Shown: piece after piece, positions 1 through 64,000 of the stretch | How positions within the stretch are numbered: position 1 is the first letter of the stretch | Layout: every line of letters starts with the position of its first letter | Source: Sulfuriferula nivalis | Lineage (GTDB): Bacteria; Pseudomonadota; Gammaproteobacteria; Burkholderiales; Sulfuriferulaceae | Assembly (NCBI RefSeq): GCF_009937995.1 | Contig: NZ_AP021881.1 | Location: 2,976,001-3,040,000 of the forward strand | DNA: 64,000 nt | Direction of reading: 5' to 3' | Translations under genes and position numbers: made by a program | The notes under the pieces: model-generated | Database searches by the model: none | What the model was told of the DNA's origin: nothing | Seen by the model: only the letters and a program-made list of their open reading frames with translations

Positions 1-88
1 TCACGGATTTCATGCTTGTCACGTGCCAATGACACGACTAACGAGTTGCGTGTGCGGGGTTGGCGGGATATTTGTTGTTCTAACATGG

Positions 89-117
89 TACGCTCCATCT
101 ATGGTCTATGGAGCGTA
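89..117. repeat. 10-bp inverted repeat in non-coding left edge
   Basis: Arms TACGCTCCAT (89-98) and ATGGAGCGTA (108-117) are perfect complements around a 9-base loop. No T-tract follows on either strand, so it does not look like an intrinsic terminator. Bases 1-228 otherwise hold no gene I can support. The repeat could be an operator or the stem of an untranslated leader belonging to a gene left of the window. Confidence 0.4.
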
Positions 118-228
118 ACAGTAAACATACTACGTGACGTAACGATGAAAAATGCGTTACAAATTGAAGAAAACCCCGCATCACTGACGCGAAATAGTGA
201 AATTAAGAACTACTAAATACAGGGGGTG

Positions 229-1566
229 CTAATTACTAGTGGAATTTAACTGTCCAATCACAGCACGTAAATTCAATGGTGCGAAGTACTGAAACGCTTT
301 GCCATTTTTCTGCTCCTGCAGCAAGCCAAACGTGACCAAATCCATTAAATCCTGCCGTGCCGTTGCGTAAGAAATGCCATGTGACCGCTGATGACTGCTA
401 ATTGTATAGGTATCAGCACGCCCTTTAAGCGCTCCGGTGATAAGCGCAATTTGGCGCAAATTTAACTTGTTATTCATACCTGTTAGCAATTGCTGGGTTT
501 GCTGTAATTCATTTTGCTTAATTGCCAGATATTCACGCAACGCATAAATAGCGCTTTGTATGGTTTCTAATTGATGAATGAGAAAATAGGTTACATCACC
601 ATCATCTGTTTCAGTATAAAGATAAGCACGTTTATATTGCCCCGTCGCCTTACGCAAAATGCTGGAAATCGACACATATTCCATTAAACGATAACCATGC
701 CGCACCATAGCCCAATAAAATAAAGCGCGTGCGGTACGCCCATTACCATCGGCGAATGGATGATCATATGCAAGCATAAAATGCAGCAATATGGCACGTA
801 CCACAGGATGGCAGTATGGCTCATCATCCTCGGACTGATTAGCAAAAACACATAAGCGCTGCATACGTTGGGCTAACTCAGTTGCAAGCGGTGGTTGATG
901 CAATACCGCGCCATCTCGATTATCGACAACATTAATCGTATCATCTTGCCGAAAACGACCTTCATCAGCCGAGTTCTCTAATGTGCCACGCGTGATTATT
1001 CGCTGAATTTCACAAATCATCTCTGGTGTTAAGTCGGTTTTTGCCAGTGTTTGTATGTATTGCATGGCGGCAAAATTATTGGCTATCATACGTTCAGAGC
1101 CATCCACAGGTTTACGTCCTGTACGCAACAACTCCTCAGCAACGCGGCGGGTGGTGGACGCACCCTCTAATTGACTAGATGTAATTGACTCTTCGATCAA
1201 TTGTCCAAAAATATAATTATCACGTGCTGCCGTATCAATTTGTGTATCCGCCCCACCTGCATGACGATCTATATAACGCAATGCTTTTAATACCGACTCA
1301 GCCAACACATAACTAAAAGGCGAGCCCTGTTTGTCACTTAGCAAAGCTAAGTTTCTGGCTTGACTCACGCGGGCGAATTTAGTTATGAGCCACCATTCAT
1401 CATGAGTAATACCCGCTGGAGTGGGCCGATGGCGTAACTCATCCCAATGAAAATAACGTTCATTTCTGACTGATTGTATAGGCAACGACACTAACTCACT
1501 CACACGCGTAGAGGAAAGTTGCGTAAGTAATTGATGTAATGACGGCGGTGTGACGGGCAAGGACAT
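229..1566 (-). CDS. Fic family protein (predicted AMP transferase) with C-terminal winged helix
   Basis: A 445-residue protein with a complete Fic core, HPFADGNGRTAR at about 269-280. The family transfers AMP (or another nucleotide-derived group) from a nucleotide to a target-protein hydroxyl, and the His, Asp/Asn and Arg of the motif are all present. An N-terminal segment carries S-x-x-x-E-G (S130 to G135), the inhibitory-helix signature of class II Fic proteins that blocks the active site until relieved. The C-terminal ~80 residues look like a winged helix, with a run of T-A-R-Q-D-L followed by a short wing. Such Fic-wHTH proteins can bind DNA and may autoregulate, which fits the inverted repeats just upstream. 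The gene is monocistronic and its target is unknown. ATG start. Confidence 0.9.
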   Translation of the reverse strand: MSLPVTPPSLHQLLTQLSSTRVSELVSLPIQSVRNERYFHWDELRHRPTPAGITHDEWWLITKFARVSQARNLALLSDKQGSPFSYVLAESVLKALRYIDRHAGGADTQIDTAARDNYIFGQLIEESITSSQLEGASTTRRVAEELLRTGRKPVDGSERMIANNFAAMQYIQTLAKTDLTPEMICEIQRIITRGTLENSADEGRFRQDDTINVVDNRDGAVLHQPPLATELAQRMQRLCVFANQSEDDEPYCHPVVRAILLHFMLAYDHPFADGNGRTARALFYWAMVRHGYRLMEYVSISSILRKATGQYKRAYLYTETDDGDVTYFLIHQLETIQSAIYALREYLAIKQNELQQTQQLLTGMNNKLNLRQIALITGALKGRADTYTISSHQRSHGISYATARQDLMDLVTFGLLQEQKNGKAFQYFAPLNLRAVIGQLNSTSN

Positions 1567-1617
1567 AACTATTAATTTACAAAAAATTGATAGTTAATGA
1601 TAGGCGTAGTCAAAAAA

Positions 1618-1652
1618 AATATCTATCAATTTCTTAAAAACTAATAGATATT
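1618..1652. promoter_or_regulatory. Inverted repeat upstream of the Fic gene, candidate operator
   Basis: Arms AATATCTAT (1618-1626) and ATAGATATT (1644-1652) are perfect, 17 bases apart. The left arm runs into ATCTATCAAT. The same word recurs as ATTGATAG just 5' (near 1587) and in the dyad at 1771-1797. This AT-rich gap (1567-1784) lies directly upstream of the Fic gene, whose C-terminal winged helix could bind it. The function is inferred. Confidence 0.4.
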
Positions 1653-1770
1653 TATGTAGCCAGTTATTTTTACAACTTATAACATATTGATATTAATTAC
1701 AATAATTTACCATTCGTGATTATTATCCGCATTTAATTATTAATTTTATTAAAGTTAATAACCATCCCCA

Positions 1771-1797
1771 TCTATCAATCGTCATTAAATTGATAGA
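1771..1797. promoter_or_regulatory. Second TCTATCAAT dyad, candidate operator
   Basis: TCTATCAAT (1771-1779) and ATTGATAGA (1789-1797) are perfect inverted 9-mers with a 9-base spacer. They share the half-site of the repeats nearer the Fic gene. The right arm overlaps the last codons of the PaiB-like gene, so it could serve as a distal operator or a 3' stem for that gene. Confidence 0.4.
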
Positions 1798-2408
1798 TTA
1801 TTTTGCATTAGCTGAGCTATCTCAAGCTCATAAAAATTACTCGATTGCGCTAACACATCAACAACACCCTGCTGATCGGCTAACGGGCGATTTTGACTGA
1901 GCTTAAATTTGCCAACTATTTCAGTAATTTCTATCTCGAAACCCACTATCATGCCCAACAACTTCGTGCGCTGATCATCGGTTAGCGTTAAATTCCACGG
2001 CGTGTCGTACTGCAATTCCTGACTATCGGTGAGCTGTTTAAGCAGCGCTTCAAGCGCTGTCTCGTCGTCTATTATTTTAGGCCTGCCACGCACTTGAACC
2101 ACGGCATAATTCCAGGTGGGCACACCCGAGCCTTTATACCATGAGGGTGAGACATACGCATGCGGGCCTTGAAATGTCACCAGCACTTCATGACTTGTTG
2201 AAAAATCTTGCCATTGCGGATTCGCACGTGCCATATGCCCTAGCAAGCGATAGCCTTGGTCCACACTGCCATCCAGCAGCAATGGCAAATGATTAGCCAA
2301 AGGCTCACCTGCAGCCGATATGGTAATCAGCATTGCCAGAGGATAGGCTGCAATCAGCTCGGATATTTTGGCTAAATCGGTTACTTTAAAGTGCTCAGGC
2401 AAATACAT
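1785..2408 (-). CDS. FMN-binding PaiB-family protein
   Basis: A 207-residue protein that matches the PaiB/FMN_bind_2 family along its length: start MYLPEHF, an early strand motif with P-L-A-N-H-L-P-L, GHMARANPQW, then VTFQGPHAYVSPSWY and a following PTWNY. The family has a flavin reductase-like split barrel. Bacillus PaiB is described as a negative regulator of sporulation and degradative enzyme genes, but most proteobacterial members have no tested function and may be flavin- or heme-binding enzymes. It lies 9 bases downstream of pyrC on the same strand, so it may be the last gene of rsmI-pyrC-paiB. Family confidence is high; the regulatory role is not shown by the sequence. Confidence 0.85.
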   Translation of the reverse strand: MYLPEHFKVTDLAKISELIAAYPLAMLITISAAGEPLANHLPLLLDGSVDQGYRLLGHMARANPQWQDFSTSHEVLVTFQGPHAYVSPSWYKGSGVPTWNYAVVQVRGRPKIIDDETALEALLKQLTDSQELQYDTPWNLTLTDDQRTKLLGMIVGFEIEITEIVGKFKLSQNRPLADQQGVVDVLAQSSNFYELEIAQLMQNNLSI

Positions 2409-2417
2409 AACGGCACT

Positions 2418-3449
2418 CTAAACTATCCGCCAACCAAGCTGCTCACCTGCCCGTAAAGGAATCAGTTTATCGGCACCAAACGAAATTTCAGCAGGCGCCA
2501 GCCAGCTTTCCTTAGCCAGCGTAACGGTGTCAGTATTGCGCGGCAAACCATAGAAGTCTGCGCCATTAAAGCTGGCAAAAGCTTCCAGTTTATCCAGGGC
2601 ATTAGCTTTTTCAAAAGCCTCAGCATAGAGCTCGATGGCGGCATGTGCGGTGTACATGCCTGCGCATCCGCAAGCAGATTCTTTGGCATTTTTTGGGTGC
2701 GGTGCACTATCCGTGCCGAGGAAAAATTTGACACTGCCGCTGGTTGCTGCCTTCACCAATGCCAATCTGTGCTGCTCGCGCTTCAGTATAGGCAAGCAGT
2801 AATAGTGCGGACGTATGCCGCCCTGAAACATGGCGTTGCGGTTATAAAGCAGGTGATGTGCCGTGATGGTCGCGGCAATATTAGCAGGCGCATTCGCCAC
2901 AAATTCCGCCCCTTGCTGCGTGGTGATATGTTCCAACACGATTTTTAATGCGGGGAAAGCTTGCGTCAGCGGGATGAGATGACGCTCAATAAATACCGCC
3001 TCACGGTCAAAAATATCGACACTGGGGTCAGTGACTTCGCCGTGTACCAGCAATGGCATACCGTGCTTTTCCATTTCCGCTATCACAGCATAGCCGTTAG
3101 TTAAATCGGTCAGACCCATATCCGAATTCGTCGTTGCACCTGCGGGGTAATATTTCACCGCATGAACTATCCCACTGGCTTTTGCGCGTGCAATTTCGGC
3201 TGGCTCGGTATTATTGGTCAGGTACAGCGTCATCAATGGCTCAAACTGCATCCCTGCTGGCACGGCGGCAAGAATGCGATCACGGTAGGCGCGCGCATCT
3301 TCAGTGGTTCGTACTGGCGGCTTGAGATTCGGCATAACGATGGCACGTGCAAAACGGCGAGCTGTGTCAGGGAGCACGGCTCGCAGCGTTTCGCCATCAC
3401 GTAAATGCAGGTGCCAGTCGTCAGGGCGGGTAATGGTGATGGATTGCAT
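2418..3449 (-). CDS. pyrC: Dihydroorotase
   Basis: Cyclizes N-carbamoyl-aspartate to dihydroorotate, the third step of de novo pyrimidine synthesis, in the cytosol. At 343 residues it has the size of the compact class II enzyme. Metal ligands are visible: H13 and H15 in [10 protein letters not shown], the lysine to be carboxylated (K99 in HAVKYYPAG), H136, H174, and the catalytic Asp at about 247 in LGTDSAPH. The start codon overlaps the rsmI stop by one base (TGATG), implying translational coupling. No truncation is seen. Confidence 0.97.
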
Positions 3450-4315
3450 CAGTTTTCCTCATCAGTCGGGTCATCGCGCATGGTCAGCGCAAGTTTATAA
3501 CAGGTATTCTTTTTAATGCCCGTCAGCTTGGCAGCAATATGTGCAGCCTGTTTGAGCGGCAACTCTTCCAGCAACACGGCTAAAGTCTCACGCAAATGCT
3601 GCTGTTCAGGATTATCTTCGACTTCTTTTGCGCCTTCAACGATCAGCACAAACTCACCCTTTTGCCGATTTGCATCGGCTGCCAGCCACTCACTCGCTTC
3701 TGATAATGGCAGGCTGTGGATGTTTTCAAACAGCTTGGTCAGTTCGCGTGCAAAAGTAATGCGTCTGTCGCCACCCAAAGTCGCGGCCAGATCTTCGACA
3801 CATTCCACTATACGATGGGGTGCTTCATAGAATATCAGGGTGTACGGTAATGCCTTAAGTTGTACCAACGCATCGCGACGGTGACTGGCTTTGGCAGGCA
3901 GAAAACCGTAAAACAACCAATTAGGCGCATAAATCCCAGCCGCTGATAATGCACACACGACTGCGCTCGCTCCCGGCACAGGCACGACGCGTATCCCGGC
4001 CTCATGCGCGGCGGCTACCAGCAACGTACCAGGGTCACTAATCGCAGGGGTTCCTGCGTCAGTAATTAAGGCAACGTTTTTGCCAGCTTGTAAATCAGCT
4101 ATCAGAAAAGGAGTAGCGCGCTGCTCATTGTGTTCATGCAAGGCTACAAATTTGACTGAAATTCCCAGTCGAGATAACAGCTGCCCGCTATGCCGAGTAT
4201 CCTCAGCCGCTACCAATTCAACCGTTTTAAGCACATCCAGTGCGCGTTGAGTAATATCACCCAGATTACCTATCGGTGTGGCGACGACGTAGAGTGTTCC
4301 AGTAGTTGTATGCAT
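3449..4315 (-). CDS. rsmI: 16S rRNA (cytidine1402-2'-O)-methyltransferase
   Basis: RsmI methylates the 2'-O of C1402 in the ribosomal decoding centre using S-adenosylmethionine. The N-terminus ([15 protein letters not shown]) is the family signature. AEDTRHS at about residues 37-43 and [13 protein letters not shown] near 84 form the cofactor site of the tetrapyrrole-methylase-like fold. At 288 residues it is full length. It is the first gene of a short operon with pyrC (one-base overlap). The pairing with pyrC is not functional as far as I know. Confidence 0.96.
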
Positions 4316-4359
4316 GGCACGATTTTACCCCAGAAACCACAACTCCAGAATTCACGTCG

Positions 4360-6780
4360 CTAATCTTGCGTAGGGATAACTTCCCAGAAGAGGGCTGGTC
4401 GACCGGTGTGGTAGCCTTGTGCATAATTAACACCCAGTTTTTTGAGTGCATTGAATGTGGCTTCATCTTCCACCCACTCACCTATGGTTTTGATTTGCAT
4501 GACATGACCGATTTGATTAATCGCTGTCACCATGGCGCAATCTATAGCATCAACTTCCATATCTTTAACAAAACTGCCGTCAATTTTAATGTAGTCTACG
4601 GCCAGATTTTTCAAGTACCCGAATGAACTTAACCCGCTACCAAAATCATCGAGTGAAAAACGACAGCCTCTCGCCTTAAGCTCATGGATAAAATGCGTAG
4701 CTTTGCTCAAATTACTTATCGCTACCGTTTCAGTAATTTCGAAACAAATCTCATGTAACGAGATGCCCAGATCTGCGGCATTGCTGCAGATGTACGCGAG
4801 CATTTCATCATCCCCCAGCGATTCCCCGGATAAATTAATTGCCACCACGCGCTCGCCGCCCTTCGGCACGATAAAATGCTTCCCAGTGGCAATAGCCTTA
4901 AATACATTCAACACCACCCACCGATCTATGCTGCTCATTTTGTTATAGCGTTCTGCCGCAGGAATAAAAGCATTAGGCGGAATTATCTGACCCGCAGCAT
5001 CCTTGATTCTAACCAGCACTTCCCAGTGCAAATTACCAGCATCGATATTGGATAAGCTGACTATCGGCTGCGCATAGAGTACAAACCGATTCTGTTCCAG
5101 CGCCTCAGTAATAGTGGTAGTCCAGCTCATCTCGCCTTGTCTCTGCATAAGCTCAATATCAGCCGGCTGAAACACATGTACACGATTACGCCCACCATCT
5201 TTTGCCGTATAACAGGCCAAGTCAGCCGCACTCATAATACTGGCAGCATTAAGATTATCTTGCGTAATGCTGACCAAACCTATACTGGCACCGATTTCAA
5301 AAGTTTTATCATGCCAGGCAAACCTGAACTCTTTTACGCTGTGGCGAATTTTATCCGCAACTTCCTGTGCGCGGGCCAAACCGCAATTTCGCAACAACAC
5401 CCCAAACTCATCCCCACCCAAACGCGCCAATGTGTCACTTTGCCGTATATTGCGCTTCAATTCCCGAGTGAGTTGACGCAACAGCTCATCGCCCGCCATA
5501 TGTCCACACGTGTCATTCACTATCTTGAACTGATCCAGATCGATATAAAGCAGCGCATGCTGATCCGCCTTTTCCGTTGTGGCCAACATATGCAACAAGT
5601 CTTCCTCGAACTTAAGACGGTTATACAGCCCCGTCAGCGGATCATGACTAGCTTGGTAGGTCAGCTGCAAAGCAAGCTTGCGTGCATTATTCACATCCTG
5701 ACATACCATGACAGCACCGATAAACTCACCCTGATGATTATGCATCGGTGCTGCAGTAATATCGATAGAAAGGAACTGCCCGTTACACTGCAATAATGCT
5801 GCATGATTATCCATAGTAATCACACCATCAATTTTTAAACATTCATGGATAGGATTAGGTATCTTTAACTGCGTCACCTCATCCACCAACTTAATGACTG
5901 ACTCTACTGGCAACCCTTGCGCATCTGCATTAGACCAGCCAGTTAAACGCTCTGCGACTGGATTCAAATACTGCACCTCACCCACGACATTGGTCGTAAT
6001 CACCGCATCCGCAATCGACTGCAAAGTGACTTCGGCACGCTCTTTTTCGTGCGCTAACGCATCTTCCGATACCAATGTCCGCGCCAATGCTGTGCGCAAC
6101 TCTGTCTGCTGAAATACGATGGAGTCTAGTGCCTGATTAATAAATTTAGCCAAAAAACCAAATTCGTCACTACGTGACTCATCAAACCTGACCGCAATAT
6201 CACCCTCCGCAAACTGCTGCGCACGTGACACCATGCTTTTAAAGGGTTGCGACAATAACTTATGCAAAATGCGCTGCAATACCAACCCAAACAACATCGT
6301 CACCAGACCAACGGAAATCAGTATCTGTTTACGATAACTATTCTCTATGTTTTTTACACTGGGAAAATATACCGTCAACGTACGCGACGAGTCCGCTATT
6401 TGCAACGTTTGACTAACACCGCCTTCAGTTAAGTGTGTAGAACCAGCACGCAGCATACCCTCAGGTTGCGTAAGCGTAATGGAAGTACAATGTATGCTGG
6501 GACATAAGGCAGTAAAAACCTGCTGCAGATTTTCCTGATAATTTACCGGCAAAGTGGGGGGCTCTTTAAGTGCCTCGTTAACATCCGTAACAAACGTACG
6601 CCCCACAAGCCCAGTGTATTGCAAATTTTGTGCGGTAATTTCACGCTCTTTGCTTGCTAACATCAAAAAAGCAATCAACAAACCAACCAGCACCATTCCC
6701 CAAAACACGATGCCCGTGATTTTTAATGGCAAATCACTGGGTATGAGTTTTTGGTCGGAAGAATGCTGTGAAAATTTCAT
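4360..6780 (-). CDS. Membrane-bound PAS-GGDEF-EAL cyclic-di-GMP enzyme
   Basis: An 806-residue inner-membrane protein. Order: transmembrane helix (~22-42), periplasmic sensor (~43-150) with C93 and C98 that could form a disulfide, second helix (~152-170), HAMP (~170-225), PAS (~245-365), GGDEF and EAL. The cyclase motif GGDEF (455-459) is intact and preceded by an inhibitory I-site, RQSD at 446-449 with five residues between. The phosphodiesterase half has EVL (587-589) in place of EAL, with the metal-site Glu kept, plus N649, CFEITET, DDFGSG (711-716), the IKID lysine and YAQGY. Both activities may therefore exist, with direction set by the sensor. It overlaps the preceding small membrane-protein gene by 4 bases (ATGA), so the two are co-translated. 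Confidence 0.95.
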   Translation of the reverse strand: MKFSQHSSDQKLIPSDLPLKITGIVFWGMVLVGLLIAFLMLASKEREITAQNLQYTGLVGRTFVTDVNEALKEPPTLPVNYQENLQQVFTALCPSIHCTSITLTQPEGMLRAGSTHLTEGGVSQTLQIADSSRTLTVYFPSVKNIENSYRKQILISVGLVTMLFGLVLQRILHKLLSQPFKSMVSRAQQFAEGDIAVRFDESRSDEFGFLAKFINQALDSIVFQQTELRTALARTLVSEDALAHEKERAEVTLQSIADAVITTNVVGEVQYLNPVAERLTGWSNADAQGLPVESVIKLVDEVTQLKIPNPIHECLKIDGVITMDNHAALLQCNGQFLSIDITAAPMHNHQGEFIGAVMVCQDVNNARKLALQLTYQASHDPLTGLYNRLKFEEDLLHMLATTEKADQHALLYIDLDQFKIVNDTCGHMAGDELLRQLTRELKRNIRQSDTLARLGGDEFGVLLRNCGLARAQEVADKIRHSVKEFRFAWHDKTFEIGASIGLVSITQDNLNAASIMSAADLACYTAKDGGRNRVHVFQPADIELMQRQGEMSWTTTITEALEQNRFVLYAQPIVSLSNIDAGNLHWEVLVRIKDAAGQIIPPNAFIPAAERYNKMSSIDRWVVLNVFKAIATGKHFIVPKGGERVVAINLSGESLGDDEMLAYICSNAADLGISLHEICFEITETVAISNLSKATHFIHELKARGCRFSLDDFGSGLSSFGYLKNLAVDYIKIDGSFVKDMEVDAIDCAMVTAINQIGHVMQIKTIGEWVEDEATFNALKKLGVNYAQGYHTGRPALFWEVIPTQD

Positions 6781-7181
6781 TTAAATCCCAGCCACTTAAT
6801 GGCCAACAACAGAGGGCAAATACCGCTCACACCAGCACCGAAAATAGCGAACCCCATGAACCATGGAAAAAACCACAACTGTTCATAAAACAACACCGTA
6901 GTGATGAACAAAACCAAAGCAACAACGAATCGCCAAACCCTTTCGGCTTCACAATTAAACCGACAAGGCAACTCGATTGGTAATAAATTAGCATTAACCA
7001 TCGCCGCATACGCTGGACCTGAACCTGCCCGCAACCGACTCACCAATTTGGGTATGCGCCAATTGGTTATGCCTTCGAACAAGCTCAGCACGATCAGGCC
7101 ATAAATCAAGTAATTAAGATCAAAACTTAGTGAAATCAACAACAATGCACCGAATATCAATCGATATGCGCGATCACTCAT
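6777..7181 (-). CDS. Small membrane protein, DUF2892/YgaP-like
   Basis: A 134-residue protein with about four hydrophobic segments. It has an N-terminal R-A-Y-R-L-I-F-G helix, a central FEGITNWRIP, and the C-terminal pattern S-G-I-C-P ending W-L-G-F-K, which resembles the DUF2892 (YgaP transmembrane) family. I choose the ATG at 7181 over an upstream start because GAGGAG lies about 6 bases before it. Two cysteines lie in the middle (P-C-R-F-N-C). The stop overlaps the GGDEF/EAL start (ATGA), so it is the first gene of a two-gene operon. It could sense or modulate that enzyme; this is inference. Confidence 0.7.
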   Translation of the reverse strand: MSDRAYRLIFGALLLISLSFDLNYLIYGLIVLSLFEGITNWRIPKLVSRLRAGSGPAYAAMVNANLLPIELPCRFNCEAERVWRFVVALVLFITTVLFYEQLWFFPWFMGFAIFGAGVSGICPLLLAIKWLGFK

Positions 7182-7309
7182 GTAACACTCCTCAACACAG
7201 GGCAGTAATACCAACTCACGCTGGCAATCGATACCCCTAATTATTATAGGGCTAGTCTACACCAAACCCCGAAACTGTCACACAAAATCACATCGCCGGA
7301 GCGTATATG

Positions 7310-8068
7310 TTACTTACCCGCTACCCGCTTTATCAGCAAAACAGGCAAACGCAAAATGAACTCCAGAAACAACCTGAAATGCATCCAGCTCAACAGTAAG
7401 TTATCCCGCAAATATTTAAAATGCGAGACGCCACCGTCTTCCGGTCGAAAATATCGAACAGGCGCAGGCAAGTTAACAGGTTTCACGCCATACCAGCATA
7501 ATCGCACCACAGCCTCAGGATCAAAATCAAAGTGCCGCATCCAAGGCTGATAACGCATAATGTGGCGGAGTGGTGCAACTGGATAAACCCGGAAACCATA
7601 TAGCGAATCCCCTATACCCGACCACAGGGTTTCCAGATTTGCCCACGCATTCGACACCCGCCGCCCCTGCACGCGCAACGCAGGCGCATCCGCATCAAAC
7701 ACTGGAACACCCAGCACCATGGCGGCAGGCTGACTCAATGAAGCCGCCATAAAATCAGGTATCAGTTCAGCAGGATGCTGACCATCAGAGTCCATCGTTA
7801 ACGCATGGGTATAACCCGCTTCAGCAGCCAGAGTCATACCATGCAACACCGCAGCACCTTTACCCTGATTTTTTGCCAAAACGATAGCGCGCAGTCCGTC
7901 GTCCTCAGCCGCCATCGCCTGCAGACCTGCGGCTGTGCCATCAGTGCTACCATCCACCACGACCCAGACTGGGTGCCAAAAGCGTCGCGCAGCACGTACC
8001 GTCTCATATACTTTTTCACCCGGGTTATAACTCGGTATCAGCACAAAGTGCGTTGTAGATTTCAACAT
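7310..8068 (-). CDS. Family 2 glycosyltransferase (polyprenyl-phosphate type)
   Basis: A GT2 enzyme of about 252 residues. A nucleotide-sugar fold opens with VLIPSYNPG, then VVVDGSTDGT and the acceptor/metal motif DSDGQHP. It resembles the dolichyl-phosphate-mannose synthase branch, which transfers a sugar to a lipid phosphate, and is predicted cytosolic or membrane-associated. Starts are ambiguous: GTG at 8092 directly follows the previous stop, with ATG at 8077 and 8068. I chose 8068 because a purine-rich GAGATGGG precedes it. It sits 24 bases behind the chorismatase gene. GT2 enzymes of this kind also occur in xanthomonadin and aryl-polyene clusters, so a joint role in pigment decoration is possible. 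Confidence 0.85.
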   Translation of the reverse strand: MLKSTTHFVLIPSYNPGEKVYETVRAARRFWHPVWVVVDGSTDGTAAGLQAMAAEDDGLRAIVLAKNQGKGAAVLHGMTLAAEAGYTHALTMDSDGQHPAELIPDFMAASLSQPAAMVLGVPVFDADAPALRVQGRRVSNAWANLETLWSGIGDSLYGFRVYPVAPLRHIMRYQPWMRHFDFDPEAVVRLCWYGVKPVNLPAPVRYFRPEDGGVSHFKYLRDNLLLSWMHFRLFLEFILRLPVLLIKRVAGK

Positions 8069-8092
8069 CACGCCCATCTCAAAAAATAACAC

Positions 8093-9127
8093 TCACGCAG
8101 ACACAGTACATGACAAACCCCGCGCAGCCTCGATCTCAACCAACAGCTCCTGCCGACATACATCGGCCTGCAAATAAATCACCTGGATATCAGTCCCTGC
8201 CACAGCATTCAATACTGCTCTGACCTTATCTAAATCGGCAGCATGCTTCACATAAACGGTGTAATGCAAATCACGTAAATCAAATCTCCCACATGCCAGC
8301 TGACGATTAGCGACTTCTAATACCGCAGCAATATTTTCCAGCGCTTCCTGTGTTTGCGCTACCACATTTCCGAGATGCAAGCTCTCATGCCCGACTATAC
8401 TTGCCGTACCAGATATAAACAGACAAGCCCCGCCTGACCACGGCAATAAAGCAGCTCGGGAAAAAGTCGGACTACGCGGACCATACACAGGCGGATAAGC
8501 ACATGCATTTAATTGTCGTGGATTCTCGATCGCTATGGGCGCAACCTTGCCCGCCAGAAAAGCGATACTCAGCGGACCTGCCGAGGCACCCAGCGCGCAA
8601 GCCGCAGGCAAACCGCCAGTTACCGAGCGCCCTTGCGCCAACAAACCAGCCTGCCGACCTACGTTAAACTGCCGATAACGCTCTAAGCCGTGGCTATGCC
8701 CATTAATATCGGACATATAATTCCAAAACCGCACAACATGGGGAAAACGTAATGTATCAAGCAATGAAACGATTTGCCGATAAGCAAGCGCCGCTGCCAA
8801 CTGTAGCGCGCTACTAGACTCATCTCCAGAAAAATCGGCTTCTTCTAATGTAACAACCCCAAACACAAATTCGTCATTACACCGATATTGAATATTCCCC
8901 TCTTGTCCTGATGTAACCGGAGCGGCACTCTGCCACACTTCACATATTGCACCTGCAGTCAGTAATGGCGGCAACGTCACCGACAACACCGCCCCATTCA
9001 CCACTGGCAATTGCTCGCCAAAACACACTACACCTAATACTTGCGCCCACCACTCTGCCGGCTGCTGTTGTAATTCAGCATAAGGAAGATATTCATTCTG
9101 CAAATGAGAGGCTACAGGTTTTATCAA
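8093..9127 (-). CDS. Chorismatase, XanB2/FkbO/Hyg5 family
   Basis: A 344-residue protein of the chorismatase superfamily, which hydrolyses chorismate to 3- or 4-hydroxybenzoate or a dihydroxy-cyclohexadiene acid plus pyruvate. Family motifs: RFWNYMSDIN (133-142), YGPRSPTFSRA (215-225) and SGTASIVGHES (239-249). The C-terminal half resembles the RidA/YjgF fold. XanB2 makes 3-hydroxybenzoate for xanthomonadin and 4-hydroxybenzoate for ubiquinone. Because a separate ubiC is present at 58448-58969, I infer this copy supplies 3-hydroxybenzoate to a pigment pathway. The start is an unusual TTG, supported by AAGGA five bases upstream and no better ATG nearby. Exact product specificity cannot be read from sequence. 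Confidence 0.85.
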   Translation of the reverse strand: MIKPVASHLQNEYLPYAELQQQPAEWWAQVLGVVCFGEQLPVVNGAVLSVTLPPLLTAGAICEVWQSAAPVTSGQEGNIQYRCNDEFVFGVVTLEEADFSGDESSSALQLAAALAYRQIVSLLDTLRFPHVVRFWNYMSDINGHSHGLERYRQFNVGRQAGLLAQGRSVTGGLPAACALGASAGPLSIAFLAGKVAPIAIENPRQLNACAYPPVYGPRSPTFSRAALLPWSGGACLFISGTASIVGHESLHLGNVVAQTQEALENIAAVLEVANRQLACGRFDLRDLHYTVYVKHAADLDKVRAVLNAVAGTDIQVIYLQADVCRQELLVEIEAARGLSCTVSA

Positions 9128-9193
9128 AATTATCCTTACACAGGACGTACCTAGTGGTTATATATGTAATAGCGTAACACTATCGAAACTTAC

Positions 9194-9230
9194 CCAATAA
9201 AAAACCCGCTCATAGCGGGTTTTTTATTGG
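9194..9230. terminator. Bidirectional intrinsic terminator after rpmG
   Basis: A perfect 17-bp stem (9194-9210 with 9214-9230) and a 3-base loop. The GC core CCCGCT/AGCGGG is flanked by six As on one side and six Ts on the other, so it works in either direction. It lies downstream of rpmG on the minus strand. Its outer 16 bases are nearly identical to those of the terminator after rpoH. Confidence 0.9.
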
Positions 9231-9256
9231 CAATACTACTACCGAAACAACTCAAT

Positions 9257-9424
9257 TTACTTCAGTTTGATTTCTTTATAAAGCACATGTTTACGTGCTT
9301 TAGGATCAAACTTCATAAATTCCAGTTTTTCAGGCGTAGTACGCTTGTTTTTGCTGGTGGTATAGAAATGACCTGTACCTGCTGTCGATTCTAATTTGAT
9401 TTTTTCGCGGATTTTGCTAGCCAT
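9257..9424 (-). CDS. rpmG: 50S ribosomal protein L33
   Basis: A 55-residue basic protein, start [14 protein letters not shown], end YKEIKLK, matching bacterial L33. It is a structural protein of the large subunit near the E site. The zinc-ribbon cysteines of the C+ form of L33 are missing, so this is the zinc-independent C- type. It lies 11 bases behind rpmB, the standard rpmB-rpmG operon, and ends ahead of a strong terminator. The gene is short but the reading is unambiguous. Confidence 0.96.
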
Positions 9425-9435
9425 TGTTCAGCCTC

Positions 9436-9672
9436 TTAAATTTTCTCGCCAGCGGCGCGTAATTTTTCTAACACAGCTTCGATACCGTTTTTATCGATAG
9501 TACGCAAAGCAGCTGTACTAACGCGCAAACGGATGAAGCGGTTTTCGTTCTCTAACCAGAAACGACGTGATTGCAGGTTAGGCAAAAAACGACGTTTAGT
9601 TTTGTTGTTCGCGTGGGAAACGTTGTTCCCAGACATTGGCGATTTGCCAGTAACTTGACATACACGAGCCAT
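9436..9672 (-). CDS. rpmB: 50S ribosomal protein L28
   Basis: A 78-residue protein of exactly the usual L28 length, starting [12 protein letters not shown], with the conserved [16 protein letters not shown] stretch and ending LRAAGEKI. It is a component of the large ribosomal subunit. It is the first gene of the rpmB-rpmG operon. A start-proximal GGGGTCAAC precedes the ATG. Confidence 0.98.
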
Positions 9673-9730
9673 GTTGACCCCCCACTGAATTCGGAAAAAC
9701 GAGATTTATACCATGCTTTTATATAAAAAG

Positions 9731-10405
9731 TCAAAGTAATCCACGTTCTGCGAATGAAATGGCACTCCCTTCGCCCACCACAAAATGGTCTAAAACCCGC
9801 ACATCAACTAGTGCCAGCGCATTTTTCAATGCCTGCGTTAAATTTTCATCCGCACGACTCGGTTCAGCCACGCCTGATGGATGGTTGTGTGCCAGAATTA
9901 AGGCAGCGGCATTGTGTGCCAAAGCACGCTTAACCACTTCACGCGGATAAACACTTGCCTGATTTAACGTACCCTGAAACAACTCCTCGACCGCAAGCAC
10001 TCGATTCTGACTATCCAAAAACACCGCACAAAAAACCTCATGGGCTTTCCCTGACAATACTAAACGCAAATAATCTCGTACTGCCGCAGGTGAGTTGAGC
10101 GCATCGACCTGACGCATTTCTTCTGCTAGCGCGCGTCGTGACATTTCAAGCACAGCTTGCAATTGCGTAAATTTCGCATCACCCAAGCCATGGACTGCAC
10201 AAATCGCCTGCCGACTCGCTGCAAACAAACCCGTCAATGACTTAAACTCACCTATCAACTCTCGCGCCATATCCACTGCGCTTTTGCCCGGCACGCCTGT
10301 ACGCAGAAATATAGCCAACAATTCCGCATCGCTCAGCGCTGCAGCACCGCGCAATAATAATTTTTCACGCGGGCGTTCATCCTCAGGCCAATCGGTAATT
10401 GCCAT
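9731..10405 (-). CDS. radC: RadC family JAB-domain protein
   Basis: A 224-residue protein with an N-terminal helix-hairpin-helix segment (VHGLGDAK, ~71-78) and a C-terminal JAB/MPN domain. The zinc motif is E141, HNHPSG (173-178) and D186, which is intact. RadC was once linked to DNA repair, but its biochemical role is still unclear; related proteins act as metalloproteases or nucleases. It is divergent from coaBC with 51 bases between, the usual arrangement in proteobacteria. Confidence 0.93.
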
Positions 10406-10456
10406 ACTCTCCCCTCCTTGCGGTAGAATTCATTTTTATGTTTTATAAACGCTATC

Positions 10457-11647
10457 ATGCCGCAATTAGCAAAAAAACACATCCTGTTAGGTGTCACCGG
10501 CGGCATCGCTGCTTACAAAGCAGCCGAACTCACACGCCTGCTAGTCAAAGCTGGCGCACATGTACGAATAGTGATGACTCAGGCCGCGATGCAGTTCGTT
10601 GGTGCACAGACATTTCAAGCGCTATCGGGCAATCCTGTTATCACCGACATGTGGAACGATGCAGCCAACGGCATGGCGCACATCAATCTCACCCGCGAAG
10701 CTGATTTAGCCATCATTGCACCAGCCAGTGCTGATTTCATTGCCAAGCTCGCGCACGGACTGGCGGACGACATGCTCTCCACGTTATGCCTGGCGCGCAC
10801 CTGCCCGCTGCTGGTTGCGCCCGCTATGAACCAGCAAATGTGGAAAAACCCAGCAACACAACGCAATATCACACAGCTAAACGCCGACGGTATACACCTC
10901 CTTGGCCCTGCCAGTGGGGAACAGGCTTGCGGTGAAACGGGGCTGGGACGAATGTTAGAACCCGCAGATTTATTTCAGGCGATAGTCGCGCAATTTGCGC
11001 CACGCTGTTTAGCAGGCAAGCAAATACTGATTACCGCAGGGCCAACAATAGAAAAAATCGATCCCGTACGTGCCATCACCAACTTGAGTTCAGGCAAAAT
11101 GGGTTATGCGATGGCACAAGCAGCGCTGGATGCAGGCGCGACAGTCACATTAATCAGCGGCCCATCCTGCCTGACTCCGCCGCAAAACGCGACAATCATC
11201 AAGGTGGAAAGCGCATCGGACATGCTTGCCGCAGTTAATCAGCACGTAGCCGCATCCGACATTTTCATTAGCGTGGCAGCCGTTGCCGATTATCGTCCTG
11301 AGCTGGCGCACGAACAGAAAATCAAAAAAACCGCCGACATGCTCACGCTCAACCTGACCCCAAATGTCGATATTCTGGCGCAAGTTGCGCAACGCCCACA
11401 GCCACCATTCTGCGTAGGCTTTGCCGCAGAAACCGAAAACCTCATCGCCAACGGCACTACCAAACGCCAGCGTAAAAACATTCCACTACTGGTGGTCAAT
11501 CGCGCTCAGGATGCATTGGGTAGCGACAGCAACGAAGTCACCCTGCTCGACGACCACGGCGCGCATCCACTGGCACGTGCCGACAAATCCAGTATTGCCC
11601 GACAAATTATTCAACACCTAGCCAATTTATATCAGGAGGCAAAATGA
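10457..11647 (+). CDS. coaBC: Bifunctional phosphopantothenoylcysteine decarboxylase/synthetase
   Basis: A 396-residue cytosolic fusion enzyme for two coenzyme A steps: CTP-dependent joining of cysteine to 4'-phosphopantothenate (CoaB, C-terminal half), then FMN-dependent decarboxylation (CoaC, N-terminal half). In CoaC, the catalytic His is at 75, PAMNQQMW near 122-129 and the active Cys at 158. The CoaB part has [14 protein letters not shown] and the later KKTADML lysine region. The numbering matches E. coli closely. The stop overlaps the dut start by four bases (ATGA). Confidence 0.97.
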
Positions 11648-12093
11648 ACCGCACCATAGACGTTAAAATCCTCGATCCACGTTTACACGAGCAGTTGCCA
11701 GGATACGCAACACCAGGCGCTGCAGGCATAGACCTGCGTGCCTGCATAGACGCCCCCATGGAGCTTCACCCAGGGCAAACCTTACTCATACCCACCGGCA
11801 TGGCTATCCACATCGGTACGCCAGATTTAGCCGCTGTCATTTTGCCGCGCTCAGGTTTGGGACATAAACATGGTGTAGTGCTAGGCAATCTGGTCGGATT
11901 AATTGACTCAGACTATCAGGGCCAGCTGTTCGTCTCCATGTGGAACCGTGGTGACGCCATGTTCACCATCAACCCGCTGGAACGCATTGCGCAAATGGTA
12001 ATGGTGCCTGTAGTACAAGTGCAATTTAATATAGTTGAAGACTTCGATGCAAGTGAACGTGGCGCAGGCGGATTTGGAAGTACGGGACGATAA
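11644..12093 (+). CDS. dut: Deoxyuridine 5'-triphosphate nucleotidohydrolase
   Basis: A 149-residue trimeric dUTPase, hydrolysing dUTP to dUMP and pyrophosphate, which keeps uracil out of DNA and feeds thymidylate synthesis. All five family motifs are visible, including [34 protein letters not shown] and the C-terminal arm [11 protein letters not shown]. It is co-translated with coaBC through an ATGA overlap, a pairing conserved in many proteobacteria. It converges on the PilZ-like gene with only seven bases between. Confidence 0.98.
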
Positions 12094-12100
12094 TCTATTT

Positions 12101-12481
12101 TTAGCCAGAGAGTACACGGGCTAAATATTTGGTTTTGGCATCACCCGTAAAAGCCACAATCTTCGCCCCGATACGGTAATGGTCATTAGACAATATGCAG
12201 CTTTTAATTTCCGTTTTCAACTGAATTACCGTTGCAGGAATATGTGTATCAACTGAAGGCAACTCCAGCATGATCGTTACCGTTTTAGAGACAGTCAATG
12301 GCTGTTCAAAGTCGAGGGTAAAGGCAGTTGCAGACACTTCAGAGGTACGGCCAAAAAGATGCTTATGTTCAGACGTATCGTCCATTAAAACTGCTACCCG
12401 CCAATGGACATGCAACACATGCTCATGATGTTTACCATCATGAGCATTATTCCCTGAGTTCGCAGCACCCGATTCGATCAT
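12101..12481 (-). CDS. Degenerate PilZ-like protein
   Basis: A 126-residue protein. After a His-rich N-terminus (~residues 13-25) comes a six-strand-like region beginning HWRVAVLMDD, a GRTSEVSATAF segment where PilZ domains carry D/N-x-S-x-x-G, then a late YRIGAKIV strand. The RxxxR c-di-GMP motif is not clear, so ligand binding is doubtful. It follows the lnt stop by one base, so it is the last gene of nrtR-nadA-lnt. The family assignment is by pattern only; a generic beta-barrel protein is the alternative. Confidence 0.5.
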   Translation of the reverse strand: MIESGAANSGNNAHDGKHHEHVLHVHWRVAVLMDDTSEHKHLFGRTSEVSATAFTLDFEQPLTVSKTVTIMLELPSVDTHIPATVIQLKTEIKSCILSNDHYRIGAKIVAFTGDAKTKYLARVLSG

Positions 12482-12482
12482 G

Positions 12483-13940
12483 TTATTTCCTAAAAACTGT
12501 GCTTATGACCAACTTCCACAACACACCCAGCAACATTACACTCGCCAGTAACAACATGGGGTAATTTCCCCACCGCGCAAAAGGCGTCAACCCTTGATAA
12601 CCTTGCGCCTGGGTAGTGAGTATAGCTCGGGTAAATATAGGCAACTGCTTTAACACCCGACCATCGACGTCAATAATTGCTGTCGCACCCGTATTCGTAG
12701 CGCGTAACATTTGCCGCCCGCTTTCCAGCGCTCGCATTTGCGATATTTGCAGATGCTGCCAAGGCGCAATACTGTCGCCAAACCAGGCATCATTAGTGAC
12801 GTTCACCAACAATGTTGCCTGTGGCAGCGGCCGGATGATTTCTTCACCGAACACATCTTCGTAACAGACATTCGCTGCCACCTGCTGTCCAGCAATTTGA
12901 AATGGTTTCTGATGCAGCTCGCCACGCGAAAAATCCGACAGCGGAATATGCAAAACTTGGGTAATTGGCCCGAATACAGACTTCAGCGGAATATACTCGC
13001 CAAACGGCACTAAATGCGATTTGCGATATACCTGTAGCGCTGCCGTACCAACATTCATGACGCTGTTGTAATAATTACCATTAGCCAAGCGTTCCGGTAC
13101 ACCAAACAGCACATCACCGCCATTGCTGCGCGCATGCTCGGCCAAGCCCTCTAAATATCCTGCAGGTATATCATCAAAAAATAATGGGATAGCAGTTTCG
13201 GGCAAAACAATTAAGCGTGACTGGCTGCTCTCCACCAAATCACGATAATCACGCAGCGTCGTCCAGACTTGCTCTGGTCGCCATTTGATAGACTGACTGA
13301 TGTTACCTTGAATCAGACTGACGCTAATGGGTGCACCAACAGGTACAGTCCAGCGCACATCATGCATCATCCACGCGCCACCCCACAACACAACAATCAG
13401 CCAACTGTATCGTGAACGCCATACTAATGCTGCTGCTGTCCAGGCCAACAATAAGGAAATGCCGAATACCCCGATAACAGGCGCATAGGCGGCCAATGGA
13501 CTAGCTGGCACTTGCGAATACCCCACTGCCAGCCAGGGAAATCCAGTAAATATCCAGCCACGTACCCACTCAGCCAGCATCCACGCTGCAGGTACGCTCC
13601 ATATCGCCATAGCGGCGCTGCGCCTGTACACATAACCCACAGCAGCGGGGAACAATGCCAGAAAGGCTGCGAACAACAACACCGCCAGCGCTGCCAAACT
13701 CACGGACATCTCGCCATAAGTATGCAAGCTGGTATATATCCAGGATACACCTGCGCTAAAAAAGCCCAGCCCGAACCACCAACCCAGCAACACACTACGT
13801 TCAGGCGCATGGCGCCATAAGCGGAACAAACCTGACAACGTCAACAACGGCAGCCACCACCAACTGAATGGGGCAAAACCAAAAACACTTGTCGCGCCTA
13901 ACAACAGCGCGACCACGGACAACCTAGTGCTGCGCAGCAA
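12483..13940 (-). CDS. lnt: Apolipoprotein N-acyltransferase
   Basis: An inner-membrane enzyme adding the third acyl chain to lipoproteins, taken from phospholipid. About six N-terminal membrane helices (residues ~5-195) precede a periplasmic nitrilase-like domain whose catalytic triad is intact: E248 in VLPETAIP, K307 in [14 protein letters not shown] and C359 in NVCYED. The gene is full length at 485 residues. The likely start is TTG at 13940, which overlaps nadA by 17 bases; another TTG at 13922 and GTG at 13916 are alternatives and would lose few residues. Its placement behind nadA is uncommon, since lnt usually follows a corC/hemolysin-type gene. Confidence 0.96.
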
Positions 13941-14961
13941 AGTCCAGCATCCGCTGTATCGACAACACCGCTTTTTGCTGTGTCGCGCTATCGACTAAAA
14001 TCTCATTTACACCGGTTTCCAGCACATGTGCCAGACTACGCAAACCATTCATCGCCATCCACGGGCAATGCGCGCAGCTTTTACAGGTTGCACCCACGCC
14101 TGCGGTTGGTGCTTCGATAAACACTTTGCCAGGTGCAGCGGCGTGCATTTTATGGAATATGCCATTGTCCGTTGCCACAATAAATTCACGGTTTGGCATA
14201 GTCTGCGCAGCACGGATAATCTGCGTGGTCGAACCGACCACATCTGCCAATGCGATCACATCAGCGGGAGATTCCGGATGTACCAGCACTGCCGCATCCG
14301 GATGCGCCAGTTTCATCGCAGCTAGCTCTTTCGCCTTAAACGCCTCATGCACCACACAGGAACCCTGCCATAACAACATATCTGCGCCCGTGGTCCGCTG
14401 CACGTAATCACCTAAATACTTATCAGGTGCCCACAATATTTTTTGACCTAAAGCATGCAAATGCGCAACGATTTTGACTGCGGTGCCGGAAGTTACCACC
14501 CAGTCCGCCCGCGCCTTAACGGCCGCAGATGTATTGGCGTAAACCACCACGACACGATCAGGATGCTGATCGCAAAAAGCCGAAAACTCATCCGCGGGAC
14601 ATGCCAGATCCAATGAGCAATTCGCATTCAAGTCCGGCATCAGTACGCGCTTTTCAGGGTTAAGAATTTTCGCAGTATCGCCCATGAATTTAACGCCGGC
14701 AACCAGTATGGTGCTGGCTGCATGAGCATGCCCAAATCGCGCCATTTCCAGCGAATCTGATACACATCCGCCAGTCGCATCAGCCAAATCCTGCAAATCT
14801 GCCGAGGTGTAATAGTGTGCCACCAACACCGCATTTTGCTGCGCCATCATGGTTTTGATGTGTGCAATCAACGTCGCACGCTCATCGGCACCCAGCACTT
14901 CTTCCACCATGGGTGGCGCAATAACTTTAGGGGTATGAGGCATCTGAAATAAGGTTTGCAT
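13924..14961 (-). CDS. nadA: Quinolinate synthase A
   Basis: Condenses iminoaspartate with dihydroxyacetone phosphate to quinolinate, the second step of de novo NAD synthesis, using a [4Fe-4S] cluster. I take ATG at 14961 as the start because GAGG lies five bases upstream and this gives 345 residues, the usual size. With this start the cluster ligands fall at C115, C202 and C299, matching E. coli within two residues; C299 is in [13 protein letters not shown]. It lies ten bases behind the NrtR-type gene, so both probably respond to NAD status. No nadB or nadC is seen here. Confidence 0.97.
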
Positions 14962-14971
14962 GGCGACCTCG

Positions 14972-15643
14972 TTATTTAATGTACTGAACCGCGCCAGGAT
15001 GGGCGAGGCGATAGAGTTTTGCCGGGCGGTGCTTGCCGTTACAGCGCTCTTCACCGGTTTCTGCCAACACACCCAAACTCAAAATATGTTTACGGAAATT
15101 ACGTTTATCCAATGCTTCACCACGTATGATTTCATACACTTTTTGCAATTCACCCAAGGTAAATGTCGATTCCACCAAACCAAATGCAACAGTGGAATAA
15201 TCTAGCTTGGCACGCAAACGCTGCTGCGCCAGTTGAATAACGTCGGCATGATCAAATGCCAGCGCAGGCAATGCATCCAACGTAAACCATGCAACCTCTG
15301 CTGCATCTGAACCCGCAACCGGAGCAAGCGCCTCATATGGTGCCAGTGCATAGTACGCCACACTGATAATGCGCTCACGCGGATCGCGGCCAGGTTTACC
15401 GAATGTATAAAGCTGCTCCAGATATACCCCAGTAATCCCCGTTTCTTCTGCCAGCTCACGCAAAGCACAGTCTTCCAGACATTCATCAGGGTCAACAAAT
15501 CCGCCAGGCAGCGCCCAGCTACCCTGAAATGGGTCAGCACGCCGACGAATCAGCAGTATCGATAACTGATCATCACGCAGCGTAAACAAAGCAATATCCG
15601 TAGTTACTGCAGGGTGTGGATATTCATAACAGTAAGGCGCCAT
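14972..15643 (-). CDS. nrtR: NrtR-type Nudix transcriptional regulator of NAD metabolism
   Basis: A 223-residue protein with an N-terminal Nudix domain (~15-140) and a C-terminal winged helix (~145-223), the NrtR layout. NrtR binds ADP-ribose and releases DNA in front of NAD biosynthesis genes. The Nudix box is complete: G-x5-E-x7-R-E-x-x-E-E-x-G (about 48-70). The protein may therefore still hydrolyse ADP-ribose, unlike regulators in which the box has decayed. The tail has a recognition-helix-like K-R-N-F-R-K-H-I. A palindrome with the NrtR core lies about 33 bp upstream of the start, and nadA lies directly downstream. ATG start. Confidence 0.88.
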
Positions 15644-15653
15644 AATTACCTAA

Positions 15654-15668
15654 GTGTAGTGTGTACAC
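15654..15668. promoter_or_regulatory. Weak second NrtR-like half-palindrome
   Basis: GTGT-N7-ACAC at 15654-15668, 7 bases from the main 21-bp palindrome and about 11 bp ahead of the nrtR start codon. It shares the GT-N7-AC core but the outer bases do not pair well, so it may be a weak second site. The central GTGTACAC at 15661-15668 is itself palindromic. Confidence 0.4.
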
Positions 15669-15675
15669 CATAACG

Positions 15676-15696
15676 ATAGTGTTATATTTACACTAT
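15676..15696. promoter_or_regulatory. Predicted NrtR operator, 21-bp perfect palindrome
   Basis: ATAGTGT (15676-15682) and ACACTAT (15690-15696) are perfect complements separated by seven bases, so the site reads GT-N7-AC at its core, the consensus known for NrtR sites. It lies in the 127-bp divergent promoter region of nrtR and the AEC transporter, and so could control both. An internal ATAAC-N6-GTTAT (15670-15685) overlaps it. Binding is inferred from motif and context. Confidence 0.7.
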
Positions 15697-15770
15697 GTCA
15701 ATCAGTTTGTCGGTGCTGTTGCTGCGGTAATGTTAATATAACGATAACCAGTTGATTTGTATTAGCCGCC

Positions 15771-16718
15771 ATGTCCTTAGAATATTATTGGAAATTAATT
15801 TTAGAAGTAATGCTGCCGATGAGTTTACTGGTTATCAGTGGTGGCGTCTGGCGACGTTATTTAACCGCAGACCAGGTGCGCGCAATCCGTAGCCACATTG
15901 CGACCATCACCATCAATTTGTTTGCCCCCGCCTTGCTGTTTGCCGCCGCTGCCAGCGCCCACATCACCACCGAACTGCTTTCTGTGCCCGCCTTATTAGC
16001 CACAGGCATATTGCTAGGCGGCGGATTGCTCTACCTTTTACTATTCCGCACCCCACTTGGCGCGAACCTGAGCAAGCAAACTAAAACAGGCTTGTTACTG
16101 TGCGGTACATTTGGCAACGTGCTGTTTATGGGTTACCCACTGCTGCATTTTTTGTTTGGTGACGAAGGCGCACGCTATGCCGCATTTGCCGACATGGGTG
16201 CAGCAACACCACTGCTCTGGAGTCTGGGAGTATGGATGGCGATACGGCTAGGCGGTAGCAATGTTCGTATCAGCAATCCCATTAAAACCTGGCTGATGTT
16301 GCCACCAGTCTGGTCATTTCTGCTCGGCGCCAGTTTAAGCTTGACGCCTGTGGATACCACACCCCTCATCCACGCTGCGCGCTTTATTGGACAGCCGACT
16401 GTCCCAGTGATGCTGTTGATGCTAGGGTTAACCATTCCCTGGCGCAAGCTGGTACCAAACTCAGCCGTACTCACCGTTTCACTATTCAAACTATTACTTT
16501 TGCCATTGATGACCTGGCTCATTGCCCGCTATTACTTCGGCAGCCTGCGTGAAGCGCAAATTGGCGCGGTCATAGAATCCAGCGTCCCTACTATGTTAAT
16601 GGCACTGGGTTTGGCTGACAAATATCAGCTCGACGTTGAAGCTGTCGCACTCACTATCGCCTGGAGTACCGTACTCTTCCTAATCAGCCTGCCATTATGG
16701 TTATGGGTGCTGATTTAA
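15771..16718 (+). CDS. AEC family permease (auxin efflux carrier type)
   Basis: A 315-residue inner-membrane protein with about ten hydrophobic helices arranged as two similar halves, the size and shape of bacterial AEC transporters. These move organic acids such as malonate or malate and other anions; the substrate cannot be read here. The gene is divergent from nrtR and shares its regulatory region with the NrtR-like palindrome, so an NAD-precursor or a related acid is an interesting but untested candidate. No partner gene is seen. The ATG has only a weak ribosome site. Confidence 0.85.
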   Translation: MSLEYYWKLILEVMLPMSLLVISGGVWRRYLTADQVRAIRSHIATITINLFAPALLFAAAASAHITTELLSVPALLATGILLGGGLLYLLLFRTPLGANLSKQTKTGLLLCGTFGNVLFMGYPLLHFLFGDEGARYAAFADMGAATPLLWSLGVWMAIRLGGSNVRISNPIKTWLMLPPVWSFLLGASLSLTPVDTTPLIHAARFIGQPTVPVMLLMLGLTIPWRKLVPNSAVLTVSLFKLLLLPLMTWLIARYYFGSLREAQIGAVIESSVPTMLMALGLADKYQLDVEAVALTIAWSTVLFLISLPLWLWVLI

Positions 16719-16761
16719 CGGTGGTTGTGTACAATTGAAAAATAATTTTTAAGGAAATGCC

Positions 16762-17196
16762 ATGAGCCTCATCATTCAACCCAACAGCACACCCAGCGCC
16801 CCGATAGAAAAACGCGTCACCCTCAAAACCAAAGAAGGCCAAATGGTCAGCGCCGATTTCACGCTTCAGGATGAAAATGGCCGTCAAAGCGCAGCCGAAT
16901 ACATGCGCCATCTTTATACCTCCATCAAGGAAAAGCTGGGTGAGGTTGTTATTGCTCAGCTAGGAGATAATGCAGACCCGTTTAATGTGGCTGAACTCAA
17001 AAAACAAATCCTGTACATTGCCGCATTCCATGACTCCATGTTCGGCACCTTTAATCGCACCAGCGAAATCCCGGAACAGGAACGTACAGATTTTATTGAA
17101 ATCTTCCTGCTCGCCATCGCCACCGTCATCCCAGGCCGCAACATCATGGTCGATTTGAGCAAAAACACACTCAGCGACGGCGCAGGATTAAACTAA
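16762..17196 (+). CDS. Conserved hypothetical protein upstream of mpl
   Basis: A 144-residue soluble-looking protein that I do not recognise. It has no signal peptide, no membrane helix and no cysteine. It begins with a short polar stretch, a K-x-G-x-x-V-S-A-D-F strand near 25-35, then mostly helical sequence with charged and hydrophobic alternation, and ends with a short Gly/Asn tail. AAGGAAA precedes the ATG by seven bases. Its stop overlaps the mpl start by one base (TAATG), so the pair is co-translated. The context suggests a link with murein recycling or the same growth program, but no function is assigned. Confidence 0.7.
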   Translation: MSLIIQPNSTPSAPIEKRVTLKTKEGQMVSADFTLQDENGRQSAAEYMRHLYTSIKEKLGEVVIAQLGDNADPFNVAELKKQILYIAAFHDSMFGTFNRTSEIPEQERTDFIEIFLLAIATVIPGRNIMVDLSKNTLSDGAGLN

Positions 17197-18533
17197 TGCA
17201 CATCCACATACTCGGCATCTGCGGCACATTCATGGGTGGCATAGCGGCGATAGCCCGTGCCGCAGGACATAAAGTCACGGGCTGCGATGCCAATGTTTAC
17301 CCGCCGATGTCCGACCAGTTACGTGCACTAGATATAGATTTAATAGAAGGTTTTGACGTGGGCCAGCTGGCACTCAAGCCTGACGTATTCGTCATCGGCA
17401 ATGTCGTGACACGCGGCAATGCGCTGATGGAAGCTATACTGAATCAGAACCTGCCCTACATTTCAGGCCCGCAATGGCTGGCTGAAAACGTACTGCATGA
17501 TAAATGGGTACTGGCTGTTGCAGGCACCCACGGCAAAACCACCACTACCTCGATGCTGGCGTGGATACTAGAAGATGCCGGCTTAAACCCCGGATTTCTG
17601 GTGGGCGGCATCCCGCAGAATTTTGGTATTTCAGCGCGCTTAACTGATTTACCGTTCTTCGTAATCGAAGCCGACGAATACGACACCGCTTTTTTCGACA
17701 AGCGCTCAAAATTCGTCCACTACCATCCGCGCACCGCCATACTCAACAATCTGGAATATGACCACGCTGATATTTTCCCTGATTTACACGCCATAGAAAC
17801 CCAGTTTCATCACCTCGTGCGCACCATACCATCACAAGGACTGGTCATTGCCAATGGCACCGAAGACAGCCTCAAACGCGTCATCGCCCGCGGTTGCTGG
17901 ACGCCGGTTGAATGGCTAGGCAGCCAGGATGGCTGGAGCGCACAGGGCGGCGAATCCTCTTTCAGCGTACATTTCAATGGTGTAAAACAGGGCGACGTAA
18001 ACTGGTCTTTAATGGGCGCACACAACGTGCATAACGCACTCGCTGCCATTGCTGCCGCACGCCATGCGGGAGTATCTACTGCAGTAGCTTGCGAGGCCCT
18101 AGGCAAATTTGAAAACGTCAAACGCCGCATGGAAATTCGCGGTGTAGTCAACAGCATCACCGTTTATGACGACTTTGCTCATCACCCAACCGCTATTACC
18201 ACCACACTGGCCGGGCTGCGTAACAAAGTTGGCGATGCCCGCATCATTGCAGTGCTCGAACCTCGATCCAACACCATGAAGCAAGGCGCAATGAAAGACG
18301 CCCTGGCTGGCAGCCTCACTAGCGCCGATCTGGTTTTCTGCTACGCCGCCAATCTGGACTGGGATGTTGCCGCCGCGCTTGCGCCATTAGGTAAACGTGT
18401 ACAGGTATATCACGACATGGAGCAACTCGTTACCGCCATCGTCAATGCTGCGCTCCCGCATGACCACATACTGATCATGAGTAATGGCGGTTTTGGTGGC
18501 ATACACCAACAACTGTTGAATCGATTAAATTAA
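17196..18533 (+). CDS. mpl: UDP-N-acetylmuramate:L[19 protein letters not shown] ligase
   Basis: A 445-residue Mur-ligase-fold enzyme that joins recycled murein tripeptide directly to UDP-MurNAc, bypassing the MurC/D/E steps. The N-terminal HIHILGICGTFMGG is typical of Mpl rather than MurC. The ATP loop AGTHGKTTTTSM (~108-119) and the downstream IEADEYDTAFF (~157-167) and EPRSNTMKQG (~350-359) support the Mur-ligase assignment. It is fully in frame and overlaps the preceding hypothetical gene by one base. hemN follows after 72 bases and is likely a separate unit. Confidence 0.96.
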   Translation: MHIHILGICGTFMGGIAAIARAAGHKVTGCDANVYPPMSDQLRALDIDLIEGFDVGQLALKPDVFVIGNVVTRGNALMEAILNQNLPYISGPQWLAENVLHDKWVLAVAGTHGKTTTTSMLAWILEDAGLNPGFLVGGIPQNFGISARLTDLPFFVIEADEYDTAFFDKRSKFVHYHPRTAILNNLEYDHADIFPDLHAIETQFHHLVRTIPSQGLVIANGTEDSLKRVIARGCWTPVEWLGSQDGWSAQGGESSFSVHFNGVKQGDVNWSLMGAHNVHNALAAIAAARHAGVSTAVACEALGKFENVKRRMEIRGVVNSITVYDDFAHHPTAITTTLAGLRNKVGDARIIAVLEPRSNTMKQGAMKDALAGSLTSADLVFCYAANLDWDVAAALAPLGKRVQVYHDMEQLVTAIVNAALPHDHILIMSNGGFGGIHQQLLNRLN

Positions 18534-18605
18534 CTCACACTTCTTCATAGATAAATTAGTAAATTTAAGATAAAGTTATCCTTATTTGTTGCGATATAAA
18601 ACATC

Positions 18606-19976
18606 ATGAAGCTTTCCGCATCTCTACTAGAAAAATATAACCAGCCCGGACCACGTTATACGTCGTATCCGACCGCACCCTATTTTGCAGAATCATTTGG
18701 TGCCACAGACTGGTCAGTAGAATTGCAACAAACCCAAGGCAGCGGGCGGGATTTGTCACTATACGTCCATATTCCCTTCTGCGACACGCTCTGTTACTAC
18801 TGTGGTTGCAACATGGTTGCAACTCGGAATTACACCAAAGCAACCGAATATCTGGTTTATTTATTCCAGGAAATTACTCGCATCGCCGAGATAACCGCGC
18901 CTGATCGCAAAGTCCGTCAGATACACTGGGGCGGCGGCACACCTACTTATTTACATCCTGATGATATCAGCCGCTTAATAGCGCATATTCGTGCACACTT
19001 CAACATTGCAGAAGGTGCCGAAATCGGTTGCGAAATTGACCCGCGCGAACTCACCCATGAGCATGTACAAGCCTTGGCAGATAGCGGATTCAATCGTGTC
19101 AGTCTGGGCGTGCAAGACCTTAACCTCACCGTACAACAAGCCGTCAATCGCATACAGTCTGTCGAACTGATACATGAAGTTTATGGCTGGATGCGTGATG
19201 CAGGCATCCCCAGTATCAACATGGATTTAATGGTGGGTTTGCCGCATCAGACTGTGGCCAGTTTTGACGATACATTAACTCAGATTATTGCCATGTCACC
19301 CGACAGGCTGGCCGTCTTTAATTATGCCCACGTACCATGGCTAAAAAAGCACCAGACCCTGATACAGGAATCCGACTTGCCAGATTTGCCTACGCGCATT
19401 GCGCTGCAGCAATTGTTACTGGATAGACTAGGACTCGCAGGTTATGTTTATATCGGCATGGATCACTACGCAAAACCCGATGACGAGTTGGTAAAAGCCC
19501 AGCAACAGCAAACTTTGTATCGCAACTTCCAGGGCTATACTACCCATAAAGACTGCGACATTTATGCATTTGGTGTTTCCGCCATTAGCCAGACAGATGA
19601 AGTTTATGTGCAAAATGCCAAAAATCTGGCCGAATACCAACAGCGCATAGCCCAGGGTGGCTTAGCCACTGAGCGTGGCATACGCATCAGCTATGAAGAC
19701 AGATTACGGCGCGATGCGATTACCAAACTGATGTGTGATTTGACGCTGGATAAATCGCAGTTTGAGCAGCAATGGAACATCACCTTTGATGTGCACTTTG
19801 CCGATGCACTGGCAACACTTGCTGACATGCAAACAGATGGCCTCATCACTCTCACACCCAACACCTTACAAGTGACAGAAAGCGGCCGCTTATTTTTGCG
19901 CAACATCGCCATGTGTTTTGATGCGTATCTATCACAACCCGACAAGCTTACACCGCGCTATTCGCGCACACTTTAA
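18606..19976 (+). CDS. hemN: Oxygen-independent coproporphyrinogen III oxidase
   Basis: A radical-SAM enzyme that decarboxylates coproporphyrinogen III to protoporphyrinogen IX without oxygen, in heme synthesis. At 456 residues it matches E. coli HemN. The cluster motif CxxxCxxC is C59, C63 and C66, followed by a fourth cysteine at 68 in the family's usual C-x-C arrangement. Its presence suits growth at low oxygen, as does the cbb3 oxidase later in the window. I saw no clear FNR half-sites in the 72 bases upstream. Confidence 0.97.
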   Translation: MKLSASLLEKYNQPGPRYTSYPTAPYFAESFGATDWSVELQQTQGSGRDLSLYVHIPFCDTLCYYCGCNMVATRNYTKATEYLVYLFQEITRIAEITAPDRKVRQIHWGGGTPTYLHPDDISRLIAHIRAHFNIAEGAEIGCEIDPRELTHEHVQALADSGFNRVSLGVQDLNLTVQQAVNRIQSVELIHEVYGWMRDAGIPSINMDLMVGLPHQTVASFDDTLTQIIAMSPDRLAVFNYAHVPWLKKHQTLIQESDLPDLPTRIALQQLLLDRLGLAGYVYIGMDHYAKPDDELVKAQQQQTLYRNFQGYTTHKDCDIYAFGVSAISQTDEVYVQNAKNLAEYQQRIAQGGLATERGIRISYEDRLRRDAITKLMCDLTLDKSQFEQQWNITFDVHFADALATLADMQTDGLITLTPNTLQVTESGRLFLRNIAMCFDAYLSQPDKLTPRYSRTL

Positions 19977-19997
19977 GATCAGCCTGCATAGAACATA

Positions 19998-20023
19998 AGT
20001 ATGTGCAAATATTTGCACATACT
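19998..20023. promoter_or_regulatory. 26-bp perfect palindrome upstream of cheA
   Basis: AGTATGTGCAAAT joins directly to ATTTGCACATACT, giving a 26-bp uninterrupted palindrome. It lies 21 bases after hemN and about 102 bases before the cheA start. No T-run follows, and a stem without a loop is a poor terminator, so a dimeric repressor or activator site is more likely. A TATACT hexamer at 20064-20069 could be a -10 element about 40 bp downstream. The binding protein is unknown. Confidence 0.55.
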
Positions 20024-20125
20024 GCACTACAAAAAAATGCACCAAAGCCGCTAAATATAAGGCTATACTAGCTTTTCAAAGCAGCGTAGGAAAGCTGTGT
20101 TAAGGAACGCCAGAAGGGGGAAATA

Positions 20126-22159
20126 ATGACAGTAGACATGAGTCAATTCTATGAAGTATTTTTTGATGAAGCAGCAGAGCTGTTAGCAGAAAAAGAACGC
20201 TTATTACTCAACATAGACGTATCCGCACCGGACACAGAAGACCTCAACGCAGTATTTCGCACGGCGCACTCGATCAAAGGTGGCGCATCGACATTCGGTT
20301 TTACCGACATGACAGAAATGACTCACGTGCTGGAATCCTTGCTTGATCGTATCCGCAAAAACGAAATCACCCTGACTGCCGAACACGTAGACGCGTTTCT
20401 GGCGGCTAAAGACGTACTTACCATGCTCATAGAAGGCCACCGCCACGGCGCGGCTATTGATCATGACCAGGTCAAAACTGTCAGCGACCGCCTCAACCGC
20501 CTGTCCGAGCTCGGCAATGCCGTTGCCAGTGCGCCGGCTGTGGCTGCACCGGTTGCAGCGCCTGTTGTTGATCTGACATTAGAGCTACCACTGGCCGAAG
20601 GCATGCACCGATACCACGTCAACCTGCCCGCCACCTCGCAGCGCGACATCGACACCCTCACCACCGAGCTTGCGCTCATGGGTGAAGTCACACACGCCAC
20701 ACTCGGTGATGGTGGCAGCCAGTTCACCCTCGTCACCGAAAACAGTGCCGACGACATCTTCGCCGTCTGTTCATTCGTGGTCGACATCGACACCCTCAAA
20801 ATCACCGAAGCCAGCGCAGCTCCTGCAGCCGCAGCGGTTGTTGACGAAACACCCGCTAGCGCAGATGGTGATGATGAAATCAAAGTTGAAATCGAGCCCA
20901 TGATAGAAGCTGCAACGCCCGTTGCTGCTCACGCAGCAGACGCTGCACCTATCCCTCAGCGTCGAGAGTCAGACAAAGCTGCCACCAACAGCAATGCCGA
21001 ATCCAGCTCCATCCGTGTCAGCATAGAAAAAGTCGACCAGCTCATCAACCTCGTTGGCGAACTCGTTATCACCCAGGCCATGATAGACCAGCGCATCGCT
21101 GTACTTGACCCCATGGTTTATGAGAACCTGCTCAACAGCGTTAACCAGCTTGCCCGCAACACCCGTGATCTGCAGGAATCCGTCATGTCCATCCGCATGA
21201 TGCCGATGGACTACGTCTTCTCCCGCTTCCCGCGCATGGTGCGTGACCTGGCTGCCAAGCTGGGTAAGAAGATAGACTTCATCACTCAGGGCGCAGCTAC
21301 CGAACTCGACAAAGGCCTCATAGAACGCATCGTCGACCCGCTCAACCACCTCGTACGTAACAGTGTCGATCATGGTATTGAAACCCCGGAAGTGCGTCGT
21401 GAAGCAGGCAAATCGGAAACCGGTAAACTGACTCTGGCTGCATCGCATCAAGGCGGCAACATCGTCATCGAAGTTCGTGATGACGGCGCAGGGCTGAACC
21501 GTGAACGTATCCTGAAAAAAGCAGAACAACAAGGCATTCCCGTTTCTGACAACATGCCTGACGACGAAGTCTGGCAACTCATCTTCGCCCCGGGCTTCTC
21601 CACCGCCGAAGTGGTTACCGACGTCTCCGGACGCGGAGTGGGCATGGACGTTGTCAAACGCAACATCGCCGCCATGGGCGGCACAGTAGACATCCGTTCT
21701 ACGCGTGGCAATGGCTCCACCATGCGCATCTCCCTGCCACTCACCCTCGCCATTCTTGACGGCATGTCCGTCAAGGTTGGTGAAGAAGTCTACATCGTGC
21801 CACTGGCCTACGTCATTGAATCCTTGCAGCCTGAAACAGTGGCATTGAAAGAAGTTGCAGGACAGGGACGACTGATCAAGGTACGTGAAGAATACCTGCC
21901 ACTGATCTACCTGCACGAACAGTTCTCCATTGATACCCATTGCAACTCACCAGAAGACGGCATCGTCGTCATCCTGCTAGTTGACGGCAAGAAGGCTGCG
22001 CTGCTGGTAGACGGTCTGGTCGGGCAACAGCAAGTCGTGGTTAAGAATCTGGAATCCAACTTCCGCAAAGTGCCTGGTATTTCAGGTGCCACCATCTTGG
22101 GCGACGGTGGCGTATCGTTGATTTTGGATGTGGGCGCATTAATGCGTTCATTAGGTTAA
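20126..22159 (+). CDS. cheA: Chemotaxis histidine kinase CheA
   Basis: A 677-residue kinase. Order: Hpt with phospho-acceptor H48 ([10 protein letters not shown]), an Ala/Pro-rich linker and intermediate region (~130-290), dimerization helices, HATPase with [18 protein letters not shown] and GRGVGMDVV, then a CheW-like C-terminal domain. It autophosphorylates and passes phosphate to CheY, with receptors setting the rate. The ATG follows a strong GAAGGGGG. cheW starts 11 bases after the stop, so they form one unit. No cheR or cheB gene accompanies it, so adaptation must come from elsewhere or by another route. Confidence 0.97.
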
Positions 22160-22170
22160 GGGAAGACAGC

Positions 22171-22650
22171 ATGCAAGAAAACACACTGGAAATAGACAAG
22201 ACAGCCGTTGTGACACAGGAATTCCTCGCTTTTACCCTGGGTGATGAAGAATATGGCATCGACATCCTCAAGGTACAAGAACTGCGTGGCTATGAACCGC
22301 CAACTCGTATTGCCAATGTACCCAACTTTATCAAGGGCGTAATTAACCTGCGTGGCTTAATCATTCCTATTGTGGATATGCGCCTGAAGTTTGGGTTAGG
22401 TGATGCCAGCTATGAAGACACTACGGTGGTGGTGATACTCAACTTCCATGGTCGTATTGTAGGGATGGTGGTTGATAGCGTATCTGACGTTACTACCTTG
22501 GCACCGGATCAGATTCGCCCCGCACCGGCCATGACCAGTTCTCTGGATGAAGAGTATCTGATTGGTCTGGGGGCGTTGGATGAACGTATGCTCATCCTCA
22601 TTGATATCGAAAAACTGATGGCCAGCGATGAAATGGGACTGGTGGATTGA
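22171..22650 (+). CDS. cheW: Chemotaxis coupling protein CheW
   Basis: A 159-residue scaffold linking receptors and CheA at the membrane. It is the usual CheW length, with [19 protein letters not shown] near 25-43, an N[13 protein letters not shown] turn typical of the family (~49-62) and an [10 protein letters not shown]-terminal strand. It sits between cheA (11-base gap) and the first receptor (75-base gap). No unusual features. Confidence 0.97.
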
Positions 22651-22725
22651 TCGCACTTACCTTCTGATTTAATTGCAAAAAAATTACATACCAACTAAAT
22701 CCACATAAAGTACGAGGGACACAAA

Positions 22726-24732
22726 ATGCTACAGAGCCTGAAAATTAAAAACCTGTTAATAGCCGCTATCATGCTACTTTCTGCCATATTAATCATAATT
22801 GGTGGCTTTGGTTTATATAACCAGTCCACCACCAATGATGCGCTAAAAAGTGTCTATGAAGATAGGACTGTATGTATTGGGCAACTCGATCTGGTGATCA
22901 GAGGATTAGCAAACACTCGCCTTGCCACTACTACTGCGTTATTAGAACCTACCGAGGCTAACATACAAAAACAATTGGCTAATATCGATGAGAAGGACGC
23001 CATGGTTGAAAAGGAATGGGCTGCATACACGTCGACCTATCTAACACCCGACGAACAAAAACTGGCTGACCAATTTACCATCGACCGAAAAAAATACCTT
23101 GAGGAGGGATTGCACCCTTTAGTGGCTGCCCTAAAAGACCCACATAAATTAGGTGACGCCATCAAAATCAATGGTGATATGCCCAACCTGTTTGAACCTT
23201 TACGGAAAGATGTTAATGCCTTAATTCAAATACAACTGGATGTGGCCAAAGCCCTGTATACCTCATCACAGCACAGCTACACCATGAGCAAATATTTTGC
23301 CATTAGCAGCATTGTATTAGGGGTACTCATGGCGGTGGGCTTTGGCATGTTTTTGATTCGTGCTATTTCAGTTCCGTTGGAAGAAGCAATACGCATCGCC
23401 AGTAGCGTAGCCAACGGCGACCTGTCACAAAAAGTTGAGATCAATTCGAGCAATGAGTTTGGTCAATTATTGCAAGCACTAAAGAAGATGACCACAAATC
23501 TGGTAGATATCGTCAGCGAAGTTCGCGTCGGCACGGAATCTATCGCCTCAGCCTCAGCACAAATCGCCGCAGGTAACCTGGACTTATCGAACCGCACAGA
23601 AGCGCAGGCAGGCTCACTGGAAGAAACCGCATCAGCGATGGAAGAACTGACCAGCACCGTCAAGCAAAACGCAGACAATGCACGCCAGGCCAACCAGTTA
23701 GCAGAAACCGCATCCCAAGTGGCCAGTAAGGGTGGTGCAGTGGTATCTGATGTGGTTAACACCATGAGCGAAATTAATGACTCAGCCCGCAAGATTGCTG
23801 ACATCATCGGCGTCATTGATGGCATCGCCTTCCAGACCAACATTCTCGCACTGAATGCTGCAGTTGAAGCAGCGCGTGCAGGTGAACAAGGTCGTGGCTT
23901 TGCCGTGGTTGCAACTGAAGTTCGTAGTCTTGCCCAACGCAGTGCTGCAGCAGCAAAAGAAATCAAAGCGCTGATAGATGACTCAGTAGATAAAGTTGAA
24001 CAAGGTAACAAACAAGCCGCCCAGGCCGGCAGCACCATGAACGAAGTCGTCAACAGCGTTCAGCGCGTCACCGACATCATGAGTGAGATCAGTGCCGCCA
24101 GCCGTGAGCAGAGCCAAGGCATAGAAGAAGTCAATCAAGCGATTACGCAGATGGATGAAACTACTCAGCAAAATGCTGCATTGGTAGAACAGGCAGCAGC
24201 GGCAGCTAAATCCTTGCAGGATCAGGCCGCTAATCTTGAGGGATTGGTAAATCAGTTTCAACTAAGCAACACCTCATCACATAGTCGCTTGGGTTCATCT
24301 CCTAAAAATATTACCCCACGCCCAGGTCAGCTACAACATCGTCACGGGCACCCACAACTGTCCGCAGCATCAACGCCATTCGATATTAATACCGCAATTG
24401 CCGCACACGGAGAATGGAAAAACAAACTGCGTACCGCCATCCTGCAAAAAACCGAAGTAGATGCTGCCACCTTATCAGCTGACAATTGCTGTGGCTTAGG
24501 CAAATGGTTATATGGCGAAGGCAAATCACAATTTGGTCGCTTACCTGAATTTGATAAGGTAGTATCAGCACACGCGCAATTCCACAAAGAAGCCGGAAAA
24601 GTCGCTTATATGATTAATGCTGAAGATTATGCAAAAGCAACCAAGGCACTGGATTCTGGTACTGCTTATGCAAAAGCATCCAATAATGTATCAACAGCAA
24701 TCATGGCACTGCGCCGTTCGGCTGGTATTTAA
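22726..24732 (+). CDS. Methyl-accepting chemotaxis protein with CZB zinc domain
   Basis: A 668-residue receptor. Order: transmembrane helix (~10-30), four-helix-bundle ligand domain (~35-185), second helix (~190-210), HAMP, and a signalling tip with the conserved [20 protein letters not shown] stretch near 370. A C-terminal CZB domain (~550-665) contains the C-G-L-G-K-W-L-Y-G cysteine motif with flanking histidines, a site that binds zinc and is used to sense zinc or oxidants such as hypochlorite. It lacks a CheR-tether pentapeptide. It is the third gene of the che cluster. Confidence 0.93.
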
Positions 24733-24759
24733 AGCGAGATTTAACGCAAGGTGAACACA

Positions 24760-25722
24760 ATGAAATCAGTCCAGCAAGAAATAGATGAGCGCACGAACCT
24801 GACGGGTAGCAACAAATTTGAGTTATTGCTATTTCAATTAGGTAAAGACGCAATCAGCGGTCGTTCCGAATTATTTGGCATTAACGTTTTTAAGATACGC
24901 GAGATCGTAGCCATGCCTGCGATTACGGCAGTAGCTGGTGCACCGCAGCATATGCTGGGGATAATCAACTTGCGTGGTCAAGTCATAACCGTCTATGACC
25001 TGCCCGCCATCGTTAATCGCGTCCCTGAAACCGGCTTGAATATCATGCTTGTCACCGAGTTCGCGCGTACTACACAAGCCTTTGCAGTCGAATCGGTTGA
25101 AGACATTGCGCGTCTGGACTGGGGTCAGGTTTTATCTGCTGAAGCCAACTGTGCAGATGGCATGGTCACCAGTATTGCCCGACTGGATGGTGATGTAGAT
25201 AACTCACGACTGGTACAAGTGCTGGACGTAGAAACCATATTACGCAGACTCACCGGTGATGATGAAGATGCGGTTAATCCTGCGACCATAGGGCCACAAA
25301 TCCAGCTTAAACCAGGCAAGATACTGCTGGCTGCGGACGACTCTGTAGTTGCGCGCTCTATGATAGAGCAGGGCTTGGCTGCGATGGGCATCCCTTTCGT
25401 GATGACCAAATCAGGTAAAGAAGCCTGGGATATGCTAGCTGCGATTGCCAAACAGGCGGAAGCTGAAGGGCATACGGTACAGGACAAAGTTGCGCTGGTG
25501 CTGACTGACTTGGAAATGCCGGAAATGGATGGCTTCACCCTGACCCGTAACATTAAACAAGACAAACGCTTCCGTAATATTCCTGTCGTGATTCATTCAT
25601 CACTAACAGGCACTGCCAACGAAGACCATGTCAAGAATGTTGGGGCAGATGGTTATGTTGCCAAGTTCGTGGCAGAAGAGCTCGCTGCAACCATACGCGA
25701 AATACTGGCTAAATATAACTAA
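24760..25722 (+). CDS. cheV: Chemotaxis protein CheV
   Basis: A CheW-like domain (residues ~15-175) fused to a receiver domain (~185-320). It works as a coupling protein whose phosphorylation by CheA may act in adaptation, which is notable because cheR and cheB are absent here. The receiver has DD at its start, the phospho-Asp in LTDLEMPEMDG, and AKF replacing the usual KPF lysine region. I set the start at the ATG at 24760, preceded by AAGGTG, rather than the GTG at 24751. It has about 320 residues. Confidence 0.94.
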   Translation: MKSVQQEIDERTNLTGSNKFELLLFQLGKDAISGRSELFGINVFKIREIVAMPAITAVAGAPQHMLGIINLRGQVITVYDLPAIVNRVPETGLNIMLVTEFARTTQAFAVESVEDIARLDWGQVLSAEANCADGMVTSIARLDGDVDNSRLVQVLDVETILRRLTGDDEDAVNPATIGPQIQLKPGKILLAADDSVVARSMIEQGLAAMGIPFVMTKSGKEAWDMLAAIAKQAEAEGHTVQDKVALVLTDLEMPEMDGFTLTRNIKQDKRFRNIPVVIHSSLTGTANEDHVKNVGADGYVAKFVAEELAATIREILAKYN

Positions 25723-25776
25723 TGCCACTGAATTTTCTTAACAATTAAAATCAAGTAAGGGACTAAGGAAATTACT

Positions 25777-27459
25777 ATGCTAAACAATCTAACCATAAAA
25801 AATAAACTTATAGCTACAGTTGGCTACTTAGCCGTGTCAATGCTAATTATGGGGTACATGGGAGTCCATTTCCTGGGAGTGGCCAATGAATCCACTAAAG
25901 ACATTTATGCAGACAAAGTCAATAAAATAGCAGCATTGGATAAAACCATACGGTTGATGAACAGAAATCAATCATTAATTGCGCAAACCATTATTGGAAA
26001 AATATCTACTTTTCCAGATGACAACGCAACCACCCAACGTCGGATTACAGAGATATCAGATACCATAGCTGCGGTATCTACACTGCAAGACGATTTGTTA
26101 GCTCGCACATGGTCGACCTCCGAACAATCCACGCTAGAAGAACTCAAAGCAGCGCGTAAAAAGTATGGCTCCGAAGGTGTTGGGCCTGCCCTTGCGGCAC
26201 TCAAAGTCGCTGATTACCAGCAAGCAATGGAGATTTTACAAGGCCCATTGCATGATAACTTTATCAAGCTAGCAGAATCATTCGATACATTGTCACAGTC
26301 ACAACTTGCCGCGACAAAGCTAACTTATGAGCAAGGGCAATCTCGCTTTCACATGGTGCAAATATTTACCGCATTGCTCATGCTGGGAGGACTCATTATC
26401 TCCAGCCTGCTTGCCTGGTGGTTAATCCATTCCATAACACGCCCTTTAGGCCTTGCAGTTACTGCCGCTGAGCGTATAGCTGCTGGAGACTTAAGCCAGG
26501 ACATCCCGGTAACATCCAATGATGAACTTGGCGAATTAATGCAAGCTATGCAAACTATGCAGTCCGGTTTAAATGAAATCGTCACCCATGTGCGACAAGG
26601 AACGGAAACTATTGCGTCAGCTGCCCAGGAAATTGCTGTTGGCAACACTGATTTATCTAATCGTACTGAATCACAAGCCCATTCACTTACTATGACCGCT
26701 ACTGAAACAGCGCAAATGGCCAAAATGGTAGAAGAGACCACCGAACACGCGCATCACGCACAAAAAGTGGCTGCAACGACACGTGACATGTGTGAATCTG
26801 GTGGTGAAACCATGGCTAAAGTGGTCAGCACCATGAGTGAGATCAGCTCTAGTTCACGGAAGATAGTTGATATTATTAGTGTGATTGAAGGCATCGCTTT
26901 TCAAACCAATATCCTCGCATTGAATGCTGCCGTCGAAGCAGCTCGTGCGGGTGAACAGGGGCGTGGTTTCGCTGTAGTAGCGGGTGAAGTTCGCAGCCTT
27001 GCACAACGTAGTGCCGCAGCTGCTAAAGAGATCAAAACATTGATTACTGAATCAGTACATAAAGTCAAAGACGGCACACAGTTAGTTGAAGAAGCTGGCG
27101 ACAATATGGATGAAATCTTGACAGTGGTAGGCATGTTTACCGATCTGTTGGATTCGATTTATGAAGCGTCTACACAGCAAAATTCAGGCATCAGCACCAT
27201 CAATCGTTCAGTTTCAGAAATGGATGAAACCACGCAACAGAATGCAGCATTGGTCGAACAAGCTGCTGCCGCAGCACAAAGCCTGCAAGATCAGGCTCAA
27301 GCGCTGGAGCAAACCGTAGGTGAATTCAAACTTGCGGCGTATTCCGGATCACAAGCACCAGCAAAGAAAATTCAGCGTCAAGCACCAGCTGAATCGACCG
27401 AGCATCAGCAACAACACGATGAAATCGAAAGTGTTGGAGAAGAGTGGCAGGAATTTTAA
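25777..27459 (+). CDS. Methyl-accepting chemotaxis protein with C-terminal tether motif
   Basis: A 560-residue receptor with a helix at ~10-30, a four-helix-bundle periplasmic domain, a second helix at ~190-215, HAMP and the cytoplasmic signalling bundle. Its tip shares the same [20 protein letters not shown] stretch as the receptor upstream. The protein ends ...EEWQEF: EWQEF fits the x-aromatic-x-x-aromatic tether that binds CheR and CheB (NWETF in E. coli). A linker of about 45 residues rich in Gln, Ala and Pro precedes it. This suggests that a CheR exists outside the window. The ligand is unknown. Confidence 0.94.
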   Translation: MLNNLTIKNKLIATVGYLAVSMLIMGYMGVHFLGVANESTKDIYADKVNKIAALDKTIRLMNRNQSLIAQTIIGKISTFPDDNATTQRRITEISDTIAAVSTLQDDLLARTWSTSEQSTLEELKAARKKYGSEGVGPALAALKVADYQQAMEILQGPLHDNFIKLAESFDTLSQSQLAATKLTYEQGQSRFHMVQIFTALLMLGGLIISSLLAWWLIHSITRPLGLAVTAAERIAAGDLSQDIPVTSNDELGELMQAMQTMQSGLNEIVTHVRQGTETIASAAQEIAVGNTDLSNRTESQAHSLTMTATETAQMAKMVEETTEHAHHAQKVAATTRDMCESGGETMAKVVSTMSEISSSSRKIVDIISVIEGIAFQTNILALNAAVEAARAGEQGRGFAVVAGEVRSLAQRSAAAAKEIKTLITESVHKVKDGTQLVEEAGDNMDEILTVVGMFTDLLDSIYEASTQQNSGISTINRSVSEMDETTQQNAALVEQAAAAAQSLQDQAQALEQTVGEFKLAAYSGSQAPAKKIQRQAPAESTEHQQQHDEIESVGEEWQEF

Positions 27460-27485
27460 TAAATGTATGGCTTAGTTGGTTTGTA

Positions 27486-27531
27486 TCATCAAGTTTTAGT
27501 GTGTGCATGTTACATTACTAAAACTTGATGA
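27486..27531. promoter_or_regulatory. Long hairpin just upstream of cheY
   Basis: Arms TCATCAAGTTTTAGT (27486-27500) and ACTAAAACTTGATGA (27517-27531) pair perfectly over 15 bp around a 16-base loop. The stem ends 19 bases before the cheY ATG. Without a following T-run it is not an obvious terminator. It may be a dimer-binding site, or an mRNA stem setting cheY-cheZ expression or protecting the processed end. It sits in the 91-base gap between the second receptor and cheY. Confidence 0.5.
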
Positions 27532-27550
27532 AGTGTAAGGGATATGAAGA

Positions 27551-27940
27551 ATGGCAGATAAAAACCTCAAATTTTTAGTCGTGGATGATTTTTCCACGAT
27601 GCGTCGCATCGTGCGTAATTTATTGAAGGAGTTAGGCTACGCCAACGTTGAAGAAGCTGAAGATGGTGCACAAGGTTTGCAAATGCTTAAAAGTGCAAAG
27701 TTTGATTTCGTAGTGTCGGACTGGAATATGCCTAACATGGATGGCTTGCAGATGCTGCAAGCAATTCGTGCCGACCCTGCTTTATCCAGTCTGCCTGTCC
27801 TAATGGTGACGGCTGAAGCCAAAAAAGAAAATATTATTGCCGCGGCTCAAGCGGGTGCAAATGGCTATGTGGTCAAGCCGTTTACTGCTGCTACGCTAGA
27901 CGAAAAACTGAGCAAAATTTTTGAAAAATTAGGCATGTAA
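27551..27940 (+). CDS. cheY: Chemotaxis response regulator CheY
   Basis: A 129-residue single-domain receiver. Key residues: D12/D13 metal pair, phospho-acceptor D57 in [11 protein letters not shown]87 in MVTAEA and K109 in VVKPF, which match E. coli CheY. When phosphorylated it binds the flagellar switch. It sits next to cheZ, whose product dephosphorylates it. A long hairpin lies between the upstream receptor and this gene. No flagellar genes are in the window, so the target motor is not shown here. Confidence 0.97.
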
Positions 27941-27954
27941 ATTGAGGGGGAAAT

Positions 27955-28596
27955 ATGGAAAATAATCATAATAACGAGGCGACACCATCAGATCATGACG
28001 AATTATTATCTAAAGTAGGGCAGCTCACACGGACATTACATGACAATCTACGTGCTTTAGGTTTTGACAAATCGATACAAAATGCAGCACAAGAAATTCC
28101 TGATGTACGCGAGCGTCTTAACTATGTAGCCAAAATGACGGAGCAGGCAGCGCAACGTGTTCTCAATGCAACCGACACAGCGTTGCCGTTACAAGACAAC
28201 ATTGCAAGTACAGCCAGCGATATGGCAAGTAACTGGCGCAATTTGATTGCACAACCATTCGATGCAAGTGCGTATCAAGCCATTAGTGAAACCACTGCCC
28301 TCTCCTTTGAGAATATGGCAACTGATGCAAACGCCAGCAAACAGCAACTAATGGACATCATGATGGCTCAGGATTTTCAGGATTTAACCGGCCAAGTTAT
28401 CCGTAAAGTCATGGAATTAGCTCACCACGTTGAAACTCAGCTAGTACAACTACTCGTTGACCACGCCCCGGAAGAAATCCGCCGTGAAGTCAATTCCGGC
28501 TTACTAAATGGCCCAGTAATTAATCCTGAAACATCTGGCGAGATAGTCGAAAGCCAAATGCAAGTGGATGACTTGCTGGATAGTTTGGGCTTCTAA
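27955..28596 (+). CDS. cheZ: CheY-P phosphatase CheZ
   Basis: A 213-residue helical phosphatase. The catalytic region reads AQDFQDLTGQVIR with D143 and Q147, the same numbering as E. coli. The C-terminal ...DDLLDSLGF helix is the CheY-binding tail. GAGGGGG precedes the ATG. It is 14 bases behind cheY. CheZ removes phosphate from CheY to end the signal; it is mostly a beta- and gammaproteobacterial gene, in line with the proposed origin. Confidence 0.96.
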   Translation: MENNHNNEATPSDHDELLSKVGQLTRTLHDNLRALGFDKSIQNAAQEIPDVRERLNYVAKMTEQAAQRVLNATDTALPLQDNIASTASDMASNWRNLIAQPFDASAYQAISETTALSFENMATDANASKQQLMDIMMAQDFQDLTGQVIRKVMELAHHVETQLVQLLVDHAPEEIRREVNSGLLNGPVINPETSGEIVESQMQVDDLLDSLGF

Positions 28597-28635
28597 AGTA
28601 CGACTTGGCATTAACAACATAATTGAAAAACCGAT

Positions 28636-28666
28636 CTGGATTCCCGATTCACACAGGGGAATCCAG
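28636..28666. terminator. Inverted repeat between cheZ and the pilin gene, possible terminator
   Basis: CTGGATTCCC (28636-28645) and GGGAATCCAG (28657-28666) pair perfectly with an 11-base loop. Read on the minus strand, five Ts follow after a few bases, so it could end the pilin transcript or act between the converging units. The arms resemble the GGATTCCC/GGGAATCC words of repeats common in related genomes, so a degenerate repeat is an alternative. Confidence 0.45.
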
Positions 28667-28700
28667 CATTCAAAAAACTGTTTAACACCACTAACAGATA

Positions 28701-29333
28701 TCAAACAGGCTTACATACCGCATAAACATTGTTACCATTATCAACATAATTCGTAGTAGGTGCGATTGCACCTACCGCAGGATTAGTGCTGGTACCAGTA
28801 TTCAGTTCACCACGAACCTGCCCAGTCATCGCATTACCATCATCTAATTGACTATCAATAGCTTGGGCAATTTTAGCAGGCAGGTTAGAACTGCATAACA
28901 CTAACCCCGTCAATCCCAGCGCACCTGATCCTTGCACACCACTCACACCAGACACTGCATTTTGTGGTGGCGTAAAATCACTGGTAGAGCCTGCAATCAA
29001 GCCTGACAATCGTAAATGCTGCCAGAAATACCCTGACTCAGCACCACTAGTATCGTTATAGTTACCAGAAATTTGCCCATTACCGTTACCGCTTAACGTG
29101 GCTGGACTGGTCCAGCGTGCAGCTGCGCCCGCATCATCGCCAGGAATAGCGCGATAGCGCTCCTGATAACTATGAAATGCGGTGGTTATGCCAGTTATAT
29201 CATTCGTAACATTACGAATCTTTGCCTGAGTAATGAGCTCTTGTCCTTTAAATACGCCACCAAGCAGCAGGCCGACAATAACCAATACGATAGCCAGCTC
29301 TATCAGCGTAAATCCTTGTTGTGCTTTATTCAT
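28701..29333 (-). CDS. Type IV pilin-like protein, last gene of the pilus operon
   Basis: A 210-residue prepilin. The start MNKAQQG is followed by FTLIELAIVLVIVGLLLGG: a short leader, Gly at -1, Phe at +1 and Glu at +5, which is the site for a prepilin peptidase, and a hydrophobic assembly helix. The C-terminal domain is Ser/Gly/Thr-rich with two cysteines. It resembles the larger MSHA- or type II-like pilins more than PilA. It lies 47 bases behind the propeller gene. No peptidase gene is in the window, so processing needs one encoded elsewhere. Confidence 0.9.
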   Translation of the reverse strand: MNKAQQGFTLIELAIVLVIVGLLLGGVFKGQELITQAKIRNVTNDITGITTAFHSYQERYRAIPGDDAGAAARWTSPATLSGNGNGQISGNYNDTSGAESGYFWQHLRLSGLIAGSTSDFTPPQNAVSGVSGVQGSGALGLTGLVLCSSNLPAKIAQAIDSQLDDGNAMTGQVRGELNTGTSTNPAVGAIAPTTNYVDNGNNVYAVCKPV

Positions 29334-29380
29334 TATTCCCCCTGTTATTTTCTAAAAGTTTCATATTCATACTGTATAAA

Positions 29381-30619
29381 TTATGGAATATCTTCTGGCG
29401 CCACCCCCTTATTGATTACATAGGTTTTAGTGCGAATACCGATATCTGACAGTGCGGCTGTATAAACATGAGTATCGTCGATGAAAAAACCATCAAACCC
29501 TTCATATTGCCATGCATAATCATCATCAACTTCCTGAGTCACCCTGATTGATGCGGGTGTTAAGCTCAATACACTTAGCCCACCTGGCGCACCCTGCGCT
29601 GAATTCCCGCCGAAGACTGACGCACCGGCTTTGAGCCGTGCGATCACCGCTGTCGTACCAGACACAATAATATTAGACTCACGAACAATACCGTCTGCCA
29701 GAGCTTGTTGTGCGGTAATGTGCCCCTGATTATCGATCAACCAGGCTATGCCACCACCACTGCGTCGCCCAGACTGAACACCCATACCCGCATCACTGCT
29801 CGCCACAATTAAAAAACGAGCAATCTTGGGCACATAAGTAACGCTATAGTGGTAATACAATTGATGATGCTGCAACAAACTCCCGCGATTGGTAAAAGTG
29901 CGTGTCTCGGGGTCATATAGGGAAAAATACAAATCCGCATACATTTGATGCGGCACAAATTTTTGCCAAACCAGACAGGCTTTATTCGCTGAACCCGCAA
30001 TTTGCGGCCACCAGGCTCGCCCTGACGCCACGCGAATTTTCTTACTTACAGTGCCATTTGCGGCGACATTGCTGACATAAACCTGATCACCCGTACCTAA
30101 ATTATCAACACCATCATCATCGATCCAGTCATTTGCCCAGAATACGACACAACTATTACCCACTGTTGCAACATGCCCTGAGTGACCGCCATCAAAAATA
30201 ACTTTTGCCGCAGCATAAGGATTCCCCTTGAACGGAAAATCAGCCACATAAATCAACTGTGCGACTTCATGCTTGACCCGATCTGGATTTCCATCTTCCC
30301 AGGTCACACATACTCGGTTACCCGCGGCATTAATTGCCGAACTCACAGGTTCTTGCGCCTCTGGTGCAGCTATCCACCTTGTCGCACTACCTGCTGTTAA
30401 ATTGGGAGACCTTGCATGTACTTGCGCATAATAAATATCATGTTCCCAGTCACCCTTGGGCGGAATACCATCACTGGCAAAAACTGCCAGATAGTTGCCA
30501 TTCGTCATCCGCAAAAAATTCAGCCCATGCTGGTAACTGCGCAAATCAACACGCCCATCATCTGCCGCTAATGCAGGTTGAAAAACCAGTACCAGCAATA
30601 TCATCCAAAATCTCTTCAT
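29381..30619 (-). CDS. Exported protein with seven-fold beta-strand pattern (propeller-like)
   Basis: A 412-residue protein that I do not recognise by name. It has a signal peptide (MKRFWMILLVLVFQPALA, then ADDGR). After cleavage, short hydrophobic strands repeat every ~54-61 residues: near 42-48 (NYLAVFA), 103 (VCVTW), 157 (CVVFW), 215 (CLVWQ), 269 (FLIVAS), 323 (TAVIAR) and 384 (VYTAA). Seven repeats suggest a seven-bladed beta-propeller. The gene directly follows a pseudopilin gene (TAG then ATG, no gap), so it is translated as part of the pilus operon. A tip adhesin or secreted cargo is a reasonable guess. Confidence 0.65.
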   Translation of the reverse strand: MKRFWMILLVLVFQPALAADDGRVDLRSYQHGLNFLRMTNGNYLAVFASDGIPPKGDWEHDIYYAQVHARSPNLTAGSATRWIAAPEAQEPVSSAINAAGNRVCVTWEDGNPDRVKHEVAQLIYVADFPFKGNPYAAAKVIFDGGHSGHVATVGNSCVVFWANDWIDDDGVDNLGTGDQVYVSNVAANGTVSKKIRVASGRAWWPQIAGSANKACLVWQKFVPHQMYADLYFSLYDPETRTFTNRGSLLQHHQLYYHYSVTYVPKIARFLIVASSDAGMGVQSGRRSGGGIAWLIDNQGHITAQQALADGIVRESNIIVSGTTAVIARLKAGASVFGGNSAQGAPGGLSVLSLTPASIRVTQEVDDDYAWQYEGFDGFFIDDTHVYTAALSDIGIRTKTYVINKGVAPEDIP

Positions 30620-31336
30620 CTAAAACACTCCTGCATTAACCATCTGCCCATACAACACGTTAGGTGATAACCATGTCATCACATCATCATACGCGCCTGT
30701 GCTTGCCACAGATGTGGTGAGCGGATGATTAACAAAAATGGCATTGCTATCCTGATTGGCGCTTTCATCCGCACTTCTGGCGGTAGCAAATTGCCCTATG
30801 CTATAGATGACTACGGGTGGTGCATTAATCCCTGATGAACTGAGTGCCGTCGCACTGCCACAACTGCTACTGGTTGTACCTGCAATGCTGGCACAAATTT
30901 GCAACTCGGATTGCAAGGTAGACAGCCCTGCATTTTTAATCCCGTCACTTGTGGTAAAAGCAAAACCAGAAGATTTAGCCACCGCATAACGCAGACGATT
31001 GCCCCAAGCATCAAGCACGTAGCCTTGCGCATCTAACTGACTTAAACCCAAACTCACAGCTGGCACATAACCATCATACGGATTAGTGCATACACCACCA
31101 GAAGCGGGGCTTTCCATGCCACTACTGGTGCTACTCGCTGGACATGGCAATCGTCCATTACGCACAGCAAAACCTAATAACGCATCTTGCACAAGCTGCA
31201 AACTCTGCTCGGTATCACGCCATTGCTTATGTTCAATTTGCGCGTTCAACGGTACCAACACCCCACCTAATGCCAGCGTAACTATAACCAGCACCAGTGC
31301 GAGCTCCACCAGACTGAATCCCAAATGCCTATCCAC
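30620..31336 (-). CDS. Prepilin-like protein (GspH/PilE type)
   Basis: A pseudopilin-like protein of about 238 residues. The peptidase site is HLG, then FSLVELALVLVIVTLALGG: Gly at -1, Phe at +1, Glu at +5, then a membrane helix. I use GTG at 31336 because AGG lies six bases upstream and it gives a six-residue leader; an ATG at 31360 would add eight residues and overlap the gene upstream more. The soluble domain has four or more cysteines (RLPCPASS; QICAS; SSCGS). The gene abuts the exported propeller gene. Confidence 0.85.
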   Translation of the reverse strand: MDRHLGFSLVELALVLVIVTLALGGVLVPLNAQIEHKQWRDTEQSLQLVQDALLGFAVRNGRLPCPASSTSSGMESPASGGVCTNPYDGYVPAVSLGLSQLDAQGYVLDAWGNRLRYAVAKSSGFAFTTSDGIKNAGLSTLQSELQICASIAGTTSSSCGSATALSSSGINAPPVVIYSIGQFATARSADESANQDSNAIFVNHPLTTSVASTGAYDDVMTWLSPNVLYGQMVNAGVF

Positions 31337-32255
31337 ATTGCACCTGCATAACTTGGCCACGCGTTACGTTTGCCTGGCAATAACGTAGCCGTAGCTGCAC
31401 ACTACCCAAAGTCGCATCAACGCTATATGGCACCGCATCCAGCGCTGTAAACCATAGGTTTTGTGCCCATGCACTGCTCGCCAAGGCTAAAGTGGCATAA
31501 GGAATAAAGCCTGACAACAGCCCTGACTGCATCTCGCCCGTCGCATTGCCAGCATAGGGATAAACATGATGGCTAGTGTCATATTGCTGTATAGCCACGG
31601 CGAATTGTTGTAAGGCATGCTTTTCTACCTGCTTGAATAAGTGTATTTGGCTAATCGCGCGTACATGATCATTAAAGCCGCTATCGTCAATTTGTCTAGA
31701 CTCATAATGTGTATCACCATCAGCATTACTGCCATCCAGATATTGACTGACATTATTTTGCTGTGCACCATCACGCGCTTGCGGTGTTATGACAGCATTG
31801 GGCGCAAAGACAATCGCAACTTGTTGTGCGTTGGCATTGATTAGCAACTGGCCTGTAGTCAGCGCACTATTAACGATATTACCTGACGCATCACGCACAT
31901 CAGGTGACAAGGCATACCACAACCTTTCACCAGCATCATCGCGGACATCACTCAAACCCAACGTGCGCCAAGGCAATCGTCCGATATAACTCGGACACTG
32001 CACGCCCGTTAATAATTCGGCAACACCGTCATTATTAGTGTCCGGACACGGCAAGCTCCCCGCACGATTTAGGTCAGCCACCGCCCTACCAATCAGCGCT
32101 GACTGTGCCATGTTTAATGCCTGTTGTGTGCGGATATTTCGATGATGAGTCGCCAAGTTGCTATACAACCACAGCACGCCAACCAAACTTATCACTATGG
32201 TTAGTGACAGCAATACTGCGCCACGCTGAGGTTTATTGCTGTGAATCTGGCGCAT
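31329..32255 (-). CDS. Pseudopilin-like protein of the pilus operon
   Basis: About 308 residues. An N-terminal helix (QRGAVLLSLTIVISLVGVLWLY, ~8-30) follows a short basic stretch. It lacks the Gly-Phe...Glu site, so it may not be cleaved like a true prepilin, similar to PilX- or GspK-like minor components. A large exported domain follows, beginning about residue 65 with SLPCPDTNNDG and containing cysteine pairs. The first ATG is at 32369, but I place the start near 32255 because GGATG lies six bases ahead and an upstream start would overlap the previous gene by far more. It overlaps the next gene by eight bases. Confidence 0.7.
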   Translation of the reverse strand: MRQIHSNKPQRGAVLLSLTIVISLVGVLWLYSNLATHHRNIRTQQALNMAQSALIGRAVADLNRAGSLPCPDTNNDGVAELLTGVQCPSYIGRLPWRTLGLSDVRDDAGERLWYALSPDVRDASGNIVNSALTTGQLLINANAQQVAIVFAPNAVITPQARDGAQQNNVSQYLDGSNADGDTHYESRQIDDSGFNDHVRAISQIHLFKQVEKHALQQFAVAIQQYDTSHHVYPYAGNATGEMQSGLLSGFIPYATLALASSAWAQNLWFTALDAVPYSVDATLGSVQLRLRYCQANVTRGQVMQVQCG

Positions 32256-32631
32256 CATGATCATCCAGTTGTGGCGGCTGCCACGGTGAAATATTGTCAA
32301 CAGGGGCAAGCATTTCCTGCTCGTAATTTTCTGATACTTTATGCTGCTTGACATCATAGTACTGCCCAACCTTCAGACTAGGCACGCCGACTTGTTTCAG
32401 TAATTTTATGTCCTGCCGCCCATCCACTTCTCGTGACTGCCCATTGACCCACTGCGTATCCACACCGTCGCTACGCTTAACATAACCCTGATAAGCTATT
32501 GCGCCAATACTCTGCTTGACGCCATGCGTTTTCTTCACTGCCCGTTGCTGTGACGTATAAAACAATCGACCAGGGAAGTCTGCCGCCATCACCTGCGCAC
32601 TGATTAACATCAACAGCATCACCCTAATCAT
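32233..32631 (-). CDS. PilP/MshK-like periplasmic protein
   Basis: A 132-residue secreted protein with a signal peptide (MIRVMLLMLISAQVMA, then ADFPGRLFYTSQQRA). The mature part contains the strand-rich pattern G-Y-V-K-R-S-D-G ... Q-W-V-N-G seen in small proteins next to secretin operons, where they join the inner-membrane PilNO complex to the secretin. There is no lipobox. The start overlaps the stop of the previous gene (ATGA, 32628-32631). Family assignment is by pattern and position; it could also be an MshK-like pilotin. Confidence 0.6.
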   Translation of the reverse strand: MIRVMLLMLISAQVMAADFPGRLFYTSQQRAVKKTHGVKQSIGAIAYQGYVKRSDGVDTQWVNGQSREVDGRQDIKLLKQVGVPSLKVGQYYDVKQHKVSENYEQEMLAPVDNISPWQPPQLDDHDAPDSQQ

Positions 32632-33161
32632 GACAGCTCCAATACCTGCCAGACAAACGCACAGTCCACCACTATAGGTGCATCATCTTGTTCATGAGTT
32701 AAATCACAACTACGCACGCTGAACAATCCAGACCCACCAGACTCCAATTTTGCTAACACATCCGCCAGCACGCCCTCATGCGCCACTTCACCGTGCCAGT
32801 GCACAGGTGTTTCCATCAGTACGCGATTCGCTATACGTTGTTCAGGCTGACTTGGGTTTTTCGCCAAAATATCAAATTCAGCATGTTGTACACCCGCAAT
32901 AGCAGACAAGGTATTCAGTTGCCGATACCAAGTCACACGCGCATCCTTTCCGATAAAACTAGCATTAACCAGTAGCTGATAGTCAATACGATGTAGATTC
33001 CACCATGTCATATCACGTTGCATTTGCATGCGCTGTTGCCTAACCACAGCCAACTCATTTTTTCGATTATCAACAGCATGCTGTAATTGCATATACCTAT
33101 GCCCATGCCAACCCACACCCGCCGCAACCACAACAATTAAACCCGCCAACAGCCATTTCAT
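32628..33161 (-). CDS. PilO/MshJ-like inner-membrane protein
   Basis: A 177-residue protein with one N-terminal membrane helix (LAGLIVVVAAGVGW, ~5-18), a short coiled coil (~25-55) and a ferredoxin-like periplasmic domain. This is the layout of PilO or MshJ, which dimerizes with PilN under the secretin. The sequence is not conserved enough for motif-level proof; size, topology and gene order carry the assignment. It overlaps both neighbours by one to four bases. Two C-terminal cysteines (SVRSCDLT and VDCAF) could form a disulfide. Confidence 0.65.
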   Translation of the reverse strand: MKWLLAGLIVVVAAGVGWHGHRYMQLQHAVDNRKNELAVVRQQRMQMQRDMTWWNLHRIDYQLLVNASFIGKDARVTWYRQLNTLSAIAGVQHAEFDILAKNPSQPEQRIANRVLMETPVHWHGEVAHEGVLADVLAKLESGGSGLFSVRSCDLTHEQDDAPIVVDCAFVWQVLELS

Positions 33162-34441
33162 CAGCCACCTCGCAGATTGATTTGCAGACTGAATTTCGCA
33201 TCAGCAAACGCCATCCCGCCATGCATCACTACATGTGGATCAGCATTAACTGGAACATGCTGCAACTGCACGGCCTTAACATGCGTTTCGCTACGCAAGC
33301 CGGTCACAAACGCTTCAACATAAGTCATGGCAATATCACTATTAGCCATGGGAACTACGCCATCCACACCCAATACACCGCTTGAACGCCATAGCACATG
33401 CTGTATTTTTAACTGGGGATAGCGCACCAGCAGCTTGCTCAACCAACTCAGCTCTGCCATTGGCTCGGGCGTACTGCGAATCTGCTGTGCCAGGCTCACA
33501 GCCGCTTTTTTATCCGCAATGTCCACGGATGCAACTATGGGTAAACGCGTATCAGTCAGCATCTGTAATTGCTGCATGAGCTGCTGATTTCGTTGATACA
33601 AATACCCAGCCACACATAACCCCAACATGGTGACAACCAGTGCAATCATCACCAACCAGCGTTGCAGACGCACTCGTTGATATGTTTGCAACACTGCCCC
33701 AGATGCAAAATTTAATACGGCTGGATAACGCGCCAGCATAGCAAGGTAATCATTGGTTTGCGGTATCCAGCGCAGTTGTGGAAGTTCCGCAGGTACAGTA
33801 AGCCCTGCCGGGTAATACACAGGCAATACCGCCGATGAGGCCAACAACTGTTGATGAATCAAATATTGCTGAGTATTGCCAATCTCATGAACGAGATCCA
33901 GTTCATGATTAAGCAGGCGAGTAAACAACAATTGCCCATTTGCAATAAAACTCAGCCGCACACCAGCCGTGTCTTGCAATATCCATAACGCAGTAGCTTG
34001 TTTATCCTGTTCACGAGCCAGCAGTTGCACCAATATTGCAGTGCTGGTCATAGTTATAATTTGTGTATGCTGTAGCGCCTGCAAATATTCAAGCAACCAA
34101 TCATTTGACTGTATTGCTGCAAATAAATACACATCGTCGCGTCGCCCATCTTTGATTCGCATCTGCCAACTCACTGCAGCATAAGTCTGATTTACCAACA
34201 AAGTCTGTACGTGCCGTTGCAACATCAAACGCCGTGCACGCCTGATAACATGTGGTAACTGCCGAATCTGGTAAACATCATCGACACTATCAACTACCAG
34301 GCGAACGACAGTATCAGCAGGTATCTGCTCCAGCAGATTGGCCGCAGTTAATGCATCTGTCACACCGATCAGCACATCCATATCACGACAATGCCGCATA
34401 ACCCGCACACCTCGCGCACTCAGATAAACCAGATAGCTCAT
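33161..34441 (-). CDS. PilM/PilN-like protein (fused form, MshI/GspL-like)
   Basis: A 426-residue protein. The N-terminal ~240 residues look like an actin-fold PilM-type domain without the usual motif line-up, then one membrane helix (~265-290) and a C-terminal PilN-like periplasmic domain. MshI and GspL are the closest analogues, which recruit the ATPase at the membrane. The overlap with the platform gene is ATGA. The fusion in one polypeptide resembles GspL rather than the split PilM-PilN of type IVa pili. The identification rests on topology and position more than on motifs. Confidence 0.65.
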   Translation of the reverse strand: MSYLVYLSARGVRVMRHCRDMDVLIGVTDALTAANLLEQIPADTVVRLVVDSVDDVYQIRQLPHVIRRARRLMLQRHVQTLLVNQTYAAVSWQMRIKDGRRDDVYLFAAIQSNDWLLEYLQALQHTQIITMTSTAILVQLLAREQDKQATALWILQDTAGVRLSFIANGQLLFTRLLNHELDLVHEIGNTQQYLIHQQLLASSAVLPVYYPAGLTVPAELPQLRWIPQTNDYLAMLARYPAVLNFASGAVLQTYQRVRLQRWLVMIALVVTMLGLCVAGYLYQRNQQLMQQLQMLTDTRLPIVASVDIADKKAAVSLAQQIRSTPEPMAELSWLSKLLVRYPQLKIQHVLWRSSGVLGVDGVVPMANSDIAMTYVEAFVTGLRSETHVKAVQLQHVPVNADPHVVMHGGMAFADAKFSLQINLRGG

Positions 34442-35631
34442 AGCCGAACCGTCCCCAACACGTCATACAATGGCAACAACACCATACCAATGATAATGGC
34501 CAACACAGCCCCAAGCAGCAAAGTCAAGGCTGGTTCCAGCAGTGTTAGCAATCGGTTTATCGCCTCACGCACATCGCGCTGATAAAAATAACTGACCTCC
34601 AGCAACGCCCCATCTAATGCCCCTGTAGTTTCACCAACACGCAACATGCTTAGCACTAAAGCTGGAAATATTTGCTCATGCATAAATGCCGCACTTAAAC
34701 GTTCACCATTAACAATTGAATCACGTGACCGTCTTATGCTCATTGCCAACACTCGGTTCTGCACCAAATCAGCACTAAGCGCCAAGCCATCAAAAATGGG
34801 AACGCCAGACCGGTACATCAGCGCAAAAATGTTTGCAAACCGTGCCAGATCAATTTTTTTCAATATTTCTCCGACTAGCGGCAAACGTAGTTTCCAGCTA
34901 TCGCACCAAAATCGAAAACGCGTTTGGTGATGATGCAACACCAATAAACTACCCACACTTAACCCTGTCCCTACCAATATTAACCACCAATCAGCCCGAA
35001 TCAGCTTCGACAATTCCAGCATTATCAACGTGCTCATTGGAACTGCCATATTCATGCCATGCATTAGCTGTACAATCTGCGGAACCAGAAACAATAGCAA
35101 CATCACCATCACACCGCCTACCATCAGCAATACTAGTGACGGATAGAGCAAGATACGCTGTGTTTGTACGCGCAATTCATCCTGTTGTTTCAAACTGTCC
35201 GTCAAGTGTGCCAACACGGCTACGAGCGCGCCTGCAGTCTCACCTACCCGAATCAGATTAACGATTAACGCGCCAAAATTTTTTGGCTGTTTCGCCATAG
35301 CCTCTGACAGCGCACTGCCCGATTCCAAATCTACCAGCAGCGTTGCCACGACCTCCCGCATGACAGGATGAGAAACGCTGTCACGTAAGTCTCGCAGGCC
35401 ATCCAAGAGCGCCACGCCAGCCCGACTAACGTGGGTCAAATGGACAAATAAAGTAATTAATTCATGACGAGTAAGAATCCGGTGAGTACGTGGATGAACA
35501 GTACTCGCGGTAATCAAATCCAACCCCATCGCTGCCAAGCGTTGCGTTAAATCGGCTTCATGTGCCGCGGCTAGTACACCACGCTGACGACGACCTTGCT
35601 GATTAATCGCAAAATAACGGAAATAGCTCAT
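34438..35631 (-). CDS. Inner-membrane platform protein (GspF/PilC/MshG family)
   Basis: A 397-residue protein with the two-repeat GspF structure: cytoplasmic domain ~65-170, membrane helix (~175-195), a further helix near 215-235, a second cytoplasmic domain ~270-370 and a last helix at the C-terminus. Repeated signatures are GVALLDGL near 75 and GVPIFDGL near 275, and LIRVGETAGAL and LRVGETTGALDG. It forms the pilus assembly platform with the ATPase. It overlaps the following gene (ATGA) and follows the ATPase gene by two bases. Confidence 0.93.
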   Translation of the reverse strand: MSYFRYFAINQQGRRQRGVLAAAHEADLTQRLAAMGLDLITASTVHPRTHRILTRHELITLFVHLTHVSRAGVALLDGLRDLRDSVSHPVMREVVATLLVDLESGSALSEAMAKQPKNFGALIVNLIRVGETAGALVAVLAHLTDSLKQQDELRVQTQRILLYPSLVLLMVGGVMVMLLLFLVPQIVQLMHGMNMAVPMSTLIMLELSKLIRADWWLILVGTGLSVGSLLVLHHHQTRFRFWCDSWKLRLPLVGEILKKIDLARFANIFALMYRSGVPIFDGLALSADLVQNRVLAMSIRRSRDSIVNGERLSAAFMHEQIFPALVLSMLRVGETTGALDGALLEVSYFYQRDVREAINRLLTLLEPALTLLLGAVLAIIIGMVLLPLYDVLGTVRL

Positions 35632-35633
35632 TA

Positions 35634-37289
35634 TTACCGCCTCGATAAATCCACAACTCGCTGCACTTCATCCAGACTGGCGTGCCCTGCCAGCACACAA
35701 GCTACAGCTTCATCAGCCAGACTGCGCAGTCCATGACGTTTAGCGTAGGCATGCAATTCACTCGCATCTACCTGACGCGCAATCAAATCGTCCAGTTCGT
35801 CATCCACCAGAATAACTTCCATGAGCAAGCGCCGCCCACGATATCCCCGACGGGCACATTGTGCACATCCAGCGGCTCGATAATGCATCTGTTCAGAGCC
35901 AGCCACACCCATCAGTGCCAGTTCATGCGAACTTAACGTAACGGCAATCTTGCACGCAGGGCAAAGTTGCCGCACCAAGCGTTGCGCAATGATGCCGTTA
36001 ATATTACCGACCATAATGTCTGTCGCCACACCTATATCGCGCAGGCGGGCATACACGCCCAATGCCGAATTACTATGCACGGTAGTAAATACCCTGTGTC
36101 CTGTCATCGCTGCGCGAAATGCCATTTGCGCGGTATCAGTATCACGCACTTCACCCACCAGAATAATGTCTGGATCCTGACGCATAATGGCGCGTATGCC
36201 GTTACTAAAATCCAGTTTTACTGCATCATTCAGCGATGTTTGACGGATCCGATCCTGTGGATATTCAACGGGATCTTCCAATGTCATGATATTCACCTGC
36301 TCAGTATTGAGATGATTCAGCAATGAATAGAGGGTGGTCGTTTTACCTGAGCCCGTCGGTCCAGTCACCATTACCAAGCCTGCTGGTCGTGCTAACATGG
36401 CATCCAGCGATTGCTGTTGTACCGACGACAATTGTAATTCCGCCAACGGAATAATCGCACGCTCTCTATCCAGAATACGCAGCACGATATTTTCACCTTG
36501 CATGATAGGTAACACGGAAGCACGAAAATCTATGGGGCGACCTTGAACCGTCAGCGTAAATCGCCCGTCTTGCGGCGCTCTACTTTCTGCGATATTCATC
36601 CCGGCAATGACTTTCAACCGCACAGCCATTGCCGCCCAATAACGCTGATGCAATGCGCGAATTTGCACCAACACACCATCTATGCGATAACGGATACGCA
36701 CAAAATGTGCTTCCGGTTCAAAATGTATATCTGACGCACCTTGTTTCACTGCATCAACCAGAATCGCATCAATTAAACGTACTATGGGATGCGCGTAGCT
36801 ATCCCCAACCGTATGCACCCCTGTGCCCGATTCAATTTCGTCGAGTATTCCGCCGATTGCCAACTCAAACCCATAATATTTATCTATCGCTTCCAGCAGT
36901 TGTGTTTCACTTGCCAGCACCACTTCGATGCGTGTCGCCACGCACAATGTCCGTAACTGATCTAGCGCAAGAATATTGTGCACATCACTCATCGCCACCG
37001 TTAATACCCCATGCTCATTAGCCAGGGGTAATAAGGTATAGCGTCGCGCTAATGCCAGTGGTACGCATTGCAACGCAGTGACATCCACGAGCACCTGCGT
37101 TAAGTCAACACTCACATGCCCTGCATGATTCGCCTCATAATCACGCACCAAAGCTGCACTGACAAAGCCTAATTTGATACATTGTTTAGACAATGTATAC
37201 CCTGTGCGCTTTTGTTCCGCGTGAGCAATCTGTAATTGATCAGCCGTAACAACACCTTCAGCCAACCATAATCCGGCTAAATCACGCAT
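35634..37289 (-). CDS. Assembly ATPase (GspE/PilB/MshE family)
   Basis: A 551-residue hexameric motor that drives pilin addition. An N-terminal N1E-like domain (~1-140) is followed by the ATPase core: Walker A GPTGSGKT (310-317), Asp box, Walker B DIILVGEVRD (~374-383), His box TGHRVFTTVHSN, and the zinc site C443-x-x-C446 and C475-x-x-C478. All key residues are present, so it should be active. It starts with a one-base overlap after the secretin stop (TAATG). No PilT-type retraction ATPase accompanies it. Confidence 0.96.
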   Translation of the reverse strand: MRDLAGLWLAEGVVTADQLQIAHAEQKRTGYTLSKQCIKLGFVSAALVRDYEANHAGHVSVDLTQVLVDVTALQCVPLALARRYTLLPLANEHGVLTVAMSDVHNILALDQLRTLCVATRIEVVLASETQLLEAIDKYYGFELAIGGILDEIESGTGVHTVGDSYAHPIVRLIDAILVDAVKQGASDIHFEPEAHFVRIRYRIDGVLVQIRALHQRYWAAMAVRLKVIAGMNIAESRAPQDGRFTLTVQGRPIDFRASVLPIMQGENIVLRILDRERAIIPLAELQLSSVQQQSLDAMLARPAGLVMVTGPTGSGKTTTLYSLLNHLNTEQVNIMTLEDPVEYPQDRIRQTSLNDAVKLDFSNGIRAIMRQDPDIILVGEVRDTDTAQMAFRAAMTGHRVFTTVHSNSALGVYARLRDIGVATDIMVGNINGIIAQRLVRQLCPACKIAVTLSSHELALMGVAGSEQMHYRAAGCAQCARRGYRGRRLLMEVILVDDELDDLIARQVDASELHAYAKRHGLRSLADEAVACVLAGHASLDEVQRVVDLSRR

Positions 37290-39031
37290 TAACCTGCTCT
37301 GTCAGCCGATGGCAAATATTGCTTAAAAGATTTTAATTCGCCACTATCCAGCGACGGCGTAGTAATCACGGTAGGGCGCAAAAAAATGACTAATTCAGTC
37401 TGTTGTATATTGCGTTCATGCTGCCCAAATAACGGACCCACATCATCAGAACGTGACAAGCCGGGAATGCCATCACGCGCACGACTGCTATCATCTTGCA
37501 TCAACCCGCCCAGTATCACTGTTTGCCCACTGCCTACCTGCAATACCGACTCCATTTCACGCACTTGTATGACCGGAATTTTATTAGTCAGCGGTGCGAC
37601 GATACTAGGATTTGGGTCTACCGCGTCCCCAACCTTGCGTGAAATAGTCGGCCGCACATTCAACATCACCATGCCGTTGTCAGCAACTTGGGGCGTCAGA
37701 CTCATTACCAAACCTACAGGCACGGTTTGCGGCGTTGTGGTGTAGGTAGTAACTGGCGCACTATTATTGGAACTCACCGTATCAGCCTTGATATTGAAAT
37801 ACACCAAGTTATCTACGACTTTAAGCAGCGCAGTTTGATTATTGATCGCCATGAGTTTAGGGCTGGATAACACACGCAGACTGCCAAATGACTCGAGTAA
37901 ATTAAGTGTGGCGCTATATTTTTGATCTTGAAAACCGCCACTGAAAAAGGGGGTAAGCGTATTCGCTAAATTGCTGCCAGCATTGGCATTAGTGCTAAAA
38001 AACCAGCCAGCACCACCGCTGGCGACAACGCGCTGCCAGTCTATCCCCATTTTGTATTGATCTTTGAGACTGACTTCGACGATAGTCGCCTCAATCAGCA
38101 CCTGACGCTGGCTTGCTACATTTACCAGCCGCAAATAATCCTGCACCAGACGCTGTTGCCGTTCTGTGCCGACTACACTGACTGACCCTGTAACAGGATT
38201 CACCACCACATCATGCCTGGCAAGGTTTTCGGCTTGCGGTGAGTTAATCTGGTTACCAAACACCTCTTTATACAAACCGGGTGCCGCTGCACCCGCTCGT
38301 GCTACTGCCTGCGCCTGAAGCAGACGCTCACTACGGGCAGTATTTTCAGCATTAACCCGCTGCTGCTTATCTTCTTGCCGCTGACTTGCCAGACGTGTTG
38401 CGATCAACATGGATCGCAAGTTATCCTCCAGGACTTCCCAGAAATTATTATTAGACTTGCTAGCCACTGTCGTCGCCGAGCTATTACCCGTCGCATCACC
38501 ACCCTCTTTAACCACGCCGCTACCCGTACTCGCAATTTTCGCTGCCACACCTATGCTGGAATCAGTATTTCGCGATAGATTTACATAATTAACATGATAA
38601 GTTTCAAGATATGGCGTGTCAGACAAAATAGATAGCGTATTACCCTCCATGCGATAGCGAATATTTACTTGCCGTGCCACACGCGCGAGTATCGCATCAA
38701 ACGGCTCATTCACCGCATTCAACGTTACATTACCGGTGATACCAGGATGAATATCAATATTGCGATTAGTATCTCGCGCCAAAGCGAACAGCAATTCTTT
38801 GACTGGAACATCATGCACCACCACCGTGTAAGTCAATGGCTTAGCCTCAGGAACGACTGGAATTGGTGCAGATACTGGTGGCACCACCGCAACAGTGACT
38901 GGCGGTAGCGTGATAGATGCCTGTATGTGACCGGGCGACTGCTTAATCGTATTCGGCGGCACACATGCCGACAACAGCAACGTAAACGACAACCACGCCC
39001 ACCCCCTCTGAAATAACAGACCCACAGCCAT
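37289..39031 (-). CDS. Outer-membrane secretin, MshL-like
   Basis: A 580-residue secretin and the first gene of the operon. A lipobox-like LLSAC (C23) follows a hydrophobic signal, so it may be lipidated. An N-domain (VVHDVPVKELLFALARD, ~72-130) precedes secretin repeats, and the conserved C-terminal secretin domain begins about residue 310 and includes DNLVYFNIK and GLVMSLTPQVADNGMVML. The Y-x-V-N-Y-V-N-L-S-R-N-T line matches MshL of MSHA pili better than PilQ or GspD. It should form the outer-membrane pore; whether the fibre is retracted or used for secretion is not shown. Confidence 0.9.
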   Translation of the reverse strand: MAVGLLFQRGWAWLSFTLLLSACVPPNTIKQSPGHIQASITLPPVTVAVVPPVSAPIPVVPEAKPLTYTVVVHDVPVKELLFALARDTNRNIDIHPGITGNVTLNAVNEPFDAILARVARQVNIRYRMEGNTLSILSDTPYLETYHVNYVNLSRNTDSSIGVAAKIASTGSGVVKEGGDATGNSSATTVASKSNNNFWEVLEDNLRSMLIATRLASQRQEDKQQRVNAENTARSERLLQAQAVARAGAAAPGLYKEVFGNQINSPQAENLARHDVVVNPVTGSVSVVGTERQQRLVQDYLRLVNVASQRQVLIEATIVEVSLKDQYKMGIDWQRVVASGGAGWFFSTNANAGSNLANTLTPFFSGGFQDQKYSATLNLLESFGSLRVLSSPKLMAINNQTALLKVVDNLVYFNIKADTVSSNNSAPVTTYTTTPQTVPVGLVMSLTPQVADNGMVMLNVRPTISRKVGDAVDPNPSIVAPLTNKIPVIQVREMESVLQVGSGQTVILGGLMQDDSSRARDGIPGLSRSDDVGPLFGQHERNIQQTELVIFLRPTVITTPSLDSGELKSFKQYLPSADRAG

Positions 39032-39240
39032 CCCCCTGAATGATTATTTATGTTTTTTGTAAGTTATTTGTAAGATTTTATATAACAAAATTTAGAAAGT
39101 AAATATGGAAATTAAGTAATATTTACACCCACAAAAAATTGCGGGTTCGCATTAGGTTGCGCTATCTAGCACAGTCAAGATGAGAGCTCGCACTTCTCAT
39201 GATAGAATTGCTGATTTGCTAACTTACGCGACAAATCATC

Positions 39241-39664
39241 ATGAAAGATTTTATTCAGTATCTTGCCAGTCAAAGCCGTGTACCCAGCCCAGCAGTGAAC
39301 AGTGGGCTTGACGATGCATTGACTCATCTGGACAACACCTTGGCCGGTATCGCAGCTGCACTACAAGTTGAATATATTGGACCTTATGTCGGCGTTGAAA
39401 CCCTGAAAGCGCACGCAATGGTAATCCGCGCGCATGAATGGCAAATACACAAACCCACCTGGAGCATGAAAATCTGCTCCGCGGTCCCTGAAGCCAACTA
39501 CCGCGCAGAGTGGCCAGCGCAAGGCGCAAGTCGTTTACGCAAACAACTCATAGTGAAAGCGTTACCAGAATTTTTTGCAGGATATACTGCAGCTGTACAA
39601 GCTGCTAATAAATTGGACACGCCGGCAGGCCAGCGTTTAGCGGCGATTAATACACAATTCAATC

Positions 39665-39672
<8 letters not shown>
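39241..39672 (+). CDS. Conserved hypothetical protein
   Basis: A 143-residue soluble protein that I cannot assign. There is no signal peptide or membrane segment and only one cysteine, near residue 79. The sequence is mixed helical and beta, with clustered Trp/His near 66-76. The ATG is the first base of the window-scale unit divergent from the secretin operon, and the stop overlaps the hydrolase start by 8 bases, so the two are probably one operon. Its role may be tied to that esterase, but no direct sign of function is visible. Confidence 0.6.
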
Positions 39673-40545
<873 letters not shown>

Positions 40546-41037
40546 TTACAATTTAATCAAATTTATTTTTTGCTGCAGCCGCGTCAATACCACGGGGCGC
40601 ACATAAGGGCTGACATTACCGCCTAACATCGCAATTTCACGCACCATACTGGCAGAGACAAACATAAACTGCTCTGCGGGCGTCAAAAATACGGTTTCGA
40701 CTTGCGGATTCAAATTACGATTCATGCCAGCCAACTGAAATTCATACTCAAAGTCGGACACCGCACGCAAGCCACGCAAGACTATATGCGATGATTGAGC
40801 GGCAACAAAATCCATAAGCAATCCAGAAAAACCCAGCACTCTCACATTCGGCATGTCAGAAAACACTTCCTGAGCCATTGCCACGCGCGTATCCAGATCA
40901 AAAAATGGCTGTTTATGCCCACCCAACGCAACCGCAACAACAATCTCGTCGAATATGCGCGTTGCACGTCGTACCAAATCTTCATGTCCGCAGGTCACTG
41001 GGTCAAACGTGCCAGGGTAAACTGCAATTTTATGCAT
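40546..41037 (-). CDS. coaD: Phosphopantetheine adenylyltransferase
   Basis: Transfers AMP to 4'-phosphopantetheine to give dephospho-CoA, the fourth CoA step. The N-terminus HKIAVYPGTFDPVTCGHEDLV carries the T/HxGH nucleotide motif, with LRGLRAVSDFEYE and FVSASMVREIA downstream. I used the ATG at 41037, giving 163 residues near the usual 160; an ATG at 41043 would overlap rsmD by 14 bases. With coaBC at 10457-11647, two CoA steps are covered in the window. Confidence 0.97.
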   Translation of the reverse strand: MHKIAVYPGTFDPVTCGHEDLVRRATRIFDEIVVAVALGGHKQPFFDLDTRVAMAQEVFSDMPNVRVLGFSGLLMDFVAAQSSHIVLRGLRAVSDFEYEFQLAGMNRNLNPQVETVFLTPAEQFMFVSASMVREIAMLGGNVSPYVRPVVLTRLQQKINLIKL

Positions 41038-41590
41038 GGTCATCCAGTTTTAGCAAATTAAAATGCGCCCGCCCGGCACGCCCTTCGCGCCATACAGTCC
41101 AGCCGGCTGGCACATCCAGGCTGCCATCGTGCTCAACATAAACATATGCACTAGGTTTAACAATCGCCGGCAAAATCGTCAAAATCGCCGCCTGCAATTT
41201 ACTTGCAAACGGTGGGTCTATGAACACCAGATCAAATCTCGCCGGTGCTGCTTGAGTCAGCCATTTTACGCCATCTGCACATTCAAGAATAATATTGTTT
41301 GCAGCAAGCATAGCAATATTTTCACGTAATGCATTACACACTGTACGATTACGCTCTACCATCACCACTTGCGCAGCACCTCTGGAAGCAGCCTCAAACC
41401 CCAGCGCACCACTACCCGCAAATAAATCCAGGCAATACCAGCCTGGCAAATCCTGTCCTAACCAGTTAAACAATTTTTCCCGCACCGCATCAGCAGTAGG
41501 GCGCAACCCTTCTGCATCGGGAAAATCCAGTAACCGACGCCGCCATTGTCCGCCAATAATACGCACACGATTACGTTGCGCAGACTTCAT
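41030..41590 (-). CDS. rsmD: 16S rRNA (guanine966-N2)-methyltransferase
   Basis: A 186-residue SAM-dependent enzyme that methylates G966 near the ribosomal P site. The SAM-binding loop YCLDLFAGSGALGFEA is near 53-68 and the catalytic DPPF motif is in VFIDPPF near 123-129. Full length. It overlaps the M16 gene upstream (ATGA) and coaD downstream. The rsmD-coaD pair is a common gene order. Confidence 0.96.
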   Translation of the reverse strand: MKSAQRNRVRIIGGQWRRRLLDFPDAEGLRPTADAVREKLFNWLGQDLPGWYCLDLFAGSGALGFEAASRGAAQVVMVERNRTVCNALRENIAMLAANNIILECADGVKWLTQAAPARFDLVFIDPPFASKLQAAILTILPAIVKPSAYVYVEHDGSLDVPAGWTVWREGRAGRAHFNLLKLDDHA

Positions 41591-42912
41591 TTAATGACTA
41601 CACCACCAACCACCACAGTTGCGAGTTTACTTACATTGATACGACGAGAAAATGCACTTTTAATCTGATCCACCGTGACATCCGCAACATGCTTGGGGAA
41701 ATCATCCAGATATGTCAGCGGCAATTGGTAATACCCCATCATCGCAATATATTCGAGCAATTCTTTATTGCTATCGATGCGTAATGGGAAGCCACCTATG
41801 ATGTTGTTTTTAGCCTGGGTCAATTCCGCATCAGTCACACCGCCACTGATAAACGTATCCAAAGTATCACGCACCACGGCCAAAGCCTGATCAGTCTGCT
41901 CAGCCTTAGTCTGCAAACCTATCTGGAATGCGCCAGCTTGCTTCATAGGCATGAAATAACTGTAAACACTGTATGCCAGGCCACGTTTTTGTCGCACTTC
42001 TTCCATCAAACGCGAATCAAACCCACCACCGCCTAAAATGTAATTCCCCACATACAAGGCATAATAATCTGGGTCACCACGCGCAACCCCAGGCTGTCCT
42101 ATCAAAATTTGGCTCTGTTTAGCCGGATAAGGAATCGTGCGCGACACCGCTTTAGCCAATGACATCACCGCTGGGATATCTGTATTCGCAGCCAGACTGG
42201 CAGCAGGTAGGCTGGCTGTCAGTTGCTGCGCAATGCCATCAGCCTGTGTTTTGGTGATATCGCCTATCATCGCAATCACCGCATGATTAGCGTTATAGTG
42301 CGTTTGGTAAAACTCATGCAAATCAGCTGCAGTTAATTTGCTTACCGTCGGTATTTCACCCGACTCGCGATTACCGTAAGGATGTCCAGCAAAAACCACC
42401 TGTGCAAATGCACGCGCCGCTAAACTTGCAGGTTCAGCTTCTGAAGCTCTCAACGCTGCAATAACACGGGCCTTTTCCCGTTCCACAATATTTGCCGCGA
42501 ACGTAGGCGCATTGAGCACTTGCGTCAACATTGCCAATGCCGCCTGTCGTTCTTCGGTACGGCTCAAGGTACGCAAAGTTACCCCAGCACGATCAGCATC
42601 CAGACGCCCACCTAGCTGGGCACCGACATCCGCCAAATTACTCGCAATTTGATTATCGGTCAGGTTACCCGCGCCCTGATCTAGCATTCTGTGTGTCAGG
42701 CTGGCCAGGCCCAGCTTATCCGCTGGGTCATACGCACTACCCGCCGCGAAATCAACGCTCACATCGAGCATAGGTAAGTCATGACTTTCAATAAAATACA
42801 CCTGCGCCCCGTTTGCCAACGTCCAATGCTGTACCGGCAATCCAGCCTGCGCATTCAACGTCACCAACATCGCAACAACTAATAATATCCAAGTACGCAT
42901 GCTTTTCCTCAA
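41587..42912 (-). CDS. M16 peptidase-like protein without catalytic motif
   Basis: A 441-residue exported protein (signal peptide ending A-Q-A near residue 23). It has the two-domain M16 fold but at the active position shows GLASLTHRMLDQG where the zinc motif HxxEH should be, so it is probably inactive. It follows the active M16 gene with an ATGA overlap. Such active/inactive pairs act together in the periplasm, like mitochondrial processing peptidase subunits. The substrate is unknown. Confidence 0.9.
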   Translation of the reverse strand: MRKSMRTWILLVVAMLVTLNAQAGLPVQHWTLANGAQVYFIESHDLPMLDVSVDFAAGSAYDPADKLGLASLTHRMLDQGAGNLTDNQIASNLADVGAQLGGRLDADRAGVTLRTLSRTEERQAALAMLTQVLNAPTFAANIVEREKARVIAALRASEAEPASLAARAFAQVVFAGHPYGNRESGEIPTVSKLTAADLHEFYQTHYNANHAVIAMIGDITKTQADGIAQQLTASLPAASLAANTDIPAVMSLAKAVSRTIPYPAKQSQILIGQPGVARGDPDYYALYVGNYILGGGGFDSRLMEEVRQKRGLAYSVYSYFMPMKQAGAFQIGLQTKAEQTDQALAVVRDTLDTFISGGVTDAELTQAKNNIIGGFPLRIDSNKELLEYIAMMGYYQLPLTYLDDFPKHVADVTVDQIKSAFSRRINVSKLATVVVGGVVIK

Positions 42913-44267
42913 TTCAAGTGACGCATACCAGCTACGGGTGCGTGTATCGTTTGTTTATTAATCGGCTGCGGATCCAGCGTGGCAACCGTCAACTCATTAT
43001 CTACCAGATATTTACGCGCTACTGCCTGCACTTGTGCAGCGGTTACTGCCTGCACCTTGTTTACATGATCTGCCACAGCAGCTACAGGCAACCCTGCCGA
43101 TACATATTCACCCAACTGCATTGCCTGATAAAAAGTGGAATCCCGCTGATATACATTATTTGCAATCACTTGCGCCTTAACCCGCTTCAACTCATCCGCA
43201 CTCACACCCGTTTGTATGATGGCAGTCACTTGGGCTCGCAATGCCGACTCTAAATCAGCAACCGTCTTCCCCTGAGTCGGCGTACCGTCGAGCATGAACA
43301 AACCTGGACCACGCGCCACCAGATCATAACTTGCTCCTGCCTGACTGGCGATACGCTGTTCACGCACTAACACACGTCCTAAGCGTGCAGCCTCATTACC
43401 ATCCAGTATGCCCGCCAACACTTCTAGCGCATATGGCTCAGTGTCTTGCACCGCGTCCCGCAACACAGGAACATGATACGCCATCAACACGTAAGGTAAT
43501 TTTGCAGGGGCTTTAACGTTGATCCGCTTAATGCCATCTTGGTCTGGCTCTACTTGTGGCTTACGCACAGGCAGCGGTTTGCTTGCTATCCCGGCAAAAT
43601 ACTGCGTCGCTAATGTCTTGACGTCAGCCACAGTCACATCCCCGACCACCACTAACGTAGCATTATTTGGCGCATACCAACGCTGATACCAATCGCGCGC
43701 ATCATTGACTGTCATGTTCTCAATATCGTTCATCCAGCCGATGACAGGGCGACGATAAGGATGCGCCTGAAATGCTACCGACATCATGTTTTCATAAACC
43801 AAAGCTTGCGGCTGATCGTCAGTGCGCATACGCCGCTCTTCCATTACCACTTTATTTTCCTTGGCAAAGCTCTCGTCATTTAACAGCAGATTATGCATAC
43901 GATCGGCTTCCAGCCGTAACGCCAACGCCAGTTGATCTTTCTGCAATTGTTCAAAGTACACAGTCTCATCCGTATTGGTAAACGCGTTTTCGCGTCCACC
44001 CGCTGCGGCGATCAGCTTGGAGAACTGTCCTTCCGGTACATCTTTAGTGCCTTTGAACATCATGTGCTCAAGCATGTGTGCCACGCCTGTCGTACCATTA
44101 AACTCATCCATACTGCCCGCGCGATACCAGACCTGGCTCACTACTATTGGTGCACGATGATCCTCTTGCACTATCACTTGCAAGCCATTATCCAGCGCAA
44201 ACTGCTGTACCGCTGCAGCAGCAGGTAGGCTCATACACATCAAGCCTGTTATTAACCAACGTTTCAT
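42909..44267 (-). CDS. M16 family zinc peptidase
   Basis: A 452-residue exported metallopeptidase with a signal peptide (~1-19). The inverted zinc motif H64-M-L-E67-H68 lies in GVAHMLEHMMFKG, with the third ligand in the VVMEERRMR region about 75 residues on. It is the first gene of the operon M16a-M16b-rsmD-coaD-fdx. Together with the inactive partner it should form a periplasmic processing enzyme of the pitrilysin type. An ATG start is followed by a short basic region. Confidence 0.94.
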   Translation of the reverse strand: MKRWLITGLMCMSLPAAAAVQQFALDNGLQVIVQEDHRAPIVVSQVWYRAGSMDEFNGTTGVAHMLEHMMFKGTKDVPEGQFSKLIAAAGGRENAFTNTDETVYFEQLQKDQLALALRLEADRMHNLLLNDESFAKENKVVMEERRMRTDDQPQALVYENMMSVAFQAHPYRRPVIGWMNDIENMTVNDARDWYQRWYAPNNATLVVVGDVTVADVKTLATQYFAGIASKPLPVRKPQVEPDQDGIKRINVKAPAKLPYVLMAYHVPVLRDAVQDTEPYALEVLAGILDGNEAARLGRVLVREQRIASQAGASYDLVARGPGLFMLDGTPTQGKTVADLESALRAQVTAIIQTGVSADELKRVKAQVIANNVYQRDSTFYQAMQLGEYVSAGLPVAAVADHVNKVQAVTAAQVQAVARKYLVDNELTVATLDPQPINKQTIHAPVAGMRHLN

Positions 44268-44359
44268 GTTTTTCCTTCACCTTAGAGATAGCACGCGCAG
44301 ACTCAAATCCGCGTGATAAAATAACATTCTATTTAACCTATTGAAAGACTATCCTTATC

Positions 44360-45424
44360 GTGTTTAGTTTCTTCAAAAAAAAATCACCTGAACCAGTATT
44401 GGACACAGCGCCAGATTTGCCAGTTGTTCAGCCGCTCGTCGACCCTGTTATTGTTGAAACCGAAACTGAACTGAGTGTACCGCCTGCAGTGGCGCCCGGC
44501 AAACCAAGCTGGGCACAACGACTCAAACAAGGACTTTCACGTACCCGTGAACAGCTAGGCAAACAGCTAACTGGCCTGTTTAGTCTGGGTGGCAAAATTG
44601 ACGAAGACTTATTCGAGGAACTGGAAACTATACTCCTCACTGCCGATGTCGGTATTGAAGCGACGCAAACACTGCTTGATCAATTACGTAGCAGAGTCAA
44701 AAAAGACAAGCTTACCGAAGCGGCACAATTACAAGGTGCGCTACAGGACGCATTAATTACATTACTGCAACCACTGGAGTCTGAACTCGACATCAGCACC
44801 CACAATCCCTTTGTCATTATGATGGTCGGCGTAAATGGTGCCGGCAAAACTACGACCATAGGTAAATTAGCAAAATTTTACCAGGCACAAGGTAAATCCG
44901 TCTTACTTGCAGCTGGCGACACTTTCCGTGCAGCAGCTCGTGAACAGCTCATGGTATGGGGGGAACGCAACAATGTGACTGTCATCGCTCAGGATGGTGG
45001 TGACTCGGCTGCGGTCATTTTTGATGCTATCGCCGCGGCACGTGCCCGCGGAATCGACATCGTGTTAGCCGATACAGCTGGCCGCCTGCCTACCCAGGCA
45101 CATTTAATGGAAGAAATACGCAAAGTAAAACGCGTCATCCAGAAAACCGACCCTGCTGCGCCGCACGAAGTACTCCTCGTCCTGGACGCAAACACGGGAC
45201 AAAATGCGGTTACCCAGGTCAAAACCTTTGACGATGTGCTGGGCGTAACTGGATTAGTACTGACCAAGCTCGACGGCACTGCCAAAGGCGGGGTAATCGC
45301 GGCCATTGCTAAATCTCGACCACACCCGATACGTTTTATCGGCGTTGGAGAAAGCTTGGATGATTTACGTCCCTTTGTAGCCAGTGAGTTTGTCCATGCT
45401 TTATTTGAAAGCAATCCTTCATGA
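44360..45424 (+). CDS. ftsY: Signal recognition particle receptor FtsY
   Basis: A 354-residue GTPase that receives SRP-bound ribosomes at the membrane. After a short acidic A region comes the N domain (~60-140) and the G domain with G1 GVNGAGKTTTIGKLA (~153-167), DTFRAAAREQL, DTAGRLPTQ and TKLDGTAKGG. It starts with GTG (MFSFFKKK), as sometimes seen in this family, with no good nearby ATG. It overlaps ftsE by four bases. This is the conserved ftsY-ftsE-ftsX-rpoH order. Confidence 0.97.
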   Translation: MFSFFKKKSPEPVLDTAPDLPVVQPLVDPVIVETETELSVPPAVAPGKPSWAQRLKQGLSRTREQLGKQLTGLFSLGGKIDEDLFEELETILLTADVGIEATQTLLDQLRSRVKKDKLTEAAQLQGALQDALITLLQPLESELDISTHNPFVIMMVGVNGAGKTTTIGKLAKFYQAQGKSVLLAAGDTFRAAAREQLMVWGERNNVTVIAQDGGDSAAVIFDAIAAARARGIDIVLADTAGRLPTQAHLMEEIRKVKRVIQKTDPAAPHEVLLVLDANTGQNAVTQVKTFDDVLGVTGLVLTKLDGTAKGGVIAAIAKSRPHPIRFIGVGESLDDLRPFVASEFVHALFESNPS

Positions 45425-46068
45425 TAGGTCTTGAAAAAGTCAGCAAACGCTACCCTGGTGGCCATGATGCTCTATCCAATGTCACGTTGGAAATCGAAGC
45501 GGGCGAGCTGGTTTTCCTCACTGGCCATTCAGGTGCAGGCAAAAGTACGCTTATCAAACTCATCGCTTCGATAGAACGCCCCACCGGTGGCACAATTTAC
45601 GTCAACAACCATAATGTCAGCAAGATTCGTCGTGCTGCTATTCCCTACTTACGCCGGAATATGGGGCTGATTTTTCAAGACCATAAACTTTTATTCGATC
45701 GCAATGTTATTCAAAACGTACTATTGCCTTTGGAAATAGCAGGGTACTCACGACATGACGCCTATGCCCGTGCACGGGCGGCATTAGATAAAGTAGGATT
45801 ACTGCAACGTGAAAAAGCCAACCCTATTGCGCTATCAGGTGGTGAACAGCAACGGGTATGCATAGCTCGAGCCGTCGTATCCAGACCCACGCTATTGCTG
45901 GCTGATGAGCCAACAGGCAATTTAGATAATGCATACGCCACAGAAATTATGCAGATGTTTAAAGCATTCCACCAAGCTGGCACAACCATTATCATTTCAA
46001 CACACGATCAGTCTGCTATCGACAATGGCCGTGTCATTCATCTGGAACATGGCAAGGTAATCTCATGA
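45421..46068 (+). CDS. ftsE: Cell division ABC transporter ATPase FtsE
   Basis: A 215-residue ABC ATPase: Walker [10 protein letters not shown] (~37-45), ABC signature LSGGEQQRV (~138-146), Walker [13 protein letters not shown] and switch His. It works with FtsX at the divisome to trigger peptidoglycan hydrolase activity through EnvC-type partners rather than to move a solute. It overlaps ftsY upstream and ftsX downstream, both by ATGA. Confidence 0.97.
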
Positions 46069-46967
46069 AGACCTGGCTCATACATCATCGACTAGCGATT
46101 ATGGCTACATTAAAGCAAATGTGGGGCACACCGCTTGCCAGTTTGTTGACTTTATTTGCGATCGGCATCACGCTGAGTTTACCTACAGGCATGCTGGTCA
46201 TACTCAACAACGCAAGTGAAATCGCGGCCAACCTGCCCAACCCCAATGAAATTAGCGTATATATGGATGTACACAGCAATGGTGCCAAACTGAAGGCCCA
46301 GTTGTCTGCATTACCTAACGTAGCCCATGTAGAGTTCATTCCTAAACAAACTGCACTCACGCAAATTGGACAGCAACTTAATCTTGGACAGCTGATTAAT
46401 GAGCTACCACAGAACCCTCTGCCTGATGCCTGGATCATCACACCAGCTAATAATGATATCGACAGCATTAAGAATTTAATTTCACAGCTTGAAAAACTTC
46501 CCGACGTTAACCTAGTTCAATCCGATCACATATGGTCACAACGCCTTGATGCCCTACTGAAATTGGGACAAAACATGCTAATGTTACTTGCGGGGATACT
46601 GGCTTTTGCCCTCATTGCTATTACAAGTAATACCATACACCTGCAAATTAGCACCCGCCATGCCGAGATTGAAGTTAGCCAATTAATTGGCGCAACTGAC
46701 AGATATATTCGTCGCCCCTTTCTTTATTTTGGTACGATACAGGGCTTACTTGGCGGCATCATTGCATGGTTAATTGTATTTATCTGCATACAGCTACTTA
46801 CGCCACAACTTGTAGCTCTTGGTAAATTGTATGACACACACCTGCTCATTCATGTACTAACTCCAACTGACAGTTTATTGTTACTCGCGCTATCAGCTGC
46901 CATGGGCTGGATTGGTGCTTATTTTGCTGTAAGCCGATCACTGGCTAATATCAGAAAATTTGCCTAA
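46065..46967 (+). CDS. ftsX: Cell division protein FtsX
   Basis: A 300-residue inner-membrane protein with four helices (about 25-50, 170-195, 220-250, 270-295) and an extracellular loop (~60-165) that binds the amidase activator. It couples FtsE ATP hydrolysis to murein hydrolysis at the septum. It overlaps ftsE by four bases. The gap to rpoH is 70 bases and holds the CIRCE element, so rpoH has its own promoter. Confidence 0.95.
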   Translation: MKTWLIHHRLAIMATLKQMWGTPLASLLTLFAIGITLSLPTGMLVILNNASEIAANLPNPNEISVYMDVHSNGAKLKAQLSALPNVAHVEFIPKQTALTQIGQQLNLGQLINELPQNPLPDAWIITPANNDIDSIKNLISQLEKLPDVNLVQSDHIWSQRLDALLKLGQNMLMLLAGILAFALIAITSNTIHLQISTRHAEIEVSQLIGATDRYIRRPFLYFGTIQGLLGGIIAWLIVFICIQLLTPQLVALGKLYDTHLLIHVLTPTDSLLLLALSAAMGWIGAYFAVSRSLANIRKFA

Positions 46968-46985
46968 GTTGGGAACTTCTTATAG

Positions 46986-47012
46986 CTAGCACTCTCTTAC
47001 ATAGAGTGCTAA
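46986..47012. promoter_or_regulatory. CIRCE element (HrcA operator) in front of rpoH
   Basis: CTAGCACTC (46986-46994), nine bases, GAGTGCTAA (47004-47012). The CIRCE consensus is TTAGCACTC-N9-GAGTGCTAA, so only the first base differs. The site lies 25 bases before the rpoH ATG, where HrcA binding would block transcription. HrcA control of rpoH would place the heat-shock sigma factor under the GroEL-titrated repressor. No hrcA gene is in the window. Confidence 0.9.
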
Positions 47013-47037
47013 AATCATTACAGAAGGTATTACCTAC

Positions 47038-47889
47038 ATGACTACAGCTATGAATTTACCTACATTAAGTAACAATGCCACCAGTTTGGAAAACTATATC
47101 CATACGGTGAACAACTACCCCATGCTCACACTGGAAGAAGAAGTGAGTCTGGGCAGGCAACTGCGCGATCAGGGTGACGTTGACGCTGCCAAACATCTAG
47201 TGTTGTCCCATTTACGTGTTGTAGTAAGTATGGCGCGTAAGTTTGTAGGCTATGGTTTGCCCCAAGCGGATTTAATTCAGGAAGGCAATATTGGCCTGAT
47301 GAAAGCAGTCAAACGTTTCGATCCTGACCGTGGTGTTCGTTTAGTGTCATTTGCCATGCACTGGATAAGTGCAGAAATGCATGAATACATCGTACGCAAT
47401 TGGCGCATGGTGAAAATTGCGACCACCAAAGGTCAGCGTAAACTGTTTTTTAACCTGCGCAGCATGAAAACCAGTGGCAGCAGCTTAACGCCAACCGAAA
47501 TCACTGATATTGCCGAGAAACTTGGTGTAAAGCGTGAAGAGGTTATGGAGATGGAGACCCGCTTCAGCGGTCAGGATCTCACGCTGGAGCCATTTGATGA
47601 CGATGGTGAGGAGACTTATGGTCCTTTGGCTTATTTAACTGACGCTGAAGCAGAGCCATCACAAATTTTAGCCCGTGCAGAACATGACCGCTTAAGCAGT
47701 ACTGGTTTAAACAACGCGCTGGCATCATTAGATGAGCGTAGCCGGCATATAGTTGAATCCCGCTGGCTGCAGGAAGAAAATCCTGCAACATTACACGAAC
47801 TGGCTGCTGAGTACAGCATTTCAGCCGAGCGTGTGCGTCAAATCGAGCAAAAAGCAATGCAAAAAATGAAACTTGCACTCCATGCTTAG
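47038..47889 (+). CDS. rpoH: RNA polymerase heat-shock sigma factor
   Basis: A 283-residue sigma-32 protein. Region 2 contains DLIQEGNIGLMKAVKRFDP and the RpoH-specific box QRKLFFNLR near residues 135-143, and region 4 ends with a helix-turn-helix (ERVRQIEQKAMQKMK). It directs RNA polymerase to heat-shock promoters. Its expression is likely controlled by the CIRCE element upstream. A perfect bidirectional terminator follows the stop. It is not fused to ftsX and is in the usual position. Confidence 0.97.
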   Translation: MTTAMNLPTLSNNATSLENYIHTVNNYPMLTLEEEVSLGRQLRDQGDVDAAKHLVLSHLRVVVSMARKFVGYGLPQADLIQEGNIGLMKAVKRFDPDRGVRLVSFAMHWISAEMHEYIVRNWRMVKIATTKGQRKLFFNLRSMKTSGSSLTPTEITDIAEKLGVKREEVMEMETRFSGQDLTLEPFDDDGEETYGPLAYLTDAEAEPSQILARAEHDRLSSTGLNNALASLDERSRHIVESRWLQEENPATLHELAAEYSISAERVRQIEQKAMQKMKLALHA

Positions 47890-47902
47890 GATGTTTTTCG
47901 AT

Positions 47903-47942
47903 ATCCAATAAAAAACCCGCTAATGCGGGTTTTTTATTGGAT
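47903..47942. terminator. Bidirectional intrinsic terminator after rpoH
   Basis: A perfect 18-bp stem (47903-47920 with 47925-47942), a four-base loop and a GC core CCCGC/GCGGG between A and T runs of six. It ends rpoH on the plus strand and the small membrane-peptide/ccoS unit on the minus strand. The outer arms match those of the terminator after rpmG. Confidence 0.92.
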
Positions 47943-47959
47943 CGATACATTAATACAAA

Positions 47960-48067
47960 TTAAGCAAAGATCACTACAGATAAGAAGCTCAACCATGCTG
48001 TTACAATTAAAGCCACTGTAATACCTAATGGCACAATACTATTATTACCAAATAACATTTCTTTCAT
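47960..48067 (-). CDS. 35-residue single-pass membrane peptide downstream of ccoS
   Basis: A small gene of 36 codons. It begins MKEMLFGNNS, continues into a hydrophobic stretch of about 20 residues (~11-33) and ends VVIFA. The ribosome site is strong: AGAGGG with six to seven bases before the ATG. It lies 49 bases after ccoS, on the same strand, and just before the shared terminator, so it is the last gene of the cbb3 assembly operon. Its size and topology match the tiny subunits of terminal oxidases such as CcoM and CydX. The sequence does not prove orthology. Confidence 0.65.
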   Translation of the reverse strand: MKEMLFGNNSIVPLGITVALIVTAWLSFLSVVIFA

Positions 48068-48116
48068 TTCACTACCCTCTAAAAAATATTAGCAAATTGT
48101 AAACCATTTCCCATCA

Positions 48117-48320
48117 TTAACGCAATTTTATGGAATCTACATCAGCTTCTGACCGGTTTGCAGGCAACATAGGGTCATCATCATCCATTAGAATCCGTTG
48201 AGCAGGACCTTCCATATCTTCGAACTGACCAGTTCTTATCGCCCAAAATATGCCCAGCACCATAAAAATAATAAATATAGCGGTCATAGTCAATAAAAAG
48301 ACCAAAGTTGAAGTCGTCAT
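48117..48320 (-). CDS. ccoS: Cytochrome cbb3 maturation protein CcoS
   Basis: A 67-residue single-pass membrane protein: a hydrophobic N-terminal helix (~5-28), then the family motif GIFWAIRTGQFEDMEGPAQRIL. CcoS is needed for cofactor insertion (heme b or copper) into cbb3 oxidase. It lies eight bases after ccoI, in the common ccoGHIS order. The D-D-D-D stretch and the tail are typical, and no residue is missing. Confidence 0.95.
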   Translation of the reverse strand: MTTSTLVFLLTMTAIFIIFMVLGIFWAIRTGQFEDMEGPAQRILMDDDDPMLPANRSEADVDSIKLR

Positions 48321-48328
48321 AAATTTAC

Positions 48329-50743
48329 CTATTTTAATCGCAACGCATTTAATACCACTATCAACGAACTAAGTGACATACCCAATGCTGCAAGCCATGG
48401 GGAAACATAGCCCATAGCAGCAAATGGCAACGCCGTCAGATTATATACTACCGCCCAAATCAAATTTTGCCGCATCACTACCAAGGTATTTTTACCCATA
48501 TCCAATGCGGCCACTACATCTGTCAACTTGCTGGACAGCAGTACCACATCACTACTTTGACTTGCTACATCCGTACCCGTTCCCATTGCGAATGAAACCT
48601 GTGCACCTGACAACACAGGTGCATCATTCACACCGTCACCCACCATGGCTACGACAGCACCCTGTGCTTGTAGTCGTTTAAGTTGATCAAATTTATCCTG
48701 TGGCCGTTGTTGCGACAGAAAGTCCGTCACTCCCAATTGTCGCGCTACGTATTCGACAGCCTGAGGTGCATCACCAGACAATATACTGACTGAAATGCCT
48801 CGTGACTGTAGCTGTTCGACAGCCATTTTTGCATCGACTCTCAAATCATCTGCCAACGCAAAGACCGCAATCACACGAGTTGCATCACATAGCCACACCA
48901 AAGTGGCTTGCTCCGAGTTAATTTGCAAATCCGTGATCGCATAAGCTTTACTTGCTAAAGCATAACCCTGGTTACCTATTGTATAGCTCACGCCTGAGAT
49001 CTCAGCAGCGATACCTTGTCCCGCAACATTAGTCGCATTTATGACTGGGTAAAGTTCAGTCGCTTCAACTTTATGCACGAAGGCGCGTGCTAATGGATGC
49101 TCTGATATCTGTTCTAAACTTGCCGCAATCTTTAAACTTTCTTCGATGGATATATCTGCAAACACTCGTATGTCAACAATTACTGGATGCCCCACCGTCA
49201 GCGTTCCCGTCTTATCGAAAACTACGTGGGTCACATGCGCAAGGGTCTCCATTGCATGCCCTCGCAAAACCAGGATACCCTTCTTAATCAGGTGTGACCC
49301 CGCAGCAGCCAATGCGGCTGGCACTGCCAGTGACAGTGCGCATGGACACGTCACCACCAACACAGATAGCACAATTTCAAATGCACGCGTGTGGTCAATT
49401 AGCAACCAAACAACACCAACCGCCAACGCAAACAGCAATAAACCCCAAGTAAACCAGGCAGCAACCTTATCTGCCAATTGGGCGATTTTCGGCTTTTCCG
49501 CTTGTGCTTTATCGACCAAACGAACTATGCCCGCCAATACAGTGTCTTCACCCACGCCTGTTACTCTGATCACTAACGGGCTATCGAGATTGACACTTCC
49601 AGCAATCACACCACTTCCATGCACTTTTATTATTGCGCGGGATTCACCTGTCAATAATGACTCATCTGCCGTTGATTCACCTTCGACAACTATCCCATCT
49701 GCTGCCATTGCCTCGCCAGATTTCACTAAAATCAAATCATCCGGCATAAGCTCCATTACAGGTACGTAACTTTGTTGCCCATCCTTTATCCGCATTGCCA
49801 TAGCTGGCTGCAACTTCAGTAAATTTTCTGCTGCCTCAACTGACTTTTCTCGCGCACCCGTTTCCAGCAACCTAGTCGCCAGTAAGAATAAGGTAAACAT
49901 ACCTATGGTGTCATAGTAAACGTGTGCACCACCAAACACGGTAACCCACACGCTCCCTAGGAATGCTGTAATTATTGCCAACGCGACTGGCACATCCATA
50001 TTCAGATGCCCTGACTTTATACCGCTCCATGCTGAACGATAAAATGGCATTGCAGCAAACGTAGCTACGGGTATTGTCAACATCATACTAAACCAGCGCA
50101 GCAGCTCCATTATATCCTGCGTCATACCATACCAGGCACCAGCATATAATCCTACGGCTAGCATCATCACCTGTGCGGAGGCTATTCCTGCTATAGCAAT
50201 GCGTTGTAAATCTTTTTTGTGCTTGGTTTTACGTAATTTATCTGCCTGATGGGCGTTATATGGATGCGCGTTATAACCTAGCAGTTGTATCTCTTTTAGT
50301 ATGGTTGATAAGTTTATCTTGCGCTCATCCCAGGCAACTCGTGCGCGATGACTCGCATAATTAACCTCGACGCTTATAACACCGTCTAATTGCCGTATGT
50401 GTCGCTCGTTTAACCAAACACAAGCAGCACAAGTGATGCCTTCGAGTATCAGTACAGCTTCTTTCGCGTTTTCACCTGAAACAATTACGAAACTGCGTTG
50501 AATATCAGGATGATCATATAACGCCAGTTTCTTAATTTCATCAGGTAGAACTTCTTGCCCGCTCGCAGGCATCGCTGTTCTGCTCTGATAATAGGCTTCC
50601 AGGCCATTATCGACTATAGACTGCGCGACCGCCTGACAACCACGACAACACATACCATGTTCATGACCTGCTATCTTTACTCGATAATCTATTTTAGGTG
50701 GTATCGTTTGACCACAGTGATAGCACGAAGTTGAATCTATCAA
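48329..50743 (-). CDS. ccoI: Copper P-type ATPase CcoI/FixI
   Basis: An 804-residue copper exporter that supplies Cu for the CuB centre of cbb3 oxidase. An N-terminal segment has YHCGQTIPP and a metal-binding CAAC (in TCAACVW), followed by eight membrane helices. The catalytic motif is DKTGTLT, preceded by the CPC copper motif (VTCPCALSL), with GDGVNDAP in the hinge region. It is full length. The stop/start spacing to ccoH is zero to one base, so the operon is tightly coupled. Confidence 0.96.
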   Translation of the reverse strand: MIDSTSCYHCGQTIPPKIDYRVKIAGHEHGMCCRGCQAVAQSIVDNGLEAYYQSRTAMPASGQEVLPDEIKKLALYDHPDIQRSFVIVSGENAKEAVLILEGITCAACVWLNERHIRQLDGVISVEVNYASHRARVAWDERKINLSTILKEIQLLGYNAHPYNAHQADKLRKTKHKKDLQRIAIAGIASAQVMMLAVGLYAGAWYGMTQDIMELLRWFSMMLTIPVATFAAMPFYRSAWSGIKSGHLNMDVPVALAIITAFLGSVWVTVFGGAHVYYDTIGMFTLFLLATRLLETGAREKSVEAAENLLKLQPAMAMRIKDGQQSYVPVMELMPDDLILVKSGEAMAADGIVVEGESTADESLLTGESRAIIKVHGSGVIAGSVNLDSPLVIRVTGVGEDTVLAGIVRLVDKAQAEKPKIAQLADKVAAWFTWGLLLFALAVGVVWLLIDHTRAFEIVLSVLVVTCPCALSLAVPAALAAAGSHLIKKGILVLRGHAMETLAHVTHVVFDKTGTLTVGHPVIVDIRVFADISIEESLKIAASLEQISEHPLARAFVHKVEATELYPVINATNVAGQGIAAEISGVSYTIGNQGYALASKAYAITDLQINSEQATLVWLCDATRVIAVFALADDLRVDAKMAVEQLQSRGISVSILSGDAPQAVEYVARQLGVTDFLSQQRPQDKFDQLKRLQAQGAVVAMVGDGVNDAPVLSGAQVSFAMGTGTDVASQSSDVVLLSSKLTDVVAALDMGKNTLVVMRQNLIWAVVYNLTALPFAAMGYVSPWLAALGMSLSSLIVVLNALRLK

Positions 50744-51538
50744 TCAACCCGCCTTTTTGGCCAACACATCACGATCAACTTCTAGCCTCTTACCTTCAGC
50801 CTCTATCTCTGTGCGCATTATCCATGTACCTGAATGTGGGATCGTAAACTGTCCATTATATTGACCCAATCCTCCATCATCCAATCGGCTCTCGGCAACA
50901 GCAGCAACATTCCCAGCCCGGAAAAACCTAACCTGTACATCTGCATTCAAAATTGGCTGATTTTGTTTATCGTGTAAATTCACCACAATCGCATTGGTTA
51001 ATTTCTCACCTGCAATTAAATTATTTACCCCGTCAATCTCGATTTTCCATCCCAAAGTTTGCAAACTGTTCAACTTTTTAAGCTGCTCTGCTTCAGGTGC
51101 ACCGGCATGTTCATCATGTCGGGTTACACCGGAAAATGCTGTGTATACAGGCTTAATATTTGCTTTCGGTAAAAACCAGCTAGCAACCTGTGTAGATACC
51201 CCCTTACTGGATATGGATACAAAGGAACCATCAACTACAAATAACACCATGAAAAATCCTATAAAAATTTTAGGAATCCAGTGCATACGGTTTGATGGTT
51301 CTTTCTTGGCACCAGTCAGCAGCGTCATAGCCGTTGCTGTAGATAAAAAAACCGCCAAGTGTATCGATACGGTGTCTAAACTCAGACCCTGAATCATGCT
51401 ATACGCCAATATAGCGATACTGACTAAAGCACCTGACACAACACCTCTCCAATAATTGGCAATACCAAACTTACCTAATATCAGATGTATTAATACTACT
51501 GCAACAACGCCGCCAAATAATGTTTGAATTAGACTCAT
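50744..51538 (-). CDS. ccoH: CcoH/FixH-domain protein with extended N-terminal membrane region
   Basis: A 264-residue protein. FixH-type maturation proteins are usually ~150-180 residues with one helix, but here three or four membrane helices (~5-20, 30-50, 55-75, 90-110) precede the periplasmic FixH-like beta domain (~165-260) that ends with GTWIMRTEIEAEGKRLEVDR. It should help assemble cbb3 oxidase, and the extra helices are unusual. It overlaps ccoG (ATGA, 51535-51538). Confidence 0.85.
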   Translation of the reverse strand: MSLIQTLFGGVVAVVLIHLILGKFGIANYWRGVVSGALVSIAILAYSMIQGLSLDTVSIHLAVFLSTATAMTLLTGAKKEPSNRMHWIPKIFIGFFMVLFVVDGSFVSISSKGVSTQVASWFLPKANIKPVYTAFSGVTRHDEHAGAPEAEQLKKLNSLQTLGWKIEIDGVNNLIAGEKLTNAIVVNLHDKQNQPILNADVQVRFFRAGNVAAVAESRLDDGGLGQYNGQFTIPHSGTWIMRTEIEAEGKRLEVDRDVLAKKAG

Positions 51539-52971
51539 GTGTGATTATGCTCATTGTAAAAGTTTGCTGACTCTTCACTACGATCAGCAGGGTTGGTTAA
51601 TGACTGAATTACAAAAGTGAAATGTTCGTATTTTTCTGCTAATTCAGGCTCTAGCTTTACGCTTGCCTGCACGATAACACTCTTACCGCTATGCACTGTG
51701 ACATTTTCCATACCACCTAAATCCAAAGCCTGTGGCGGTAAATTTTTAGCACTAATACTATAAACCGCATCTCTATCAGTTTTATTTGTCAGTCTAATTT
51801 GATACCTGTTTCTAATTTCCCCACTAGACAAAATCACAAACAAGGGTTGTCGAATCTGCTGCACACTCTCTTCAAACTCAGTCCTCTGGCTAATGCTATA
51901 TAACAAACCAAAAGTCATAACCAATATCGCAATCAAATATCCCGCAGCTTTCCAACGCTTCCAACTTATAGCTGGGGGCTTGGGAGTTTCCAAAGCCAAA
52001 TTCGCCTCGGAGTCGTATCGTATTAAACCCTTAGGGTAACCCATTGAATCCATTATATTATTGCATGCGTCTATACACAATCCACACGATATACACTTGT
52101 ATTGCAAACCATCGCGTATATCAATACCTGCCGGGCAAACCTGCACGCAAAAGCCGCAATCTATACAATCTCCATGACCTTGTTCAATACGTGTTTCCCT
52201 GCTCTTCAACTCACCTCTAGGCGAAATTCTGCCTTTTTCACCCTCACCTCTCCGAACGTCATACGCAACTGCTAATGTCTCAGGTTCGTACATTACACTT
52301 TGAAAACGTCCATAGGGACAAATATACGCACATATCTGTTCACGCATAAATGCAGCTGCCGCGTATGTGCTTAGTCCTAATCCAAGCACACCGATATAGG
52401 CTGCACTGGCTGCATCACCTGTGAAAAATCGCTTTAATAAATCCGGGGCATATCCAAAATACAATACAAATGTAATACCAGTCCAGAATGCAATCAGCAG
52501 CCAGATTAAGTGTGTTCCACCCACTTTGAAAATCTTTTCTGCATTCCAATCCTGCTTTTGCAACCGCAATCGAGCTGGACGCTCACCTTGTATGAATTGT
52601 TCCACCCATATAAACAAATCAGTCCACAAAGTCTGGAAACAGAAATAGCCGCAAAATGCCCGACCAATTAATGTTGTTGCAAAAAACAATATCGCAGCAG
52701 CTATAAATAAGAGTATTGCTAACCAGAATACATTCTGTGGATATACAACTAAATCGAATATGAAAAAACGGCGCCCATCCATATCAAACATCACCGCTTG
52801 TGATGCCGCATCATGTCTATGCCAAGGCAACCATGGCAAACCAAAATACACCGTATATGCCAATACTAAAACTGCAGTTTTAAAGTTACGGAATTTACCC
52901 TTTACTGAACGCGTAACAATAGGCATACGCTTCTCATAAAACTCAATTGGTTGCTCTGTTCCTGTCGTCAT
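51535..52971 (-). CDS. ccoG: Cytochrome cbb3 accessory protein CcoG
   Basis: A 478-residue membrane protein with cytoplasmic [4Fe-4S] motifs. Five helices (~35-60, 85-110, 155-180, 190-210 and 330-355), a YFCFQTLWTDLF segment and CPYGRFQSVMYEPET precede two clusters: C-x-x-C-x-x-C-x-x-x-C (CIDCGFCVQVCP) and CISCGLCIDAC. CcoG reduces copper before it enters the oxidase. I use the ATG at 52971, where GGAG is five bases ahead; a start at 52989 would lie next to the terminator stem. It begins the ccoGHIS unit. Confidence 0.95.
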   Translation of the reverse strand: MTTGTEQPIEFYEKRMPIVTRSVKGKFRNFKTAVLVLAYTVYFGLPWLPWHRHDAASQAVMFDMDGRRFFIFDLVVYPQNVFWLAILLFIAAAILFFATTLIGRAFCGYFCFQTLWTDLFIWVEQFIQGERPARLRLQKQDWNAEKIFKVGGTHLIWLLIAFWTGITFVLYFGYAPDLLKRFFTGDAASAAYIGVLGLGLSTYAAAAFMREQICAYICPYGRFQSVMYEPETLAVAYDVRRGEGEKGRISPRGELKSRETRIEQGHGDCIDCGFCVQVCPAGIDIRDGLQYKCISCGLCIDACNNIMDSMGYPKGLIRYDSEANLALETPKPPAISWKRWKAAGYLIAILVMTFGLLYSISQRTEFEESVQQIRQPLFVILSSGEIRNRYQIRLTNKTDRDAVYSISAKNLPPQALDLGGMENVTVHSGKSVIVQASVKLEPELAEKYEHFTFVIQSLTNPADRSEESANFYNEHNHT

Positions 52972-52991
52972 TTCATCTCCACAATGCAAAA

Positions 52992-53010
52992 CCCCCGCAT
53001 GAAGCGGGGG
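52992..53010 (-). terminator. Intrinsic terminator or attenuator between ccoP and ccoG
   Basis: CCCCCGC (52992-52998) and GCGGGGG (53004-53010) form a GC-rich 7-bp stem with a five-base loop. On the minus strand the stem is followed by TTTT. It sits after the ccoNOQP genes and before ccoG, so it may lower expression of the assembly genes relative to the oxidase subunits. With only four Ts, it may be a partial stop. Confidence 0.7.
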
Positions 53011-53054
53011 CTATTACGTTTACTGATTATAAATGCTCATAGCTGTCAGCAATC

Positions 53055-53975
53055 TTACTTACCGCCACCCAATTCATGCACATACACAGTTAACAATTTG
53101 ATTTGATCAGCTGACAAACGATCTTGCCAAGCGGGCATTACACCCTTGTTCAAACCCTTACGAATCACATTCTTTACTGCAGCCTCTTTATCAGCAATTG
53201 TATCAGCGCCTGGAACATTAGCCCACAACCAGATTCTATCTGTTAAATTAGCAGAACCAATTTCTTGTCGACCATGCGCATTATCACCGTGGCAGTAGTA
53301 GCACGCTGCTGTTTCTGAGTGGAATAATGCGTTACCAGCTTGTGCACTGACAGGGTCAACTGCAATTTTTGATAAGCTCAATACATAATCAGCTAACTGT
53401 GAAACCTGCTTATCATCCAGAACTTCTGCGAAAGGCGGCATGTAACCGTGACGGCCATGAGTAATTGTTTGCTGAATTTTAGCAAATTCACCACCATACA
53501 GCCAATCATCATCTGTCAAGTTCGGAGCAAACCCAACCTTACCCGCACCACCTTGCTGATGGCAAGCCGCGCAGTTGTCAGAAAACAATTGCTTACCTGC
53601 TGATACCACAAAGCTGTCCAACTCAGGATCTTTCGTAATTTTCTCAAATGGCGTATCTGCCACTTTTGTATAATACGGCTTTTGCGCTGTTACGGCCTCG
53701 TTGGTCTCTTTCATTAACAACGCACGAGTATTCCAATGTGTTGTTTTTGTAACGCCCTTGTCATTCACGTAGGTAATCGTATCAAAACCTTTTGTATAAC
53801 TGCCACCTATTGGCCATGCCGGGTAAAGAAACCAATATATAACAGCCGCTGCCACACTGATGTAGAAAGAAACCAACCACCATGTAGGCACTGGATTATT
53901 ATATTCTTGCAAATCGCCATCCCAAGCATGACCCGTAGTTTGCGGTGCTGGCTTCTGTCCTGTTTTCTGATTCAT
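53055..53975 (-). CDS. ccoP: cbb3 oxidase diheme subunit CcoP
   Basis: A 306-residue membrane-anchored cytochrome c. After a short cytoplasmic part and one or two helices (~30-52) come two CxxCH heme c sites, CAACH near 135 and CYYCH near 223. It passes electrons to CcoN through CcoO. It overlaps ccoQ (ATGA, 53972-53975). Both heme motifs are intact and the C-terminus is complete. Confidence 0.97.
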   Translation of the reverse strand: MNQKTGQKPAPQTTGHAWDGDLQEYNNPVPTWWLVSFYISVAAAVIYWFLYPAWPIGGSYTKGFDTITYVNDKGVTKTTHWNTRALLMKETNEAVTAQKPYYTKVADTPFEKITKDPELDSFVVSAGKQLFSDNCAACHQQGGAGKVGFAPNLTDDDWLYGGEFAKIQQTITHGRHGYMPPFAEVLDDKQVSQLADYVLSLSKIAVDPVSAQAGNALFHSETAACYYCHGDNAHGRQEIGSANLTDRIWLWANVPGADTIADKEAAVKNVIRKGLNKGVMPAWQDRLSADQIKLLTVYVHELGGGK

Positions 53976-54160
53976 TTTTTATCTTCCTTGATCTCGGTCT
54001 CATCATCTAGGAATGGCATATCCTTGTATGTTTCTAACCGTTCACTTCGTTTTTTATCACCAAACACGTACAACATTATGAACACAAAAGTGACAAATAA
54101 GATCACCAGTGCAACAGGTTTAGTATGTTCAAACGAAGAAAACCAATTTAGCCATTCCAT
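53972..54160 (-). CDS. ccoQ: cbb3 oxidase small subunit CcoQ
   Basis: A 62-residue single-helix protein (VALVILFVTFVFIMLYVFG, ~17-35) with an acidic tail. It stabilizes the cbb3 complex. I use ATG at 54160, with AGGA eight bases ahead, because the earlier start would be a TTG. It overlaps ccoP (ATGA). Confidence 0.9.
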   Translation of the reverse strand: MEWLNWFSSFEHTKPVALVILFVTFVFIMLYVFGDKKRSERLETYKDMPFLDDETEIKEDKK

Positions 54161-54175
54161 TATCAAATTCCTAAC

Positions 54176-54919
54176 TTAACGATATTTGACGAACTCATCG
54201 TCATCATATTTACGGAAATCAACCATAGTGCCTAGCACTTGCAAATAAGCAACTAATGCATCCATTTCAGTAATATTTGAATTATCACCGTCATAGTTAT
54301 TTTCTTGAGCCTGCGCAATCAGATTCTTACGTGCATCCGCAATATTAAGTAATTTTGCCGTATCTGCACCAAATTTCTTAACGTTAGCTTCATATTCAGT
54401 TTTATTCAATGAATAAGGCACACCTACTGCACGCAACGCCATCATACGATCGGTTATATCAGAATAATCAAGCTCTGTTTTCAATAACCATGGGAAATTT
54501 GGCATTACAGACTGCGGAACCATAGATTTTGGATTGTTCAAATGCGCGACCTGCCATTCGTTGGAGTACTTTTTACCCACACGTGCCAAATCAGGACCGG
54601 TACGCTTTGAACCCCATTGGAATGGATGATCATACTGTGACTCAGCCGCTAATGAATAATGGCCATAACGCAGAGCCTCATCCCGGAATGGACGTATCAT
54701 TTGTGAATGGCACAAATAGCAGCCTTCACGTTGATAGATATCACGTCCACGTTGTTCTAAAGGTGTATATGGACGAACCCCATCAACCTTTTCAACTGTA
54801 TCTTTAATAAAGAACAGCGGCGCAATCTCCACCAAACCACCCACACTAATCGCCAACATAGTCAGCACTAACAAAAGACCAACGTTAGTTTCTATCCATT
54901 CATGCTTGAAATTAAACAT
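54176..54919 (-). CDS. ccoO: cbb3 oxidase monoheme subunit CcoO
   Basis: A 247-residue membrane-anchored cytochrome c. An N-terminal helix (~14-34) is followed by one heme motif CYLCHS near residue 68, and methionine-containing axial-ligand regions such as SVMPNFPWL. It accepts electrons from CcoP. It is 14 bases behind ccoN, in the usual operon order. Confidence 0.96.
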
Positions 54920-54933
54920 ATACGTTCTCCTTA

Positions 54934-56397
54934 TTAAGCACTGGCCATGCCAGTTATTTTAGCGTGACCAGCTGCGCGTGTTGCAGCTTCAGCCCGCACA
55001 GCTTTGCGTACAGTAACCATTACGTTGATAAACATCATCAACATACCAGTCACAAAGAACATTCCGCCAATTGCACGCATTGCATAGAATGGGTGCATAG
55101 CAGCCACAGACTCAACAAACGAGTACTGCAAATTGCCGTATTGATCAAATGCACGCCACATCAAACCTTGGGTAATACCTGATATCCACATAGCCGTGAT
55201 ATACAACAACACACCTATGGTAGCGAACCAGAAATGTACCTCTATCATCTTTTGGCTCCACATTTTGGTATTCCACAATTTAGGAATCATGTGGTAAAGC
55301 GATCCAAAACTAACCATTGCAACCCAGCCCAAAGCACCTGAGTGCACGTGACCTACAGTCCAGTCAGTGTAGTGGGACAACGCATTCACATCTTTCAGCG
55401 CCATTAATGGACCTTCAAATGTGGACATACCATAGAATGACAACGCCACAATCAGGAAACGCATAATTGGATCTGTACGCAATTTATCCCAAGCACCTGA
55501 CAAAGTCATAATCCCGTTAATCATACCGCCCCATGATGGCAACAACAGCATAATAGAGAATGTTGCAGCAAGCGTTGAAGTCCAGTCTGGTAAAGCAGTC
55601 CAATGCAAGTGATGCGCACCAACCCACATATACAAGAAACCTAGCGCCCAGAAGTGGATGATAGACAAACGATATGAGAATATAGGACGACCAGCTTGTT
55701 TAGGTACGAAGTAATACATCATTCCCAAGAACGCAGCTGTCAAGAAGAAGCCTACTGCATTATGGCCATACCACCACTGTGTCATTGCGTCCTGCACACC
55801 GGAAAACAAACTATAAGATTTCATCGAGAACAAGCTTACAGGCACAGCTAAATTGTTAAATGTATGCAATAAAGCAGTAGCCAGAATAAACGCCAGGAAG
55901 AACCAGTTTGCAACATAGATATGCGGCTGCTTACGGCGCATTATAGTGCCTACGAACAAGGCCAGATAAGTTACCCACACCACTTCAACCAGGATATCAA
56001 TAGGCCATTCCATCTCGGCGTACTCACGCGCCTGACTGTAGCCCAGCATATAGCTGATACCGCCCAGCATAATTGCTGCCTGCCAACCCCAGAAAGTAAA
56101 GGTTGCCATGCCATCGCTAATTAAACGTGCCTGACAGGTACGCTGCACTACATAATATGAAGTAGCAAATAATGCACTACCACCAAAACCAAAAATCACC
56201 GCGCTTGTATGCACTGGACGTAAACGACCAAAAGTAATATAAGGAATATCAAAGTTCAAGAAAGGCCACGCCAGTTCAGACGCTATGTACACGCCAACTG
56301 ACATCCCTATCAAGCCCCAAACTACGGCCATGATTGAGAATTTCTTAACTATGTCAAAATTGTACTGCTCTAAACTACTTACTTCTGTAGCCGCCAT
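54934..56397 (-). CDS. ccoN: cbb3 oxidase catalytic subunit CcoN
   Basis: A 487-residue heme-copper oxidase core with about 12 helices. Conserved histidines include [14 protein letters not shown] (low-spin heme) and [27 protein letters not shown] (CuB ligand and active-site region), and [12 protein letters not shown] near the C-terminal part. It reduces O2 at low oxygen with high affinity. First gene of ccoNOQP. No clear FNR half-sites were seen in the ~150 bases upstream. Confidence 0.97.
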
Positions 56398-56547
56398 GGG
56401 AGTCTCCTACGCCGCTGTATCTATGGAAAAGAATATACTAACTTCGGCATTTTACCTGCGGCAATATGCCGCACGCAAGCTTTTATGTTTATCATTTTTT
56501 AAATTGGTTCCATAAATTTCTTAAATACCCAATTATTAAGGATATTT

Positions 56548-57129
56548 TTATCTTATTAACTGCCGGATATCACTGGCTATATCTGAGGGCACCTCACCAT
56601 AAGGCATCCGCAATCGCAATCGCCCATCAGCGTCATAGATGTAAGCAAACGCACTATGATCCATCGCATAATTACCCGATGCATCAACAGGTTGCTGACG
56701 ATAATAAACATTAAACTCTTTTGCCAATGTTGAAGTATGCTCAACGTCCGTATATAGCCCTAAAAAATTCGGGTTAAACGCTGGAACAAATTGCGCCAAT
56801 TTATCTTGAGTGTCTCTTGCTGGATCTAGCGTAATGAATAGCACTTGAACTTTATTTGCATTCTTACCTAACAGCGTCATAGCCTGGGCAAAATCATACA
56901 AAGTAGTGGGGCAAACATCAGGGCAATGGGTATATCCAAAGAACACCGCCACTACTTTACCGTGGAAGTCCGATAAGGCTCGATGACGCCCATTATGATC
57001 TGTCAGATCAAAGGCCTGAGCATATTTGGCACCAGTTACATCTTCGGCAACTGTATTTTTTAGCGGCACCACTGTTGGCGCGACCGGACCACACCCAGCC
57101 AAAGCCAGCAGCAGCCAAAATTTATGCAT
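56548..57129 (-). CDS. SCO1/SenC-type copper chaperone
   Basis: A 193-residue thioredoxin-fold lipoprotein (lipobox LALAGC). Copper ligands are the CPDVC pair near residue 73 and His in MDHSAFAYIYD. SCO proteins deliver or reduce copper for oxidase CuA or CuB centres. It lies two bases behind the Rrf2 gene and upstream of ccoN, so it likely serves the oxidase. Its role in cbb3 rather than aa3 assembly is inferred from position. Confidence 0.94.
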   Translation of the reverse strand: MHKFWLLLALAGCGPVAPTVVPLKNTVAEDVTGAKYAQAFDLTDHNGRHRALSDFHGKVVAVFFGYTHCPDVCPTTLYDFAQAMTLLGKNANKVQVLFITLDPARDTQDKLAQFVPAFNPNFLGLYTDVEHTSTLAKEFNVYYRQQPVDASGNYAMDHSAFAYIYDADGRLRLRMPYGEVPSDIASDIRQLIR

Positions 57130-57130
57130 A

Positions 57131-57589
57131 TCACACTTGCGCCATTGCGACTAAAGGCATATCTGCCAATCGATAACGTCCCGTTTGCACAGCAACGGCT
57201 AAATCAGCCAACGTCATTTGATTTAGCATCTCTATCACTTTTTCTTTAATAGGCAACCAACGCGCATGCACAGGGCATGCAGTCTCATCACTACAACGCT
57301 TCAATCCTAGCAAACAACTTTGCGTGAAATCAGCGCCCTCCGTTAATTGTAACAACCGCATCAATGAAATTTGCGCAGCCGGTTCCCGCAAACAAAACCC
57401 ACCTAACCGCCCACGAAAAGATGACAATAATCCGCCCTTACTCATCGCTTGCAAAATTTTGGCCAAATAGGGTGCCGGAACGTTTAATCGTTCCGCAATG
57501 TCTTTGTTCAGCACAGGTGTATTGGGTGGCTGTGTAGCCATATAAATCATTGCCTGCACCGCGTACTGGCTAGTTCGAGAAAGTATCAC
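57131..57589 (-). CDS. Rrf2 family transcriptional regulator
   Basis: A 152-residue DNA-binding protein. Winged helix with RTSQYAVQAMIYMA at the start and a recognition region near 45-65. A cysteine triad, C92, C100 and C106 (the CLLGLKRC segment, then CPVH), suggests an iron-sulfur or redox cluster as in IscR, NsrR and RirA. It starts with GTG preceded by AGGTG. It is one base upstream of the SCO gene and in front of cco, so oxidase or copper control is a likely role. The ligand is unknown. Confidence 0.9.
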   Translation of the reverse strand: MILSRTSQYAVQAMIYMATQPPNTPVLNKDIAERLNVPAPYLAKILQAMSKGGLLSSFRGRLGGFCLREPAAQISLMRLLQLTEGADFTQSCLLGLKRCSDETACPVHARWLPIKEKVIEMLNQMTLADLAVAVQTGRYRLADMPLVAMAQV

Positions 57590-57593
57590 CGCA

Positions 57594-58451
57594 TCACCTA
57601 TAATCTATCAATAAGCCTAAAAACACCACCGCACCCAACCAATTATTATGTAAAAACGCCCTAAAGCACTTTGCCGGATCACGATCGCGTATCAAATAAT
57701 AATGATAGCCCGCAATAATTCCTGCAACGATCAATCCCAGAAAAAAAGGCGCGCCCCGATGATACTGCCAGCCCACTGCTGCCAGCAATCCAAGCGCAAT
57801 CACATAAGACAACATAACTGCGGCAACATCAAATCGCCCAAAAGTAATCGCTGAAGTTTTAATCCCTATTTTCAAATCATCAGCCCTATCTACCATGGCG
57901 TACTCAGTATCATACGCCACAGCCCAAAAAACATTAGCTAACAATAGCCACCAAGCTTGCACTGGCACCATGCCCTGTGTCGCAGCATATACCATAGGGA
58001 TGCCAAACCCAAATGCCACACCCAAATATGCCTGAGGGATCGCAAAAAAACGCTTGGTATATGGGTAACTTGCCGCCAATGCCACTGCCGGTATAGACAA
58101 CCAAATCACTAACCGGTTAAGGGGAAGAATAAGCAAAAAAGCCAATATGGATAATCCTGCCGCCAATAACAGCGCTTCTTTTGAAGAAATGCGCCCAGCA
58201 GCCAAAGGACGATGCTTAGTACGAGACACATGCGGGTCAATATCGCGATCCGCGTAATCATTCACCACACATCCCGCCGAACGCATAAGCACAGTACCGA
58301 GCAAGAATATCCACATCACCCACCATGATGGGTGCCCAGCAGATGCAAACCACAAGCCCCATAAGGTTGGCCACAGCAATAACAATATTCCGATGGGCTT
58401 ATCCAGGCGCATCAGTTTTTCATATTGCTCAAGACGCTCAATTAAAGTCAT
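57594..58451 (-). CDS. ubiA: 4-hydroxybenzoate polyprenyltransferase
   Basis: A 285-residue inner-membrane enzyme that attaches the prenyl tail to 4-hydroxybenzoate in ubiquinone synthesis. About eight helices carry two Asp-rich motifs, N-D-Y-A-D-R-D-I-D near 64-72 and D-T-E-Y-A-M-V-D-R near 180-188. The start overlaps ubiC by four bases (ATGA), the classic pair. Confidence 0.97.
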   Translation of the reverse strand: MTLIERLEQYEKLMRLDKPIGILLLLWPTLWGLWFASAGHPSWWVMWIFLLGTVLMRSAGCVVNDYADRDIDPHVSRTKHRPLAAGRISSKEALLLAAGLSILAFLLILPLNRLVIWLSIPAVALAASYPYTKRFFAIPQAYLGVAFGFGIPMVYAATQGMVPVQAWWLLLANVFWAVAYDTEYAMVDRADDLKIGIKTSAITFGRFDVAAVMLSYVIALGLLAAVGWQYHRGAPFFLGLIVAGIIAGYHYYLIRDRDPAKCFRAFLHNNWLGAVVFLGLLIDYR

Positions 58452-58969
58452 AAATATCTAATCGCTGGTAAAAACACTTCCGTCACCAAAATCTGTTTTG
58501 ACGCCAAAACAAAGACTGAGCGGCGCGCCCACAAAGATTGAGGTGGCTCAACCATACGCCTTACTGCTGCCGACCATAAAGGATGCCGGCTATCCAGCCG
58601 TCTGAACTGCAACGACTCACGATATACTTTCGGGTTAACAAACAAAGCCGCACCCAACGGGCGGTTGCCCAACCGCCTCAGTCGCGCCCAAGCGCCTACC
58701 ATACTGGCATAAGGCAAAACACTGTGCGCGTAAACTACTGGTTTATCAGCACAGCACAACGACACATCCCTCAATAAACTGTGCCGCCGCCGGCCTACCA
58801 ATGCAAATTCATCACTATATGCATAGGCACGTCTTAACGATACATTTTGTACTGAAAATTCAAGACATCGTGCAGTTATACGCTGCGTCAATGATCCCTG
58901 ATCAACCAACCAAGGACGCAACCAAACAGGGGCGCCTAGAGGATATTCATGCCAAACTGAACTCGTCAT
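58448..58969 (-). CDS. ubiC: Chorismate lyase
   Basis: A 173-residue enzyme that makes 4-hydroxybenzoate and pyruvate from chorismate, the first committed ubiquinone step. The fold and length (E. coli UbiC 165 residues) fit, with the catalytic Arg in the YASMVGAWARLRRLG region and the C-terminal KQILVTEVFLP. It overlaps ubiA. It suggests that the separate chorismatase at 8093-9127 has another product, such as 3-hydroxybenzoate. Confidence 0.92.
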   Translation of the reverse strand: MTSSVWHEYPLGAPVWLRPWLVDQGSLTQRITARCLEFSVQNVSLRRAYAYSDEFALVGRRRHSLLRDVSLCCADKPVVYAHSVLPYASMVGAWARLRRLGNRPLGAALFVNPKVYRESLQFRRLDSRHPLWSAAVRRMVEPPQSLWARRSVFVLASKQILVTEVFLPAIRYL

Positions 58970-58973
58970 TACA

Positions 58974-59780
58974 TCATCGTTTAATATAATTCATCATGGC
59001 TTTATATTCCGTCATATCCACCGGTTCAAATTTAGGAATACCTGCACCACGAAAACTTTGCATCGCAAATTGATCTTTGTCTGCATTAAGCAGCGCCTGA
59101 GATATTTTCTGCTTAAACTCTGGTGGATAATCACCACGAACTGCAAAGGTCAAATGCGGACCACCCTCACTCTGAATTATCATATTAAAGTCCATACCAC
59201 CACTGTTATTCCACATTTCATAAACACCTGCGTTCGGCACCCCGATGTCTATCAAATGGTACTTAAATGCAGTGTATAGCGCGTCAATATCACTGTAGTA
59301 AGTGACACTCTTAAAATAAGTCGCAGGATTAATTTTCAAATCACGCAGCTTCGCCATAGCCAACAGTGTCACCATGGACTCTTTGTCTGTAAACCCTATC
59401 CGCTTACCCTTCATATCTTCCGGAAACGCTATCCCAGAAGACGACGGCGCAACAAACGTAGCCGCTATCTGCCCAGGTACTCGCACGATAGGCTCATAGC
59501 CAGCGTTTGCATAAGCATCCATCACAAAAGTAGCTGGCCCAAACATTAAACCAAAACGCTTCTGCTTTGCTTCGAGCATAAGCTTGTCATAGCTGCGTGA
59601 CACATCTATCTTGACAGGTGCGCCTAACACCCGACTTAAATAGGCAGTAAATCCTCGCGCATCCTGCACGGCCTGTATCGGGCTACGGTTATAGTCAAGA
59701 AAACCAATAAATATTGTATCTGCAGCTTGTGCTGACACCACTACCAAAAACAAACCTAATGCTAACAACCATTTCTTCAT
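58974..59780 (-). CDS. PhnD-like periplasmic substrate-binding protein
   Basis: A 268-residue exported protein (signal peptide ending S-A-Q-A near 19) with the PhnD/SsuA binding-protein fold: IGFLDYNRSPIQAVQD at the start, then FGLMFGPATFVMDAY, GKRIGFTDKESMVT and a late AGIPKFEPVD. Such proteins bind phosphonates, phosphite or other small oxyanions. No ATPase or permease lies nearby, so it is orphan here. It is four bases upstream of the ubiC start, on the same strand, but a functional tie is not evident. Confidence 0.85.
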   Translation of the reverse strand: MKKWLLALGLFLVVVSAQAADTIFIGFLDYNRSPIQAVQDARGFTAYLSRVLGAPVKIDVSRSYDKLMLEAKQKRFGLMFGPATFVMDAYANAGYEPIVRVPGQIAATFVAPSSSGIAFPEDMKGKRIGFTDKESMVTLLAMAKLRDLKINPATYFKSVTYYSDIDALYTAFKYHLIDIGVPNAGVYEMWNNSGGMDFNMIIQSEGGPHLTFAVRGDYPPEFKQKISQALLNADKDQFAMQSFRGAGIPKFEPVDMTEYKAMMNYIKR

Positions 59781-59851
59781 TATGACGCCCCTTTTTTATA
59801 ATCAATCCGCAAGATTGTAACATGTGATTTTAATTACGGCTGTGCGGCTAC

Positions 59852-61882
59852 TCAAGCTTTCCCAAACTCTTGCTGCACACCCAGCCAACGCGCAATATGC
59901 ACCTGCACCGCATCCGGATAATGTAACAGCATATCAGCTGCTGCAACTTGTGCCTGCTCTAGCAGTTCAACATCCTCTGCCAAATTCGCATACCGCAACA
60001 TTGGTGCACCTGATTGCCGCGCACCCAAAAACTCACCAGGACCACGCAACGCCAAATCCTCTCTGGCAATATAAAACCCGTCCGAACTTTCAAAGATTAC
60101 TTTTAGCCGCGCCCGTGCCAGCTGTGACAATGGTTGCTGATATAACAGCACACACGCACTCTTCGCCGCGCCACGCCCGACCCGACCACGCAACTGATGC
60201 AATTGCGCCAGCCCCATACGTTCTGCGTGCTCTATCACCATCAATGAGGCATTAGGCACATCCACCCCGACTTCGATCACCGTAGTCGCCACTAACAGGC
60301 CCAGTTCCCCTGACGAAAATTGCGTCATGACCGCAGCTTTATCACGACCACTCATACGTCCATGCACTAATCCTACGCCCACCCCTGGCAATGCCGCCGA
60401 CAATGCCGCATGAGTATCTATTGCAGTTTGTAATTGCAGTTTTTCAGATTCTTCAATTAATGGACACACCCAATATACCTGACCGCCCTGGTTACACTTA
60501 TCACGCACCCAGCCAACCAATTCTTCACGTCGCGCATCACTGACCAGCTTAGTCACGATAGGTGTGCGCCCAGGCGGCAACTCATCTATCACCGAAACAT
60601 CAAGATCCGCGTAATAACTCATCGACAAAGTCCGTGGTATCGGCGTTGCACTCATCATCAGCTGATGCGGCTGTACGCCTTTCTGTCGCAACGCCAAGCG
60701 CTGTGCTACGCCAAAACGATGCTGCTCATCAATCACGGCCAGTCCTAACTGATGGAATTGCACTTGCTCTTGAAATAATGCATGCGTACCTGCCGCCAAC
60801 ATCGCCTCACCAGATGCCAATTCATCCATTGCGATTTGCTTGGCCCTCTTACTTAAACTCCCGGTCAGCCAAGCCACCTTCACACCCAGTGGCGAAAACC
60901 ACGATTGTAATTTGTAATAATGCTGTTCAGCCAAGATTTCGGTTGGTGCCATAAAGGCTGCCTGATAACCACCGCCAATTGCCTGCGCTGCGGCTAACGC
61001 TGCCACCACCGTTTTACCGCTACCCACATCACCTTGCAATAAACGCTGCATGGGATAGTCCACTCCCATATCATCACGAATTTCATGCCAAACCCGCTGT
61101 TGTGCATGCGTCAAAGCAAAAGGCAGGTTTGCCAGTAGTCGCTGGGGAAAATCCGAGGTCGTACTGATGGATGGCGCACCTAAAGCCCGTCGTGACTGCC
61201 GAGCGAGTCGCAACGATAACTGCTGCGCTAACAACTCATCAAATTTAATTCGTCGCCAGGCGGCATGGGTTTTATCAATTAACGCACTCAATGCGACATC
61301 GGGAGGTGGGTGATGTAAAGCCCGCACACTTGCAGCGAAATCCAGCAACTGGAATTGCTCAAGCACCGTATCAGGCAGGCTATCCGTCAAATCTGCCTGC
61401 GCCAATACCAGACCAATTTGCTTACGCAATAGCGTCTGCGACACGCCCGCTGCGGCAGGATATACAGGCGTCAAACTTTCTGGCAAACCCATATCCACAC
61501 TCACCACACGGCAGCGTGGATGCACCATTTCCAGCCCAAAAAAACCACTTCGTGCCTCGCCCACAGCACGGATAATATTGCCTATCGTAAATTGCTTGGT
61601 TTGGCTGCCGTAAAAATGCAAAAATCGCAAACTCAATTCGCCTTCTGCATCTTGTATACGCGCGACCAGCTGTTTCCGTGGTTTGTATTGCACTTCACAA
61701 TGTGTCACCACACCCTGCACTTGCGCTAATTGCCCATGCAGAATATTAGCAATAGGCGTAATGCGAGTCTCGTCCTCATAACGCAACGGCAAATGCAGCA
61801 GCAAGTCTGCATATCGCGCTAAACCTAATTTAGCAAAAACCGCTGGCAGCGCAGCGGTCATATCTACGGATGCAGTCGCCAT
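59852..61882 (-). CDS. recG: ATP-dependent DNA helicase RecG
   Basis: A ~676-residue helicase that processes stalled forks and Holliday junctions. N-terminal wedge/OB domain (~60-160), Walker A GDVGSGKT near 287-294, DEQHRFG near 388-394, and the C-terminal helicase half with RGRVGRG. Full length. I use the ATG at 61882, with AGGA nine bases ahead, rather than a TTG at 61888. It is close behind ridA. Confidence 0.97.
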   Translation of the reverse strand: MATASVDMTAALPAVFAKLGLARYADLLLHLPLRYEDETRITPIANILHGQLAQVQGVVTHCEVQYKPRKQLVARIQDAEGELSLRFLHFYGSQTKQFTIGNIIRAVGEARSGFFGLEMVHPRCRVVSVDMGLPESLTPVYPAAAGVSQTLLRKQIGLVLAQADLTDSLPDTVLEQFQLLDFAASVRALHHPPPDVALSALIDKTHAAWRRIKFDELLAQQLSLRLARQSRRALGAPSISTTSDFPQRLLANLPFALTHAQQRVWHEIRDDMGVDYPMQRLLQGDVGSGKTVVAALAAAQAIGGGYQAAFMAPTEILAEQHYYKLQSWFSPLGVKVAWLTGSLSKRAKQIAMDELASGEAMLAAGTHALFQEQVQFHQLGLAVIDEQHRFGVAQRLALRQKGVQPHQLMMSATPIPRTLSMSYYADLDVSVIDELPPGRTPIVTKLVSDARREELVGWVRDKCNQGGQVYWVCPLIEESEKLQLQTAIDTHAALSAALPGVGVGLVHGRMSGRDKAAVMTQFSSGELGLLVATTVIEVGVDVPNASLMVIEHAERMGLAQLHQLRGRVGRGAAKSACVLLYQQPLSQLARARLKVIFESSDGFYIAREDLALRGPGEFLGARQSGAPMLRYANLAEDVELLEQAQVAAADMLLHYPDAVQVHIARWLGVQQEFGKA

Positions 61883-61888
61883 AACCAA

Positions 61889-62269
61889 CTATCCTAGTGC
61901 CATCACTCCATCAGCCTCAACTGCCGCGCCACGAGGCAGCGCCGCAACACCTACTGCCGCCCGTGCAGGATAGGGTGCGACAAAATATTCAGCCATGATT
62001 TCATTTACCTTAGCAAAATTACCTAAATCCGTTAAAAAAACATTCAGCTTCACAATATCCGCCAAGCTACCGCCCGCCGCCACAGTTACCGCCTGCAGAT
62101 TTTTAAATACCTGATGTATCTGCGCTTCCACGCCATCAACCATTTGCATAGTTGCTGGATTCAACCCAATTTGCCCAGACAGATAAACCGTATCACCCAC
62201 TTTCACCGCTTGTGAATATGTACCTATTGCTGCTGGTGCCGCATCTGTGCTAATAATTTGCTTGCTCAT
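61889..62269 (-). CDS. ridA: RidA/YjgF family enamine/imine deaminase
   Basis: A 126-residue trimeric protein that hydrolyses reactive 2-aminoacrylate and related imines. The conserved Arg lies in [13 protein letters not shown] near residue 101. I use ATG at 62269; two earlier ATGs exist at 62281 and 62275. The C-terminus ends ...GVMALG, shorter than the usual acidic tail but with the main core present. It lies beside recG on the same strand. Confidence 0.92.
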
Positions 62270-62372
62270 AGCCATTCTCAACGTATTAAAAATATAACTA
62301 TAACACCCATCAAACTAAGACCAAAAAACCCTTTACGACCTTACTTTTAACCCAACCCCCATTCCAGAATCA

Positions 62373-62400
62373 ATTACTATAAATTCTGGATATTTATCGG
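62373..62400. promoter_or_regulatory. Dyad upstream of the 77-residue gene
   Basis: TCCAGAAT (62373-62380) and ATTCTGGA (62393-62400) pair perfectly around 12 bases. It lies 63 bases before the start at 62464 in a gap of about 190 bases between the divergent ridA and the small gene. It could be an operator or a transcribed stem. Confidence 0.4.
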
Positions 62401-62463
62401 ATTTGTGCTATATATATGTGTATACATTGTCTTACGATGCATATAGATCAAAGGAGAATTATC

Positions 62464-62697
62464 ATGGACATGTTCATTTCAGACTTCATCATCCACATTC
62501 AGGAAACATTAACTGAACAGGAGATGAATGATATGACCGATGCTGTGCGTGAACACGCTTGCGTGGTCAGCGCAGGATCACCCTCAAAAACAAATCACTT
62601 GCTAATGGTTGCTTATGATACAGATTGCGCCCGCTCAAGCGAGATACTAAAACATGTCACCAATCATGGTGTACATGCGTTTTCTGTCGGTCTGTAG
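62464..62697 (+). CDS. 77-residue small protein, HMA-like fold possible
   Basis: I do not recognise this protein by name. AAGGAG lies eight bases before the ATG at 62464, which I prefer over an ATG at 62416. Predicted order is strand-helix-strand-strand-helix-strand (about residues 3-10, 14-30, 32-38, 45-51, 55-64, 67-76), as in HMA metal-binding domains, but no CxxC is present. Cysteines are at 33 and 54. A dyad lies upstream. It is a single gene between ridA and the carboxypeptidase. Confidence 0.65.
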   Translation: MDMFISDFIIHIQETLTEQEMNDMTDAVREHACVVSAGSPSKTNHLLMVAYDTDCARSSEILKHVTNHGVHAFSVGL

Positions 62698-62813
62698 TTT
62701 ACTTGGTGTGGCTTATGAGCGGCGCGCTGTGGGAACAGCGTACCCATGGAGTGAAGAAATAAGCAACGGACGAGAGACCGACATCAACGGGACTTTGGGG
62801 TTCTCGCGCAGCC

Positions 62814-63965
62814 TTAAAACAGGCCACGAACAATATTCACAATGCGTCCAAACCAGCCCGCCTTCTCAATATTCTGCAATGATACCAATGGTACGCGAGT
62901 AACTTCCTTGCCATCCATGCTCAAAATGAGCGTACCAACTCGCTGACCGCGCTTCAGTGGTAGCGGTATCTGCTGAAAAACAGTCGCGCTAGATGTTAGT
63001 TGAGGATAACGTCCATTGGGAACACTCACCCACACATCCTTTAAACTGCCGATCGTAATCTGGGCAGGGCTTGCCTGATTCTTGCGCACAGTAACAATTG
63101 CTTGGGACGCACTATAGGCACGTCGCGTTTCAAAGAAATTATATCCATAATTTAGCAACGCCTCAGCCGCTTTCGCACTCCCTGTCCTTGAGCTAGAACC
63201 AAGCACCACGGCAATCAAATGACGGCCTTTACGTGTGGCAGTTGCATCCAGACAATATCCCGCCTCATCCGTATGGCCGGTTTTCATCCCCGTCACGGTA
63301 GTGTCACTAAACACTAACGGATTCCAGTTCGCTTGCGTTACCTTATTATATGTAAAAGATTTTTCACCAAAATAATGTAGATACTGTGGATACTGGCGAA
63401 TAATATCTTCCGTCAAAATAGCAATGTCATGCGCGCTGACTAAATGAGTCGGCGTTGGCAGGCCATCTACGTTATCAAAATGGGTATGCGTCATGCCCAG
63501 CTGAGCTGCTGTTGCATTCATCATCTGCACAAAACTATCCGCATTACCCGCAATAGTTTCAGCCAGCGCCACAGCCGCATCATTCCCAGACACCACTACC
63601 ATGCCCTGTATCATCTGCTCTACCGTTGCAGGCAAATCAGGCTGCAGGAACATAGTTGACCCGCCAGCCTTCCACGCGGCCACGCTGACAGGAACAGATT
63701 GATCCAGTTTTAACCGACCTTGTGCCAATGACTGCAAAGTAATATATGCAGTCATCAATTTGGTCAGACTGGCGGGTGGGACTTTCTGCTCAGCTTCACG
63801 AGCAGCCAATATTTGTCTAGATGCTGGGTCCACTAAAACGTAATTACGTGCATCTACGTCCGGTGCATCAGGGATAGCAGGAAGGGGGGCCGCGATAGCG
63901 CTAGTTTTCAGCAACACACCACACAATAACGCACCAACAACACGCGACGAAGAAAATAACTGCAT
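62814..63965 (-). CDS. dacC: D-alanyl-D-alanine carboxypeptidase (PBP5/6 type)
   Basis: A 383-residue periplasmic enzyme that trims the terminal D-Ala from murein pentapeptides. Active-site motifs: S66-L-T-K69, S126-G-N128 and K228-T-G, followed by a C-terminal beta domain and an amphipathic anchor end. Signal peptide ~1-26. I use the ATG at 63965, which has AAGGGG six bases ahead. The gene name could equally be dacA; the sequence does not decide which paralogue. Confidence 0.93.
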   Translation of the reverse strand: MQLFSSSRVVGALLCGVLLKTSAIAAPLPAIPDAPDVDARNYVLVDPASRQILAAREAEQKVPPASLTKLMTAYITLQSLAQGRLKLDQSVPVSVAAWKAGGSTMFLQPDLPATVEQMIQGMVVVSGNDAAVALAETIAGNADSFVQMMNATAAQLGMTHTHFDNVDGLPTPTHLVSAHDIAILTEDIIRQYPQYLHYFGEKSFTYNKVTQANWNPLVFSDTTVTGMKTGHTDEAGYCLDATATRKGRHLIAVVLGSSSRTGSAKAAEALLNYGYNFFETRRAYSASQAIVTVRKNQASPAQITIGSLKDVWVSVPNGRYPQLTSSATVFQQIPLPLKRGQRVGTLILSMDGKEVTRVPLVSLQNIEKAGWFGRIVNIVRGLF

Positions 63966-64000
63966 AAACATCCCCTTATATTAATAGATTAAATTTCTGT

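Follow-up and report, generated by a model that had tools for sequence, protein, structure and literature searches.

A conserved 35-residue membrane peptide encoded downstream of ccoS, a candidate accessory protein of cbb3 oxidase

cbb3 oxidases carry much microaerobic respiration. To our knowledge, few bacteria are known to add small accessory helices to these enzymes, with CcoM described in Pseudomonas and CcoY in Campylobacter. In the window, by which we mean the whole stretch of 64,000 nucleotides of Sulfuriferula nivalis DNA analysed here, a short open reading frame lies directly behind the last recognizable cco gene. Is this frame, called pep35 in the following, a gene, and does its product belong to the oxidase? 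The original prediction proposed a new small subunit or assembly factor of cbb3 oxidase.

The minus-strand order in the window is ccoN, ccoO, ccoQ, ccoP, ccoG, ccoH-like, ccoI, ccoS and then pep35. A sigma factor gene converges on pep35 from the other side. We call it rpoH because of the usual order ftsE-ftsX-rpoH; the name does not rest on a model match. The features are as follows.

47038..47889, plus strand: rpoH-type sigma factor, convergent to pep35 (Sigma70 r2 and r4).
47903..47942, no strand assigned: terminator common to pep35 and rpoH, a perfect 18-bp inverted repeat with A and T runs (repeat and RNA fold).
47960..48067, minus strand: pep35, a 35-aa membrane peptide with a single predicted helix, of a putative new family (open reading frame, conservation, purifying selection, helix prediction).
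48075..48080, minus strand: ribosome-binding site AGAGGG of pep35 (sequence; 7 nt 5' of the ATG).
48117..48320, minus strand: ccoS (FixS) (PF03597, E=2.2e-16; TIGR00847 over cut-off).
48329..50743, minus strand: ccoI, copper-translocating P-type ATPase (Pfam and NCBIfam matches).
50744..51538, minus strand: ccoH-like, 264 aa (PF05751, E=1.8e-9; FixH/YtkA match at residues 152-254).
51535..52989, minus strand: ccoG polyferredoxin (PF13746, PF11614).
53055..53975, minus strand: ccoP (FixP_N and Cytochrome_CBB3).
53972..54160, minus strand: ccoQ, 62 aa, overlapping the ccoP start (translation; FixQ, E=1.2e-6, 28.8 bits against a cut-off of 29, with 61 of the 62 residues searched).
54176..54919, minus strand: ccoO (FixO, E=2.5e-93).
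54934..56397, minus strand: ccoN (COX1, E=8.1e-122).

The window's genome contains one ccoN match (TIGR00780). In the ccoH-like protein, the FixH match is confined to the C-terminal half and the N-terminal part is hydrophobic.

The pep35 frame starts with ATG and encodes the 35 residues MKEMLFGNNSIVPLGITVALIVTAWLSFLSVVIFA. The calculated mass of the unmodified peptide is 3796 Da, and that of the Sulfuriferula multivorans TTN copy (L111) 3793 Da. Its setting agrees with what had been predicted. The AGAGGG site occupies 48080-48075, seven bases 5' of the ATG. The frame follows the end of ccoS after a gap of 49 nt, an arrangement that is repeated in relatives. The expected shared terminator is the 18-bp inverted repeat in common with the convergent rpoH, with a loop of 4 nt and an RNA fold z of -7.88. 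A simple consensus terminator scan did not flag the repeat at 47903-47942; it flagged two other sites, neither above shuffles.

The length of the frame is uninformative by itself, because 134 open reading frames of at least 25 aa overlap the 12 kb around it. Short frames are thus common in this region, and pep35 might be one that arose by chance and is conserved as DNA only. Two observations set it apart from chance: its amino-acid sequence is conserved in other families at the corresponding position, and it is under purifying selection. In the 16 closest independent pairs, differences occur at 73 of 333.5 synonymous and 31 of 1100.5 non-synonymous sites, a pN/pS of 0.13. The ratio is 0.21 with pairs of up to 20 differences (31 pairs) and 0.27 with up to 28 (48 pairs). 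The window gene and its closest relative (L032) are separated by 15 changes in 21 synonymous sites and 7 in 69 non-synonymous sites. When every pair with dS below 1.5 is included, the median dN/dS is 0.43 and 2338 of 2440 values fall below 1; these pairs are saturated and not independent of one another. Mean diversity at codon positions 1, 2 and 3 is 0.44, 0.21 and 0.60 (29 core columns, 123 distinct genes). A ribosome site of at least four matching bases precedes 112 of the 123 relatives versus 24% of 385 random ATGs; this count and the ATG start in 122 of 123 are both biased upwards because starts were chosen by ribosome-site score with an ATG bonus. With starts picked in this way by script, the relatives are 26 to 45 codons long. 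Conservation of the DNA alone and absence of a translation signal were the two outcomes that the original prediction had named as speaking against a gene. The diversity of 0.60 at third versus 0.21 at second positions, the low pN/pS in close pairs and the ribosome site in most relatives, biased as its count is, point the other way, and a chance frame is already refuted. Pep35 is under purifying selection as a protein, and it is a real, conserved small membrane protein gene.

The single membrane helix holds up as a prediction. Hydropathy and AlphaFold2 place it at residues 12-34, and the mean pLDDT of the AlphaFold2 model is 95 at residues 21-30 and 56 at residues 1-10. Among 29 members of the wider profile A4, the C-terminal end is charged in one; all remaining charges are N-terminal. 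The consensus reads [MLI]-F-S-[KF]-x-N-[LF]-P-[ML]-T-I-V-V-A-L-I-V-x-A-W-L-S-F-F-S-V-I-L. The most constant positions among distinct sequences are L20 (116/119), W25 (110/119, otherwise Y), S27 (116/119), S30 (110/119, otherwise T) and V31 (116/117). A conserved tryptophan and two serines inside a predicted helix suit a specific partner surface. Helical periodicity of conservation was not significant (P=0.21).

Pep35 is conserved in many Beta- and Gammaproteobacteria. With the peptide as query, 28 of 61 genomes had a match at the loose limit of E up to 10. Within the genus, 17 of 18 genomes match, the window's own included (E from 1.7e-17 to 0.08), and the sole non-matching genome (G010) is 64% complete. 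At a match threshold of E 0.01, profile A1 (30 members) detects relatives in 44 of 300 genomes and 19 of 134 genera of the order, and the wider profile A4 in 48 of 303 genomes and 39 of 235 genera of the class; these totals retain three probably spurious weak matches (G255 in the order, G328 and G400 in the class). In a phylum-wide draw of 299 genomes, A4 matched 5; two of these had been known before, and the other three are weak matches outside the class (E 0.004-0.008). A scan of named genomes yielded 38 loci, including Sulfuriferula multivorans TTN, Thiobacillus, Hydrogenophilaceae, Thioalkalivibrio, Ectothiorhodospira marina, Plasticicumulans lactativorans, Competibacteraceae and Leucothrix pacifica. 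Several of the genera that carry pep35 are known as sulfur or iron oxidisers.

The original prediction suggested looking for the helix frame behind ccoS in related genomes, and the place after ccoS is indeed conserved. Of the 48 carriers in the class sample, 39, from 22 families, encode pep35 on the strand of ccoS and 0-600 bp downstream of that gene. Among the 123 distinct genes, 81 have ccoS upstream within 800 bp, in both Beta- and Gammaproteobacteria, with a median gap of 55 nt (n=81). When rpoH is taken into account as well, 65 genes have ccoS and rpoH as neighbours, 16 ccoS only, 2 another cco gene and rpoH, 24 rpoH only and 16 neither. No cco gene stands just upstream in 40 of the 123, three of which have less than 800 nt of available upstream sequence. 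Many of the rpoH-only loci are of Thiobacillus or Hydrogenophilales type. In six genomes of family f43 (G059, G103, G143, G213, G271 and G300), pep35 and the best-matching ccoS are on different contigs or 240 kb apart. A 371-aa open frame in G454 raised the idea of a ccoS-pep35 fusion, which is ruled out by a stop codon that separates the two.

The same neighbourhoods might be read as tying pep35 to the gene on its other side. It could serve rpoH, ftsEX or membrane stress, and its nearness to ccoS would then be inherited gene order. Convergent rpoH lies within 1 kb in 91 of the 123, and 24 genes keep it with no cco gene upstream. However, 16 keep ccoS with no rpoH within 1 kb (14 of these with at least 1.5 kb of downstream sequence), carriers are nearly all ccoS-positive, and rpoH is on the opposite strand with only the terminator in common. 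We regard a role with rpoH or ftsEX as improbable.

The link to ccoS extends to co-occurrence across genomes. FixS is present in 46 of 48 class carriers versus 168 of 303 genomes overall (hypergeometric P 2e-11, ignoring kinship) and in 43 of 44 order carriers versus 210 of 300 (P 8e-7, likewise ignoring kinship). The carriers lacking FixS are G328 and G400 in the class, both partial matches (E 0.002 and 0.004), and G255 in the order, a 20-residue match (E 1.7e-4). In the order, 223 of 300 genomes have a ccoN match (E up to 1e-50); two carriers, G050 and G136, have none at this limit, and their assemblies are 92% and 86% complete. Pep35 is not a general cbb3 subunit, since 122 of 168 ccoS-bearing genomes in the class and 167 of 210 in the order show no pep35 match at E 0.01. 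Five order genomes have two listed ccoS (G066, G110, G121, G195 and G225). In these, pep35 follows the lower-scoring ccoS, hinting at a tie to one cbb3 subtype.

Additional copies are also found, some of them away from the operon. A second free-standing copy in the same genome (G000:C1:2234100-2234204; L031:5001-5105) is 65% identical and has an AAGGAG site; no cco gene is present within the 10 kb examined around it. In G009 and G004, two tandem diverged copies lie between ccoS and rpoH (L034:5134-5592 and L035:5217-5675). The unlinked paralogues at L060:379-480 (G015) and L045:5060-5161 (G006) stand 190 and 332 bp 3' of a small c-type cytochrome frame (CMTCH) on the same strand. Those at L037, L039 and L042 adjoin a gene for what we take, from reading the sequence, to be a PACE-like membrane protein, with a presumed NasT-like regulator and phosphatase-kinase near and, at L037 and L039, a presumed NarK-like transporter. 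Over the whole set, the scattered paralogues have no common neighbour. FNR-like boxes scoring 8 or 9 of 10 precede 4 of 40 unlinked copies, which equals background (115 of 1092 windows). A CXXCH frame is near 3 of 40, and one of these (L164) is apparently rpoH read in reverse.

Such copies would be expected if pep35 were a small membrane peptide acting on its own, stress-related or toxin-like, and repeatedly duplicated. The tandem copies in G009 and G004 and the paralogues with no shared neighbour fit this explanation. The fixed place after ccoS in 22 class-sample families and the strong purifying selection go against it, and we consider it very improbable.

We therefore return to the oxidase. 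Place, selection, co-occurrence with ccoS and likeness in kind to CcoM, CydX, CioY and CcoY together suggest, with a probability of about two in three, that pep35 serves cbb3 oxidase as a so far undescribed accessory subunit or as a factor for its assembly or stability. Of these two roles, we lean towards the subunit. The original proposal of a cbb3 function thus stands as far as gene order and ccoS co-occurrence go; its fit is loosened by the absence of the gene from many cbb3 bacteria and by the unlinked and paralogous copies. As the putative last gene of a ccoNOQP-ccoGHIS operon, pep35 would encode a protein that inserts as one helix (residues about 12-34), with the N-terminus probably in the cytoplasm. 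We infer that it binds the oxidase. The conserved L20, W25, S27, S30 and V31 may pack against an oxidase helix, most likely of CcoN, CcoO or CcoP, and the packed helix would lend stability to the oxidase once assembled, or to a late stage of its assembly. More tentatively, and at slightly less than even odds, pep35 may represent an undescribed family of cbb3 accessory subunits in many Beta- and Gammaproteobacteria that takes CcoM's place, with paralogues possibly exchanging as isoforms under other conditions.

The chief rival stays within the same operon. Pep35 might assist CcoS or the copper pump CcoI while copper or haem is being inserted, and be absent from the finished enzyme. In linked cases, the nearest cco gene is ccoS, usually followed by ccoI, and the 33-aa one-helix CcoY beside the Campylobacter cco genes is reported to be needed for full oxidase activity (PMC8267372). 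On the other hand, three loci (L080, L089 and L132) have a ccoH-like gene, not ccoI, just before ccoS, and the Thiobacillus loci L114, L115 and L127 contain no cco gene in the available stretch (less than 600 nt upstream in L127). We judge this helper role unlikely. If the accessory reading is true, cbb3 oxidase would have recruited tiny stabilising proteins more than once, since pep35 would add a further, unrelated and widespread helix encoded at the end of the assembly cassette. Pep35 is also a gene that can be tested in culturable bacteria, and its profile can be used for annotation.

How does pep35 compare with known families? No Pfam or NCBIfam model matches it over cut-off, and a single-sequence query of the PDB gave no match at E up to 10. 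The profile query of the PDB returned eight mineralocorticoid receptor sequences (E 0.04-0.09), taken as chance. In PHROGs, 5 of 29 members hit one family with a best E of 0.0029, which we attribute to noise among hydrophobic helices. DUF7186 (PF23815) reached 13.3 bits (E=0.079) versus a Pfam cut-off of 27 bits, and 2 of 30 members match it at E up to 1. Among small respiratory proteins, there was no Pfam match to TorE/NapE, for which Pfam presumably contains a NapE model. CcoQ/FixQ and CcoS/FixS resemble pep35 as small one-helix proteins of the same operon; each, however, is encoded separately in the window and lacks similarity to it. There is no PF05545 match, and hhalign against the window's CcoQ (61 of 62 residues) was negative; neither PF03597 nor TIGR00847 matches pep35. 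For CcoM, we take PDB 5djq chain N, which the PDB itself labels an uncharacterized protein; hhalign detected no relation between it and pep35, with a probability of 0.3%. This chain ends in the basic tail RDAHKKS, which pep35 lacks, whereas pep35 has its charges at the N-terminus and none at the C-terminus. Such placement suggests that the two helices would have opposite membrane orientations, the side of the membrane being deduced from the charges.

In the open-licence literature searched, no description of the pep35 gene was found among the matches listed, and no paper joins ccoS, rpoH and cbb3. Several proteins of the same kind have been described. CcoM is a 36-aa single-helix subunit of the Pseudomonas stutzeri cbb3 oxidase (PMC10433244; PMC9264385), and so resembles pep35 in length, single helix and tie to cbb3 oxidase. 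In Pseudomonas, it is reported to stabilise the assembled oxidase or a late assembly step (PMC8267372). CcoY (Cj1485) of the Campylobacter jejuni cco cluster has 33 aa and one helix, and its deletion lowers oxidase activity (PMC8267372). It is like pep35 in size, helix and place in an oxidase gene cluster, but its gene is flanked by ccoP and ccoH, its host belongs to a distant group, and it is set beside pep35 by its description. CydX and CioY are tiny one-helix partners of bd-type oxidases (PMC11955535). They belong to another oxidase class, and no CydX model is among the Pfam and NCBIfam matches of pep35. With fewer than about 50 aa, a predicted helix and a gene encoded with oxidase genes in many lineages, pep35 shares these features with the small one-helix oxidase accessory proteins. 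Judged from its sequence, pep35 is a new family of an already known kind, like CcoM or CydX in kind and separate from both as a family.
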